Assembly: GCA_963662175.1 (NCBI GenBank)
Contig: OY759215.1
Location: 14,497,079 to 14,561,078 of the forward strand
Source of the DNA: Aradus depressus
Lineage: Eukaryota; Arthropoda; Insecta; Hemiptera; Aradidae
Direction of reading: 5' to 3'
DNA length: 64,000 nt
Position 1 is the first letter of the stretch; every line of letters starts with the position of its first letter. Below, one piece after another: positions 1 through 64,000 of this stretch. A program made the position numbers and the translations under genes. A model generated the notes under the pieces. That model was not told the DNA's origin and made no database searches. It saw nothing but the letters and a program-made list of their open reading frames with translations.

Positions 1-337
1 TAGGTTTTATGACTCATGCCCGGGCTTTAACTACGAGGTCATATCGCCTACTACCAGAGCGCTCTATCGTCACTCTGGTGGACATGAGCCCGACTCTACT
101 GTGGGAGTCCTAAATTTTGCCTACCCTAAATTTTTATCACTTAGGGTAGGGGTCTTTAACGAGTATCTGACATCGTACAGACTCGGGACCATCGCTTAAC
201 GTCCCATCCGAAGGACGGCGTGCTTAAGGTTATTTTACCTCCCAAATAAAATAAACTAAAAGGCCTCGGTCGGGTTTCGAACCCACGATCTTGAGCTCAG
301 AAGGCAAGCACGCATACCACTGAGCTACCGGCGCCCT
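1..337 (-). mobile_element. tRNA-derived SINE (family S), 3' end cut by window edge
   Basis: Read on the minus strand this starts GGGCGCCGGTAGCTCAGTGG (pol III A-box-like) and carries GGTTTCGAACCC / GGTTCGAAACC (B box) about 50 bp in, as in tRNA-derived SINEs. It then runs through a tRNA-unrelated body to the 3' end near base 1. It matches the full copy at 33537-33872 almost base for base. No protein is encoded. A copy this similar to 33537-33872 suggests fairly recent activity. Confidence 0.85.
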
Positions 338-405
338 TATATTTATAGTATTTATATTTATAGTATTTATATTTATTATTTATATTTATTAGTTTTATTT
401 AACAT
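338..405. repeat. AT-rich short tandem repeat
   Basis: Imperfect repeats of TATTTATATTTATAG directly follow the 5' end of the SINE. Nothing else is visible up to the next SINE piece near 565. Confidence 0.6.
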
Positions 406-564
406 TAACATTTTTCTTTTTTTTTTACCACAATACCTATGTAAAATCAAAGCAACATAAGGACGACATATAATGTATATGTATTATTTTTCCACAAAAT
501 CAACCGATGGGAAGGGGCACTCTAAAATCCAAATAACTGCGGACTTAATGTATCGACATGACAG

Positions 565-690
565 AGGGCACCAGTAGCTTGCTAGCCTACTGAGCTCAAG
601 ATCGTGGTTTCAAAACCCGACCGACGGTTTCTTATCTAGGAGATGAAATAACCTTGAGTACGCCGTCCTTCGGAAGGGATGATTCCATGA
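565..690 (+). mobile_element. SINE family S, 5' portion, diverged
   Basis: The tRNA-like head (GGCACCAGTAGCTTGCTAGCC, then TGAGCTCAAGATCGTGG and a B-box-like TTTCAAAACCC) and the segment CGCCGTCCTTCGGA match family S. The 3' half is absent. Confidence 0.7.
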
Positions 691-1054
691 TGAGTGGTGA
701 TAATTAAAAATAGGTAAACAATATGTTCCATTTTAATAAGGAAGAGGGTTGACACATGGTGCGCCCGGATACCCCAAGTCCCAGAACCTGGACTATATTA
801 GCTGGTGTGCCCAACTCTGAATATTCAGGAAGGTCTGGTAGAGGACATTATCACTTGTAAATCCTCCTTGCCAAACTCCCCCTAGCCCTCTCCGCCCATT
901 AGCCTACGATTTATCGCCCCTGGTTTTCTGGACCCCTCTCCCACTAAGAAGTCCGCTTACAAGACCTTCTATATTTACTTAAAGTCATACTTATTTCATT
1001 AAATCTACAGGTACTCTTATATATATTTCACTCGGAAAATTGGTACAAAGCTAA

Positions 1055-1552
1055 AGATGGAAGCAGGACCGACTAGCCAAGGAAGGTTCAAGTAAACCTT
1101 TCATGGGGCCAGAACCGGTGCTGGGAGTATCTCGGGAGACATACCGAACCCGAATCAAAGAATGGACTAAGGACCTTTTGGAGCGTACTTGGAGAGAAAA
1201 GACCACATGCAGGCAGTCGAAGATGTTCCTGGGAGGGGAGTCCAGGGTTCTGAAAGACGGGATCCTGAACCTCAAAAGGAACGAGCTCAGGCAACTGACT
1301 GGAGTTCTCATAGGACATGGTCCGTTCAATAGACACCTACACACTGTGGGAGTCAGGGACAGTCCTACCTGCGATAGATGTGGGGAAGAAGATGAAACGG
1401 CGGCACATTTCCTGGGTATCTGCTCGGGATATGCGCGAATGAGATTCCACATCTTTGGTAGAGATGTAATCGCAGAGGAGGACTTTAGAAGATTGGACTA
1501 TGAGAGCATTCTTAGGTTCATTAAGGAAACTGGGAGACTGAGTACTCCATGA
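1055..1552 (+). pseudogene. R1/I-like non-LTR retrotransposon ORF2, C-terminal fragment
   Basis: C-terminal end of a LINE polyprotein (endonuclease, reverse transcriptase, RNase H). The frame is open from 1055; the first ATG is at 1103 (149 codons), but the reading continues upstream through LAKEGSSKPF, which resembles the end of an RNase H domain. A CCHC knuckle (Cys90, Cys93, His102, Cys107 counted from that ATG; CDRCGEEDETAAHFLGIC) is the cysteine motif found after RNase H in R1/I-type elements. Stop at 1550-1552. Endonuclease and RT domains are missing, so this is a 5'-truncated, inactive insertion. Family-level assignment is confident; the exact clade is inferred. Confidence 0.8.
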
Positions 1553-1703
1553 AGGACTTGGGTCAGGTAGTATAAGTATAGTATAATTATAGGCATATAG
1601 TTGATATAATAAGGGGGAAGCCAAGCGCTTCCAGGGAAGGGATAAAAGCACTGAATGCTTAGGTCCCTAGGTGGAATACACCAGCCCACCATATATATAT
1701 ATA
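1553..1703 (+). mobile_element. 3' UTR and (TA)n tail of the R1-like LINE
   Basis: Non-coding segment following the ORF2 stop and ending in a short TA microsatellite at about 1691-1703, typical of LINE 3' ends that close in a simple repeat rather than poly(A). Confidence 0.6.
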
Positions 1704-1742
1704 AGATGGAAGCAATTTCAGTTTTATTGATAGCTTTGTTTA

Positions 1743-1885
1743 TGTGACACATGCCTGTGGGCTTCACTACCAGAGTGCTCTTTCGTCGCTCTAGTGGACA
1801 TGGGCCCGACTCAACTGTGGGAGTTATACATCACAGGTTTAATATTCACCTTTCTTGAGTACCTGACATCGCACAGACTCGAGAG
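1743..1885 (-). mobile_element. SINE family S, 3' part of a split copy
   Basis: Matches the 3' half of family S (CTCTAGTGGACATGGGCCCG, then GTACCTGACATCGCACAGAC). It stops at the consensus point that resumes at 2609, so this and 2609-2700 are the two halves of one minus-strand SINE opened by an insertion. About 20 bp of the consensus is deleted near 1772. Confidence 0.8.
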
Positions 1886-2608
1886 TCTTCGGCCAGAGAG
1901 CAGATAATAAAAATTAATCCCATTTTTATACGTCGAGAGCGCAATGGTTTCATATAGCAGAGCCTATAGCAGGTATACGACAAGAGCGCAATGTGTAGTC
2001 CCCATATAAGATTATGAGCGGCGGCTGAGCGGCGCATGCGTGAAGACACTTGCATCAATATTATATGAGGAGTGCAAATATACTCAATCCTATAGTGAAT
2101 AGGTCCAGTATTCGGAAAAAAGAAAGAATCAGCGAGTAACAACGCGAATACAGAGCAGGAAGACGTCATTTATTCGACTATATTTTCAATATAGTCTATA
2201 TATTATAAAAAATAAAATTACAATAAAAATATATATATATTAATTAATAATTAATAATCATAAAATAACATTTTTAATGTGGGCTCATTAGAGGTGGTCA
2301 CAACCCCGCAAAAACACGGAGTGGAAATGTTTTTTATTTTTTGCCTTCGATTTTCTCTTTACTTTGCCTCCTTTACCAAGACCAAGCATGATTTTTATAC
2401 ATCGTGACATAACATTGATGCAACAAGCCTAAGCGTCTTCCCGCATGCGCCGCTCATAATCTTACATGGGGACTACACATTGCGCTCTCATCGTATACCA
2501 TGCGTATACCTGGTATAGGCTCCGCTATACCTGATATATTGTACCTTGTCGTATAGTGACCCTTATAATAAAAATCAGCTTTGCGCTCTCGCCGGCCAAC
2601 GCCTATTG
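1886..2608. mobile_element. Inverted-repeat DNA element inserted in a SINE
   Basis: About 720 bp with long imperfect inverted arms. 1990-2065 (GCGCAATGTGTAGTCCCCAT, ATTATGAGCGG, GCGGCGCATGCG) is the reverse complement of about 2418-2490. Outer ends TTCGGCCAGAGAGC and GCGCTCTCGCCGGCCAA are also inverted. GAGCGCAATG recurs inside the termini like subterminal repeats. The centre is AT-rich and non-coding. It looks like a non-autonomous foldback/MITE-type element; superfamily not determined. A clear target duplication was not seen. Confidence 0.7.
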
Positions 2609-2700
2609 CTTAACGTCCCATCCGAAGGACGGCGTGTTCAAGGTTCCTTCACCCCTCGAGAAAAAACCTACCCAGCTACCCCTGAGCTACCTGCGTCCTC
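2609..2700 (-). mobile_element. SINE family S, 5' part of the split copy
   Basis: Continues the SINE broken at 1885: CTTAACGTCCCATCCGAAGG, then a deleted stretch and the tRNA-like head on the minus strand (CTGAGCTACC). Together with 1743-1885 this dates the DNA element as younger than the SINE. Confidence 0.75.
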
Positions 2701-2711
2701 ATTATTTTATA

Positions 2712-2845
2712 TATAAATATAATATAGAATCAGTTTCTTAACATTATTACTTATATAATAAATACTTATGTGCTATATATACTTATATGCTCATAGAGCA
2801 CTTCTGCTTACTTTATAAGCATGTTGTATGCACTTAAATTAAAAA
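2712..2845 (+). repeat. Half copy of the foldback MITE seen at 7003-7248
   Basis: Shares AGAATCAGTTTCTTAA and CTTTATAAGCATGTTGTATG with the right arm of the 7003-7248 element. Confidence 0.5.
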
Positions 2846-3394
2846 TTAGACAAAAGCACGGGTTGTATTTGTAGAACATGAATACAACTTCCCCAGCTGT
2901 AAAGTTTCTTACCGCCCACCGGTTCCGAGGTAACTTAATTCAGCGCAACTGCAAAATACTCGTTATTTTTGAGTGGAGGTTTACTAAAAATATATAGTTA
3001 AATTTACCATTTTATTTATACTTTGCATATGTTTATATTACATAGAAAATTTAATTTGTTGCTGCATTTCTGTATCTCCATCGATACAGCGCCTATTAGT
3101 ACGGAAGCTGCTTACATTACAGAAAAAGAAAATTAAATATAAAAACTATAAAGTCTATTGAAATTACCTTTAATTAATTATTAATGAGATCTAAAGGCTG
3201 AAACTTAACAGAGAAATGAGGCATCGGACGCCATGTTATCCATCGCTTTTAAAATACGATTTGTAATCGCGATTTCCGATTTCTTTATATATGCCAGACT
3301 TTCGAACATGGCGGCCGGTAGAAGAATTTAATATTATGATACATTGGAAGCCGAGAATTGAGATAACGGAATGTAGCTTCAGCATCGGACAAAA

Positions 3395-3518
3395 CCCCTA
3401 TCGCCCACCATGAAACACACACTAGGTTGACTACCCCTGATGTAGAGACTTGACTGGGTATCGAACCCGCGATCTTGAGCTCAGGAGGCAAGCACACTAC
3501 CTTTGAGCTACCGACGCT
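3395..3518 (-). mobile_element. SINE family S, tRNA-like head only
   Basis: On the minus strand a tRNA-like head with GGTAGCTC-type A box and GGGTTCGATACCC B box. The rest of the SINE is missing or unrecognisable. Confidence 0.65.
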
Positions 3519-4600
3519 CTCTCCTTATTATGATACCACCCTTATTTCATTTATTTCCGTTGGGTTTTAAGTCACATCAACTTCTGTAGCAATGTCTAAT
3601 ACATCGAGGAATGTGAAGGCTATAAATACATCAAATAAAAATTAATTGTAAAAATTTCTAATTTTTAGAGTTAAGAGAGAAACACTATAATTTAAAATTT
3701 ACTGAAATACAATATCTACGTCTAGACGAATTTTTCATATAAATGACGCGAAGACTTGTGAACCTCACAGAGCTGCATATAGAACATCTCTCTTGACAAG
3801 TTGGATGCATATATTTACATGTCTTGAAGAAACTTGGACCGACACGTCTAAAGAGGTTCAACTCTGGACAACAACCGACTGGGATCATCAAGTTTCAACT
3901 TGAGTTAGAAGTTTAATACTTACTAAATACATAGACTTGGGAAAACTTACACGTCTACTTCCTCCTTCAAAGTTGCTAGACAAGAGCTTAGTCAAGTAAA
4001 TCCACCTAGTAAGTAAAACCATGACCTAAAAGAAACAAGGATTTTAAAATGTCACATTAGCTCTTAGCTTAAAAGTTCCGAAGTAACTTTCACTGAATGG
4101 AAATATTGAGTTTACTTTCCATTTTACAGTTGAGGGACCTTTCATTGTTTTCTTAACCTTGTTTACTTACAGATTTTTCGATCAAACTATAACTTTTGGT
4201 GTAATGCTGTAGCGAGGCGTGAGGGCAAACGAGGCAAGCTAAGCTCGTCTTACTAAATTAAGAAAATTATAATTATTTTTACTTCATTATACCTAGTATA
4301 TTATTATATAGTATAATAGTAGAGACAGAGTACTGAATAGATCGAGTTTTCAACAGAAGTTCACATTGCAAGGTCCCATTTTCGCGATGACGTCTATCTG
4401 AATAGAACTTTGTGAGCGCTCTAACTCAGAAACAATATACTTGAAATTTGAGATACTATCGAGATAGATACATGTGATAATGTGATCTAGGAATCTACTA
4501 CTATCTATTATTTTTTATTAATTATATACTAATTTATTTTATTTCTCTTCCTCTATTCTTTTATGCATTTTTATTATTTTATTTATATTTTTAATTATAT
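3519..4600. other. No recognisable gene or repeat
   Basis: AT-rich sequence with only short scattered frames. I see no element ends or coding signature here. Confidence 0.5.
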
Positions 4601-4614
4601 ATTTTGGCCAATAT

Positions 4615-4990
4615 GCACGGAACATCAGGCCAAGAGGTAAAAAAAAAAAAAAAAAATTATATATTTTTTATATTCGTTATTGTTCTTTTGTTTTCTTTCC
4701 CTTTTTTTACATTTATTACATTGTGACCTGATGATGGGACGTAAGAACGTCCTGTATTATCGTCGTGAAAAAGACATTTCCGGAAAAGTTATAAAAAATT
4801 ATTATCTTAATTTTAATTAATTAAAAAACTTAATCTACTGCATTTTATTATTATTTTTGTATTAATATTTCTAAGTATTTTTTTATTCATTTAATTTTAT
4901 TTTTTATTAGAATTGTTATTACTAATCACATGTTTGTCAGACTCCAAGAGTTAATCGCTGTTTAAGTATTTATTTTAATTGAAATACATA
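4615..4990 (+). mobile_element. Retrotransposon tail module (module T) fused to a poly(A)-ended segment
   Basis: An upstream segment ends in an 18-A run (4639-4656); from there the sequence matches the 3' tail shared with 25265-25560, 26998-27608 and 53200-53626. It carries CTGATGATGGGACG, loop, CGTCC at 4728-4753. The distal end of the module (with the TAA/ATT microsatellite) is missing. Confidence 0.65.
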
Positions 4991-5015
4991 TTATGTACAT
5001 ATTACTACAAAACCT

Positions 5016-5255
5016 ACTCTTCAGAGTCTGATTTTAGAGCGTTTCTGACCTGCTTGGTCTCTTTACAGTCTGATCTTAGAGCGCTTCTGACCTACTAGGC
5101 CCTCTTCAGAGTCCGATCTTGGAGCGCTTCTGACCTGCTAGGTCTCTTCAGAGTCTGATCTTGGAGCGCTTCTGATCTGCTAGGCCCTCTTCAGAGTCTG
5201 ATCCTGATTCGGTTATGAGCTACTAGGACCTCTTCAGAGACTGATCTATAAGTTC
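5016..5255 (+). repeat. 42-43 bp minisatellite, about 5.5 copies
   Basis: AGTCTGAT-type anchors occur at 5025, 5067, 5110, 5152, 5195 and 5238, spacing 42-43 bp. Unit core TTCAGAGTCTGATCTTGGAG followed by CGCTTCTGACCTGCTAGGCC. Divergence increases at both ends. Confidence 0.85.
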
Positions 5256-5747
5256 GTTGTGTGACAGGCATACCGCCCATCATCTTCACAGGACTCCTCA
5301 CCAAAATGGAAATTGTACAAACCTGGGTGAGTCAATTAAGTCGATCATTTCTGATAAATCTTAAGGTAATTTATAATTTGTATTTTGCTCAGGGCCTGGC
5401 AATCCCATAGTGCTATCCAGAAGCCGTTCCAGTATCTAGGGCTGTTTCTACAGGTTGTCATCCCAAAAATACCCACCCAGAATGGTTGTGAATATTAATA
5501 AGAGAGAGGAGCTTCACTTCTGGAGTAGGTAGGATTCGTGACTTGTGTTATAACTTGTTTCTAATTTGGAGAAACACTAAAATGTAATTCCAGGGCTGTG
5601 GGTCTGGTCTGGTGGAGTGGAGAGTTGGAAGACAGTTGGTTTGACATTAGGAAGAGAGTAGGGCTCGTGGAGTTCTAGGGACCGCCTTAGAAGTCCCGAC
5701 CACCGACCACAAACCCCCACTATTTGCACACCACATTAAGTCCCATC

Positions 5748-5898
5748 TTAGAGACTCTCTCCCCCTCCCATCCTCTGAAGTCTGTTTCCTTGAGGGATTA
5801 CTGCCTCCAGGCCAAATAACACGATGCAAAGGATAAGTCCAAAACATGATAATACCCCCGCTATTACAACAGCAGACCCTCCGGCACTCCGTCTCTTT
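5748..5898 (-). CDS. Possible terminal exon with a transmembrane segment
   Basis: Open frame on the minus strand encoding a short basic start (RRSAGG) followed by a strongly hydrophobic helix (SAVVIAGVLSCFGLILCIVL), a tail of about 25 residues and a TAA stop at 5748-5750. It could be a single-pass or GPI-type C-terminal exon; a pyrimidine-rich tract ending TAAAG precedes the assumed 5' edge. It has no start codon of its own and is much shorter than the family length needed for identification. It lies downstream, on the same strand, of the DUF7044-like exon at 10174-10318, so it could be the same gene, but that is only inference. A chance hydrophobic frame is the alternative. Confidence 0.3.
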
Positions 5899-6179
5899 AG
5901 GTCAGAGTAGAGGGTTCAGCACTGTACTGGAGAAAGATGAGAACCTTGTTCTGTTCAAACCATGTTCCAATATATGATCGCTTTAGAGTCCACCTTGCAC
6001 GTACAGATTCCGTCGAAGAGGGTTGGGATTAGCTATGAAGAGTTGGGGTGGCTCCATAGTGGTCCAAATCACACGTTTCGGGTTGAGCTGGAACGTTAAT
6101 AATCATAATAGCTACGGGAAGTTGTATTTAAGTACTAAAAATGTATGCTTGACCCCGCGCTTTTGTCTAATTCTTAAGA

Positions 6180-6991
6180 GGCGTATAGACACGCGAGCAA
6201 CGAGCCGAACATTAGTAAGTGCGCATGCCTGGGGATGAAGTGCGCAGGCGCTAGACGAACAAGGTAGGCTCGGGGTCTGCTCCACCTGTTGTCGGTTTTT
6301 TGACGAACCATCAAAGGAATGTTCGGCTCGGGCTGCGGTGTGTGTAGACTGGTACTAAGCCGAACCGTCCCGACTTGACCCGAGCACTGTTGTTGTTTAT
6401 AACCAATATTATAACCTTCTCAAATATTTAGGTTTTTGGAAGTGTACGTTCTTTTTTTTTTTTAATTAAATATATATTTAAATATTACACAATAAATTAT
6501 ATTTTATTATGGCTTCTGAAGACTGGTCTCAGGAGCTTCAAATGCAGTTTGCTCAGGCTATGAGACAGTACCCAGTCATATGGGATTTAAAACACAAATT
6601 ACATTTTAATAAAATAAAGAGAATGGATGCTTAGGAGGAATTATCCAAACACTTTTCCTAAAAAAGAACGTAGTGTTTTTAAAGTGTTCATTTTAAACAA
6701 TGTACATGTAAAAATAAATTACGTATCATAATAAATACGTATCCATATTAATTGTACTACAAATATGTAAATTAATTACGTAAGTAGCTACCTACCTTGA
6801 GCATTTTCTGATTGAAGACTTTAAATAATAATAAAATGAAATACAAATAAACGTAAATTTGTTATCTGCAGGTTAACTTGTGCAGGTTATGTTCGTTAGT
6901 ATGGTTGTGGAGCATCCAAATGCTCGACTCGTCTCTGTTCGGCTTGGAGTGTGTTCGTTGAAAACTACTTGCTCGCATGTCTGTACTAGCC
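6180..6991 (+). mobile_element. PIF/Harbinger-like non-autonomous DNA element
   Basis: Inverted termini: left GGCGTATAGACACGCGAGCA, right (reverse complement) GGCTAGTACAGACATGCGAG, about 25 bp with indels. GCCGAAC/GTTCGGC motifs repeat in both subterminal regions. A MADF-domain fragment lies inside. Termini beginning GG and a MADF protein fit the PIF/Harbinger type. A TAA-like trinucleotide lies near each side but a clean target duplication is not evident. Confidence 0.55.
6509..6658 (+). pseudogene. MADF-domain protein N-terminus with nonsense mutation
   Basis: From ATG at 6509 the frame gives a MADF-like start: FAQAMRQYPVIWDLKHKLHF, then KIKRMDA, stop, EELSKHFS. MADF is a Myb/SANT-related DNA-binding fold with the pattern L..V..YP.LWD......N...R..AW..I. 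The stop at 6632-6634 (TAG) sits exactly where the conserved tryptophan (TGG) of AW is expected, so it is probably a point mutation. The frame ends at 6659, well short of the usual 85-90 residue domain. In Harbinger-type elements such a protein partners the transposase; none is present here. Confidence 0.65.
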
Positions 6992-7002
6992 TTTAATTTA
7001 AA

Positions 7003-7248
7003 TGTGTACAACATGCTTATAAAGTGACCATAATGAACATATAATGTATTTACTAGTAAATGTTAAGACTTTTTTTATATTGAAACTGATTCATTAATTT
7101 GTTATAAATTATTATCTAATAACCTTTGTTAAGTATACATGATGAAAGTTTTTGAGTGTTAAATGTTATTGAGAATCAGTTTGTTAAATAAGTCATACGT
7201 ATTCAACACTTATTCTCACTTTATAAGGATGTTGTAGGCACTTTGAGT
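7003..7248. mobile_element. Foldback MITE about 245 bp
   Basis: Left arm GTGTACAACATGCTTATAAA and right arm TTTATAAGGATGTTGTAGGC are inverted. Inner segments AACTGATTCATTAATTTG and GAGAATCAGTTTGTTAA are inverted as well. AT-rich, no coding. Confidence 0.6.
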
Positions 7249-7263
7249 ACAACTCTCCTAATT

Positions 7264-7830
7264 CTAATTTATGATTTTAAAAAAAAGTGTCGTGTTAACT
7301 ACTGTATACTGGTCGAACAATCCACGGCATATCCTATAGTCTGGTCCCAGGCAGAGCTGACAGAGCAGCTGATCACTGGGTAGCCGGTCTCCGTCATCAG
7401 TTGCCACAGGTCCAGTCCCAGGAATCATCCTGGGCCTAGTCATAGAACGGATATTCAAGGTCACGTTACAAGCTCCGGGTGTACTTCCTCTTAAAGATGA
7501 CCAATGATTTCATTTCAACCGGACATCCGAGAAGTATGCTTGTGTCACTCCATACTCCAGTATGGACTGACAACCGTTGTCACTTTCAGAAGGGTAGCTC
7601 CATGGATTTGTACAATAATCATGTGCTACTGTTTCGAGACGCGATGCCATCTGCAGCATCGTATCTAGCTAAAGCCACCAAATACTCCTGTGTAGATGTC
7701 TTACACGCGAAGTAGACGAATTCCATCGCCACGCAGGCTAAGCGAGTCAAGGCGTTGAGAGAAGCTAGTGTTTTTAAGAGCAAATTAAGGAGGGGGGATT
7801 GGTGGGGCATCAGCAAGGCTGGGTCTGTTT
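7264..7830. other. Higher-GC island of unclear coding status
   Basis: Composition is more gene-like than the surroundings and short frames are open on both strands (7264-7464 minus; 7479-7715 plus followed, after one stop, by an open stretch to about 7834). I could not match any frame to a family. It lies between the two candidate minus-strand exons and might hold exons of that gene or an old coding repeat. Confidence 0.25.
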
Positions 7831-8451
7831 TCTAACAAAAAAAAAATAGCATTTTATAAATGGTTTGAAGTTAAAACTTTGTACCAAGAAATCTACTTTT
7901 AAAATTAATATCTCTTTTCCCAATATTTAATCAAAAAACTATATATCTTAAAAACATTTTGTCTTGTCAAGGGAAGCTACCAGATCAGTGGGGGCATAAT
8001 CACATTTCTACAAATTTATCAAATATTAATCTGATCAAGAAAAACATCTGATTATAAGTAACTTTCTTCATATTTTCCCCCTTCATTACCGAAAGTAACT
8101 CAGATCTGTATCTCCCATTTAATTTAATAAATGTAAAATGTATTAATAAATTATAAGTATACTTTCAAGTTTCTGCCTTTAATTAAACAAAATCCAACCT
8201 ACTTAAAAAGAAATATCACCTTTTGTAAAATGTAAAGTTAAAAAGGAATTTTTGACTAAATTTCATTTTTAATGAAAGAAAAAAACTTAAATATTTTCTT
8301 TCTAAGGAATGTACAAAAATAAGCAGAAGTTGGATTCGAGATCTGTTGTGTGTGGAGGAGTCCTACATAAGATAGACAGGCGATGAATGTGAGCTGAGAG
8401 ACGATTCCATACACATCATGTCCTGTGTCAAGTACGATCCTCAACTCAAAA

Positions 8452-8612
8452 AACACAATAACTGCCGATGTAATGAATGTATCGATATAAAATTTCGTAT
8501 AAGGATTCAGAAGCCTCTATGTAAGTCAACTACAGATATTTAACCCAAACGATCGATTGGTTATGAAGGCAGAGAAACTCAGATTAATTCGTTCTGTGGA
8601 AGTTACATTGTC
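8452..8612 (-). repeat. Family M repeat, one end
   Basis: Contains ACTGCCGATGTAATGAATGT, the GATCGATTGG segment and a terminus AATTCGTTCTGTGGAAGTTA (degenerate GGGGAAGTA end). Confidence 0.7.
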
Positions 8613-8949
8613 AATGATTGACCGACTACATTCTATTATTTGTCTTACTGACGGTTTGACAAGCTAGTTTTCCTAAGAATCAGTCTTAATTGACTTCGGT
8701 GACCCGATCCAAATATTTTTCTTTATTTTCTTGGCTGTCGTTACATAGTGTTGTTATGTGTGGGTTGGGACTTCTCATTTTTTTTTCGGACTGTTTTAAG
8801 ACTTGGCACAGTTAGATTATACCCTGAAAGGAAATCCTGCCAAATAGTCTTCTCAATCATATCCCATCAGTCGTTCTTGAAATGTCCAAGTGACTGACAA
8901 CGCTCTTCCATAGAGCCAGAAGACAGAAAAAAAATTGGTGTTTCACCGC

Positions 8950-9160
8950 CAATGCACTTCCACAGAACGAATTAATCAATTAATTTTTCGCTCCTCCTCC
9001 AAAACCAATCGACCGTTTGGGCTAATAATCAATAGTTTTGTGTCAATACATTCATTACATCTGCAGTTATTATGATTTTTGAGTTGAGCCCCCTTTGACC
9101 CCCTTCCTTTCTGTCGATTCCTGTGAAAATTAATAAATGCCATCCTATGCCGGTAACATA
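8950..9160 (+). repeat. Family M repeat, one end, inverted relative to 8452-8612
   Basis: Starts CACTTCCACAGAACGAATTA, continues AAACCAATCGACCGTTTGGG and one 142 bp-type unit (TCATTACATCTGCAGTTATT). The two M ends face outward from a 340 bp unrelated stretch. Confidence 0.75.
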
Positions 9161-9825
9161 TACAATACAACAAGCAGTTCTCGGATTTGTCCAGATTCTC
9201 GGATGTGTGTGTTTCGCCGCTTTGCACCCTAAATCAGAGGAAATTACTGGGCTGTGTGTTAGGACTCTACAAAGGTGGCATTTGTGAGGTCCATTCCCAG
9301 CATGATATGAATACCAATAATAATAACAAAAAAAGTAGACATTTTATTCAGTACAGAATAATTTATTCATTTAATTGAATTAATCTATACAAAGATTTTT
9401 AATTGATATGCAAATGCACATAGGTTACATAGCTTATTTTTTTTAAATTTGCTTTTAAAACTACTACATGTAAAACTTCATGACATTCCGATAATCCGTT
9501 ATTTTTATGTATAGCCTCTACTCACAGTCAATTGGCTCTTAAGAGTACTATATGTGAAATTTCATCACGATCTGACCATCCGTTTATAAACTAGGACTAT
9601 ATTTATGCATAGGGCCCCCACAACCCCCCTCCCCCTAAGAATTTTGCGACTTCACACACCCTATTTTTCAATTGGCTATTTAAGAATACTACATGTGATA
9701 TTTCATGACAATCCGACCATCCGTTAATGAGCTAGAACACTTTTTATGCTTAGCCCCCTCCCGTTCAAAATTTTCAGACGCCATATAGCCTCTTTTTCAA
9801 TCTGGCTCTAAAGGATGCTACATTG

Positions 9826-10130
9826 CCACCAGAACAACTTAGATCGGATAAATCTTTTTATCAAGAATTCCTAAAATCCACTTTTTAAGCAGTATCTTTG
9901 TTCAAACCAAAAAAACGGGTGGATCGAATTTGAGAAAAATTCATTCAGATTATATTTACGTTGATACGCTTCGATTGGCAGCAAAGCGGAGTCGGTACCT
10001 TTTTTCATTCGCGAGATATCGTCGCACGTACGTACACACATACTTATTTCCAAAAATAGTGTAAAAATACTGTAATTTCGATTTTTGGACACATTAAAAT
10101 AACTTCCCTATATGCTGGGAAGGGAAAAAA
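9826..10130 (-). repeat. Family N dispersed repeat with a scrap of family M end
   Basis: Resembles 13591-14065, 23270-23660 and 29410-29885 (GCAGTATCTTTGTTCAAACC; AATTCGATTTTTGGACACAT). ACTTCCCTATATGCTGGGAA at 10104-10123 resembles the end of family M. Confidence 0.45.
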
Positions 10131-10173
10131 TAGAAGGAATGAATGTATATGTATATGTAATTTCTGTGTATAC

Positions 10174-10318
10174 CTGTCATGAAAGACGAACTTGTCCCCC
10201 TCCGTATCGGTGCACTCCCCTTTAGACTCAATGTGGGTCCTGTTGACAGAGATGGAGGACTTGCTTACTCCAAGCTGGAACCACTGTCCGCTCCAAGTCT
10301 CCGGCAGTTGGCAACCTC
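10174..10318 (-). CDS. Exon of an insect DUF7044-like secreted protein
   Basis: A 145 bp exon with good splice signals. On the minus strand a branch-point-like TACTAAC and TATCTATTACAG precede base 10318, and ATGACAG|GTATAC follows base 10174. Read in phase 2 it gives GCQLPETWSGQWFQLGVSKS, then an S-x-N-R-T sequon, IESKGEC and GDKFVFHD. The order C...P..W.G.WFQ.GV......I.SKG.C....GDKF is the N-terminal cysteine-rich domain of large secreted or membrane-anchored insect proteins whose role is not established. The partner half (normally CYRC...NVLQYKE) must lie in the next exon, which I did not find. Phase (1 in, 2 out) and motif together make a real exon likely; a retained fragment of a dead copy is possible. 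Confidence 0.6.
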
Positions 10319-10331
10319 CTGTAATAGATAT

Positions 10332-10712
10332 TTACAAATCGTTAGTATACTCCCCACAACAGACAAGACAGACTCCTAATATTGACCTTACCCCGTCTAA
10401 TAATATCCAAGGGAGTTCATAAGGCGAGTGTGACTCTAGGGCTTCTCCTCTTGAACCAACCCCTACATAATGACTGTCCCCAACTAATGAGATCTTCTCT
10501 TTGAAACTGGTACATATGATTATTTGACCACGGAAACTCTCTCCCTCTCTTGAGACAGGGTGGACCAAGCAACAAATTTCATCTTTAATTGGAACTTTAG
10601 GACGTGTGCCAATGTTGTCTCTAACAAAAACAATCGACAGTCCCTCTCTCTCCACTTGGAGAGCTACCAGGGTCTCGGGTTGCCATTCGGACCAGTGACC
10701 TAGACAATACAT
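10332..10712 (-). CDS. 126-codon open frame, unrecognised
   Basis: One of the longer intact frames outside obvious repeats, with non-repetitive composition, directly 5' of the DUF7044-like exon on the same strand. No family recognised. A donor-like GGG|GTAAGG near 10391 would give an intron of about 73 bp to the acceptor at 10319, but the phases do not match (0 against 1), so joining it to that exon is not supported. It may be intronic sequence that is open by chance. Confidence 0.25.
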   Translation of the reverse strand: MYCLGHWSEWQPETLVALQVEREGLSIVFVRDNIGTRPKVPIKDEICCLVHPVSREGESFRGQIIICTSFKEKISLVGDSHYVGVGSRGEALESHSPYELPWILLDGVRSILGVCLVCCGEYTNDL

Positions 10713-10912
10713 CTTCTCTTCAAAGGGTAAAAGCTAATGATCCAAAAGGCTAAACGGGTTTTCTACAATGACCGGACAGAGGAAATCGTTAAACTATAAC
10801 ATGGTAATTCTAAACGTGTAACAATTGCAATATTAAATTATTATTTTTCGTTTGTGTAAAGAGATTTCTCATTCATATATAATATACAAGCAGGTTACCC
10901 GGCTTCGCCCGG

Positions 10913-10985
10913 AGTAACTTTACACAGGTTAGTAACTCTAAGCAGATTAGTAACTTTAAGCAGGTTAGTAACTTTAAGGAGGAGT
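10913..10985 (+). repeat. 18 bp tandem repeat, about 4 copies
   Basis: Units of TAACTTTAAGCAGGTTAG in direct array with few changes. Confidence 0.75.
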
Positions 10986-11338
10986 ATACCCATCGTTACT
11001 CGTTGGCATAAAGTTTCCTTTTTTTACTCCAACATCACCAAAATAATGTATTATACCTTTCTAATATTTTTCATAAATTCAGATAAATATTGCGAACCTA
11101 AAATCAAACTATTAAGTTATAGTAGAACAACTTTTCCCCCAACACAACATAGGTAAGTCCTTAAATTGCTTTCAATTCTGATTAAAGTTAATGGTGAGTT
11201 ATATCAAAGCCAATTAATTAACGAAAAGTAACAGAATATATTTATAGAAAGTTGAATTGACATACATCTCTAAAGAAATTGAAAATACAACAATAAACAA
11301 GGACAAACACTCGTTAATGGGCTTTCCATATAAGGACC

Positions 11339-11487
11339 TGGAACCATAAAAAGAGAACTATTGAGAGATTCGATTAAGCCTATCAATACTACGTTAACTA
11401 CTTCACTCAACAGGCTCTTTCATAGAGCGGCTTTGGAACCATAAAAAGAGAACTATTGAGAGATTCGATTACACCTATCGATACTAT
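11339..11487 (+). repeat. Direct repeat of about 55 bp
   Basis: GGAACCATAAAAAGAGAACT plus ATTGAGAGATTCGATTA and CCTATC.ATACT occur at 11339-11393 and 11430-11486. Confidence 0.8.
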
Positions 11488-11775
11488 TTACACAAAAATA
11501 AAATATTTTATTTAAAACTTTTTTAAGTCTATAACCACAGCGGAAACGTAAATAATTCATAGAAAAAAATAATATTGAAAATCGGTCCAGTAGTTTTTAA
11601 GATTAGCCCAAACATGAAACAAACGCTGTCTCTTTATATACCTACTCGTATTTGTAAGATTAACAAACTGTTTTGACTGGATGTTCCATGATGGAAGTAG
11701 ACTATAATATTCCATAAAATGATGATTTTGAGTAACAGATGTAATAGTTGAAATAAGGAACAGCTACGAGTATTA

Positions 11776-11806
11776 CACTGATGATGGGAGTAAAGCTCCA
11801 AACGTT
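11776..11806 (+). ncRNA. Decayed hammerhead-like core
   Basis: CTGATGA (11778-11784), T, stem GGAG/CTCC, then CAAAC in place of GAAAC, then GTT. The conserved G before AAA is lost, so probably a relic. Confidence 0.2.
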
Positions 11807-11999
11807 AATAACCACAATTTTTTTTGTGAAGACAAATAATAAATTGGTAAATTGATGTTGTGTAAATATATTAAATAACTTATAAATCACATACATCAAT
11901 CGATATAATAGAATATGAAAACATATGAGATGATAATAATAATTATTATAATTAAATAAAAGGGGATTCCCAGAAATGTTATTCAACAGTATTAGACAT

Positions 12000-12630
12000 G
12001 TTTTCGCCAGAGATCTTGTGGAAGTTCAATGTAATTCAGTAGTATTCATTCAACAGTATTTTTTTTTAGTGGGCATATTTGTCAACCCACAAAATATTGA
12101 TTTCGAGATATTCAAGTTTTAAGATTTTTGGTTAAAAATCGTTATAGTAGCAAAAATAATGAATATTAGGTATTAATGTTTGAAAACTATTCGTTTCTGA
12201 GAGTGAAATTTTTTTTTTTTTAAGTTCAATTTAATATTTATTTATTTAAAATGGAGTTAAATTAAATAAATAATTTTTGCGAATCAGTCTGTTCATGATT
12301 CCATATCACAAAACGTTTTAATTTTCGTAACACATTTTTGCTAAATAAACCATATTGAAGCTGAATGATTTTACAAGATGACTGCATGCATAACTCAAAA
12401 TCCGATTTATTGTAGGTTATCACGTATGCGCAAAACACCGTCCATTTATAATCGTTAAAAATAAAACCAATAAATAGAAAATAAAAAGTCAATAATAATA
12501 AATAAATAAGAAAAATAAATAAAAATAGTATTTTCTATAAAATGGTGAATATTGTGTAAAAAATAATAAATAATATTGATATATGATAAGCAAATATGTA
12601 AAAAATGGTAATAATAGAAAAAAAATCAGC
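12000..12630. other. AT-rich, nothing recognised
   Basis: Low-complexity AT sequence with no element ends or coding signature. Confidence 0.5.
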
Positions 12631-12639
12631 TCGATGTCC

Positions 12640-12790
12640 CCCGAAACACTATCGCCCATCCTCTGGAGGTAGAGGAGGCCGCGATAGTCCGGGTGATCCC
12701 CCCACTGACGCCAACACATCACTATCATATACCAGTGTGAGAGAAGGAGGAGAAACATTGATCTGTAAAAGCATGGTTGGTATAAGACAA
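12640..12790 (+). repeat. Family P MITE-like fragment
   Basis: The end GATCTGTAAAAGCATGGTTG GTATAAGA matches the right arm of 26240-26487. Confidence 0.45.
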
Positions 12791-13292
12791 TCCTCATACA
12801 TCATTTATATTTTATTATATTTTTACTACATAGAATGAAAATAATATAAATGAAAAAAATCCCATTATGGAGTGACTATTGTCACATGAGCTGAGTGAAG
12901 ACTTATAGGGATATAACAAGATAGTATGAACCAGTAATGAAGCAATAAAGTGTCAAGTGAGTGAGAAATGTCAGTTTAAGTCCCAAATGGACCTAATTTG
13001 AAGTTGGTAATATCAAATCGGTTATACTGCTCAACCCTAATGGTCAATAAAGTCAACCGAGAACACTTTTTATTAGGAAAACGTTAAAATATGATACTAA
13101 AGTCAAAGTAGATATTTTTTTTTTACTTATCATAATGTGGTCAATATAAATCATACAATGATTTTGAATCGAGTATCTAATGTATATTTAAAATGTTGTA
13201 TTGAATACATGAAAAACTTCTGAAAATATATTGATGGCAGTGGCAATTATATTTCTTAATATGACAGGTTCATGACATCCCTTATCTCAACG

Positions 13293-13489
13293 AGAGAGCG
13301 CCAGTAGCGTGCTAGCCTACTCAAACACGGGCGAAGCTCTTAGGTTTTTTTATCTGGGAGGTGAAAACCTTGAGTACGCCGTCCTTCGGATGGGAGGTTG
13401 AGCGATGATCTCGAGCCTGTACGATGTCAGGCCCCTACACTAGGTGAATAAACCTAGGTAAGCAACATTTAGGACTTTCACAGTAGAGT
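13293..13489 (+). mobile_element. SINE family S, B box deleted, 3' truncated
   Basis: Head GAGCGCCAGTAGCGTGCTAG, then the body TTATCTGGGAGGTGAAAACC, CGCCGTCCTTCGGATGGG, CGAGCCTGTACGATGTCAGG and GTAAGCAACATTTAGGAC. Confidence 0.75.
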
Positions 13490-13590
13490 TCATGTCGATA
13501 CTTCTGTACTTCTTTGCGTTTTTGTGTTAAGCCCTCCCTCGCTCCCTTCACTCTATAAGTTTCATCCTATCGGTCCTATCTCAAAGCTTA

Positions 13591-14065
13591 GGATACGTTA
13601 GCGATTGGAAATTTAATGAGGAACATTTTTTCGATATGACTAACAGGTTTCTAGTAAATCAAGGAAACGTCTAAAAATATGTCGTTCGAAAAGACATGTC
13701 AGGACAGTTTTCGGCTTGTATCTCGGAAACCGGAAAACCTGCGAAAAATCGTATTCTATATAAAATGTGTGTTTTACTTTTCTTTACTGCTTTTACTTGA
13801 AAAGAACTTCGATAAGGTCTCAATTTTTGTCTGACCAGCCAAAATCTAATCAGATCTAAGTTAACACATGCGACTCCATCATTCAAAATTTCAAGTTCAT
13901 AGCTACAATAGTTTCTTCGTTAGAGCGTCCACCAGTTTCCACCACACACACTACACACGGAAGTGATCAACACATATTCAGGTCAGAAAACTTTGAAACG
14001 TGAAAATCCGTTGAAAAATCTATTTCGGATTTTCACACTATTACAATACTTTCTAAAAATAGTAT
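13591..14065 (+). repeat. Family N dispersed repeat
   Basis: Carries AAATCAAGGAAACGTCTAAA, TATCTCGGAAACCGGAAAAC, CAAAATCTAATCAGATCTAA and GGATTTTCACACTATTACAA, all recurring elsewhere in the window on either strand. No coding; class unknown. Confidence 0.6.
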
Positions 14066-14545
14066 TTACCTGAGTTAAGTACAATTAGGAAGACCTATTT
14101 GACGTTAACTGTAAACGTTCAAAGTAACAAGGTTAGAGTCAGTTTAACAAGTGTCTGAGAACTGCCTTTCAGAAGCGAAGAGAAAAAAAGTTGGGGTCTT
14201 TTCTGGTGTAACTGCTTGTTTAAAGTTGTCCTAGCACAGTTCCCAAGTCAATCCTCTTAAGTAATTCCAGGCTAGTGCACAACAAACACCTACGTAGGTT
14301 GGATTTAAGGACACCCTTAGCGCTACCATCTCATACTGGGAGTTTTGCTGCGTTTGAGACTTCCATAAAAACCTGACGCTTAGAAAAGAAATCGTAGTCT
14401 TTTTTGTCGTTTGTTAAGTGCTGGTTTAGTCAAGGCTGGCGCGACCATAGAGGCAAACTATAAGACAATTTTTTTTTTTTTGAGAATTATCTTTTTGTTT
14501 ATTATAAGTATGAAACAGGGGTAAACCTTTTTAATTATTTTATGT
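14066..14545. other. No recognisable feature
   Basis: Mixed-composition sequence with no gene or repeat match within the window. Confidence 0.45.
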
Positions 14546-14563
14546 GTTATTAGTTAGTTATTG

Positions 14564-14767
14564 TGACACAAGAGCCCGACTCTACTGTGGGAGTCCTAAA
14601 GTGAACTAGGATTATTCACCCAGAGTAAGGGTATTTTAAGGGTTGACATCGTACAGGCTCGGGACCATCGCTTAATGTCCCATCTGAGGTACGGCCTAAA
14701 CCGGTTTCGAACCCGAGATCTTGAACTCAGAAAGCAAGCACTCTACCTTTGAGTTACCGACGCCCTC
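14564..14767 (-). mobile_element. SINE family S with internal deletions
   Basis: Minus-strand copy. The head (GAGGGCGTCGGTAACTCAAA reading minus) and B box GGTTTCGAACCCG are present, followed by the body to GAGTCGGGCTC. The 3' end is missing. Confidence 0.8.
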
Positions 14768-15365
14768 TGTACTCCCTTCAAGGAGTGGTATAGATGGGAT
14801 ATAGTGTCACCCTTAGTGCTACCATTTCAAGTAGCATAGGTTGGATGTTTACTAAATCTAAACGTAAAGTGTAGATGATCATGAAAAAGAAGAAAAAAAA
14901 AAACAAAAAAAACTTCTTTCAGTGTTTACTAAACAATGAAACCTTCGAGAAAGGAACCTATTCCATTGTATCGCCAAGGTACGTAGTTGGATGTAATGTA
15001 GATTATAGCGTGAAGTACGTGGGCGCCGGGAGGGATGTTGTCAATTAGGAACGTACAACAACAAGCTTGTAAGGAAGACAAGGGATCCGATGCGGGGACA
15101 GACAAGATCATGGTCCAGGCCCGCAGGCACTTCGCAGACTGACGCTTGGCTCGCAAGAGTTCCTCCAAGTTAATACTTCACCTTACTTCAAGAGCCTTCT
15201 TCAGGACCCATGAACTTCCTCAAGTAATCTTCGGTCAATAGAATTTTCGAAGATGGCTCATACAAAATGTGAAAATGTGCGAACGAGACGCCTTGAAAAC
15301 TTTCTACAGCGATCAGTTACTAACTGCATTTCTTCTCTTTGAAAAAAGTATAACACTAGAGGAAT

Positions 15366-15475
15366 CAATAAATAAAACAAACTTATTTTTGAAATATTGT
15401 CTATTCCACCAAAGATATTTACAAAACTACCGATTTCGGCCTTACAACATCGTCAGGTCTAGTTATGAACTAAGT
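15366..15475 (-). mobile_element. Single arm of the 21291-type hammerhead-bearing element
   Basis: About 105 bp matching one arm of 21291-21573: AATAAAACAAACTTATTTTT, TATTGTCTATTCCACCAAAG, then the CGATTTCGGC...CGTCAGGTCTAGTTATGAAC segment. The second arm is absent. Confidence 0.75.
15424..15460 (-). ncRNA. Hammerhead-like motif, minus strand
   Basis: Minus reading: ACCTGACGATGTTGTAAGGC then CGAAATCGGTAGTT. The CTGANGA box, extra T, weak stem II and GAAAT (instead of GAAAC) make it a diverged version of 21476-21510. Confidence 0.35.
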
Positions 15476-15640
15476 CAGTTTGCAAACATAAATAGTACTG
15501 TATTAGAAATTTTATATTCATTTATTCTCCATTATTTATTTATTTAAAAAAATATATTATTATTATTCTGATATAGGTTCATATTCTAAGATTTCAGAAG
15601 ATGTATATAATTTATAAGCTATTTTGAAGATTACAAAATT

Positions 15641-16095
15641 TTATGACTCAATTTCTGTTCCGATAAAATCAAGTTCATGAGGTATTACGATTTTTTTTTG
15701 AGCGACAAAATATCTGTGGTGTATCCTCTCTATGTTTGGAGGTTGACAAAAGGAGAAGAAGAGTTCTTGATTAGGATCCTTTGGTGCAGAGTTATAGGAT
15801 GGGGGAGCGACAGAGGAGTGTCTGCCTTCTGCCAACCTGACAAATAGCCGTTCGACAGTCCTACCTTAGCGTCCTCCAGCCCCCGATTGACTTGGCTCAA
15901 ATCCAAGATCCAAGATCCGGTGGGAAAAGAGACCACTTCGTCTCTCCTAAACCTCTCAATTGGAGACAACCAAAGAGAGAAAAAAAAAAGTACATAAAAA
16001 CCTTTTCCCAAAAAATGTATGAATAATATTCCAGATTCGTATCGGAGGGAGTTGTGGAAGTATCGACCCAATTCTGAGGGGTTTCTGTATCTCAA
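15641..16095 (-). other. Overlapping short frames, coding status unclear
   Basis: Two overlapping minus-strand frames (15641-15835 and 15730-16095, 64 and 121 codons). I do not recognise either product and see no start context or splice signals that favour one. Confidence 0.2.
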
Positions 16096-16564
16096 AAAAG
16101 AGTATAAAGATTGGATAACGTAGCGGGTTATCCGTTTACCTTATCGATCGTCCAAATCTTCTCTTTTGTTGCTCATCTTCCTAAGTCAACAAGGGAAGAC
16201 ATCGTCTTGAATGAAAAATTTAAAATGTGTAATTCTACTGACTCCTTTCTACCTCTTGAAAACCATTGTCTACTTTATGAAATAAAAATGTTCTCATCTT
16301 TTTGAAGAAATTATATATTTTTTTCATTTTTACTTTCTCATACCTTTAGTATAAAGAAGAATTGTAATTCGAAATTGGAGTTTTCAAAGGAATTTTTGTG
16401 ATGATATATGTGTGTTTGTGAGTCGCTGTGAACTTGAAATTTAAATGTCACACATATGCGTATTAGATTTTGGTTAAAATTGGACGAAAATTCAGACCAT
16501 TTCACTTTTCGGGGTCTAAGAACATTTATCACATAGTTTTTGTTAAAAAGGATAAATATATATT

Positions 16565-16810
16565 GAGTAGAACCTCATTATCCGGGGTAATGGGGGGAGA
16601 CATCGCCCATCAAATTCATGTCGTCATGGAAGTCAAAATCTTCCTGTTCGCAGAAGTTCAGGGAGGACATCAACTGCTTCCATTGCTTGACTTCTACTTT
16701 AGCGCCAAAACTGTCATCATTGTCTACTCTGTCTCTAAGTTTCTAGAAACCTATACTTACTGCTTACACACCACGGTTAATCGCGAACACGGATAAACGA
16801 GGTTCTATTG
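16565..16810. mobile_element. MITE with pogo/Tigger-like termini
   Basis: Left end GAGTAGAACCTCATTATCCG, right end (reverse complement) CAATAGAACCTCGTTTATCC. Termini of the form CAGTAGAACCTC..TATCCG are typical of pogo/Tigger elements (Tc1/mariner superfamily). A TA follows the right end; the left flank is degenerate. About 245 bp, no transposase. Confidence 0.6.
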
Positions 16811-16849
16811 TATGTATATGTATATAATCAATCTCTCTCATTTCAATTC

Positions 16850-17005
16850 CATTCCATACAGGCATTACTGGGTATATGAATGTCACCCTCAGAATCACAT
16901 ATTACTTTCAATACCCAGTAACGACAGTATAAAATCAATTTGAAAGGAGGGAGTGATCTGTATAAATGTGGTTGGCTTAGGAAGTCTTGTTATGGCCATA
17001 TCGCA
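16850..17005 (+). repeat. Family P MITE-like copy
   Basis: CATTACTGGGTATATGAATG and TACCCAGTAACGACAG are inverted; the end GATCTGTATAAATGTGGTTG matches 26240-26487 and 26545-26700. Confidence 0.55.
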
Positions 17006-17065
17006 TACTTTATTTTATTTTTTAAATATACATGAAATCCTATGTATTTTTTTTTTCTTTTTAAA

Positions 17066-17198
17066 TATAGGGCGTTATCGTGTTCACAAACAGAATTTTT
17101 TTCTCGGTCGGCAAAACATAAAATTCCGGTGAAAACTCAACACCAAAGTTCCGGCTGATTACATAACTTCCCCTATACTTTATATAGTTCGGGAATTA
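17066..17198 (+). repeat. Family M repeat, one end
   Basis: GTTATCGTGTTCACAAACAG, GGCAAAACATAAAATTCCGG and ATAACTTCCCCTATACTTTA mark the end opposite to the TACTTCCCCAGCACGAA end. Confidence 0.75.
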
Positions 17199-17207
17199 AT
17201 AACGATA

Positions 17208-17290
17208 TTAGTAATTCCTTTATGAGTTATAGAGTTTTTCAAAAAGAATGATGGTGAAAAGGTGTGGAAGAAGTAATAATGTAAGAATAC
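17208..17290 (-). pseudogene. Fragment of LINE-B C-terminal coding region
   Basis: Resembles about 54480-54530: the TTCCTTTATGAGTTATA and TTTTTCAAAAAGAA segments are shared. Too short for more. Confidence 0.35.
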
Positions 17291-17756
17291 TGCTGATATT
17301 ATGAAAAGTCTATGGAGAAGTAGAGAATAGGGTGAAAGTCACACGTTCCTCCACTACAGGATTGCGCTTCGGGAGCTCTTGTCATCTCCCACGTACGTCT
17401 TATAGTCCTTAATGATATCCTATTCTCTTTAGTCAGCACCCCCTACAACTTGACTCTTGAGCTAACACATAGCCCAGGTCTTCACAAGTGAATAAAATAT
17501 GGGGGCCCCTTGGCACGCTCTCAAATCTCTAATGAAAGGTACTTAGTTCGCCTTCTTTCACACTTTGTCCACAAGTATTTGTACAAATAACCGTCAAATT
17601 ACAGACTTCTAACGACAAAGACTAACAACGAAACTCCCTTCGTTAGCGTCAGAACACTCCAACACCACAAGTAGGTGTCAGAAATACCGAATAGAGTCAT
17701 TTAAATTCGTAACAGACACTTCACAACGTCTAGAATATATTCGGTGAATCAACGCC

Positions 17757-18453
17757 TATGTACTTCCCCTGCTATACGAAGTATAGGGGAGGTTATGTAA
17801 TCGGTCTGCAATTCGATCTTGAGTTTTCAACAGAATTTCATTTATACTGAACTACTGATTCCAAAAAAAAAAAAAATCTGTCGAGTGTGTATTTTTGTGA
17901 ACACAACTCCCGATAGAATGAGCTCAAGAGTGAAAAACATCTTGAGCACGTCATCCTTCGGATGGGACATTAAGCGATGGTCCGGGCAGGAGTAAGAATA
18001 GCTATTTAACTAACTCGACACAAAATTTCATTATATATAAAATTCAAAAGCCCGTAAAGACGAAACATATTAATTTCCAGCAGAATCGGCGAATGGATCA
18101 ATTGGAGGCTCATCTCAAACTCCCTGACAACTGTCGATATAATGAATGTATCGACATGAAATTTTATATTTTAATCCAAAACCCAATAGGGATAGCAATT
18201 TTCAATTTTTGGCGAAATCACCCGAAGGGAAGGAAGGGATCATAGGAGGGAGACTCAAAAACAAAGCTCAAATAACTGCCGATGAATGTATCGACACAAA
18301 AATTTAGTATGAGGATACGGAAGCCCCTATGTAAGTATCTATAGATTTTTAGTCAAAAATATCACTTAGTTTTGGCGGGAAAACGAAAGCTTAACTGAAT
18401 AATTGTACTAGGGATGTACCTACATTGTCAGTGATTGATAAAAATTGGTAAAA
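17757..18453 (-). repeat. Family M repeat, nearly full length, with a SINE scrap inside
   Basis: Begins TACTTCCCCTGCTATACGAA and ends TACTAGGGATGTACCTACAT. It contains two internal units around the conserved TGTATCGACATGAAATTTTA. A 55 bp SINE body piece (ATCCTTCGGATGGGACATTA) at 17936-17990 interrupts it. Confidence 0.8.
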
Positions 18454-18702
18454 TATAACTTGGTGCTGGTCACTTTCTTATTATGTTGTATTCATTAAGT
18501 ACCAAATGTTTTGCTAAAGATTAGTAGAGAAAAGTTTTGTGATTTTTTCTGAGTACGATGGACTATGATTTCTAAAGCTTTGTGTAACGCACAGAAAGAG
18601 ACTCGTGCAAACACTCTCAACTGAGAGCCTCCTAGACAAGTGATTATTTACTCTTCTTTTTCTTCTTCACACTACCAATCCAGAGTAAAAAAAAGTCCAG
18701 CT

Positions 18703-18800
18703 ATGTACTTCCCCAGCACGAAATAATAAATTAAGTTTTCGCTCTCCCTCCAATCGTTTGAGCTAAAACTTAATATTTGTCCAGTGGCTTGTCCATACAA
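18703..18800 (+). repeat. Family M repeat, 5' piece of a split copy
   Basis: ATGTACTTCCCCAGCACGAA followed by GTTTTCGCTCTCCCTCCAAT. The matching other end resumes near 19668. Confidence 0.7.
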
Positions 18801-19667
18801 ACTATAATACACACATTGAATAAATATAATAATTTTTTTTAATGTTTATATTTTAATCATTTTTAAATAAAAAGCAAATTTCTTTAAAACAAATTAGTAA
18901 AAAAACAAAACACGGCCATCAGCTGTTTTTTTAGTGTGTGTAGTGAAGAGTTCGAGGCCTGGGATGGCGACGGTCTGAGTAAACATGGACGGTGTGTCGT
19001 TTAGGCTTAAGATATAATGAACTAATTCGGAGTGAATTGACAGTGAAATTGATCCGCAAAGAAGGTGTTTTTATTTGTTTATATGTACAGGATATATGCC
19101 CAGAAAAATATAACTTAAATTTTAAAAATGGCTAAAAAATAAAACAAAAAAAAAATGAATTAGTTTCAAGAATTTAGTTTTTAAGATTTTTTCCTTTAAT
19201 TTTTTTTTGGTTCAATGATAAATTTTTATAATTTTATCATGCAGATGATTAAAAAAATTAACTCAAACTATTTGTTCTAGTAATATCTATTCTATTCATT
19301 TTCCTTGTTGGCCCAGTAAATTTATTTGAAAACCTTTGGATTAGATTTAATATGATTTAAAATGGCATCTCTGGGGTTAAAAATCCAAGTAAAAAGTTTG
19401 TAAATTGCATTTTTTTTAATAAGTGTACTTTCTTAAAAATTGTACGTCTTGAACTTTTGATATCTTTTTAGGGCCCCTTTTCAAAAAACTACTGTAGAAA
19501 TCAAAATTTAGTAAAAGAAAAGAGCTATTTCTACAGGAAATGTGGTAATTTATTGTTTATTTAATTATTATTTCATTTGTTTAATTATTATTTAATTATT
19601 TATTTATTATTATTTGAATTATATATTCATTAATTATTTTTATTTATCATTAAGCCTTCTTTTTAAT
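18801..19667. other. Unidentified insert between two family M pieces
   Basis: About 870 bp of AT-rich sequence with a short GC-richer patch (18910-19080) and no coding signature. Probably an inserted element; ends not resolved. Confidence 0.35.
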
Positions 19668-19918
19668 TCCCACAGTACATTACATCGACAGTTATTAGAA
19701 TTTTTGTGTTACGCCTTCTCTCTAATCTCCCCCTTCGTGTGGGATACATTCATTCTATCGGAAGTTATCGTGTTCACATGACACACAAAATGATTTTTTT
19801 TAAATTTTTATTTCTGAAATCTTGAAGTCGGAAAACATGAAATTCCGTTGAAAAAGCATCGAATTTCTGACCGATTACGTAACATCCTCTATACTTTGTA
19901 TAACTGGGAAAGTTAAAA
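19668..19918 (+). repeat. Family M repeat, 3' piece of a split copy
   Basis: TACATCGACAGTTATTAGAA, then GTCGGAAAACATGAAATTCC, then TACTTTGTATAACTGGGAAA. Confidence 0.75.
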
Positions 19919-20018
19919 AAGAATTTAAAAAAAAATTACCCCCTCCCTTATATTTCTATTAGAGTCTATCTGTTTAGAAAGCGATTAATTCCACCAACTA
20001 TTTTTCGTACTAAGAGAA

Positions 20019-20040
20019 GGGGGGGGGGGGGGGGGGGGGG
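20019..20040 (+). repeat. 22-base poly(G) run
   Basis: Uninterrupted G tract just past a family M copy. Could be a true expansion or a sequencing/assembly length error. Confidence 0.8.
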
Positions 20041-20644
20041 TCAAGAAAACTTTTTGTGAAAACTTTTCGTCAGACTACTGTTGGAGTTTCCCCCCAAACC
20101 AGACTACTAACCGGAGACCGCAGAGGCGGCTCACATATTTCTCATGCTGTTTTCACAACCATGTCACCAGCTAAAAGCTTTTCACACATTCATCTTGATC
20201 TATTTTAAAAAGTGGCATATCATTTTAAATACTTTTTTTTACTAGTATTCTCTGACAGTACCTACGTATGAAGTATTTTTCATGCTGGAAAAAGAAATAT
20301 GTCAACTGGAATTTCAGTATAATTCAAAGAATAGGTGTTCTCTGAATCCAAAAAAAATGGTTAGTTTCTTAAATAAATATTGGGCATCTTTTATCCACCT
20401 AGGCGATTTTCGAGGCCCTAACAAGCGCACGATATCTGCATAATATCACTCAGAAGTGGATTAAGGGAGTGGACATCGTATAGGTGCAACAGAAGAATGG
20501 GAATGGGTATCCGTCGCCTCATCTGTAGCATCCCTCGACCCAGCAACCCGAGAACAATACCCGTTTAATAATACACTATTTATAAAAAAAAGTTAAATAA
20601 ATAACAATTTATTTTTTATTTTTCCATTCCATTTTTAAAGGAGA

Positions 20645-20931
20645 AGTTAGTTATTGTGACTCAAACCCGGGCTAGAGAGCGCCGCTATCTCAGTGGTATG
20701 CTTACTGATCTCAAGATCGCGGCCGAGGCCCTTGAGGTAATCACAACTACTTAACCGATTTGAATAATTCTTTATCTGGGAGGTAAAATAAACTTAAGCA
20801 GCCAGTACGATGTCAGGTACAAGTTAAAGGTGAATAAAAATTTAGGGTAGGCAACATTTAGGACTCCCATAGGAGAGTCTGGTAGTAGGCGGTATGACCT
20901 TGTAGTTAAAGCCCGCACATGAGTCATAATA
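20645..20931 (+). mobile_element. SINE family S, preceded by a minus-strand tail scrap
   Basis: 20647-20672 is a SINE 3' end on the minus strand. From 20676 a plus-strand copy starts (GCGCCGCTATCTCAGTGGTA) and runs to GCACATGAGTCATAATAAC, with the B box destroyed and an insertion after it. Confidence 0.75.
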
Positions 20932-20946
20932 ACTCAATATATAATC

Positions 20947-21166
20947 AAACCCGACTTTACTGTAGAATTCATAAATATTGGCAACCCAGGTTTATTCACT
21001 TAGGATAAGAGGTCTTTAACAAGTACCTGACAACGTACATTGCTTAACGTCCCATCCAAGGTTTTTCACCTCCCAGATAAAAAAGCTATTAGCCTCGGGC
21101 GGTATTCGAACCCCCGATCTTCAGCTCAGTAGACAAGTAAGCTCCTCTGAGCTACCGGCGCCTCTC
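20947..21166 (-). mobile_element. SINE family S, minus copy facing the previous one
   Basis: Body and head present (AGGCGCCGGTAGCTCAGAGG on the minus strand, GGTATTCGAACCCC B box). 3' end truncated; tail to tail with 20645-20931. Confidence 0.8.
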
Positions 21167-21398
21167 ACCACAATAAACGATGACTCCCTCAGTCCAGTAC
21201 TGTGTGATATTACGCAGATATTTTGCGCTCGTTAGCGCCTGGCTGACCGTATAGGTGGATAAACGATGCCGGTATCAATTAATTTAAGAACTTCTAAGTT
21301 GAGGAACGCGGACATATTGTGGAAACTTGTAATAAATGAATAAAACAAACTTATTTTTTGAAATATTGTCTATTCCACTAAAGATATATATACATATA

Positions 21399-21433
21399 AC
21401 TACCGATTTCGGCTTTATACCATCGTCAGGTCT
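21399..21433 (-). ncRNA. Hammerhead-like motif, left arm
   Basis: Minus reading CTGACGA (21423-21429), T, short stem, CCGAAAT. Mirror of 21476-21510 with GAAAT instead of GAAAC. Confidence 0.35.
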
Positions 21434-21475
21434 AGTTATGAACTTAGTTCATAACTAGACCTAAGTTCATAACTA

Positions 21476-21510
21476 GACCTGACGATGGTATAAAGCCGAA
21501 ACCGGTAGTT
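21476..21510 (+). ncRNA. Hammerhead ribozyme-like motif (type I, dimer-type)
   Basis: CTGACGA (21479-21485), one extra T, stem II GGT/GCC, GAAA (21498-21501), then ACCGGT (21501-21506), which is self-complementary and could pair between two molecules as stem III. A follows as the cleavage-site base, and GTT (21508-21510) pairs with GAC (21476-21478) as stem I. The extra T and short stems are deviations from the classical core. Activity is unproven. Confidence 0.45.
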
Positions 21511-21599
21511 ATATGTATATATATCTTTAGTGGAATAGACAATATTTCAAAAAATAAGTTTGTTTTATTCATTAATTAATTTAAGAAACATACTACTTT

Positions 21600-22040
21600 T
21601 TTGAACTCAAAAACTGAGTTGAGCCGACCTGAGATCCCCCCCTCCTTCCCTTCTGCCGATTCCGCTGAAAATTAATTAGTGTTGTCCTTATGGAGTTCAG
21701 GTCGCACATATAATAAGCTTTCGTGTGGATATATTCATTAAATCGGCAGTTATTAATGTTATTGTATTAAGCCTCTCTCCTAATCCGCCCTTTCCCTTTC
21801 ATCGATTTGACTCAAAAACAATATGTGACGTTGTCAGAGGGATCTGGATTCACATATAAAATTTCGTGTCGATACATTCATTTTGTCGGGAGTTATCGTT
21901 TTCACAGACAAACAGACAGATTTTTTTTCATATATTGACTCTGGAGGTTGGAAAACATGAAATTCCGTTGAAAACTCCGCATCGAATTTTGGACCGATTA
22001 CATAACTTCCGCTATACTTCGTATCAGGGAAAGGAAAAAG
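21600..22040 (+). repeat. Family M repeat, missing the first end
   Basis: CTTCCCTTCTGCCGATTCCG, then TTCATTAAATCGGCAGTTAT, then GGAAAACATGAAATTCCGTT and ACTTCGTATCAGGGAAAGGA. At least two internal units. Confidence 0.8.
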
Positions 22041-22371
22041 ATGGAAATGTTATATGAATGAAAACTGATCTACTTTTGCGTGAATTATAAAAGTCTATAA
22101 ATTATTTATTAAAACTTTTTTCCTTACATATCTCAGCTGGTAAATTTTTCTGAATTTTTCAATAATATATATCTGCATAATCTGACCGAAGAGCAGACTG
22201 TTTTAACGATTTCTATAAGTTATTAATCTCCGTGCGGTTGTGAATTCGAGGCACCTGTGTTCAGAAATTAATTGCACTTATCATAACCCACCGTACAAAA
22301 CAGGGGCAAATCAATAGTCTCCATCCAATAATTAATTATGTACAACAGGGAAAAAAATCATATAAAAAATA

Positions 22372-22890
22372 AAGTCGTCGGTGCACGAGTTCATATTTTT
22401 CGCACTTCAAAACCAATCAACCGTTTGGACTGAAAATTAGTAGTTTACCTAGCTTCTAAATCCTCATACTAAATGTTTTTGAGTCGTACCCCCCCCCCCC
22501 CCCCCCCTTTTTCTTCAGCCGATTTCGTGGAACATTAATAGGTGCCGTCTAAACGGGGTTTTCATTTCAATACAATCATTACAATGGCTCTTTTTAGAGT
22601 TTTTGTGTTAAGCCCGCCCCTCAACATTACCAGTTTCCTTTTGATTTATTTGTCTGAAAATTAATAGTGGTGACGTCCTTATGAGGTTCTGGATATACAT
22701 ATAAAATTTCGTGTCGATACATTCATTCTATCAGGAATTATCGTGTTCACACTCACACATACAGACATAATTTTTTACTTTTATTTTTGGAATCAGGGGG
22801 ACGGGAAACTAGAAATTTCGGTTTACATTGAATTTATGACAGATTACATAACTTCCCCTATACTTCGTATACTTGGGGAAGTAAAAATAG
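22372..22890 (+). repeat. Family M repeat, nearly full length
   Basis: Starts near CGCACTTCAAAACCAATCAA and ends TACTTCGTATACTTGGGGAA GTA. It includes a 19-base poly(C) run at 22489-22507, an expansion of the C-rich part of the internal unit. Confidence 0.8.
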
Positions 22891-23094
22891 TAAGGAAATA
22901 TACGAACTCACTTAGGGAAAGATTGGATTTAATTAAGGCGATTCCTTTTTTTGATTAGTCTTTTTTCTTGATGATGCCTATGTTTTTCAATAACGGGAAA
23001 TCGAAGTAGATCTCATCAATACTATATCAAATATATTATATAATGTAACCATAATGGAACTTTCATATATCAACCAAATTTTTACAAACCACTC

Positions 23095-23235
23095 CCTCCT
23101 CTTTCACATTAATATCAAATTGGCATTATAATATGAAATTAATGGGTTGGCATCAGTGGTTTTCTTTGTTGCATTTTACTGTCTATTTATGAGAGTGATC
23201 TTCTGCACCCAGTAATGCCAGTATTTGGGAAGCTA
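23095..23235 (-). repeat. Family P MITE-like fragment
   Basis: CCACTCCCTCCTCTTTCACA and CACCCAGTAATGCCAGTATT resemble family P (26240-26487). Confidence 0.35.
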
Positions 23236-23269
23236 TAACTTAGGTTGTAATGACCCTTTGTAAAATCTG

Positions 23270-23660
23270 ACGCATACTAATGGTTGCAAATTTTATAAGG
23301 AAAATTTTTGGTGGGAAACATTTTTGCAATAGAAATAACCGTTTTGCACAAATCGAGCAAACATCTAAAAAAATGGGTTACATTTCGTCACTTCAGGACG
23401 GTATTCGGCGTGTATATCGCAAACCGCGATGCCCTCAAAAAATGGTATCAAATATAAAGTTTGCCTTTCAGTTTTCTGCACAATTTTCATTTGTAATAAC
23501 GAATTAGTATCTTGTAAAATGTACTTAGACCCCGAAATAAAGTGGTTTTAATTTTTGTATAATTTTGGTCAACATCTAATCAGATCTAAATTAGACACAC
23601 ACACAGGCAGACATTATGTTCATAACGACCTACTAGTACCATTTGATATCGCAGTTGTGG
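23270..23660 (+). repeat. Family N dispersed repeat
   Basis: AAACATCTAAAAAAATGGGT, GTATCTTGTAAAATGTACTT, CGAAATAAAGTGGTTTTAAT and ACATCTAATCAGATCTAAAT parallel 13591-14065 and 29410-29885. Confidence 0.6.
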
Positions 23661-23791
23661 TAGGCAGTTACACAAAGTTCCACTCCGACCTTGCCAATCC
23701 TCTCATTCAAATGTTAGCATTCAACATGCTACCCACAAACCCACCCCGTCGACTAAAGGGAAAATGGCCGCGTGACTTGCTCGAGAGGTAG
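23661..23791 (+). pseudogene. Jockey-type LINE, C-terminal scrap
   Basis: The frame ends HSDLANPLIQMLAFNMLPTN, then PPRRLKGKWPRDLLER and a stop at 23791. PPRRLKR.W.RDLL is the C-terminus of Jockey-type ORF2 proteins (compare 27959-28780). Upstream of about 23660 the sequence is family N, so the ATG at 23555 is not meaningful. Confidence 0.6.
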
Positions 23792-23937
23792 CCTGGTTGT
23801 GAAACGCAAAGCATCTCTGCAGTGCAGTGATTTCATATACATTTCAATATTTTAGAAGGTTTATATGAAACATTTTCTGTGTAAATAAATAATTGTAAAT
23901 CATAATAAGTATATTTGCAAATAAGTAAAAAAAAAAA

Positions 23938-24088
23938 AGTCGACGGTGAATCACCAGTGTATTTCCCAGCACGAAATAATTAACTGTTTCGGTTCTCCAT
24001 CTGAAATCGATCTATTGACTTGGTTGAAAATAAAGCTGAATTCTCAAAGTTAATTTCATATCGATATGTTTATTACATCGAGTTATGC
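23938..24088 (+). repeat. Family M repeat, one end
   Basis: ATTTCCCAGCACGAAATAAT and GATATGTTTATTACATCGAG; interrupted by the SINE head at 24091. Confidence 0.65.
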
Positions 24089-24090
24089 GT

Positions 24091-24170
24091 CACGAGCACC
24101 TCAGAGGTAGCATGCTTGCCTACTGGCACAAGTTCTCGGGTTCGAAATCTGTACTTTCAGATGAGAGTAT
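24091..24170 (+). mobile_element. SINE family S, head only
   Basis: GAGCACCTCAGAGGTAGCAT with B box GGGTTCGAAATC. The body is absent. Confidence 0.65.
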
Positions 24171-24289
24171 ATTTAACTCGTCCGACACTCGTCTAATCCT
24201 CTTGAATCCTTTTCACATTTCAAACAAATATCACCCCTATATCCAAAAATGACAGTATTGTGTTTCGTGAATTTATGTCAAAAGGGAGG

Positions 24290-24440
24290 GGGGAATTAGA
24301 GAGAGAGGGCCTAACTCAAAAACCCTAAAAACTGTCTACATAATTAATTTATCGACATGAAATTTTATATGTAAATCAGAAATCTCATAAGGGCGAAACC
24401 TATCAATTTTCAGTCTTTTAAAGAGGGGAGAAGAGATGCA
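24290..24440 (-). repeat. Family M internal unit
   Basis: GGCCTAACTCAAAAACCCTA, then ATTTATCGACATGAAATTTT and AACCTATCAATTTTCAGTC, one internal unit on the minus strand. Confidence 0.65.
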
Positions 24441-24717
24441 AACATAAAATGGAAGAGGAAGATAGATATAGGCGAAGTACCTATAAACTGTAAGAAGGCT
24501 ATTAACGAGAATCATCACAACTCAGCAAAATGTTTTTATTTGTATTATTAATTATTCATTTTGATTTTTATTATTATTTTTTATTACCTACTATTATTTA
24601 TTTATCATATTATTATTTAAATACGTACATTATATTTCTTGGTGGTAGGCAGATGTAGTGGACTAACTTGGAAAATAAGTAATTAGATTTATCAATCCAA
24701 CATATTTTTTTGTTTAA

Positions 24718-24760
24718 ACCACAACTAGTTTCGGCAATTTGCCATCTACAGGTGGTGAAT
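24718..24760 (-). ncRNA. Hammerhead-like motif with a core mutation
   Basis: Minus reading CTGTAGA (A6 changed to T), T, GGCA/TGCC hairpin, GAAAC, TAGT. Mirror of 24857-24894; the core change would be expected to kill activity. Confidence 0.3.
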
Positions 24761-24856
24761 CTTTCTAGAGAAGAGGTCAAGGGACACGTTCGAGTATCAG
24801 GGACCAGCTGGACACTGATACTCAAATGTGTCCCTTGACCTCTTCTCTAGAAAGAT

Positions 24857-24894
24857 TCACCTGAAGATGGCAAATTGCCGAAACTAGTCGTGGT
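24857..24894 (+). ncRNA. Hammerhead ribozyme-like motif (type I, dimer-type)
   Basis: CTGAAGA (24861-24867), extra T, stem II GGCA/TGCC (24869-24872, 24876-24879), GAAA (24880-24883), self-complementary ACTAGT (24883-24888) as potential intermolecular stem III, C (24889) at the cleavage position, and stem I GTGG (24890-24893) pairing with TCAC (24857-24860). This is the best-paired case in the window. Confidence 0.5.
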
Positions 24895-25264
24895 TTAAAT
24901 TTAAAAAAAAAAATATGTTGGACTGATAAATCTAATTACTTATTTACGTACATTATCTTCACAACAGTTACAAGATAACCATCACGAAGGTTGAAGAAGA
25001 GGTGGAACCGCGACTTATTGCCACCTTGAATCATATTCGTTATTAATATTTTTCAACATTATTTTCATATACTTTTATTACCTCTCTTATTACCCACCCA
25101 TCAAAATTGTCTTACAATTCCTTTTTATTTATTTAATTATTATTAATTTTTTTTTTGGTCCTAATAATCAAGATAAATGTTTGTCCCGAGGGCCTACCAC
25201 TGGGTGGCCTTCCTCTCACACACCATATCTACATGTTCATCATAGATACTGGTTGTTGCACGTA

Positions 25265-25560
25265 TATATATACATATATATTTTTTCTCTTTTCTATATT
25301 TCGCAGATTGTGACCTGATGAAGGGATGAAAGAACATCGCAAATCTTCGTTTTGAAAAAGACACTTCTAAAAGAATTATAACTAATATTTATCATAATTT
25401 GAATTAAATTAAAAACTTTGTACTCATGTATTTTTAATTATTTATTTATTTCATTTTATTTTTTACTAGTATTGTTATTACTAACGACATGTGTGTCCGA
25501 CTCTAAGAGTTAATATCTGTTTATGTATCTAATTTATAAGCTATATTAAAAAGTATACTT
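25265..25560 (+). mobile_element. Module T tail, diverged
   Basis: TTGTGACCTGATGAAGGGAT, then GTATTGTTATTACTAACGAC and GACTCTAAGAGTTAATATCT parallel 4680-4990 and 53240-53620. The hammerhead-like core is decayed. It follows directly on a Jockey 3' UTR. Confidence 0.65.
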
Positions 25561-25924
25561 ATTAATCCTTCTTTACTCTAATCCATATCTTATTCGTAAA
25601 GATAAAACTACAGCTGTTTACTAAAGTAAATAAAGCTATACTACTCAAAATCATAATTAAAAAGTACTAAAAATTGAATTGAAAAATAACATAACTAACC
25701 GTATACAAAAGGGAGCAGAAACAGAAATTAGACCGCATTGCAGTGTTTATTCGGTCGGTAGAGGTCAGGGTTCAACTAAGTGTACTTAGAGATTAATTTA
25801 CCTCAATACTTTTTACTCATTAGAGTAGAAAAAAAGTAGTTTAAACCATATTCTGAAATTATAATAATATGTTGACAGTGGACAGTATGAACCTCTTCTT
25901 AACTCAACTGAGCACCTAAATAAT

Positions 25925-26108
25925 TTAGACTCCCTTAGAAGTAGGAAGGTCCCTCCGTTTGCGAGATGGATGCCGAAAACCACCCAAAAATGTTGTTTTG
26001 AAACACATATTTTTAGACGTTTCCTTGATTTATCCGAAAGCGTTTAGTCTTATCGAAGAATTAGTTCTTACTAAAAAGTTCGTTATGAAATTTCCAACAA
26101 TCAATATA
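25925..26108 (-). repeat. Family N dispersed repeat
   Basis: The reverse complement shares AAATCAAGGAAACGTCTAAA followed by AATATG, then GGTTTTCGGCATCCATCTCG, with 13600-13740. Confidence 0.65.
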
Positions 26109-26239
26109 AAAATAAATTTCCATAGGAAATAATTAAAAATAATGATTAAATTGTATCCTATAGGAAGAATTACAAAATATATTATTGATAATTTTTTATT
26201 AAAAAGGAATAAGAAAAATATATACGGGATTACAGGACT

Positions 26240-26487
26240 TTCTTATACCAACCACGTTTATGCAGAGAACTCTCTCTTCTTCCCCTTCTCCCATTCAAAT
26301 TCATTTCATACTGGCAATCCTGAGTGTAGTAAAGTCACTTTCAGAATTACGCTGTACAATGAAACAAAGAAAACTACTGACGAATACATTAAATACTTTC
26401 ATGTACCACCTAGTAATGCGAGTGTGGTATGAATTAAGAGGAGAAGGGGAAGAGAGAGTTATCTGTAAAAGCGTGGTTGGTACTGCA
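26240..26487. mobile_element. Family P MITE, complete
   Basis: Arms TTATACCAACCACGTTTATG CAGAGAACTCTCTC and GAGAGAGTTATCTGTAAAAG CGTGGTTGGTA are inverted over about 45 bp. CTGGCAATCC and CCTAGTAATGCGAG mark inner repeats. No coding. Confidence 0.65.
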
Positions 26488-26519
26488 ATAGCCCGTTTTA
26501 CTTAAAAAAGGATTAAAAT

Positions 26520-26720
26520 AAAGGAAAAAAATGTATATAGGCAGTGACAGGGATATTTCTTATACCAACCACTTTGTACAGCGTAATTTTGAGAGTGACT
26601 TTCTTATAACTAGTAAGGCCAGAATAAAATTGAGAGGGGGGAATCTCTAAAAATGTAGTTTGTATAATTAAGTCAAGTTATGGCCACATCACATTTTGTT
26701 TGGATATTATGTAAAAAGTT
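26520..26720. repeat. Family P MITE, second copy
   Basis: TTCTTATACCAACCACTTTG at one end and GTTATGGCCACATCACATTT, shared with 16970-17000, at the other. Confidence 0.55.
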
Positions 26721-26997
26721 AATTTTTAAATTAAGTATAAGAGAAGCAAGAATGAAATATGAATTTGGTAAGTAATTTGAAACGGATGGTAAGAGATACT
26801 TCGGCTGACCGAAGAGTCTAGTGGTTATCCAGCCTAGCCTTTGTGGTGCTTCGCCTTGAAATAACCTCTCAGCATTCCTGGGCCCCTTCTAAGCTGAGCG
26901 TAGCAAACACCGCAATACATCCAGATCCACTACCATACATACACAGTATCAAATGTTCACAGTTTTGAAATATCGCCTCAAGATAAAGAGAGTAGCA

Positions 26998-27608
26998 TAA
27001 TAATAATAATTTCATTTCCGTTAAACCAATACATCGAAATAGGATAAGTCATAAGAATGTATACATTAAGATAGCTTATAAATTAAATTTATAACTATTT
27101 AAGTCTAATATACATATGTTTAGAAATAACAAAACGATTGAAAAAAGTAAAATAAATAAAAACCTAATAGATAAATACTTAAAAATATATGAGTACAAAA
27201 AAGATAATATTAATACATAAATTTGTAATAAGCAGGTACATTTTTCAATTTGATAAAAATTAAGATAACTATTTTTTAAAACTCATCCGAAAGTGTCATT
27301 ATCAGAACGATATTTCGGGACGTTCTTATGTCCCTCCATCATAGGAGGGTCTATCAGGTCTCAATGTGCGAGATACAGAAAAAAAAAGGAAAACAATGTA
27401 ACAATAACAAATATTTTATGTATTTAAAAAAATATATAAATATATTAACCAAATATAAATGAATAAATAAGTAAATAAAATATAAAAAATAATAAATAAA
27501 AAATAATAAATAAATAGTTCCATAAAATAATAATACAAGTAAGAAATAAACAAAAAAATGATAATATATTTTTTTTAAAATAATAATACCTTATTCTTTT
27601 TGAATATA
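26998..27608 (-). mobile_element. Module T tail, minus strand, with (TAA)n end
   Basis: Ends in a TAA/TTA microsatellite at 26998-27012 next to TTTCCGTTAAACCAATACAT, as at 53570-53626 and 53774-53800. It carries a decayed hammerhead-like core near 27310-27355. It is joined at 27609 to the poly(A) end of a Jockey LINE. Confidence 0.7.
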
Positions 27609-28780
27609 ATTTTTTTTTTTTTTGGCTTTTATTCATAAAGATGCAACTGTTGCTAGGGGGCAACAACCAGCATCTATGTTGGTAGGTATGGAGACGTTGG
27701 CGTGAATGGCATGTGAGAGGAAGGCCACCCAGTGGTAGGTCCTCGGGACGAAAATTTATATTAATTATAAGGACAAGGGAAAAAAAAAATAAAATAATAA
27801 AAATAATAATAATAATAATAATTAAAAAAAAAAAATAAATAAATAAAAAGGAATTGAAAGACAACTTTGATGGAATGGGTAAGAGAGATGAGAAAAGTGA
27901 AGGAAAATAATGTAAAAGAATAAAAAATAAAAATAAAAATATTAAGAACGAATAGGAATTAAGGTGGCAGTAAGTCGCGGTTCCACCTCCTCTTCAACCT
28001 TCGTGGGGGGTTTTGTGGTAAGTGTTGTGAAGATAAAGTACGTATTTCTGGATTTGTATGTGTGTAAAGTTTTCTAAAAAAACGTATGTAAATAGTTTGT
28101 ATTGTGTCGGGTACTGTGTGTATCATAAGATCGTTATGAAGTGTTCTGTTGTTTATGTATGGGGGGCATTGTGTTATCAGCCTGAGGGTTTTTGACTGAA
28201 ATGCCTGAATTCGTTTGATGTTGGATGTTTTTGCTGAACCGTATATCTGTGATCCGTATGTCCATAATGGTCTAAGTAAGTAAGTATAACAGTTCCGTTT
28301 TTGTGTCATGTCTAATTTTGATCGTCTATTTAGAAGTCCGTAGAGTATTTTGAGTCGACGGTTCAGCGTGTTTCGTGTGAGACGTGTGTGAGGATTCCAT
28401 GTCAGTCTTCGATCCAATGTCAGTCCTAGGTATCGTACAGTATTAGTTTGAGGGAGGGGCTTGTCGTAGATGAAAACGGGGGGGCATGTTTCTCGTCGAA
28501 GTGTAAATGTGATGTGCTGTGATTTTTCTGTATTTAGTTTGATTTTCCATGTGTTGCACCAGTTTTCAATTTGTGTGAGATGGTGTTGTAGTGTAAATGA
28601 GGCGTGTATGTGAAGGTCAGCAGCAGCTAAGATGGCGGTGTCATCGGCGTATGTAGCTGTCATTGTGTGGATGGAGGTGGGCATGTCAGATGTGTATATT
28701 GTATATAATAAAGGAGCTAAGACAGAACCCTGCGGTACACCCGCCAATATGGGTCTTATTGAGGAGATAGCAGAGTTTTT
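27609..28780 (-). pseudogene. Jockey-type non-LTR retrotransposon, RT C-terminal half and 3' UTR
   Basis: Largest element-derived frame (stop at 27959). Translation from about 28780 gives RT motif B (AGVPQGSVLAPLLYTIYTSD), catalytic YADD with TAIL, a thumb-region RYLGLTLDRRLTW, and the Jockey C-terminus NPPRRLKRRWNRDLL. Endonuclease, RT fingers and the first catalytic aspartate are missing, so it is a 5'-truncated copy. Upstream of 28780 the open frame continues only through unrelated AT-rich, hydrophobic translation and should not be counted. The 3' UTR ends AATAAAAGCC plus 14 A residues at 27610-27623. Full-length Jockey ORF2 is roughly 900 residues; about 270 remain. Confidence 0.85.
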
Positions 28781-29079
28781 GAATATAATAATAAAAAAAT
28801 TTAAAAATAGAAAAAATAATAAAAATACATAAAATAATATACCAAGAGAAATAAAATAAATTAGTACCAAATAATGAGAAATAATGATGAAATATAACGT
28901 AGATTCGACAGGAGTGGAAGAACTCATAGAGATCTCCTGTATATCAAGCCGTTCACGTCATTTTATTTTTACTTCTTTATACATTTATAAAGAAGTAACT
29001 CGAACAAAAACGATTGTGGCAATGAACCAGATTTTTTTTTATATAAAGAATTATTTACAGCTGTATAAAAAATATATAC

Positions 29080-29410
29080 AACATGCAAATGTGCCAAGGG
29101 AGAAAAAAAATGGTAATGTCAAGAGAGGAGACATCATTTAGTGGTGACACTCCCTAGGAACTGAGTCGAACTCATTTATGGATCACTGTCACTGTCTTGA
29201 TCTGAGAAGGCCTCTAAGGCCATTGGTGCTTAAGGCGTCCTTCGGGAAGTGTGGCAGAAGGGAGGGCACGGACTAGAGGATTAATGTGGGTACTAAAGAA
29301 GAAAAATAATTTTTTGTACCTGTATTTAGCTAATTTGGTGACAAAGGGAACATTGAGACGAGTGTGAAGGGTTTTGTTGGAACTTTACTAAGGAGCATTG
29401 GCTATGGTAC
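29080..29410 (-). pseudogene. Jockey-type LINE C-terminal fragment (second family)
   Basis: Minus reading TLHTRLNVPFVTKLAKYRYK, then NPLVRALPSATLPEGRLK and one stop codon where the ..W.RDLL end is expected. Closely parallels 31431-31753. Truncated at 29410 by family N. Confidence 0.7.
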
Positions 29411-29885
29411 GAAAATTAAGGTTACATTATTTCGGGGCCTAAGTACATTTTACTGCTTATATTTATGGACTAATCAAAAATATCTTCAAATAAAAGTTTT
29501 GGAGAAAACGGAAAGACAGATTGTATATGAAATACGATTTTTCAAAGCCCGTCCAGTTTACGAGATAAATTCCAAAAACCATCTTAAAATTACATAAATA
29601 TAAGCAGTATCTTGTGAAATGAACTTAGGCCACGAAATAATGTGACCTTAATTTTCGTCAGATCTAATCATATCTTAGTTAGCACATGTAACAATATTGA
29701 TCGCAAATTTCTAGTTCATTGCTACAATCGTTTCTGTTACAGCGCCCGTTCCAGGTTCCAGTCATATACACATAGGTAGACAGACATAATCGCAAAAATT
29801 GTCAAAATTAACCCGTAAAATTATGTTTAAATCTTGATCTCAGATTTTGGCTCGATTTCAATCCTTCCTTATAGTAAATGTATAA
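29410..29885 (+). repeat. Family N dispersed repeat, well-preserved copy
   Basis: CATTATTTCGGGGCCTAAGT, AAATACGATTTTTCAAAGCC, GCAGTATCTTGTGAAATGAA, CAGATCTAATCATATCTTAG and AGTTCATTGCTACAATCGTT. No coding; the ends are not symmetrical. Confidence 0.6.
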
Positions 29886-29889
29886 GAAA

Positions 29890-30390
29890 GTAAAACTATT
29901 TTACCACTTTTTACCTATTTGCCGTAATTTCTTTACCAAGGCCCTTTGTCAGTATGTACAGTAAATCCAGGATGATACGACTATGTGCATACCTCAATTT
30001 TCATAAAAATTACTAATATGATATTTTTTTACTCAGCTAACGATATATACCCAAATCGGCTGTTGAGAGCTTCACCGAATTGTATATAAATATACAGGTT
30101 GCCAGATTACTGACGTGAGAACAACACTGAAGCAAAAAGCTATAAGATTGAATAAAAAAACCAAATCTACATTTTTAATCATCATAAAGTAAAGCAGTTT
30201 TTTTTTTTTTCTTTTTCTTAATTACATTTTGACATAACGATTATTTTTACGTCCCTTTTTCACTTTTTTCTTTTACTTTCTCTTATTTAAAATTTTTGTT
30301 AAACTTCAGGAAAGAAGTGCAAATATAAATATCAAAAAATAAATATTCACAATTTCCTCATTAATTTATTTGTATAGCATTACTACTATT
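29890..30390. other. AT-rich, nothing recognised
   Basis: No element ends or coding signature. Confidence 0.45.
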
Positions 30391-30398
30391 ATTACTTG

Positions 30399-30630
30399 CT
30401 TAGAAAAGAGGAACAAGACATATTCCCTGAGGAGTCGCCTGTGAATATTTCTCTATTCAGTTCCTTAATACTGATTAGAAAAGATGACCAACACACATTT
30501 CCTGAGCAATCCCTTGCGAATGCTTCTCAATTGTATTCTATAATGTTGCTAAGAAAAGTGGACTAAGACATATTTCCTGAGGACTCGCCTGCGAATGTTT
30601 CTCTATTGATATCTTCAATATTTCATAGAG
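30399..30630 (-). pseudogene. Triplicated 75 bp unit derived from LINE RT motif B
   Basis: Three tandem units (about 30399-30474, 30475-30549, 30550-30625). On the minus strand the third contains AG, one-base slip, SPQEICLSPLF, which lines up with AGVPQGSVLSPLLF of non-LTR reverse transcriptases. The rest of the domain is absent. Confidence 0.55.
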
Positions 30631-30649
30631 ACGAGGACAAAGAAAATCA

Positions 30650-31040
30650 CTATTGTTTTAAGTAAATTTGAACAAACCGACAATAGTGAGGGGTGTAGCT
30701 ACTGATTGTGAGAGTTGGTTGTTGAAAGGTGATCGAATCAATATTGGGTGTGGTTGTGGAAGGGATATGATACGGTTGTGATATACAGGCAGAGCCATAT
30801 CGGTGGAAGGGCCGGGAACTGACCCTTTGGTTATCTGGGTCCGTCGACTAAAGCCGCCTTATCGGCCAACGACGCTCCCACCTCGGCACGTCTCACCTTA
30901 CCACCGACCATTTCTCAATATCACACTTCGTCTCTCCAACTCAACTTACACTCTACCTCATTTCCCCCCACAGATCGTATCATGTAAATATCTGGACCAA
31001 ACATATTACTTTTTTATACATAGAAAATTTATATAAAGAT
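30650..31040. other. GC-richer patch, not identified
   Basis: Contains a 77-codon plus-strand frame (30803-31036) without recognisable domain, and inverted short segments (TATGATACGG / ATCGTATCAT). Confidence 0.25.
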
Positions 31041-31430
31041 AACATATAAGTATGTTCTGTAGGCAGAATATTCAGTTCGATGAGATGCACCGCGCGAAGC
31101 AGTCGGAAATTAGGTGACGCTTTAGGCAGAAAAATAAAAAACGTTAAAAAAATGCTAGCCTATACATGTGTTAAGGTCATCTACATACATGCAAACGGTT
31201 GATGATTTTCAGGCCTTGTAGTTTCCGACAATTGACAGACAATTGATAGATCTTATAAGGCTTCCATACTTTTTTTTTATATTTTTTTACAAATAGATAT
31301 TTACAACTGTATACAAATAAATACAACAAGCAAATGTGCTAATAGAGAGATAATGGCAATGTTAAAATGACAAGAGGGGAGAAATCACCAAGTGGTGACA
31401 CTTGCTAGTCACTGATTTACTCTCATTTGT

Positions 31431-32010
31431 AACTAATCACTGTCAGTGTCACTGCTGCTGCTATGGAGGACTCTAGGCGTTTGGCGCTTAAGCCGTCGTT
31501 GGGGAATGATAGCAGAATGGTGGGCACGGACTAGAGGATTATTGTGGGAACTAAGAAGGGAAAATAATTTTTTATATTTGGATTTAGCGACTTCGGTGAC
31601 AAAATGTACGTTAAGGACACTGTGAAGAGATTTGTTGGAGACGTAATAAGGAGAATTGGCTATTTTACGAAGGATCTTGGATTGAAAGGATTGGATGAGC
31701 TGGAGATTGAAAGCCTTGGCAGAACCCCAGAGTTCGAGTCCGTAAGACCACATGGGTTTGAGTTCTGCTTGTGTATAGGTCGGTTTGTTTTCAAAGTTAA
31801 TTTCGATCTTTTGTCTAGTACTTAGTAAAAGTTTAACGTCTGTTCATTTCTTGTCTTTTTTTTTGGCTCGTCGGTCAAGTTAGTCGTTTGTCGAGTATGA
31901 GGCCTAGATAGCGGACTTCGTTTTTTAAAGGGGTGTGAGTTTTGTTAAGGTAAACTGAAGGGCAGGTATATTTTCGACGAAGGATGGAAACGATGTGAAC
32001 TTATTTAAAT
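31431..32010 (-). pseudogene. Jockey-type LINE, RT thumb to C-terminus, frameshifted
   Basis: Minus strand: near 31890-31990 LRRKYTCPSVYLNKTHTPLK then RYLGLILDKRLT and a stop in place of W. After a damaged stretch an intact frame (31433-31753) gives MWSYGLELWGSAKAFNLQLI, then SVLNVHFVTEV, RRLKR and an acidic serine end. Same family as 29080-29410 and probably 58600-59200. Confidence 0.75.
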
Positions 32011-32019
32011 TAAATCATT

Positions 32020-33250
32020 TAAAACCTAAAACGGTTCCTGTTAAAGTCAGTTCTATTATCCTACATTTATTATCAATATTGGATATTTTGTTAATACTAT
32101 TGCTAATGAAACAAAAAAAAAGGAAATAAATATTTTAGAACAAACAAATTCGTAATTGTAAAAATAGGGGAATTTCCTTGTTGAAAATTATTTTCTTTTA
32201 TTTAGTTAAATAACAAATCGACATAAAAATCTAAATGTTTTACTGTATATTTCTTCTCTAGAAATCTTCTCAATCAAATTACCAAAAACAGTTATTTGCA
32301 CTCGAAATATTTCTCATTCTGGTTTAATTACAAATTTGTGAAAAAAAAAAAAAATTTCAGGTTTTGAAATGCAGTGTAAGCTATATTAACATAAATTAAA
32401 TATATTTTTGCTTTGTGAAAGGGAGGAAAATTTTGTTATTATGAAAAATATGAGAGAGGTCAACATTGCTCACACGCTGAACTACATTTAAAATATTATT
32501 TTAAAATATAATTATCTAAAGATGATGTAAAGAAAACCCGTGGTAATGGAAGTACCTTTTTTAAAGAGGTCCAAAATGGTGCTTTTATATTTTATATGCA
32601 TAAAAGAAGCTTCTTTTCCGCTATAAAAGAATATTTGGTATTAGGTTTTCAAATGGAAATTAACAGTATTTAAAATGAATAAAGCGTTTAATATTTTTCC
32701 CCTTTTCCTAAGGGGAGAAAATGAGAAAGGACTGAAGGGTGGTGTAAAAGAAATTAAAATTTTAGAAAATAAAATTTAAAAAAAAAAAAGCTTTTAAAGG
32801 GAGCATATTAAAATGTTGGAAAAAGGGGAACTGATTGTGTAGGAAAGGTAAGGTTTCCCCCTGGGTGGGAATCTGTGGCGGCGTTAAGGAGTCCTGCGCT
32901 TTTGTCCACAAATAAATAAGGTTTCTCGGCAGACAACTCCCAGGATCGAATTCCAAAGACTCCCGTACAAAGCTCTCTTTGAACGATGGGGGAGGCTATG
33001 GTATAACAGCTTATTATTTTACAAAATACACCCCCACCCCCAACCCCGGAAGAGAGGGAGTGTATTTTGTTCCAAGCTTTTTAGAATAGCTCCCACCTTC
33101 TTCATAGTGAAGTAATAATTAAGAAATTTTCCAGTCGTTATACAAAATAGCTCATTTTCCCAAGAGAAATATGAAAAGGGAAAATTTATTATTTCTTTCT
33201 CCTTCTTTTTTAATTTTAATTTCAGAAGGGGGTAAGAATATTGACATTTT
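32020..33250. other. No gene; AT-rich with one imperfect hairpin
   Basis: The only structure noted is ACAAAATACAC...GTGTATTTTGT near 33018-33073 enclosing a C-rich loop. Confidence 0.45.
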
Positions 33251-33386
33251 CACATATATATACATATATATGGTCACATTTTCTCAGTTACTGCATTAGT
33301 TATTTAACTGATCCTTCATAAGTTACCGAATCAAAATTCAAAACATTTTAATTTTAAACATTTTTTGTTGTATAACTTTTTTTTTA

Positions 33387-33445
33387 ATTTCCTCAGTTAC
33401 TGTATTAGACATAAATTATAGAATTATTACAGTAACTGAGGAAAT
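33387..33445. repeat. Perfect 18 bp inverted repeat
   Basis: ATTTCCTCAGTTACTGTA at 33387-33404 and its exact complement at 33428-33445, loop 23 nt. Confidence 0.85.
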
Positions 33446-33468
33446 GGGAAAACAAATTATAGAACAAA

Positions 33469-34056
33469 AAATGTTATTAGTTACTAGTTGTAAAAGTTAT
33501 TAATTAGTTACTAGTTAATAACTATTTTGTTATTAGGTTTTTATGACTCATGCCCGAGCTTTAACTACGAGGTCATATCGCCTACTACCAGAGCGCTCTT
33601 TCGTCACTCTGGTGGACATGAGCCCGACTCTACTGTGGGAGTCCTAAATTTTGCCTACCCTAAATTTTTATTCATCTAGGGTAGGGGTCTTTAACGAGTA
33701 CCTGACATCGTACAGGCTCGGGACCATCGCTTAACGTCCCATCCGAAGGACGGCGTGCTTAAGTTTATTTTACCTCCCAGATAAAATAAACTAAGGGCCT
33801 CGGTCGGGCTACGAACCCACGACCTTGAGCTCAGAAGTCAAGCACGCATACCACTGAGCTACCGGCGCCCTCATTTTGTTATTAGTTACTAATGAATAAC
33901 TATTTGTTATTAGTTACTAGTTAATAACTACTTGTTATTAGTTACTAGTTAATAACTATTTGTTATTAGTTACTAGTTAATAACTATTTGTTATTAGTTA
34001 CTAGTTAATAACTATTTGTTATTAGTTACTAGTTAATAACTATTTGTTATTAGTTA
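33469..34056 (+). repeat. 28 bp satellite array interrupted by a SINE
   Basis: Unit TTATTAGTTACTAGTTAATA ACTATTTG with anchors at 33879, 33907, 33935, 33963, 33991, 34019 and 34047, an exact 28 bp period. One to two diverged units lie left of the SINE. Confidence 0.9.
33537..33872 (-). mobile_element. SINE family S, full length with 13 bp target duplication
   Basis: Reference copy for the family: 336 bp flanked by ATTTTGTTATTAG at 33524-33536 and 33873-33885. The flanks have four T residues where other satellite units have three, so the repeat is a true target duplication and not part of the array. Minus strand: A box TAGCTCAGTGG, B box GGTTCGTAGCC, non-tRNA body, 3' end CATGAGTCATAAAAAC. 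Confidence 0.92.
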
Positions 34057-34102
34057 CGATATCAATAATTCGTCCTACATAAGCTATAAATATAAATAGA
34101 AT

Positions 34103-34276
34103 GGGGGCCATGGTGGCCGTGCGGGCTAGAGCTTTGGGCTTTGGTCGCATGGTCTCACCATGGTTTGCGGGTTCGAATCCCATCCGGGAGGTGAGTTTTA
34201 TTTTGTAGATACAATTCCCTCCCGGGGACATGAATATCGTAAATAATTAGATAACACACACCCAAAAAAAAAAAAA
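34103..34276 (+). mobile_element. Second SINE family, tRNA(Ser/Leu)-like head, poly(A) tail
   Basis: GGGGGCCATGGTGGCCGTGC starts a tRNA-like head with a long variable-arm region and B box GGGTTCGAATCCC at about 34169-34181. A 70 bp body and 13 A residues follow. Possible short duplication ATAGAAT at 34096-34102 and 34279-34285. It is not a functional tRNA gene: the acceptor stem does not close. Confidence 0.7.
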
Positions 34277-34679
34277 TTATAGAATCAGAATTAAAAACAT
34301 TTCATGTTCTATATCTTTTTTTTTTTTTTTTCTTTCAAAATTTAGAAAAATAATGGACACGAATAACATTTTGGAGTAGAAAAGTAGGCGAGAGTAAGCG
34401 GGTGGGAGGGGAGTGAGGTGGTATCCTACTTGCTCACCTGATCAGTCTAATTCATTTCGGAATTCCACAACGCAGAATACCTATGTACATCCTTCTCTCA
34501 TATATATATATATATATAAAAATATTATTCAATTAATTTTCAATTAAAATGTTTAATGTGAAATATTAACATCTAGTTACAATATATGTATATGTAGATT
34601 ATATTATAATTTAACCTATTTAACTCAAATATAAAACACAGTTTGTTGAATTAACTACTTATTAACTTTTAATCAACAT

Positions 34680-34990
34680 CTCTGAAACAAGAATAATGTG
34701 TAAATCACTGACAATCTACTTCCCCAGAGCGAATTAATCAACTACGTTTTCTCTCTTCATCTGAAACCATTCTACCGTTTCGTTGAAAATCAATAATGAT
34801 AATGAAGGTGTCAGGGATTCCTCATACAAAATTTCGTGATGATACATTCATTAAACAGGCACAGACTACGGACTTAGGAGTTGAGCCTTCACCTCTGATC
34901 CACTCTTTGGCCCAGTCGGCTGAAAATTTATATGTTTCGTCCCTTATGTGGTTTACATTTTTTTTTTCCGGCTCCCTCATTGACACAATC
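34680..34990 (+). repeat. Family M repeat with duplicated flank
   Basis: TACTTCCCCAGAGCGAATTA, then CTCATACAAAATTTCGTGAT and one internal unit. The left flank AAGAATAATG TGTAAATCACTGACAAT recurs at 35118-35145. Confidence 0.7.
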
Positions 34991-35107
34991 TATCGTTGAT
35001 GTAAGTAAGCTGTGATGTTCACAGCAGAGGAACCTACTACTAGAGCCATGAATTCAGCTGAACATACTTCCACTAGTAAAAATGAATTGTTGTCATGAAA
35101 AACAACT

Positions 35108-35222
35108 CCGAAATAAGAATAATGTTGTAAATCAATGACAATTTACTACTTCCCCAGAGAGAATTAATCAACTGAGTTTTTGCTCATCCTCTGAAACCAC
35201 TCCACTGTTCCTTGTCGATTAA
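35108..35222 (+). repeat. Family M end, duplicate of 34680-34770
   Basis: TACTTCCCCAGAGAGAATTA with the same flanking AATAAGAATAATGTTGTAAA. Confidence 0.7.
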
Positions 35223-35763
35223 AAGACACAAACAATTATTTAAAGAAATTTCAAGAAAATTATGGTACCTACAAAGAAACAGTCGTTAAAGATCGTATAA
35301 AATGATCTTGAAGAACACTGCAGATGAACAGGGTTTCCTGTTTCCAAATTCTTCTCTTGTCGAGTCACAGGAAATACTAACTCTGTAGAACCAGATTATG
35401 AAAATATGAGACATTATTCAACATTTGACATATATTAAAAATAAAATGAAAAAGTTTTCTTGAGAACTGGAACAAATATTTATATAAATAGGATGCCAGC
35501 CAAGGCACGCCAAAGGGCTGAGTGTTTTCCTACGTCTACTGTAGAGAAGGTAGGTATATATTGTTTGCCAACAAAGTTAGCGCCAAGTTTCTTGTTTTCT
35601 CTTCAGATGGAAAACATACAGAGAATTCGTGGAGGTGTGGGAAGCTTCACAAACAATTTGAATAGAATAGCATTCGTGCACAATGACGTTATCTTGCAGA
35701 ATAGTAAAGATAAAGACATCAAATATGTACAGCTGTTCAAACAAAAAAAAAACAACTCGAAAT

Positions 35764-36062
35764 AGTAGCTCAGTGGTATGCGTGCTAGTCTTCTAAGCTC
35801 AAGATCGTGGGTTCGAAACACGACCGAGGCCTGACGAGCACGCCGTCCTTCGGATAGGACACTAAGCGATGGTCCCGAGCCTGTACGATGTCAGGTACTC
35901 GTTAAAGACCCCTACCCTAGGTGAATAAAAATTTAGGGTAGGCAAAATTTAGGACACCCATAGTAGAGTCGGGCTAATGTCCACCAGAGTGATGAAAGAG
36001 CGCTCTGGTAGTAGGCGATATGACGTAGTTAAAGCCCGGGCATGGGTCATAAAACGTAACCT
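35764..36062 (+). mobile_element. SINE family S with 13 bp target duplication
   Basis: Flanked by AACAACTCGAAAT at 35751-35763 and 36063-36075. Starts at AGTAGCTCAGTGGTATG (about 12 bp short of the full 5' end), B box GGTTCGAAACA, complete body, 3' end CATAAAACGTAACCT. Confidence 0.9.
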
Positions 36063-36084
36063 AACAACTCGAAATTCTAACCTT

Positions 36085-36515
36085 CATAAACTATTTACGT
36101 TACTCGGGTTTTTGAGTCGAGCCCCCCCTCTCCTCCTCCAACCGCTTTCTCGGAAAATAAATAGGATATATTCATTGAACAACGACGGTTAGCGTGTTGG
36201 AGCTTAACACGCTAATCCCCAAACAACATCACCTAACACCACCTAATCTCCCTTCCCTTAGGCCGACTTGGCTGGAAATCAATAGGTATCGTTTTTATGG
36301 AGTTTTGGATACACATATGAAATTTTGTGTTGATACCTTCATTGCAAATGCAGTTATTAACGTTTTTGAGTTAAACATCTCACATATAAAATTCCGGTTA
36401 TTATTTTTTTCATATTTGGAATCTAGAGGTCGGAAACATGAAATTCTGTTGAAAACTCCGTATCGAATTTCTCATCGAATAAATCACTTCCCCTACACTT
36501 CGATTTCTTTTTGAG
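36085..36515 (+). repeat. Family M repeat, internal units and one end
   Basis: GGTTTTTGAGTCGAGCCCCC, ACATATGAAATTTTGTGTTG, TCGGAAACATGAAATTCTGT and CACTTCCCCTACACTTCGAT. Confidence 0.8.
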
Positions 36516-36519
36516 ATAT

Positions 36520-37515
36520 AATAGATTTCTATTTTTTCTATGAAGCATACGAAAAATATAAAATTTACAGCAAATAACCTTGTTGACCAGTGTAATTTTA
36601 TAATATTATTTCAAGGTCAATATCACGAAACTAAGTAAATTTTACAGGTTCAGAGACTTATTATAATGAGAGGCTTTGCAGCGGGAAGGGTTGCAATTTA
36701 CAATTATACCTTTTAAAATACTTGGTATTATTAGGATTTTATGGTTCCGGTTCCATAACCAGAAAATAAACCAAAATTAGTTTCTAGGTTCAACAACTTT
36801 AAGTATAAAATCCTAAACATGCCTACCATCTGCTCAGACTATTCTGTCTGATATTCGATATCTCTCTCTGGGGTATTTCCACAAAAAGCAGCTTATGCTG
36901 CCCTCCAGTTCACTCCCACCCCAACTCCCACCCCCATATATTCTGTAGGGCCCTGTCATGCTTTGTAAGGATTGTTTGCATAAAACAAATGAAAAAGATT
37001 CAAATCTGTGTGATTTATACAATGAAAATGAAAATTTTCTCAAACATATTCTAATGATGTGTTAAAAATACAGAAGCAAATGGAAAATTTTAGATTAGGG
37101 TGTATGTGTGTGTGTGTGTGTGTGTTCCTTTCCAAATTACTGAAATTTATTAACAGTCCCAAAGTCACCATCTTTCATAATCTTTCAATTACTAACAATT
37201 TTTAATGCTAACATTAGGACAGGACAGTTAATAGAGTTCATTCTCCCCACTTTATATTTATAAATAAATGTTATTTATTTTGTATCCCCCTCAACTTATC
37301 ATCTACAATCCTCAATAACACTACTGATATTTTTTTTTTTTTTCAGATCTTTTCCAACTGTTTTCAGATTCTCTCACTTCCCCTCCCTCTAAATAAATTC
37401 ACCATCCCTCCAATCAACCTTCCCCGCCCCGCACCCACCCTATGACGTCACCAAAAACCCTCTCACGTTGCGCAAGCTATACCCAAAATTTTGTATTATT
37501 TATATAGTTTTTTTT
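36520..37515. other. No gene recognised; short (TG)n at 37101-37128
   Basis: Mixed sequence. The only structure noted is a TG microsatellite of about 13 repeats. Confidence 0.5.
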
Positions 37516-37886
37516 GCTAATATTCAATAGTTGACTTGCATAGATCCTAAATCCTCATACTAAATTTAATCGATAAATTCATTACAATGGCAGTTATTAG
37601 GGTTTTTGAACTGAGCCGCCACCTCTGAACCCCTCATCCCTTCAGTAGATATCCCTGAAATTTGACAGGTTACGACCACATTGCTCGGTAGTCATTAGGG
37701 TTTTTGAGTTGACACCCTCCTGATCCTCCCTTCCCTTCTGCCGATTCCAGAAATTTAATGTCGTTCTTATGAGGTTTTGAATTCACATATGAAATTTTGA
37801 GTTGATACCTTCATTGCAACAGCAGTTATTAACATTTTTGAGTTAAGCCTCTCACATATAAAATTTCGTGTCTATATGTCTTCCTC
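37515..37886 (+). repeat. Family M repeat, body of a split copy
   Basis: ATTCAATAGTTGACTTGCAT, two internal units (CATTACAATGGCAGTTATTA; TCATTGCAACAGCAGTTATT). The terminal piece resumes at 38272 (AACTTCCCCAATACTTCATA CAACTGGGAAAG). Confidence 0.75.
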
Positions 37887-38271
37887 ATTACCTGCCCCAA
37901 ATATGATGATTTAAAAAATAAAATATTTAAAAACAACATAGGTACTTCATTTATGTTGGAATTATTAAATGGTAAAGATTGGCAACTACTGGTAAAATAT
38001 TGCAAAAAGGTGTACAATCTCAGAAACTGTTAATTAAATAAATAAAGAAATAGAAACAAAGTTATATATATTATTTTATTTTTATTTGATTTTAGAAAGA
38101 AAAATTTGTTGTGATTAAGTTTATAAGATTATAAGATAATATTTTGTAAATCTAGACTCCTCAAGACGGCTTAGGCCATTGAGTTTGTCTTCATAAAAGG
38201 TCACATTATTGTATATATGTTTTGTATGTAATATTCTATTATGTTAATTGAATAAAGACTTTACTACTACT
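37887..38271 (+). mobile_element. Probable retroelement 3' end inserted in family M
   Basis: Ends TTAATTGAATAAAGACTTTA CTACTACTA: a polyadenylation-type AATAAA followed by a short trinucleotide repeat, exactly where the family M sequence resumes. Confidence 0.4.
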
Positions 38272-38559
38272 ATAACTTCCCCAATACTTCATACAACTGG
38301 GAAAGTTAAAACTGTCATTTATTTTATTATTTTTTTCAAAAAATTCGATAGAAAGAAACATCTGCGTACCATCAAATTTTCCATTGCTCAAAAGTGTTCC
38401 GATAAAGATAAAAAAGGTTGAGAACCATTGCTTTACACTATTCGGCCAAGCAAGTTAGGGCAGAGCCCTTTATCATATTATAATTTGGTCGAAAGATGGT
38501 TTACCAACAAACAGAAAGGCGAATCTCGTTAATACACTGTGGACTTCTCAAGCTTTACC

Positions 38560-39260
38560 AACAGAAAATCCAAGAGGAGACAAGAGCAAAGCTCAATTCA
38601 GCACGAAGAGAGAAATTTAATATATATTCCATTACGATTATAGACTTAAGTAAAAATCCTTTCTCACAAGACAAGATTCCTGAGTGTTAGCGTCTTAAGA
38701 GGAGTTAATTAAACATGTGAGAGGAGTGAATTAAGTGACTAATTGTTGTAAGACTCCAGTGAGGGATGTAAGGCTGAGGTATGTATGCCTGGAAATCCAA
38801 TAACAAGAGTATTGATCAACTCTTCTCAAGGAGAGATACATAATATATACCAGAGAGGAGAGAGAGGAGTAGTCCAATCCTACTCGACTCCATTCCGGAC
38901 ATTCCACCCGGGGCCGACTCAAGACGCCCAATCCGGCCCAACCATTTTGTCAGAGCCGAGAATCTCAAAGATAAACTTAATTAAAAGTAAATTGCTTATA
39001 TAATATTTAACGAGGAATTTCTCTATCTTCTCAAAGTATCTTCAACAAAAATTTCTAAGTTATAAGTGACTTGGGAATAATTAAAAATTGTAATGTAGAA
39101 AAGGAAAAATAAAATTTAGAAGAAATTAAACAAAGATTAATGCATTTCTAAAGTGCATTTTATCAATAAAGTCGCTTTAAGTCGCCTCATTAAATTCTTT
39201 GTTAAACCTCAACGACAGTAGCAGTAAAGAGTGATTCTCCAGGGGTCAATAACCAGCGAT
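38560..39260 (+). other. Possible LTR-type segment, not resolved
   Basis: A 72-codon frame (38785-39003) and, at 39158-39190, ATCAATAAAGTCGCTTTAAG TCGCCTC, which resembles the polyadenylation region of an LTR. No paired LTR, primer site or protease/RT coding found. Confidence 0.25.
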
Positions 39261-39459
39261 AAGTCCGCCTACATTCGTATAATTTATGGCTTAGTTCAAA
39301 AGTGTCGAATGATTTTGTTCAAGGACGTGTGTGTGCAAACAGAATATTACAGTGTTGTAGTTACCCATTGGAAGTTCTCTTATATTTCCGAGTAATTTGA
39401 AAAATATTAGAAAATATTAGGAATAGAGAATTTGAGAGCGGTAACTTGAAAGGGCTAGT

Positions 39460-39632
39460 GAGCTCAAGATCATGTTCGAAACCCGGCCTAGGTGAAAATA
39501 CATTGGATCACGCGTATGGAACGGTTAAGCAGTGGTCCCGAACCTGTACGATATCAGATATACGATAAAAGAGCGCTCTGGTAGTAGGCGATATGACGTC
39601 GTAGTTAAAACCAAGGCATGAAACACAGTAAC
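39460..39632 (+). mobile_element. SINE family S, damaged
   Basis: GTGAGCTCAAGATCATGTTC, then GAACCTGTACGATATCAGAT and GAGCGCTCTGGTAGTAGGCG. The head and the middle are deleted. Confidence 0.7.
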
Positions 39633-39639
39633 TAGACTC

Positions 39640-40600
39640 AGACCCACCCCCCTATCCCACCACTATGACGTCACTCACATCGCCTATGCCCCCGATTACT
39701 CTCTCACCGACGCTACCACTCCTCACCTGATCGGTCTGACAAGGGGAGAGGGGCTGGCTGAGGATATTACCCCATTGGCTGCGTTCACCCAAAGAATTCA
39801 ATATTGCCCGTTTTCCGATTTTGTGCAAAGGATTACGACGAACCTATAAAACTCACGTGAACGTACAATATGTTATTTTCTTCAAGGCAAAATTTTCTAC
39901 AAGTTGATCAGTTCAGTCTTCCCGTTTTAAGAATTATTTCACAACAATAAAATGACATTACAAATTTCGAAAATCGATTCTTTGCGCAATCCAATTTTCA
40001 GAATTAAAAACAAAAAAATCTATGCAAGCAGGAAATGAATTATACAAATACTTTTTTCTGACTGTCGACTCCTTTTTTCGTCTTAAATCCTTCAAGAAAA
40101 TCCTTCCATCATTGTTTAAAAAATTTGTTCAGTGGGATCTTTGGTCCTTTGTCACGTTTCCATCTTGAAGACTAATCTCTGTTTGAGGCCATTGGCACGT
40201 ACCCTCTCATGTGAGTGTCGTGACAGTCCCAAGTGGAAGTGGCCGAGAGACCTTCTGAAGGGGGATAAAGCTGGATTATAAGGGAATGGTCTCGCCCATC
40301 GTATATCATCTGTAGCACGTCAGGGTCCCCCCCATCAAAACAGCGTTACAGTTCAAGTGGGGTCGCCCATTGTTATTGGAAGAATCACAAGACTTATTCA
40401 TGAGACTTTTTTTTTTTTTTTTTTTAAATTGTCAAGCAGAACATTAGCGCAAGTCTAAGGAAGTAAGTGAACAATATGGGCGCACCCCTCTCCACCTCCG
40501 GAACGGAAGTCAGGCCAAATGAAGTTTTGCCATTTCGAACCTTCGGAACAACCTGAAAGCAACAGAGGAAAGAAGCACATTTTAAATTTAAATATGACTA
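39640..40600. other. No gene recognised
   Basis: Partly GC-richer sequence (39650-39790, 40140-40350) with no open frame of note. A 21-base T run lies at about 40406-40426. Confidence 0.4.
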
Positions 40601-40665
40601 GGCTTTCAAAGTTTCACTCATCATCAGGCCGCCTAAAGATTATAATATAATTATATTATAATAAT

Positions 40666-40910
40666 ACTTATTTTCGTTAAACCATAACATAGTAATTGAA
40701 TATGTCATAAAATAGTGTATAACAAAATAGCTTATAAATTAAATACAATTAACCAATATTAAATCTTAGAATATAAACACATAAGAAATTAATAATAATA
40801 ATTTTCAAATAAATAATATAACGTAAATTCTTATATTAATAAATACAAAAGATACCATTTTTAATTATTATAATTTTTTGTTAAAAATATTTTTTATAAT
40901 TTCATTTTTT
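40666..40910 (-). mobile_element. Module T tail, distal part
   Basis: TATTTTCGTTAAACCATAAC, then AAATAGCTTATAAATTAAAT parallels 27012-27090 and 53780-53870. A CTGATGATGAGTGAAAC string just outside (minus, about 40604-40628) has no stem II and is probably coincidental. Confidence 0.55.
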
Positions 40911-41669
40911 TTTTAAATATAAATTGAAAAAAACAGGTATTGCTAACTCCTCCTTCCAAATTCCTGCCTCGTTCATATGCATCATTTACACAATCTTCAA
41001 GCGGCCTGCATGATGATACGGCAAACCTTGAAAGCCGGCTACTCGTAATTAACAAATAAATAACGTCAGGAGAATTGACTACATCAAACTACCTTAAAAT
41101 AAATCAAACAAAAAATGAACAGATTTTTTGCCTTTATCACAATATTCTTTGTCTCGAATAGATGATAATTTAAAATAATCTAAATTCTTGTTATATTTAT
41201 ATATTTATGACTCATGTTCAACTACAAGCTTCCTTCGAGTGGGTTCTTCCTTACAACACTTGGATTGCGTAATTTTTGACATAAACCTCAAATGTTTGAA
41301 GGGCACCTTAAGGTTTAAGCTATTAAATGACGTCTACCAGACTGATAAACACACCATTTGGAATTGTTTCGAAATCCTTTATTTCAAAATAATTCAAAAT
41401 TTCAGCATCTCTCTTGATCTGAAAAAAAGAAGAAAATCTCGCATTGATATTACTATTTACCAAACTCAAATTCATAGCTTGAGGAGGCTTATTGAATTTC
41501 AAATTTTGGTTTAAGTTATGCGAACCTTTATGGACAAATTACAAAAACTTTCGATTGAAAACTCAATGAAACAAAATATTTTCAACTATAAATCAATATG
41601 AATTTAATAAATAATACCTTACTTATTTTTGATTTTTTAATCTGGTAAAATTAGGCAATTAGGTATATT

Positions 41670-41975
41670 TATTTTCAATAATACTTTATTTCATTATCCT
41701 TAGACGTTTCGACTTACAATAATTTATTTTTCCATTCCTATATTCTACAACAGGAATGTCGTCAATACGGGAAGGCAAAAAAACCCGTTATGGAAGAAGA
41801 AGAAAAAAGAAGACTTAGATAAATGTGAAATAATATATAAATTTGACGACATTCCTGTTGTAGAATATAGGAATGTAAAAATAAATTATGATCAATCTGT
41901 ATTTTGGAATTGAAAATGACTTGTAAGTCGAAACGTCTAAGAATAGTGAAATAAAGTATTATTGAATTTTCAATT
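41670..41975. mobile_element. Palindromic element related in structure to 21291-21573
   Basis: Arms AATAATACTTTATTTCA..AGACGTTTCGACTTAC..AGGAATGTCGTC and their complements, about 100 bp each with a 70 bp centre and an extra 30 bp in the right arm. The right arm holds GACTTGTAAGTC GAAACGT but no CTGANGA box. No clear target duplication. Confidence 0.6.
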
Positions 41976-41986
41976 ATCTTTACTCT

Positions 41987-42012
41987 CCCCCCCCCCCCCT
42001 CCCCCCCCCCCC
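41987..42012 (+). repeat. Interrupted poly(C) run, 26 bases
   Basis: C tract with a single T, next to a SINE copy. Confidence 0.8.
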
Positions 42013-42035
42013 TTCAAGCAGTATCGACTATTTCT

Positions 42036-42244
42036 AGCCTGCCGACTCTACGCTCGGAGTGCTAAATTTTGTCTACCCTACATTTTTATTCAGCTAAGGG
42101 GTCTTTAACGAGTACTTGACATCGTACAGGCTCGGGACCATCGCTTAACAAAAAAACCTAAAGACCTCGGCCGGGTTTCAAACCCGTGATCTTGAACTCA
42201 GTCAGCAAGCATGCTACCCTCTGATCTACTCGTACCGGCGACCT
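42036..42244 (-). mobile_element. SINE family S, 3' truncated
   Basis: Minus-strand head (GGTCGCCGGTACGAGTAGAT), B box GGGTTTGAAACCC, body to GAGCGTAGAGTCGG; an internal deletion removes the CCGTCCTTCGG segment. Confidence 0.8.
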
Positions 42245-42468
42245 CAATTATATGTATCATGACTACGAACAATATCCAATGGTCATCAGCTTAATCAGTT
42301 ATTACAAACCATTTATTTTCATGTCCGGAGAATTAATTAAAATAGTATTTAATTAAAGCTTACAGAATAATAAATTGCATGTTAGAATTATTTAATATTA
42401 TGAGTTAAGACATTCTAAGTTGTCCCTTGCACATTCAATCTTTTATCTAAATACATATATACATTTTT

Positions 42469-42897
42469 TACTTCCCGAGCTTTACGAAGTATAGGGGAAG
42501 TTATGCAATCGGGCTAAATTGTCATGCGAAATTTTCAACAGAATTTCGTAATTTCCGACCTCTACATTCCAAATATGGAAAAAAAAACTGTCTATCTGTG
42601 CGCCTGTGAACACGATAATTCCCAATAAAATGAAAATATCGACATAAGATTTAATATGCAAATCCAAAAACCTCTACCGACGACACCTATTGTTTTTCAG
42701 CCAAATCGACAAAAGGGTAGGCGGGATTAAGGGGCTTAACTCAAAAACCCTAATAACTGCCGATGTAATGAATTTATCAACACAAAATTTAGTAAGAGGA
42801 TTTATGTTGGTCAACTGTTGAATAATAGCGCAAACGATCGACTGATTTTGGAGGGGGAGCGAAAAGTTAATTGATTAATTCGTTCTTCGGGGAAGTA
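42469..42897 (-). repeat. Family M repeat, complete short copy (429 bp)
   Basis: Both ends intact: TACTTCCCGAGCTTTACGAA and AATTCGTTCTTCGGGGAAGT A. One to two internal units (TTAACTCAAAAACCCTAATA ACTGCCGATGTAATGAAT). Useful as the reference for the ends. Termini flanked by TA could reflect a TA target. Confidence 0.85.
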
Positions 42898-43917
42898 CCG
42901 TTGATTAATGCTGCGACCACTTTTTGTTTTTATTTTTAGCCTTATAATTAGCCAGAATTAAGCTAAAATTGAATATGAGGCAAGGTACACTTTTTCAATT
43001 GCAGTCTGAATGCAGACTGCAACGATGTGAGAAACTAGCTCCTGCAATTTAGAATCGTTGTACCCCAGTTCTCTCCTTGTTAGTATGGCAATTAGAACAA
43101 TACAGCTGTCCTTTTCAGCCCTAATTGCACCGACACAGCTGTTCACTGCATTGCCAAGAGTCGGCGTCTTTCATACAATTAAAAAGTAATTTTTCACCTA
43201 GTTGTAATACTGTATTTTGTTATATATCCAAGTTGGGAGACATTTTAAAGGGAACTTTTTTTTTTCTTTTGAGGTTGTCTGTTGTTAATAAAGGAACACA
43301 GAATTGTTGACCCAAAAGTTTATTTGGCTAGACCACACACCCGACGAGAATGTCTCAAGAAAACATTATTTTGTTTCAGACTGTCTGGTTCTAGATGACA
43401 GACCGGTCACAATCCTAGAAGAAAACTACAACTAAATTAAAAAAAATATTCGATGAGTCACCGGCAAGATTCATCCCCATAACGAAGTAATCAATCAACG
43501 TTTCGCTACCCCTATAAAACCAGTCGACAGTTTGCGCTAATATATTCAACAGTTGACTTATATAGGGGTTCCTAAATCCTCATACTAATTTTTTCGTTGA
43601 TAAATTCAATACATCGTTATTAGGGTATTTCAATTGAGCCACCTCCCCGGAACCCCCCATTCCCTTCAGCCGATATCGCTGACGTTTGACAGGTTATGTC
43701 CACATTGGGTTTTAACTTTAAATATGAAATTTCATATCGATACATTCATTACATCCGCAGTTATTGGGGTTTCTGAGTTGAGCCCCCCCTCTGACCCACT
43801 CCTCCCCTTCTAACGTTTCCTCTAAAAATTAATATAGATGTTTGCTAGCGACTGTAGAATTCAAAATTTTGGGGGGTATTGAAGGTCAGTCAATGATGAA
43901 AACACTATTCAAATGCC

Positions 43918-43951
43918 AACGTTTCGATATATTTCATATCATCATCAGGGC
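43918..43951 (-). ncRNA. Hammerhead-like motif, left arm
   Basis: Minus reading identical in core to 44218-44254 (CTGATGA, T, GATAT/ATATC hairpin, GAAAC, GTT). Confidence 0.4.
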
Positions 43952-44217
43952 CTAACAAACATGGGGGAATCAAGATTACAAAAATATAATGAGTGATTGA
44001 TTAAAATTATATATAGGTACATAAATATACATTCACAAATCCACATAAATACATATATACATAAATATACATCATGTGTATGTATATGGATGTATATTTA
44101 TGTATATATGTATTTATATGGATTTGTGTATGTGTGAATGTATATTTATGTACCTATATATAATTTAATCAATCACTCATTATATTTTTGTAATCTTGAT
44201 TCCCCCATGTTTGTTAG

Positions 44218-44254
44218 GCCCTGATGATGATATGAAATATATCGAAACGTTGGC
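44218..44254 (+). ncRNA. Hammerhead ribozyme-like motif (type I, dimer-type)
   Basis: CTGATGA (44221-44227), extra T, stem II GATAT/ATATC (5 bp, loop GAAAT), GAAA (44244-44247), self-complementary AACGTT (44246-44251), stem I GGC (44252-44254) with GCC (44218-44220). With no loop between the halves, stem III could form only between two molecules. Confidence 0.45.
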
Positions 44255-44689
44255 ATTTGAATAGTGTTTTCATCATTGACTGACCCTCAATACCCCCAGA
44301 ATTTTGAATTCTAAAAATTAATAAGTGTCTCCCTTTTGGTGTTTTGAATTCACATATGAAATTTTGTGTTGATATATTCATTACAATGGCAGCTATTTGA
44401 GTTTTTGAGTTAAGCCTCTCTTCTAATCCCCCTCTCCCATTTGACTGACTTGGCTGAAAATCGATAGGTTTTGTCCTTATGGGGATTTGTTTCACACATA
44501 TAAAACTTCGTGACGATACATTAATTTTATCGGCAGTTATTACAGTATTTATCTTAACCCTACCCCCTAATCCCCATTCCTTTCGGTCGATTTGGCTGAA
44601 AAACAATAGGTGTCGTTAGAGGGTTCTGGATTTACATATAAAATTTCATCTTGATACATTCGTGTTCACAGACAGCCCCAATGTGTCAA

Positions 44690-44790
44690 TTGTTAAATAT
44701 TAGAGCAAACGGTCGACTGGTTCTGGAGGAGGAGCAAAAAGTTAATTGATTAAATAATTCGTTCTGGGGAAGTACATTATAGGTGATTCA
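44690..44790 (-). repeat. Family M end, inverted against the previous copy
   Basis: ACGGTCGACTGGTTCTGGAG, then AATTCGTTCTGGGGAAGTAC. Confidence 0.75.
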
Positions 44791-44934
44791 TCGAAGACTT
44801 TTGAGGGCAACCTGAGAAGTAATCACTGCTCACATTAGTCATCTTCACGTTAGATTCTTCAAGATGCTCAGACTCTCAGAGATGGATGTACTGATTCCCT
44901 CTGAGATTTGGACAGTGAGGGTTTAATGTCTGTT

Positions 44935-45195
44935 TGTTAACAGTTAAACCTCTCTTTCCTTTGACTGTTTTGACTGAAAATCGATAGATTTTGTTCTTAC
45001 GGGGTTTTGTGTTACTCATATAAAACTTCGTGAAGATACATTCATTCTATCGGCAGTTATTACAATATTTATTTTGAGCCTTTCCCCTAATCCCCCCTTC
45101 CTTTTAGTCGGTTTGGCTGAAAAACAATAGGTGTCGTCATTAGAAGGTTCTGCATTCATATATAAAATTTCGTCTTTAGTACAATTAATACAATG
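44935..45195 (+). repeat. Family M internal units
   Basis: The left flank GTGAGGGTTTAATGTCTGTT and the unit are near-duplicates of 45960-46195. Confidence 0.7.
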
Positions 45196-45960
45196 TATTT
45201 ATAATTGAATAGATGAGATCCTTGAGGACAGTTGATATATTAAAGATTGAAGTTTGCTGTCACACTAGGAGCCATTGTGGAAGGTTTGACAAATTGTTTG
45301 ACACTTATAAATATTCAATAGCCTCTTCCTTCTTTTCATAGAAGACCTCCCCTGAGTGAGGGAAAAAGTCGATAATATTGTATTAAAACCCATGGGGCCT
45401 CCCTCTCGTCTGTTTGTTCTCTGAAATTTAAAATTGTAAAAGGAGGCACCTCTGACATAATTGATGACAAGAACAAGGTGTATTTGTTGAGGGACTGAAT
45501 GAAAAGCGAGCGAGACACTTCGATCCGTCACGTCACTTAACAAGAACTCCCAGGAGAAGCAACGTCATCTGAGTACCCTCTTATCAATCATTAATCGGTC
45601 TATCCTTTTAATTATACCTCTCTCTCTCTCCTTCTTTACTCAACAACCAACCATACTCTTCTTTTCCCCATTCATTAATTATTATTCAATTTTTCTACTT
45701 AGTCCCTTTTGTCCGACCATTAAATGAGTTTCAATTCAAATAATTAGAAGACCTGAATGAAAGACACACAAGAAAGTAAATTGAAAGAAAAATGTAAAAC
45801 AATGCAATTTGTCTCTCATATAATATGAGATTTGTATCTTATTTGGAAGAGCATTGGCTTTTCAACTCACAAGACATTTATTTTCTCTTCTATACGAAAG
45901 ATTAAGTGCAAAAAATGTATGTTATGCCCAATCATACAACTGCAAGAAATCCATATCTAC
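45196..45960. other. No gene recognised
   Basis: Open frames here (for example 45265-45543 minus) show no family signature. A short CT-rich tract lies at about 45619-45640. Confidence 0.4.
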
Positions 45961-46195
45961 AGTGAGGGTTTAATGTATGTTTGTTAACAGTTAAGCCTCT
46001 CTTCTAATCCCCCTCTTCTCTTAGACTGATTTGACCGAAAATGATAGGTTTTGTCCTCACGGGGTTTTGTGTCACACATATAAAACTTCGTGACGATACA
46101 TTCATTCTATCGACAGTTATAACAGTTTTTATCTTGAGCCTTTCCCCTAATCCCCCCTTCCTTTTAGTCGGTTTGGCTGAAAACAGTAACAGCCA
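45960..46195 (+). repeat. Family M internal units, near-duplicate of 44905-45140
   Basis: GTGAGGGTTTAATGTATGTT, then ACTTCGTGACGATACATTCA and CCTAATCCCCCCTTCCTTTT. Confidence 0.75.
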
Positions 46196-46378
46196 GAATT
46201 CCAAAACTGTTTTCCGCTTAATATGTCCTCCACATGTAAAAGCCAGATATCCAAATCTGTCCTCCACATGTAACAGCAAGAAATCCAAATCTGTCCTCCA
46301 CATGTAAAAGCCAGATATCCCTCTCTGTCCTCCACATATAATAGCCAGAAATCCCTCTCTCTCCTCTCATTTAAGTAT
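46196..46378 (+). repeat. 34 bp minisatellite, about 5 copies
   Basis: GTCCTCCACAT anchors at 46225, 46259, 46293 and 46327, with a decayed unit at 46361: exact 34 bp period. The unit has no indels, so long frames run through it on the minus strand (46004-46335), which are artefacts of the repeat. Confidence 0.88.
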
Positions 46379-46430
46379 AGGAAACGCCCCTCTGTCCTTC
46401 ATAATAAGAATGACTTACATACTATGTAAC

Positions 46431-46618
46431 AACTTCAAAATTGAGGAACGCGGACATATTGTGGAAACTTGTAATAAATGAATAAAACAAACTTATTTTT
46501 GAAATATTGTCTATTCCACTAAAGATATATATATATATACAACTACCGGTTTCGGCTTTATACCATGGTATATATATCCTTAGTGGAATAGACAATATTT
46601 CAAAAATAATTTTGTTTT
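46431..46618 (+). mobile_element. Shortened copy of the 21291-type palindromic insertion, 12 bp target duplication
   Basis: Direct repeat ATACTATGTAAC at 46419-46430 and 46619-46630. Same unique start (TTGAGGAACGCGGACATATT) and arms as 21291-21573, but the centre, including the CTGACGA box, is deleted between CCATGG halves. Confidence 0.85.
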
Positions 46619-46639
46619 ATACTATGTAACTACAAGAAA

Positions 46640-47220
46640 TCCCCCTCTCTCTCTTCTACGAGTACTAGCTCACACCTAGAAGAAATCTATGTTCAGTAAA
46701 CAAACCGAAGGGCGATAAATCCTTGCCTCTTCTCATAAAATCTCCAACTACAAGAAGACATAAAACAAGAGCAAAATCATACAAGACATTATGCTATTCT
46801 CTAAAATATCAAGTATATGTACGAAGAATACAGTGAGCATGTATATATGTGCTTTCTCCACCAATTACCTTTATGTTAATGTCATCTTCCTCCGCCATGT
46901 TGAGCATATCTTGTGAAGATGCATTTCAAATGAGACGTTCCCCCCTCTACTCAAGTGTCAAGTTGATTTACATGTTTCTCTACTACGTTGTCGTCAGCAT
47001 ATTGGAACAAGGACGAGTCATCAACTAGAGACCGGACACTGTCATGAAGGAATAATTTAAATATCATCTCTCATAGAATCCTAACTATACAGCTCTAGGC
47101 TAATAATTGAATAAGAAGAGATATATAGTCAGATTATTATTTTATTGTAAAAATATAAATATGGATCCTTAATTTTGATGCTATGTCACGATCTCCTTAC
47201 AAATATTGATTATTAATCAT
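46640..47220. other. No gene recognised
   Basis: No coding signature or element ends; continues the weak AAGAAATCC theme of the minisatellite for about 50 bp. Confidence 0.4.
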
Positions 47221-47224
47221 ATTA

Positions 47225-48290
47225 ATCTGTATCCAGATCTGTCTAAGGACGACACCTATTGATTTTCAGCCAATTCGGCCAAAGGGAAAGTGGAGTTTCG
47301 AGAGTAGACATAACACAAAAAGTCTAAAATAACTGCGGCCATAATGAATTTAATGAGCGAATAAATCAATTAACGTTTCGCTCTCCCTCCAAGACCAGTC
47401 GCCCGTGTGCGCTATTATTCAATATTTGACATACATAGGGGCTCTTATATACTCATACAGAATTTTGTGAATATAAATTCATTATATCAGCAGTTATAAG
47501 GCCTCCTAGTTGAGCTTCCCCTCTGATCCCCCCCTTCCCTTCAGCCGATATCGCTGGAATTTGACAGGTTACCTCCTCATTGGGTTTTGACTTTAAATAT
47601 GAAATTTCATGTCGATACATTCACTATATCGGCAGTTATTAGGGCTTTTGAGTTGAGCTCCCCCTCTGATCCCCCTCTCCCTTTAGCCGATAACGCTGAA
47701 ATTTGACAGGTTACCTCCTCATTGGGTTTTGACTTTAAATATGAAATTTCATGTCTATAAATATGAAAATTCATTATATCGGCAGTTATTAGGGTTTTTG
47801 AGTTGAGCTCCCCCTCTGATCCCCCTTCCCTTCTATCAATTTCGCTGAAAATTAATGTGTCGTCCTTATGAACTTTTGAATTCACATATGAAATTTAGTC
47901 TCGATACATTCATAACAACGGCAGCTATTAGAGTTTTTGAGTTAATCCTCTACTCTAATCCCTCGTATGTATATTCAAAGCTATATAAGGACGAAACATT
48001 AATTTTCAGCGGAATTAGCCTAACGAGAGGGGGCTCAAATCAAAAATAACATGAAATTGTATATTAAAATTCAAACCCAATGGGATCCCAAGAAAATGAG
48101 GGTCGGACTCAAATACCCTATTAACTGCTGATGTAATGAATGTATCGAAACAAAATTTAATATGATGATTCACAAGGCACTGGCCCAAACTGTCGATTGA
48201 CTTTAGAGGGAGAGCCGAAAAGTACTTGATTAATTTGTGCTGGAGAAGTACATAGCCAGTGATTCACCGAAGGCCATTTATTTTGTTGGT
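47225..48290. repeat. Family M cluster: minus, plus (multi-unit), minus
   Basis: 47225-47345 minus piece, 47345-47965 plus piece with four internal units, 47975-48290 minus piece ending GTGCTGGAGAAGTACATAGC. GCCGATA anchors at 47544 and 47686 give a 142 bp period; the next is at about 47834 after a small insertion. The frame 47607-47885 is a product of the repeat. Confidence 0.85.
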
Positions 48291-48837
48291 TAATAGAAAA
48301 TTTAAAATTCAAAATAATGTTTAAAATAAAAGGCTAATTGCCAAAATCTGATTTGGTACATTATCCTTGTATAAAAGAGGGACCTCTCAGAACTCGATTA
48401 GAGAGGGAAGGTTCATGTTTTTATTCGCCGAGAGAACCACTTAAGTTTTGAAATAAATTAAAATATCATTACGATGTTCAGGTCAATATCTTGGTTGGGT
48501 TGGCGCAAGAAGGAGGTAGGAGGCAGGCTGAGGAGAGCTGTCTTGCTGTCTTGGAGGGTAGTTTGTGCAGCTTTAATGTCATTATAATAGGTCCCTCAGG
48601 GGAAGGTTCTCAGGCCAATACAGCCTAACATGACAATAATAGGCTACTTAGAGGGGGGGGGGGGGCCTAAGGAGGCACAATTTTGCCATTAACCCCCCCT
48701 CCCCTGCACATTTTCAATCATGCCGCTCACTGGCTACGCTCTTTATCCTATTTCACGGTCAATTATAGCAACCAGTTAACGTAAATCCTTCACAAATGGT
48801 GGAGATGGCCTCAGGTTTTGTCTCAAAATTAAACTTT
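48291..48837. other. No gene recognised; G13 run at 48653-48665
   Basis: Mixed sequence with a poly(G) run. No coding signature. Confidence 0.45.
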
Positions 48838-49060
48838 TTTACTTCCCAGCTATACAAAAGTACAGGGGAAGTTATAACATCGGTCAGAAATTCGATGCTG
48901 AGTTTTTAACAAAATTTCAGGTTTTCGATCCTCCGATTCGAACTATAGAAAAACAAATTCTGGCAGAATGTATGTATAGACAAGAAATTGTATAAATGTA
49001 ACCAGAACTCTTTAAGGACGACGACAACCATTAATTTTAAGGGAGGGCTTAACACAAAAA

Positions 49061-49561
49061 ATACGACTCGATACATCGGGAAAGTCTGTGGGCTATGATG
49101 AGAGAATTTAAAGTCCCGGAAAAACTCATAAGAATGGTAAAGGCATGTATCGAAGGAGCAAAAAGCAGAGTTATGGTCCAAGGAGAACTTTCGGAGCCCT
49201 TCGATGTTATGAGTGGCCTCAAGCAAGGTGACTGCCTCTCCCCTCGCCTGTTCAACCTGGCCCTTGAGCGAGTGATAAGGCAGGTGATGAGGAACGAGGA
49301 AGGCACCCAGATAGCCGGAGAAAACGGAGTCCTGGCGTATGCGGATGACGTGGCCTTCTTAGGAACAGCCCAGAAGAAGCTAAAAGTAAGGCGGGCAAAC
49401 TACTTAAGCACAGCTGCAGAGTAGGGCTGGAAGTTAATGTCGACAAGAGCGACTACCTTATAGTCAGGCTTATAGTCTGGCGCACGACAGATCGCGGTGG
49501 AGAAGGCTAGTGTGGGCGGCTAAGGATCTTCAGGGTTCGTCGCCAACGGAGTAAGAGTAAG
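49061..49561 (+). pseudogene. Non-LTR reverse transcriptase core fragment between 11 bp direct repeats
   Basis: From 49062 in frame: YDSIHRESLWAMMREF (motif A with the first catalytic aspartate), GLKQGDCLSPRLFNLALERV (motif B) and YADD (motif C, residues 82-85 from ATG 49095). After a frameshift near 49425 another frame gives GLEVNVDKSDYL (motif D). Lacks endonuclease, fingers, thumb and RNase H. Flanked by TAACACAAAAA at 49050-49060 and 49562-49572. Different RT lineage from the Jockey fragments (GLKQGD rather than GVPQGS). Confidence 0.8.
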
Positions 49562-49563
49562 TA

Positions 49564-50125
49564 ACACAAAAACTGTTGTAATGAATGTATTGGATCGCAA
49601 TTGCATATGAAAATTCAAAACCCAATAAGGACGACAACAACATTTGTTTTTTTCAGGTTAGGCAAAATTTAGGACTCCCACAGTAGAGTCGGGCTCATGT
49701 CCACCAGAGTGACGAAAGAGCGCTCTGGTAGTAGGCGATATGATCTCGGAGTTAAAGCACGGGCATGAGTCATAAAACCTAACCTAACCATTGATTTTAA
49801 GGGAGAGTTTAACACAAAAAAAACTGCTGTAATGAATGTATTGGATCGCAATTGCATATGAAAATTCAAAACCCAATAAGGATGACAACAACATTTGTTT
49901 TTTTCAGGGTAGGCAAAATTTAGGACTCCCACAGTAGAGTCGGGCTCATGTCCACCAGAGTGACGAAAGAGCGCTCTGGTAGTAGGCGATATGACCTCGG
50001 AGTTAAAGCACGGGCATGAGTCATAAAACCTAACCTAACCATTGATTTTAAGGGAGAGTTTAACACAAAAAAAACTGCTGTAATGAATGTATTGGATCGC
50101 AATTGCATATGAAAATTCAAAACCC
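49564..50125 (+). repeat. 251 bp tandem repeat of family M plus SINE fragment, 2.2 copies
   Basis: TGGATCGCAA anchors at 49591, 49842 and 50093, and AGGACTCCCA at 49671 and 49922: exact 251 bp period. Each unit joins a family M segment to the 3' 140 bp of SINE S (GTAGGCAAAATTTAGGACTC to CATGAGTCATAAAACCTAAC). Confidence 0.92.
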
Positions 50126-50354
50126 CTTAAGCACGACAACTGTAATTTTTCACACATTTCTATGACAAAGGTACATAACTCAACTCACTGGAACAACTGG
50201 AAATAAACAGAGCACTACAAAAAGGAACGTTCAGACCAATCTCAAATATTCACCCCTTTTATCCCCAATAATATAATCCTCCAGTCTCTGTGTATACCCA
50301 CCTACTTCGTAAAAAAACTGTATATTTCTATTCATATATTTATTATTGTCATCT

Positions 50355-50532
50355 TTGATTTATTATTTTTCAGTTGAATTGGCCGAAGAGAAGGGGGGCG
50401 GAGAGGGGCTCAATTCAAAAACAAAATAACTAGCGTTGTGATGAATGTATCGACACAAAATTTAGTATGACGATTCAAAGCTATTTTGTAAGTGAACGGT
50501 CGATTGGTTTAGGAGGGAGAGCGAAACTTAAT
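50355..50532 (-). repeat. Family M piece
   Basis: GTGATGAATGTATCGACACA, then GAACGGTCGATTGGTTTAGG and AGCGAAACTTAATTGAATA. Confidence 0.7.
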
Positions 50533-50534
50533 TG

Positions 50535-50934
50535 AATATTACAATATTAGAATCAATAGTTGACTTATAAATGGGCTTCTGAAACTTCATACTTTCATGT
50601 TGGCTTATTTATTAGATCGGTAGTTATTAGGAACTTTGTGCCCTCCTCCACTGGATCCACCCTTTCCTTGCGCCGATTTCACGAAGCGTTATACTGTCCT
50701 AGGGTTTTGATTTTAAATATAAAATTTTATGTCGATACATTCATTACATCTGTAGTTATTGGGGTTTTTGAGTTGAGCACCTCCGATCTCCACTTTCCCT
50801 TCAGCTGATTTCACTGAAAATTAATAGATGTCATCCGGTGTCAGGATCACATATAAACTTCCCTGTCGATACATTCATTCTATCAGGCGTTAGAGCGTTC
50901 ACATACAGGTAGAATTTATTTTTTTGACGTGAAA
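50535..50934 (+). repeat. Family M repeat, body of a split copy
   Basis: Two to three internal units; interrupted at about 50934 and resumed at 51533-51635 (TTACGTAACTTCCCCTATAC TTGGCAAAGCTGG). Confidence 0.75.
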
Positions 50935-51532
50935 ACGTCTATTCGCTCGTTAAGCACAATGATAGCCGGTTTGTGTTACAAAATACCGTCAGATTTCAAT
51001 CGATAATAATTACGAGACTAATAATGCGATAACGACGGTTGAGGTCACAATGGATAGAACATGTCTATACGTGTTTGTTGTGCAGTGTTTGTTTTGCCTG
51101 TGACGTTATCGGGCTAGTATGGGCGCAGGCGGATGATTGTAGCGAATAAGCGTTGTGTAAAATTAGAAATTAGTGTAGCGTGATAACGCGTTTAGATAGG
51201 ACGTTGATTCGGGTGTCATTGTAAAGAGCTTGAGGAACACTACTAGGAGTGAAACAATAAAAATATTCGCCGAAATATATGTAAAAGTCGGTATTAAATT
51301 GAAAATTGCAAAAAAATTAAAGATGTCATCTCATATGAATCGTAAATATGCGCGGAATAATAGAAAATGCAAATCAGAGGAAAGCTCGCATCAAAAATAA
51401 TTTTAAAAACCTAAAAAGTCTAGTGCCGAGCAAATGCTAGAGCTACGGCAGCATCGAAAAGAAAATGAAAAATGATATTATCCCGACGTTTTCACGGAAA
51501 ATCTACGGCGTGGACCTTGACTACGCCTTAAT
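50935..51532 (+). mobile_element. Insert in family M with GACGTGAAAACGTC end
   Basis: About 600 bp starting GACGTGAAAACGTCTATTCG, with CCCGACGTTTTCACGG near the other side (51482-51497). Near 51320-51470 broken frames give MNRKYARNNRKCKSEES and, further on, AEQMLELRQHRKENEK, basic heptad-like runs as in the N-termini of some transposase or helicase proteins, but this is not an identification. Confidence 0.45.
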
Positions 51533-51639
51533 TATTTTTTTCATTTTGGGTATATCAAGGAGTGGGTGAAATCTCAACATCACATTTAAGGGGCTTACGT
51601 AACTTCCCCTATACTTGGCAAAGCTGGTAAAGTAACATT

Positions 51640-52350
51640 GGTGGCTGGATTGGCCCCTTGGAAGACACCCCTCCACCTGGAGCCACGGAGTCTCAGTCAG
51701 GTTGTACAACCAACTGTTCTTGTTCTGTTCATGTGATGCTATCGACGGTCTGCGGTCCCCCTATCAGTCATTACTCTGCCCCATCTCACATTGGTCTGTA
51801 TTGGTTTCCCATTAGTCCCTCAATTGACATGTTAAGTTCCATTTAGATGTCCTATCGTGACTGCCTACCATTACATTATACCAGACCAACCTGTTCCCTT
51901 CCCTCTCTCTACCACCTTCACCCACCGATAACATATATTTCATATTTTTATTATTTAGCTTTAAACATCAATTTAGTCAATATCATCCACTACAAGCAAT
52001 GAATTGGATAGACCCATCTATTTACTAATACATAAGTATCTATTAATACATAATTATATACCACTACATAAGAATATACTAAGAAATAAGTATTTATTGA
52101 TACATAAGTATTTACCACAACTGGCTGACGAGGTTTCCTTCATCATAAAGCCCCCTACAAGCCCTTACGAAAACAGGCGGCTAGGAGTGTTAAAAAATTA
52201 TTGAGGAGAATTGACTACTTCTATTCATGTTTCGATATGGACGAGTTTGAGAATCTCTGGTGTAGAGCATTAATCATAAATAAGTGGACACTTTGATTGT
52301 AAGTTGCATGGCCAAATTAGTAAGAGAACTTAGGAAAGTTGGAGCAGCGG
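51640..52350. other. No gene recognised
   Basis: Contains a short run of CATAAGTATNTATT-like repeats at 52020-52110. No coding signature. Confidence 0.4.
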
Positions 52351-52580
52351 ACTGACCCTCAGGCCATCACCCTCTCTCTAATCCAGGCCCGTCAATCCTG
52401 GGGGGAGCACCCACAACCTGGTCTGTTTGTGATAACGCCAGAACCAGCGGCAGGTTGGCTCCTGGTGGATTAACAAACTTACCCCCCTCCCCTCACAACT
52501 TATAATATTGATCAACAGCGGGAATGGTGTAGCTGACTGAGTGCTCCCAACAGTAGCCCTGTCTCCAACCACACATCCAC
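52350..52580. repeat. Dispersed repeat shared with 55180-55330
   Basis: GGTCTGTTTGTGATAACGCC and TATAATATTGATCAACA recur at 55228-55320. Class unknown. Confidence 0.45.
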
Positions 52581-52635
52581 CTTTATACTAATTAGGGATT
52601 TCTGCCGATCACTCATCAATATTTAGAATAGACTG

Positions 52636-52795
52636 TAGATTAGAATAGAATATACCGTAGGAAGCCTGACGGTTACTTACTTGAAAAATTGTCGGTTCAT
52701 CACCAAACAATGTACTTCCCCAGCAATTACTCAAGTTTTTACTCTCTCTAAAACCTATCTAATCCGGCTTCCTACGGTATATTATATTATATTCT
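52636..52795. repeat. Inverted repeat around a family M end
   Basis: AGAATATACCGTAGGAAGCC (about 52646-52665) and GGCTTCCTACGGTATATTAT (about 52766-52785) bracket a family M terminus (TGTACTTCCCCAGCAATTAC). Confidence 0.7.
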
Positions 52796-52796
52796 A

Positions 52797-53116
52797 CTCC
52801 GGCTATCGTGAAGTCAATAGATACAATAAAAAAATTTTAATTTCAACTAAAAATGTTCATGTTAGAGAAAACCCTATACACGGAAACGCAATTTTATTCT
52901 CACTGTTCAAAAAGAATAATATAATCACAATAAAGAATCGTGTTTCATGTCCAGAAACATTATTTGATACAAAGCTTTCATTTTATTTTTTGGGCAGAGT
53001 TCCTCCACACCTTAAAGGTCAGTCTAATGTACGTTATTGTTTTATTTATTCATTTATAATTTTTTATTTATTTAGACTTTTATATACATTCATTTATAAT
53101 TGATTAATCTATATTT

Positions 53117-53192
<76 letters not shown>

Positions 53193-53626
53193 TTTCATAT
53201 ATTGTTATAGTTACATTGTTTTCTTTCTTTTCTATATCTCGCACATAGGGACCTGATGATGGGACGTAAGAACGTCCCGAAACATCGTTGAGATAAAAAC
53301 ACTTCTGAGTTTTTTTTGTGAAAAATAGTTATTTTAATTTTTATTAAATTGAAAAATGTGTCTACTTATTATAAACGTATCTTGTATTAATTTGTTTATA
53401 CACTCATATATTTTAAAGTATTTATTTGTTCAGTTTTTATTAATTTCATTTTCCTTGTTTTTAATAGTTTCGTTATTACTACTAATCATAGGTGTGTTAG
53501 ACTCAAGTAGTTATACATCTATATCTTAAGGTATAAATTCTTTTGACGTATCCTATTACCATGTATTGGTTTAACGGAAATAAATTTATCATTATTACTA
53601 TTATTATTATTATTATCCACTGTATT
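52797..53626 (+). pseudogene. LINE-B C-terminal scrap plus module T tail
   Basis: Starts in the coding end of LINE-B (frame SIDTIKKF-like, compare 53774-54600), then 3' UTR, an (AT)n tract at about 53121-53187, the hammerhead-like core, and the module T end TTTAACGGAAATAAATTTAT plus (ATT)n. Confidence 0.7.
53251..53291 (+). ncRNA. Hammerhead-like motif in module T
   Basis: CTGATGA (53253-53259), extra T, strong 6 bp stem II GGGACG/CGTCCC, GAAAC (53279-53283), ATC, GTT. Stem III AC/GT possible; stem I pairing is poor (1 bp). Counterparts at 4728, 25315 and 27310-27355 are decayed. Confidence 0.35.
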
Positions 53627-53773
53627 GGCTAAAAACTAATAGCCAACTTCACGGAGTCTTCTGAATCCTCTTAATATATTTAGTATCGATACTTTCATTA
53701 CATAGGCAGCTATTGAGATTTTTGTGTTAGGCCTCCCCTAATCCCCCCTTTCTCTTTAGCCGGTTGGTTGAAA
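53627..53773 (+). repeat. Family M unit forming the spacer between two LINE tails
   Basis: ATCGATACTTTCATTACATA, then TTAGGCCTCCCCTAATCCCC. Both flanking retroelements end against this 147 bp. Confidence 0.7.
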
Positions 53774-54091
53774 ATTAATAATAATTTATTTCCGTTAAAC
53801 CAATACATGGTAATAGGATACGTCAAATGAATTTATACATTATGATAGCTTATAAATTAGATTTATAACTACTTGAGTCTAACACATCTATGATTAGTAG
53901 TAACAAAAAAAAACATTAAAAAAAGTAAAATTAAATTAATAAAAACTGTACAAATAAGTACTTAAAAATATATGAGTATATAAAAAAAATAAAAAAAAAT
54001 AATAATAATACAAGATACGTTCATAATAAGTAAACACTTTTCAATTTAATAAAAATTAAGATAGGTAACTATTTTTCAAAGAAAACTCTTC

Positions 54092-54159
<68 letters not shown>

Positions 54160-54600
54160 TATAAATGAATGTATGAAAATGTCTAAATAAAAAAAATATA
54201 TATAAATTAATAAATAAAACAATAACGTACATTGGACTGACTTTTAAGGTGTGGAGGAACTCTGCCCAAAATATAAAAATGAAAGCTTTGTATTAAATAA
54301 TGATTTTGGATATGAAAAACTATTCTTTATTGTGATTATATTATTCTTTTTGAACAGTGAGAATAAAATTGCGTTTCCGTGTATAGGGTTTTCTCTAACA
54401 TGAACATTTTTAGTTGAAATTTAAATTTTTTTATTGTATCTATTGACTTCAAGAAGTGGGGAAGGGCATTAAATAAATTAATTCCTTTATGAGTTATACT
54501 TTTTTCAAAAAGAGAAGAGCAATGTTTAGTTATTCGAAAGTCTTCTTTCTTCCTGGTATCGTAATCTTGTCTAGTATTGTTGCGGTATGATAATAGGTGA
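53774..54600 (-). pseudogene. LINE-B: C-terminal coding region and module T tail
   Basis: Minus strand from about 54590: NTRQDYDTRKKEDFRITKHC, then SSLFEKSITHKGINLFNALP and HFLKSIDTIKKFKFQLKMFM. The order YNTR......R..SLFEKS....G...FN.LP..IK.....F...LK is the C-terminal region of many LINE proteins outside Jockey. Then a 3' UTR with an (AT)n tract (54094-54158), and module T to the TAA repeat at 53774. No ATG needed for a fragment; reverse transcriptase catalytic motifs are missing. Confidence 0.65.
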
Positions 54601-54639
54601 CGTCTTCATCGTTCTCGATACGTATATAAACGTACAGCT

Positions 54640-54900
54640 ACACAGAGTATAGGCAAAGTTAGGTAACCGGCCAAAACTTTGAAGACCGATTTATTTTCGG
54701 CCAAAGCAGAGAGGAGGATTAAGTCGGAGCCTCAACACAAAAGCTAATACCTTAATAACTATCTAACAACACACAATTTAGTATGAGGATTCAAAAGCCA
54801 CTAGGTAAGTCAAATATTCAGTTTTAGCCCAAACGCTTCATAGGCTTTGGAGGGAGAGCGAAAACATAATTGATTAATTCTTGCTGTGAAAGTATATATA
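54640..54900 (-). repeat. Family M repeat, two terminal parts
   Basis: AGTATAGGCAAAGTTAGGTA, then TTTAGTATGAGGATTCAAAA and GGAGGGAGAGCGAAAACATA ATTGATTAATTC. Confidence 0.75.
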
Positions 54901-54989
54901 CTATATACCGGATTTTTTGAAACATTATTTTTCAGTTTTTATTTGTAAGAACATATGGCTTCAGTTAAACATTAAGTTAATGTTTTAGG

Positions 54990-55390
54990 AAAGGTTGTTA
55001 TTTGTGATTCATGCTCCATGGAGTGAGCTCTGCGGGTCCTAAGTATGGCCATACTTACTGTCAACCCTCTCCTCCTACTTCTCTCCTTCCTATTTTAAGT
55101 CATTCTTACCAGGAAGTAGCCAGATGAATGCCTCACATGGGAGCCCCAGAAAGAAGAAGAGAAGACCAGACAGAGGACTTTCCTCTAATCCAAGGGATCT
55201 AGCCTAGCCAATTGTGGTCTACCTAGACCAAGGTGGTCTGTTTGTGATAAAGGCAAACTTCCCTGTCAGCTAGAAGACCGAGGATTAGTAACTTTACCGT
55301 CACTGCTTATATAATATTGATTAACATTGGGTGGCCCCCCTCCTAACTCATAGCCGCCTAGCTAGCACAAATCATGGGACCTTGTCTATT
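54990..55390. repeat. Mixed segment sharing 150 bp with 52350-52580
   Basis: Only the GGTCTGTTTGTGATAA to ATATTGATTAACA part is shared; the rest is unidentified. Confidence 0.35.
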
Positions 55391-55394
55391 GACT

Positions 55395-55752
55395 ATCAGA
55401 AAGGTCCGTCGATAGGTGATGTCCATATAAGGCTTTAAATTTACATATGCAATTTCGTGTCAATACATTCATTACAAGCAGTTTTTGTGTTAAGCGTACC
55501 CCATAATCCCCACCCTTATTTTGGCCGATTTGACTGAAAATGAACATTTCTCGTCCTTAGACGATTCTGAATACACATATAACATTTCGTGTCGATACTT
55601 GAGTTCTATCGGGAGTTATTGTATTTATACACATATTTTTTTACATTTTTGGAATCAGGAGGTTGGAAAACATAAAATTCCATTGAAAACTCAGCATCGA
55701 ATTTCTGACCGATTACATAACTTACCCTATACTTCGTAAATCTGGGAAAGAA
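55395..55752 (+). repeat. Family M repeat, body and one end
   Basis: CAATTTCGTGTCAATACATT, GGTTGGAAAACATAAAATTC and CTTACCCTATACTTCGTAAA. Confidence 0.8.
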
Positions 55753-56199
55753 AACATATGACTAACTCACTCACTCTAATCTCTCTATAGAGTTGCTAAA
55801 ACTAGAAGATTCCATGAATTATCTTTGGTCGGATTTAAACTGAAACTATGCAGAAGTTCTACAAGTGATAACTTGATCTAAAACAATCTTTTAGATGAAT
55901 AATGACACTACAATAGTTCTAAAACATAACCGTATTTACCTTCAAACACAACAAGGTCACAATAAATTGTTAAATGAAATGAATGAATATTTTATTAATA
56001 CTTGAGACATTCTAGTATCGAGTATACAAATAGCGACAAAGCAAGGGCCGACGGGAAAAAGGGTCTTCTCGAAATGCCTTAAACATTAAAAAAATATAAT
56101 AATATTAAGTATATAACACATTATTTGATTGAAATAAAGCAAAACTCAATAAATAAATCTATTTTGATATGAACTATCGTAAGTTCAAAAATTAAGGTT

Positions 56200-56735
56200 A
56201 AAAAAGTCGGTGAAACATCGGCCCCAGAACGAATTAATCGATTAACCGGAAAACAGTTTGCGCTAATATTCAACAGTTGACTTAGATAGGGGCTCCTGAA
56301 ACGTCCCGCTAAATTTTGTGTTGATAAATTCATTGCATCGGTATTTATTGGGGTTTTTGAATTGAGCTCCCTCTCCGGAACCCCCCCTTCCATTCAGCCG
56401 ATTTGAAATTTTACAGGTCATGTCCTTATCGGTTTTTAGCTTTAAATATGAAATTTCGTATCGATACATACATTCTATCCGCAGTTATTAGAGTTTTTAC
56501 GTTAAGCCTGTTCCTTAATCCCCCCTTCCCTTTGGTCAATTTGAGTGAAAAACAACAGGTGTCGCCTTGGTAGAGTTCTCTGTAGAGCTCACATTTAAAA
56601 TTTCGTGTCGATTCATGCTTTCTATTGGGAGTTATCGACTTCACAGAGACAGATATTTTTTTTTGCATTTGAAATCTGGAGGTCAGAAAATATGAAATTC
56701 CGTTGAAAACTCAGCATCGAAGTTTTGACCGACGG
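56200..56735 (+). repeat. Family M repeat, nearly full length
   Basis: GGCCCCAGAACGAATTAATC to GAAATTCCGTTGAAAACTCA. Three internal units; the last 40 bp (ACTTCCCCTATAC...) are lost. Confidence 0.82.
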
Positions 56736-56739
56736 AGAT

Positions 56740-57165
56740 ATTTCCATTTCAATGATTCCGTTCGTAACAGGTAAGTTGTTTCTTAGTTCAGGTTAAGATA
56801 GAGTGCGGTGTTCTTTTTAAAACAATCTTCGAGCAGAGTTTTCAGATTGTGGATCTTGAGGTCAATTATATGCAATTGAATTCATTAAGTTTTATGGCCC
56901 ATAGAGGGGTGCATATATTCCGGGGAATATATGGGACAGGAGGGTTGACAGCGGTAGACGGCATAACTTACTTAGCCCCACGTGGAATCAGTTCCTTCTC
57001 AAGGATGTAGCCCTCCTACGGGCTTCTTACAGCCTTTGATATTCGCAACACTATAGGAGTAGTTTCAGTGTTCGATCGTCAGAATAGGTCTGTACTGTTC
57101 GTCAGAACATGATGGTTACACTGAGCGCGTATTCTGAACATCAGTATGTCTCTGCCTCCCAGCAA
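56740..57165. other. No gene recognised
   Basis: GC is somewhat higher near 56930-57060, but no frame or repeat was recognised. Confidence 0.4.
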
Positions 57166-57167
57166 AT

Positions 57168-57476
57168 ATGGAAGCCAATGATGATTGTTATTTCCTTAAA
57201 AGTCCATTATTGATGGAAAGTGAAAAAACAGAACATTTTAACCAATTATTTGCTGCAAGGGACGATAAGAGGAGAGTACCGAATGTTATTTCATGGTCTT
57301 TCAAGCAACCCAAAAAAGTTTTTTGAGTACTTCAGACACCAGCAACGTTTAAATATACTCGTAAACTGAAGGGGATTGAAGAGAGTATCTCAAAGTATTC
57401 AAATTTATTGATTGTATATCGGCAGTTATTATTATTAAGAAATAATGTAAACTCTAAAGAAAAAAAAAATCAATAA
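57168..57476 (+). pseudogene. Unknown protein fragment with one nonsense codon
   Basis: ATG at 57168 opens a frame of 103 codons broken once by TGA at 57324-57326 and ended by TAA at 57474. It reads FLKSPLLMESEKTEHFNQLF, then AARDDKRRVPNVISWSFKQP, KKVF, stop, VLQTPATFKYTRKLKGIEES. Residue composition is protein-like and not repeat-derived up to about 57410, where family M-like bases (TATATCGGCAGTTATTATTA) begin. No domain recognised. It may be a dead exon, a processed pseudogene fragment or an unknown element protein. Confidence 0.35.
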
Positions 57477-57479
57477 AAA

Positions 57480-58555
57480 TTATACTCAATACTAGTATTC
57501 ATCTCCTGAGCGATTTTTTCCCACTTTTGCCGAGAAATATCTCTGTTATGGTAGTTTTAATTAATATGTTATTAATATTATTATATAATATGCGATTATT
57601 TTCGACAGAAAATGTTATTTCCATAAAATAAAAGTTCGATTTGAAAGAAGAATTACTTATTGGATTGATGTTTGTCCCTTTCATACTCCACAACATGGAA
57701 TAATTTAAATTAGGTAGATGTAGATGAAAAAATAAAAATAAAATAATCATATTATAATATAATATTGGAATTGGAAAGTATTTTGGATGAACAGAGGCAA
57801 CTCACTGAATTATCGATACTATCGATAGTATCGGGCTATCGACAGTGGCCAACTATCGACTATCGCTCATCCTTAGAGGTAACCCACCCCAGAAAAGACA
57901 GCGACTACCGGTCAACTTGGTCTAGAAATAAAATGTACTATCTAGCGATGGCAACAGGTTGCAACATAGTCCTTACCAGAAACCTGACCTAACCACCTTA
58001 TGATGGTCCCAGTAACCAACCAACAGCAGTAGAAGAAAAATAACGGTTCGGGCACAGTGGTGGCGGCCTAGTAGAACTCACACAATGGAGTGACGTCACC
58101 ACTCAAACTAGTCTAACCCACCGACCACGCCCACAAAATGGAGGACTACAGCACCCGAACCTTTATTTCCATAACTAACAGCCACTACGGATCCATCCAG
58201 AAAAGCACTAACCCTCACAGTACCAGGTATAGCTAAGACTAGATTTAACTTTAATTTTTGAAAACATTCCTATATATACTACGAATTATTTTGAAATGTA
58301 GATATTTAGTTTCCCGCCCATTCGCAAACATAATTACCAACTTGGATCTCTTGGGAGGCCAAGAGGACTTTAGCGGACGACTAAGGGACTACATAACTAA
58401 GGCCTATTGAGTGTACTGAGGAATGAATATTCAGATTAGCAATCCTCAAAGAAACTAGAGAATAATATATGAATATAATATACATATATATATATATATA
58501 TATATAATTTTTTTTGAATTGATTTATTTAATTAAAATCTGTATATTATAGTAGA
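57480..58555. other. No gene; includes a perfect 20 bp palindrome and (AT)n
   Basis: CGATACTATCGATAGTATCG at 57814-57833 is an exact palindrome with further CTATCGA motifs to 57862. A TA microsatellite lies at about 58485-58506. No coding signature. Confidence 0.5.
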
Positions 58556-58599
58556 TACATTAGGAAAAGGTTATTGTTAAATTAACAAATAAAAAAACA

Positions 58600-59187
58600 A
58601 AATGTCACGTGATGTGAGGAGTGAGCCAGAGCCGACACTCCCTAGCTAGTTTATTGTCACATGAAGGGAAGGAGATCCCGAGGCCATCTCCTCTTCCGAC
58701 GACGATGGGCTTGAGAGGATAGGACTAGTATGGATGGGATGAGAGATTATTACGAAAAGTTGAAAATCGGGATTGGATCAGTTCTTGGTCAGTGGGAATA
58801 TAGAGATCATTATGGAGAATCTTGTGAAGGAGGATTGACTATTCGATGGAGGGACTTTGGATTGTGGATTGGATCGTTTCGATGTTGTGTATATATTCAA
58901 GACTTTGGTTGTATCCTAAAGTTCGAGTCCATAAGTTCCAAATTGGACGTAATATAGCTTTGTAAATTGTTAAGTTTGTTGTCAGTGGAAAGTTTAGACC
59001 GGTCCAAGTAGTCTACGTAGTAGTCCGTAACGTCGATTCAGTCCTTGTCGTTTAAGTCTTGTAGGTGGGTTCCACGTTAGTCTTCTGTCCAAGCAGAACT
59101 TGAGATAGCGGACAAAGAGGGAGGAAGAAATTAGGACATTGTTAATAGTACTTGAGAAGAGATTAGGTGACAAAGTGTAAATATGAC
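58600..59187 (-). pseudogene. Jockey-type LINE, RT thumb region, degraded
   Basis: Minus strand near 59040-59120: RYLKFCLDRRLTWNPPTRLK, then RQGLNRR, the Jockey R..L.LDRRLTW motif. Further on FGTYGLEL (compare MWSYGLELWG at 31753). Several frameshifts and stops. Confidence 0.65.
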
Positions 59188-59813
59188 ATTCTATTTAGTT
59201 TTAATTTTTAAAGAAGCGTGCACTAGCAAAATGGAATATCGCAACATTATAAGTGGAGGGAGGAGTCGGGATCAAGGGGTTACTATCCGGACCGGCTATC
59301 GGCGGAACAATCTGCGCCGATCGAGTTGTCCCTAGCTGATCAACTCGCTCTGCACCAGCCGTCGATCCAGTCCAAGGTTCGATCCTGTCCCGTGAATCAT
59401 CTCCACCCAGCTTGATCGTACACCTGACATTCGAGGACTACTTGGTCTGAGGGCGCCGGTAGCTCAGAGGTAGCGTGTTAACCTAATGATCGTGGGTAAA
59501 AAAAACTTAAGCACGCCGACCTTTGGATGGGACGTTAATCGATGGTCCCGAGCCTGTGCGATGTCAGGTACTCGTTAAAGACCCCTACCTCAAGTAACTA
59601 AGCCTGTGTAGGCAAAATTTAGGACTCCCACAGTTGAGTCGGGCTCATGTCCACCAGAGCGACGAAAGAGTACTTTGGATTAGCGATTTCTCAGGTAATG
59701 GGCGATATAGTCTCGTAGTTAAAAGCGCTGGCATGCCGCACGAACAGTTCGCGTTGTTCTTCCTCTCAAAGAAGTAGAGCTTAGAGTTGAAGTCGCTCTA
59801 ACCTGAGATAATA
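59188..59813. mobile_element. Insert carrying a SINE, between 12 bp direct repeats in a Jockey fragment
   Basis: TGTAAATATGAC occurs at 59176-59187 and 59814-59825, both inside the VIFT-encoding part of Jockey sequence. The insert holds about 260 bp of unidentified GC-richer DNA, a SINE and 70 bp more. Confidence 0.5.
59452..59740 (+). mobile_element. SINE family S, B box lost
   Basis: GGGCGCCGGTAGCTCAGAGG, then GATCGTGGGTAAAAAAAACT (B box deleted), body CGAGCCTGTGCGATGTCAGG, 3' part with a 20 bp insertion, end GGCATGCCGCA. Confidence 0.85.
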
Positions 59814-59970
59814 TGTAAATATGACCTATACGCATTTCCATCCATTTAATTTCATTAGTCAAAGACACCATTCTTCAATTTCACTGAGGTTCTACAAAAC
59901 ATGAGAGGCTACAGTGGGATCAGGGTTGGTTGAAAGGATAGCAGTGCCGTCTACATAAGGCGTGTTTAGA
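59814..59970 (-). pseudogene. Jockey-type LINE, RT catalytic region fragment
   Basis: Minus strand: YVDGTAILSTNPDPTVASHV, one stop, NLSEIEEWCL, stop, LMKLNGWKCV. YVDG stands where YADD is expected, so the catalytic pair is destroyed. It continues, with an overlap of about 40 bp, into 58600-59187 beyond the insert. Confidence 0.65.
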
Positions 59971-60179
59971 GAAAAATAAAAAGTATAAAATGAAAGTAAT
60001 AAATAATAATGAAATAAGGGGCATATATTCAAAACAAAAAGAGTGAAAATAAATCAGAGTGAAGTAACGTCGGAATGAATGAAAATAATTTGAGTGAAGT
60101 TGAGGAGAGCAGGACGAGAGGGGAGAATCACGTTCGTCTCATGTTCCTCGGGGATATTCTCATCACGATTTGTAAACAC

Positions 60180-60460
60180 TGAATTATACTCGGTCTAACG
60201 TACGCAATATGAGACCGTGTCTAGAATATACCAGAGCCGGCTTCATAAAAGCATCCTACACAATGTGAACTCCATTGAAAATATCTCGGAATATTAAATA
60301 TACCGCAAAATAGGAATGAAAGCCTACATGTTACATTCCCGTCAGTTATTATAGATCCGTTGATTGAAAACTGTCGAGTGTTTGTGTGTGTCTGTTCCCT
60401 CGATATCTGGGAAACTACTGAAAACATTAAGGAATAATATCTAAGTCTAGTAAAAAATCA
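60180..60460 (-). repeat. Possible family N copy, diverged
   Basis: Minus reading includes GTAGTTTCCCAGATATCGAG in the position of the TATCTCGGAAAC segment of family N. Weak. Confidence 0.3.
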
Positions 60461-60527
60461 ATAGCTCCAAAAATAATTTTGTAAAAAAGTTATAATATTA
60501 AACAAAAAAATATAGTATTTTCCAAGG

Positions 60528-60828
60528 CATCGGTAGCTCAAAGGTAGCAGTGTTTGCTTACTGAGCTCAATATCGCGGCAGGGGTCCTTCGGTTTTTTAT
60601 CTGGGAAGTGAGAAACCTTGAGCATGGCGTCCTTCGGATGATAAACTATGGCCCCTAGACTGTACAATGTCAGGTACTCGTTAAACCTACCCTAACCTAC
60701 CTTAGATGAATAAAAATTTAGGGTAGTCAAAATTTAGAAATCCCATAGTAGAGTGTCCACCAGAGCGACGAAAGAGATATATGATATATGACCTCGTAGT
60801 TAAAGCCCGGGCATGAGTCACAACTAAC
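60528..60828 (+). mobile_element. SINE family S, near full length, diverged head
   Basis: GGCATCGGTAGCTCAAAGGT, B box lost, CTTGAGCATGGCGTCCTTCG, GACTGTACAATGTCAGGTAC, CCCGGGCATGAGTCACAACT. Confidence 0.82.
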
Positions 60829-60949
60829 GATAAATATAATTTATATTATACTATTATCAACCAAAGTGCTCATATATCATCATGCTATGTGCTCCGAGAA
60901 TTACTGCTTTTTTGGCAACACTGACATATTTATTATCTCTCGGGATGTT

Positions 60950-61460
60950 TCCTGCGCTTGTTCTCGATCATCATGGTCGGCCAGTCAGTTCTGATATGTG
61001 TGTCACTTGTAATTCTATGTTCTTTTTGTTTTGTTAATCTTATTTCGCCCCCATTTAAACAAATGGTCCTATATATACCGGGTAAGAGAGATTAAGTGAA
61101 TCAGTCAGCTGTTGTTATGCATTGTGCATACAGTGACCATTTAGTAAGATAGGATGTAAACAGTTGCTTTCAGTGTTTATTTGATCCAGTTTTCTATTAA
61201 ATTGACCTTTTAAAATGTAAGTAATGTTGTTCCCATTGCATTAAAGATTTCTATTATTTATATAAAGACAGTTGTGTATTTTCTCCTGAAATTTTCTGTT
61301 TGACAAGTTTTCTTTTGGACTGGCCGGGTCTATTGAGCGTGTAGTGTAGAAAAATAGTGAATAAAGAGGTTACTCACTGTATTGGGGATTATGTGGATTT
61401 ATTAAGTCACAAGTAGACTCAGACGTAGAAAGTTTGTGACAGTTTGTTTTAGTAACATCT
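60950..61460 (+). other. Possible solo LTR
   Basis: A TATA-type CTATATATACC at about 61068-61078, AATAAA at 61360-61365 and an end TTTTAGTAACA followed by AAAACTGGCGAAGTTCC would suit an LTR plus leader. No second LTR, gag or pol found. Confidence 0.25.
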
Positions 61461-61599
61461 CGCGACTAAAAACTGGCGAAGTTCCAAATACAAATAAAAA
61501 TTGGTTCATATGAGAAAAAAAATTTCACAAACAATAGGACTCAAGTCATTGCTGTGTATCTTTCATTAATGACATGATCGGGTATTTTAAACTACCCTA

Positions 61600-61862
61600 A
61601 CTTCCCCACCTATAAAAAGTATAGGGGAAGTTATATAATCGGTCAGAAATTCAATGTTGAATTTTCACCGGAATTTTGTTTTCCAACCCCTTGATTCCAA
61701 AAAAAAAAGTCTGTTAGTGACTATGAACACGATAACTCCCGATAGAATGAATGTATCGACATGAAATTTAAAATGTGTATCCAGAACCTTTTATTTTCAG
61801 AAATCCGCCAGAGGGGGGGGGGGGGGGGGAGGACTGCTTAACCCAAGAAATCTAATAAATGG
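61600..61862 (-). repeat. Family M repeat, one end of a split copy
   Basis: ACTTCCCCACCTATAAAAAG TATAGGGGAAGTTATATAAT, ATGAATGTATCGACATGAAA; G17 run at 61813-61829. Confidence 0.8.
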
Positions 61863-62282
61863 GTGATTATCTGAAACTAAGGAAATCGCTGTCCCAAGCG
61901 CTTTGTGACTGGTGTGATAGTATTTTTGGAATTTTTCTTTTTCCATGAGGTGAATAATGGCCTAGGGGACTTTTTCAATCATTTATTATCATTCTAACCC
62001 TTGTTCTTGTATCAATAAATTTCTTTAAAAATTGTGGATTCTCAGTCCCTCCCTATGTCCCACACTCGAGGTCGCTGTGTTCAACAAGCTTGACACCTAT
62101 CCATAATCACCTAAAAATGAGATGAATGTACATATAATTTGTCAAATTAGGTCTCTACTTTTAGGTGAACTTGGGGAATTTAGTGTAACATGGTTATAAC
62201 TGGTCAAAAATAATTAGTATATCCTTGTCCCAAGGGGTTTTCATCAGTCCCTCACATATGTTTGAAAAATGGCGCCAAGACT
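61863..62282. other. Unidentified 420 bp insert in family M
   Basis: Separates two collinear family M pieces. Inverted short segments GGGTGATTATC / ATAATCACC are present. No coding. Confidence 0.4.
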
Positions 62283-62465
62283 ATGCTGTGTCACTGCCAA
62301 TGTAATGTATGGAACGACTTGGAATCTAGTATGAGGATTGAGGAGTAAAAATATGTCAACTATTAATTTTTAGCCGAAAAGGTTAATTGCTTTAAGAAGG
62401 AGAGCAAAAAGTAAATTGATTAAATCGTGCTGATGACGTAAATTTCCGGTGAATCACCGACGCAA
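62283..62465 (-). repeat. Family M repeat, other end of the split copy
   Basis: ACTGCCAATGTAATGTATGG, TCTAGTATGAGGATTGAGGA and AATCGTGCTGATGACGTAAA. Confidence 0.72.
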
Positions 62466-62904
62466 AAAGAAAATATATTCATTTTGAAACAAAGGTTTTT
62501 CTATATAAATGTACCTTTAGATATTTCCCTTAAACCTGGAAAACAGTTAATGAGAAAAAGGTTTCCTTTAGATATGAAGAAACATAAAATCTCGTTCAGC
62601 TAAACCCTGAGACCACAAATAATAATCTACAATAGAAAATTGTTATTATATTTTTTATTTACCTTATTTCATACAGTAAGTAATAGTTACTGGGTGTAAT
62701 ATACGTGAAAATCCAGGTTGTTTTCGGTGTAACATACACATTCTAGAAATTTGAATTAAGCAATATTTATAACACAATATAAACAACATTTTTTGCTACG
62801 CGAACCAAGTAAATAGTCTGTTCCTATTATTTCTTCTAGCAGATGAAAGTGTCATCATCTGTATATATACAAGGATTTTGGAAAGGATATCAAGGTAGAC
62901 AATT

Positions 62905-63035
62905 TCAAAAAATGAGACTATCATGATATCTTAGAAAGAGCACGGAGAAGACCTTGAAACGTGAAAATCAGTTGAAACCTCGATCTCGGATTTTCGCACG
63001 ATGACAATACTTGTAAAAATGAGAATGACCTGATC
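62905..63035 (+). repeat. Family N dispersed repeat, 3' part
   Basis: CCTTGAAACGTGAAAATCAG, TTGAAACC, then CGGATTTTCGCACGATGACA parallels 13990-14060. Confidence 0.6.
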
Positions 63036-63262
63036 AGCGCAAGGTAACGCAGCTAGTTTACATATACAGATGTAGAAACAGGTTTGAACCAAATGGATAA
63101 TATTTCTTATTGAGGTATTGGTACATTAATTGAAGACAAACGTTTTTGTTAATCAGCGTTTGTTAATTGAACTAAGAGGTAATAATGGCGCATTAGCATA
63201 AATACGAACGAGCAGCTACACATGCCAAGGGGGGTTGAGTGGAATCATATTTCACATATTTT

Positions 63263-63507
63263 ACCGCAGGGGCGTGCTTGCTTTCTGAGCTCAAGATCAC
63301 GGGTTCGAAGCACTTAGGTTTTTCAAGGTGGTCTTTCGGATGGGACATTAATCGATGGTCCCGGTAAAATAAAAATTTAGGGTAAGCAAAATTTAGGATT
63401 CCCATAGTAGAGTCGGGCTCATATCCACCAGAGTGACAAAAGAGCGCTCTGGTAGTAGGCGATAAGACCTCGTATTTAAAGCCCGAGCATGAGTAATAAT
63501 AACTTAC
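63263..63507 (+). mobile_element. SINE family S with two deletions
   Basis: TGAGCTCAAGATCACGGGTT CGAAGC, GATGGGACATTAATCGATGG, GAATTCCCATAGTAGAGTCG-type body, end GCCCGAGCATGAGTAATAAT. Confidence 0.8.
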
Positions 63508-63874
63508 TTTACCCTTGGTTTAGCTTCGTCACGAATTGGTAGAAGGCACTTGAATCAAACAAAAACAATTATGCAAAAGGGATTTGCCCCATCGCAGTCG
63601 CAGAGGATGCTTTTAAATTGTTTTGTTTTCTCATGTGCAAATTGCCAAAGCGGCGAAGTGCAGAGCCATTTGCTCGGATCAATTGAATCCAGAATATATT
63701 AAGTGCAAATGCATTTAGGTGCAAATGTTTGCTACTAAATCTACATTTGTGGGGATATAGGCCGCAAGTTGAAATACATATAGTTAACAAGGGCGACAAT
63801 TTATCGTAAGCATATTTCCAGGTTTTGTAGTTAACATTCATATCCCACAGCAAAAATAGCAACGAAGGAGAGGA

Positions 63875-63955
63875 TGCCGGTAGCTCAGAGGTAGCATGCT
63901 TGTCAACTGAGGTCAAGATCGGGAGTTCGAAACCAGACCGCGCGGCCATTACAGG
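63875..63955 (+). mobile_element. SINE family S, head only
   Basis: TGCCGGTAGCTCAGAGGTAG, then GGGAGTTCGAAACCAGACCG. The body does not follow. Confidence 0.7.
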
Positions 63956-64000
63956 ATTTTCAAGCGCATTTAGTAATAACAGTTTTGCAAAATCATTTGC

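Follow-up and report, generated by a model that had tools for sequence, protein, structure and literature searches.

The window analysed here, a 64,000-nucleotide stretch of Aradus depressus contig OY759215.1, contains an insertion without an open reading frame (24634-24944, family P2) that probably derives from the terminus of a Penelope-like retroelement, with two pLTRs, one tailed and one tailless, lying head to head between target-site duplications. The most probable origin of such palindromes is a pair of cDNAs, one primed on each side of a break at the two known RT start sites of Penelope, that were joined head to head. The parts of the P2 insertion are as follows:

24622-24633, no strand assigned: left target-site duplication TACGTACATTAT, 12 bp
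24634-24672, minus strand: 39-nt one-sided tail that extends past the left arm and has no right-hand partner
24673-24807, minus strand: left arm, an inverted pLTR with tail
24719-24751, minus strand: left-arm hammerhead motif with the altered core CTGTAGA, where 36 of 40 copies read CTGAAGA
24808-24945, plus strand: right arm, a pLTR without tail, its final base overlapping the duplication
24857-24893, plus strand: right-arm hammerhead motif TCAC CTGAAGA T GGCAAATTGCC GAAA CTAGT C / GTGG, cut predicted at 24889/24890
24945-24956, no strand assigned: right target-site duplication TACGTACATTAT, 12 bp

The 311-base insertion between 12-bp direct repeats that had been described from the letters alone was borne out, with TACGTACATTAT on both sides, as were its inverted arms (24673-24807 and 24808-24945), which are nearly complementary. 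The arms abut with no spacer, and their alignment to each other gave 124 identities, 8 mismatches, and 9 gap positions. The retro-type character of the insertion is supported by target duplications of variable length (8–18 bp) and by the one-sided tail, which is taken as the segment between two RT start sites, following the definition of the tail in PMC11167929. An uninterrupted relative of the P2 site (28047-27914) carries one near-identical copy of the duplication and aligns to the right flank and to 3 nt left of the duplication.

The genome (698 Mb in 74 contigs) was searched for further copies. The P2 set comprised 40 loci, the best 40 of 1928 candidates, namely the window copy and 39 others that cover at least 307 of the 311 bases at 88–94% identity. 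The 39-nt tail was present in all 39 fetched copies, the query itself having included it, and target duplications of 8–18 bp flanked 33 of the 39, compared with a mean of 0.75 when left flanks were paired with the right flanks of other copies. For the sister family P1, we likewise took the best 40 of 919 candidates (39 fetched in addition to the window copy); 19 of the first 20 fetched had duplications of 10–14 bp (control, 0.55). Inverted pLTRs, a one-sided tail, and variable target duplications were thus all found in P2. Head-to-head palindromes are a real multi-copy class, and the fetched copies, as the best matches to one-tailed palindromic queries, do not show how frequent palindromes are relative to other forms of insertion. 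The sequence-only reading had proposed an inverted dimer captured in a single event; the dimer stands, and the single event is replaced by this multi-copy class.

Short, palindromic, multi-copy sequences with flanking duplications also resemble MITE-like DNA transposons with long terminal inverted repeats. That origin is highly improbable here: the duplications range from 8 to 18 bp and are not of fixed length, the two ends differ by the 39-nt tail on one side, the central joints vary between P1 copies, and the P1 arm flanks ORFs with RT and GIY-YIG domains (see below). Of the outcomes named beforehand as counting against the Penelope interpretation, the lack of an Rfam call was observed, whereas the copies proved not to be ordinary terminal-inverted-repeat transposons. 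Palindromes of this kind could be misannotated as MITEs or microRNA precursors. We rejected a microRNA precursor for P2, as family matches on the hairpin fell below gathering scores and any long hairpin gives such matches.

Further members of this class, and one single-armed relative, were present in the window:

15363-15475, minus strand: P5, a single-armed member of the P1 family
21277-21290, second copy at 21574-21587: P1 target-site duplication AATTAATTTAAGAA
21291-21573, no strand assigned: P1, palindromic insertion of the multi-copy sister family, with hammerheads at 21479 (plus) and 21429 (minus)
43821-43834 and 44310-44323: P3 duplication TCTAAAAATTAATA
43835-44309, no strand assigned: P3, third palindromic insertion, tail of approximately 20 nt, with hammerheads at 44221 (plus) and 43948 (minus)
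46419-46430 and 46619-46630: P4 duplication ATACTATGTAAC
46431-46618, no strand assigned: P4, palindromic, second window copy of the P1 family, its arms ending before the inferred RNA 5′ end is reached

P1, P3, and P4 each have duplications of 12–14 bp and a one-sided tail, and the centre of P4 falls inside the hammerhead. An empty-site relative of P3 (47732-47962) matches at 81% across the join; the relatives of the P1 and P2 sites span one side and the duplication only, and a search for an uninterrupted relative of the P4 site found none. A satellite-like repeat of approximately 142 bp, which recurs across the window (47473-47943 and many other places), hosts P3 and adjoins P1. A fifth palindromic stretch (33357-33475, 79%), without a hammerhead motif, lies beside a 28-bp tandem repeat (33875-34057).

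The link to Penelope was direct for P1. Among 1852 candidate GIY-YIG matches in the genome, 150 were scored, and all those listed exceeded the Pfam cut-off. We examined 40 GIY-YIG loci (30 from the search and 10 picked for long frames, with some overlap), and the P1 arm occurred in 15 of them at 89–97% identity. The ORFs of two loci (L134 and L137) contained both RVT_1 and GIY-YIG, and three loci (L137, L112, and L140) had inverted pLTRs, one tailed and one tailless, with duplications of 12–13 bp. The P1 arm is accordingly the pLTR of elements that encode RT and GIY-YIG. The P2 arm had no match (E 1e-4) in the 40 examined loci of the 1852 candidates, while its anatomy is common with that of P1; the proposed Penelope-like terminus therefore holds directly for the sister family and by analogy of anatomy for P2. 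A PDB sequence search with the L134 ORF gave no match. A second Penelope family (L131, G000:C8:9960001-9970000) has an 859-aa frame with RVT_1 and GIY-YIG and carries hammerheads in direct and inverted orientation, with AGCCGGCT as stem III. Within the window, Pfam analysis of 10 ORFs detected RVT_1 in two (27962-28957, minus strand, and 49053-49421, plus strand) and GIY-YIG in none of the 10; these two ORFs are fragments of the reverse transcriptases of other retrotransposons.

The hammerhead motif had been described as well paired in the arms. From 24861, the right arm reads CTGAAGA, T, GGCAAATTGCC, GAAA, ACTAGT (sharing the last A of GAAA), C, and GTGG, and its 4-bp stem I (TCAC/GTGG) consists of three Watson-Crick pairs and one U.G pair. 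The description was correct for this arm, where the core is intact, and failed for the left arm, where the conserved core is changed to CTGTAGA. Assignment to the minimal type I hammerheads is supported by the CTGANGA and GAAA core around stems I–III in the right arm, with an extra U following the core. The pattern CTGANGA-N4-30-CGAAAC matched five times in the window (0.11 in shuffles), with the T in all five; the matches fall at four places, three of which are inside palindromes (binomial probability of 2.9e-5, with palindromic stretches making up 1.94% of the window).

The extra T, which the sequence-only reading had noted as conserved without placing it, is found in each of the five window motifs as well as in the main motifs of two coding Penelope families, so it is not peculiar to 24634-24944; in P1 and the second family, these motifs adjoin the coding elements. 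Exceptions are a decayed copy at 25315, which has A, and a variant in L133, which reads CTGATGAGATG. A viroid hammerhead with an extra core nucleotide is known, and a U at this place reportedly raises activity.

The suggested covariance-model check gave a divided answer. An Rfam scan returned no match at gathering thresholds, the Hammerhead_1 model reaching 11.4 bits (E 3.7) where its cut-off is 34, whereas a model built from nine window copies found 12 sites at E < 1e-5; nine of these sites are the training set itself, and a further one (43905-43964) is identical to a training row. Across the P2 copies (the best 40 of 1928 candidates), the core was intact in 36 of 40 left arms and in 36 of 40 right arms. 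In a sample of nine related sequences and five pairs, stems I and II remained paired across families of differing letters (86.7% of cells). Double-sided changes in these stems numbered 6, against 2.7 in shuffles (as high in 2 of 500), while further pair types were no more frequent than in shuffles (307 of 500). Stem III is self-complementary in four families of the genome (ACTAGT, ACCGGT, ACGT, and AGCCGGCT) and is not so in a fifth, family S.

Family S is a dispersed, non-palindromic repeat with copies at 53253 (plus), 25315 (plus), 4728 (plus), and 27344 (minus); each has one hammerhead-like motif with a stem III that is not self-complementary, and the copies are alike for approximately 200 nt downstream. 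Matches of hammerhead patterns to viral contigs (L001–L006) were discarded, since the DNA concerned was of a G+C-rich phage type or otherwise did not match, and lacked palindromes. One sister-arm pattern had no match, and phage and plasmid records likewise gave none.

Both arms include the hammerhead core in all 40 aligned P2 copies and begin upstream of the motif in 39 of 40 P1 copies. Since both arms extend through the motif, the templates were uncut at the hammerhead. Another reading, which we regard as possible, though doubtful, is that the hammerhead likeness is only a conserved pLTR stretch without ribozyme activity in this genome. It agrees with the copying of the fetched arms through an uncut motif, with the failure of Rfam to recognise the motif, and with an in vitro study in which hammerhead mutants left insertion unaffected (PMC11167929). 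Against it, families that differ in sequence have retained the core and both stems I and II, as the excess of double-sided changes (6 against 2.7) indicates, and minimal type I hammerheads of Penelope elements have been published, one of which cleaves when protein is present (PMC11167929).

In 39 of 40 P1 copies (the 39 fetched and the window copy; best 40 of 919 candidates), both arms end at AGTTCATAAC, which lies 15 nt ahead of the hammerhead core, with 2 and 3 substitutions allowed in the joint anchors; L098 and P4 depart from this common end. The 39 P1 joints contained 38 distinct fillers of 4–33 nt, as L062 and L064 have one filler in common between different target duplications. P5 has a longer upstream sequence, with which some P1 fillers begin or end. 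Extensions of at least 4 nt into the sequence upstream of AGTTCATAAC were present on the left side of 7 of the 39 joints and on the right side of 8, so that the RNA probably has no single fixed 5′ base. Among residual fillers of at least 6 nt, 16 of 25 contained an arm match of at least 7 nt, compared with 4.0 after shuffling, as templated end joining would give. One palindromic copy (L078, G000:C9:4637036-4637658) has host flanks that are mutual inverted repeats; either the region was duplicated in inverted orientation around the element or the assembly is at fault. We dropped it as a two-tailed copy, its host flanks being likewise inverted; it is still counted among the 39 joints.

The centres were far more uniform in P2 than in P1, with small joint differences among P2 copies as well. 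The asymmetric P2 centre is ATCAGGGACCAGCTGGACACTGAT (type A) or its reverse complement (type B), so that, viewed from the tail, both orientations occur. In the whole genome, exact patterns tied to the P2 tail matched 48 times as A and 31 times as B (P = 0.071 against equality). Among the 40 aligned copies, retrieved with a type A query, 25 were nearer A and 15 nearer B, with L030 and L036 ambiguous. The P2 arms differed by 3.2% within a copy and by 4.1–4.5% between copies, and in only 4 of 40 copies was the similarity between the two arms greater than that to the nearest left arm among the other copies; on its own, within-copy arm similarity is a weak line of evidence. Mirrored changes in both arms numbered 36 against 0.43 expected, with 27 in an A+T-rich run of unsure alignment and 9 outside it. 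The 38 different P1 fillers at a constant arm end, together with both orientations of the P2 centre, suggest that the palindrome was probably made anew at each insertion.

These joints bear on two other ways of producing a palindrome. The palindrome itself could be the mobile unit, copied whole from a hairpin transcript, as might be expected from the identical ends and nearly identical centre of the 40 aligned P2 copies and from L062 and L064, which have a filler in common but differ in target site, as if an already formed palindrome had propagated; this pair counts against the two-cDNA model. We nevertheless consider such copying quite unlikely, given 38 distinct fillers in 39 P1 joints and the occurrence of both P2 centre orientations also within sequence subtypes. 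Alternatively, a single cDNA could fold back at the RNA 5′ end and copy itself into the second arm. Self-priming on an antisense template was the explanation given for palindromes at inverted Penelope junctions of Adineta vaga in the passages of PMC3846280 compared here; the short imperfect palindrome at the P2 centre could fold back in this way, and the mirrored arm changes, including the 9 outside the A+T-rich run, point in the same direction. However, self-priming predicts a single centre orientation relative to the tail, whereas both are common (48 and 31); in 39 of 40 P1 copies, the second arm starts at the inferred RNA 5′ end irrespective of the filler; and the P2 joints lack a loop around which a cDNA could fold. 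Self-priming is thus an unlikely origin, and two cDNAs agree better with private fillers between arms that end at a constant point and with a centre that lies in both orientations.

We propose that two such cDNAs would arise as follows. A Penelope particle would cut both target strands in A+T-rich DNA, and each target 3′ end would prime RT within the pLTR RNA, the tail site serving one and the no-tail site the other. Both cDNAs would pass the hammerhead, left uncut, and continue as far as the RNA 5′ end, where end joining would link them either with a short filler or through annealing of a short palindromic sequence. Since each palindrome has one arm from each RT start site, one cDNA per side of the break is the simplest reading. 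The anatomy, target duplications, copy number, variable joints, and link of P1 to RT and GIY-YIG elements are observed, whereas priming from both sides, the position of the RNA 5′ end, the joining of the cDNAs, and the use of P1-like machinery by P2 are inferences. Counting against the model are the far greater uniformity of the P2 centres, the deviating arm ends of P4 and L098, the filler extensions upstream of AGTTCATAAC, the small number of P2 copies (4 of 40) with arms most alike within the copy, and the lack of a P2 arm in the 40 GIY-YIG loci examined.

The closest experimental parallel is the Poseidon protein of Anolis carolinensis (PAc), which cleaves both target strands in A+T-rich sequence and extends each of them, starts RT at two internal sites with the tail as the stretch between them, and inserted normally with hammerhead mutants, cleavage requiring the protein (PMC11167929). 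The insertions as modelled here share with PAc the two RT starts with a tail between them and the A+T-rich targets, and uncut templates are common to both: in PAc, the hammerhead lies at the pLTR-ORF junction and uncut RNA is the main template (PMC11167929). The PAc data are, however, in vitro, with tandem genomic copies and no palindromic solo insertions in the main text (PMC11167929), and, unlike in PAc, the reading frame from the ATG of the motif ends here after a few codons. The genomic joints tie the two RT starts and two-strand cleavage seen in vitro to events in a genome.

In the compared passages of PMC3846280, the EN-containing Penelope of Adineta vaga is similar to the present elements in its inverted pLTRs with an optional 31-bp tail on one, duplications of 8–10 bp, palindromes at inverted joints, and solo pLTRs. 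The present inverted pairs differ from what those passages describe in being ORF-less multi-copy families whose dozens of joints favour two cDNAs, and the hammerheads that belong to the motif set here are absent from the passages. With dozens of readable head-to-head joints, self-priming and two-sided priming become testable by counting. The small Penelope hammerheads that are reported to cleave as dimers (Lunse 2017) are likewise minimal type I with a very short, self-complementary stem III. Metazoan non-LTR retrozymes, in the part of PMC7229834 considered, are also short non-coding repeats with type I hammerheads; they are arranged head to tail with full hammerheads and circular RNAs, whereas the copies here are head-to-head pairs with minimal motifs, and we rejected a metazoan retrozyme on these grounds. 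A literature search, with most subscription papers outside its reach, found no paper on palindromic solo pLTRs with hammerheads.

The palindromes bear on the insertion route of Penelope elements, on the inverted arrangement of their copies, and on the role of their hammerheads. A speculative and rather unlikely extension of the two-cDNA model is that Penelope acts as a two-RNA particle, in which the templates would be held together by the self-complementary stem III and one copied per side of the break, making the palindrome the normal product. If so, a hammerhead that works only as a dimer would be an RNA dimer linker and a sensor of both templates, and not mainly scissors.

The window also contains a large inverted structure (52806-54454), the outer arms of which are 93% alike and the inner arms 81%. 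The hammerhead at 53253 lies on its left side only, the right arm being without a counterpart at that position.
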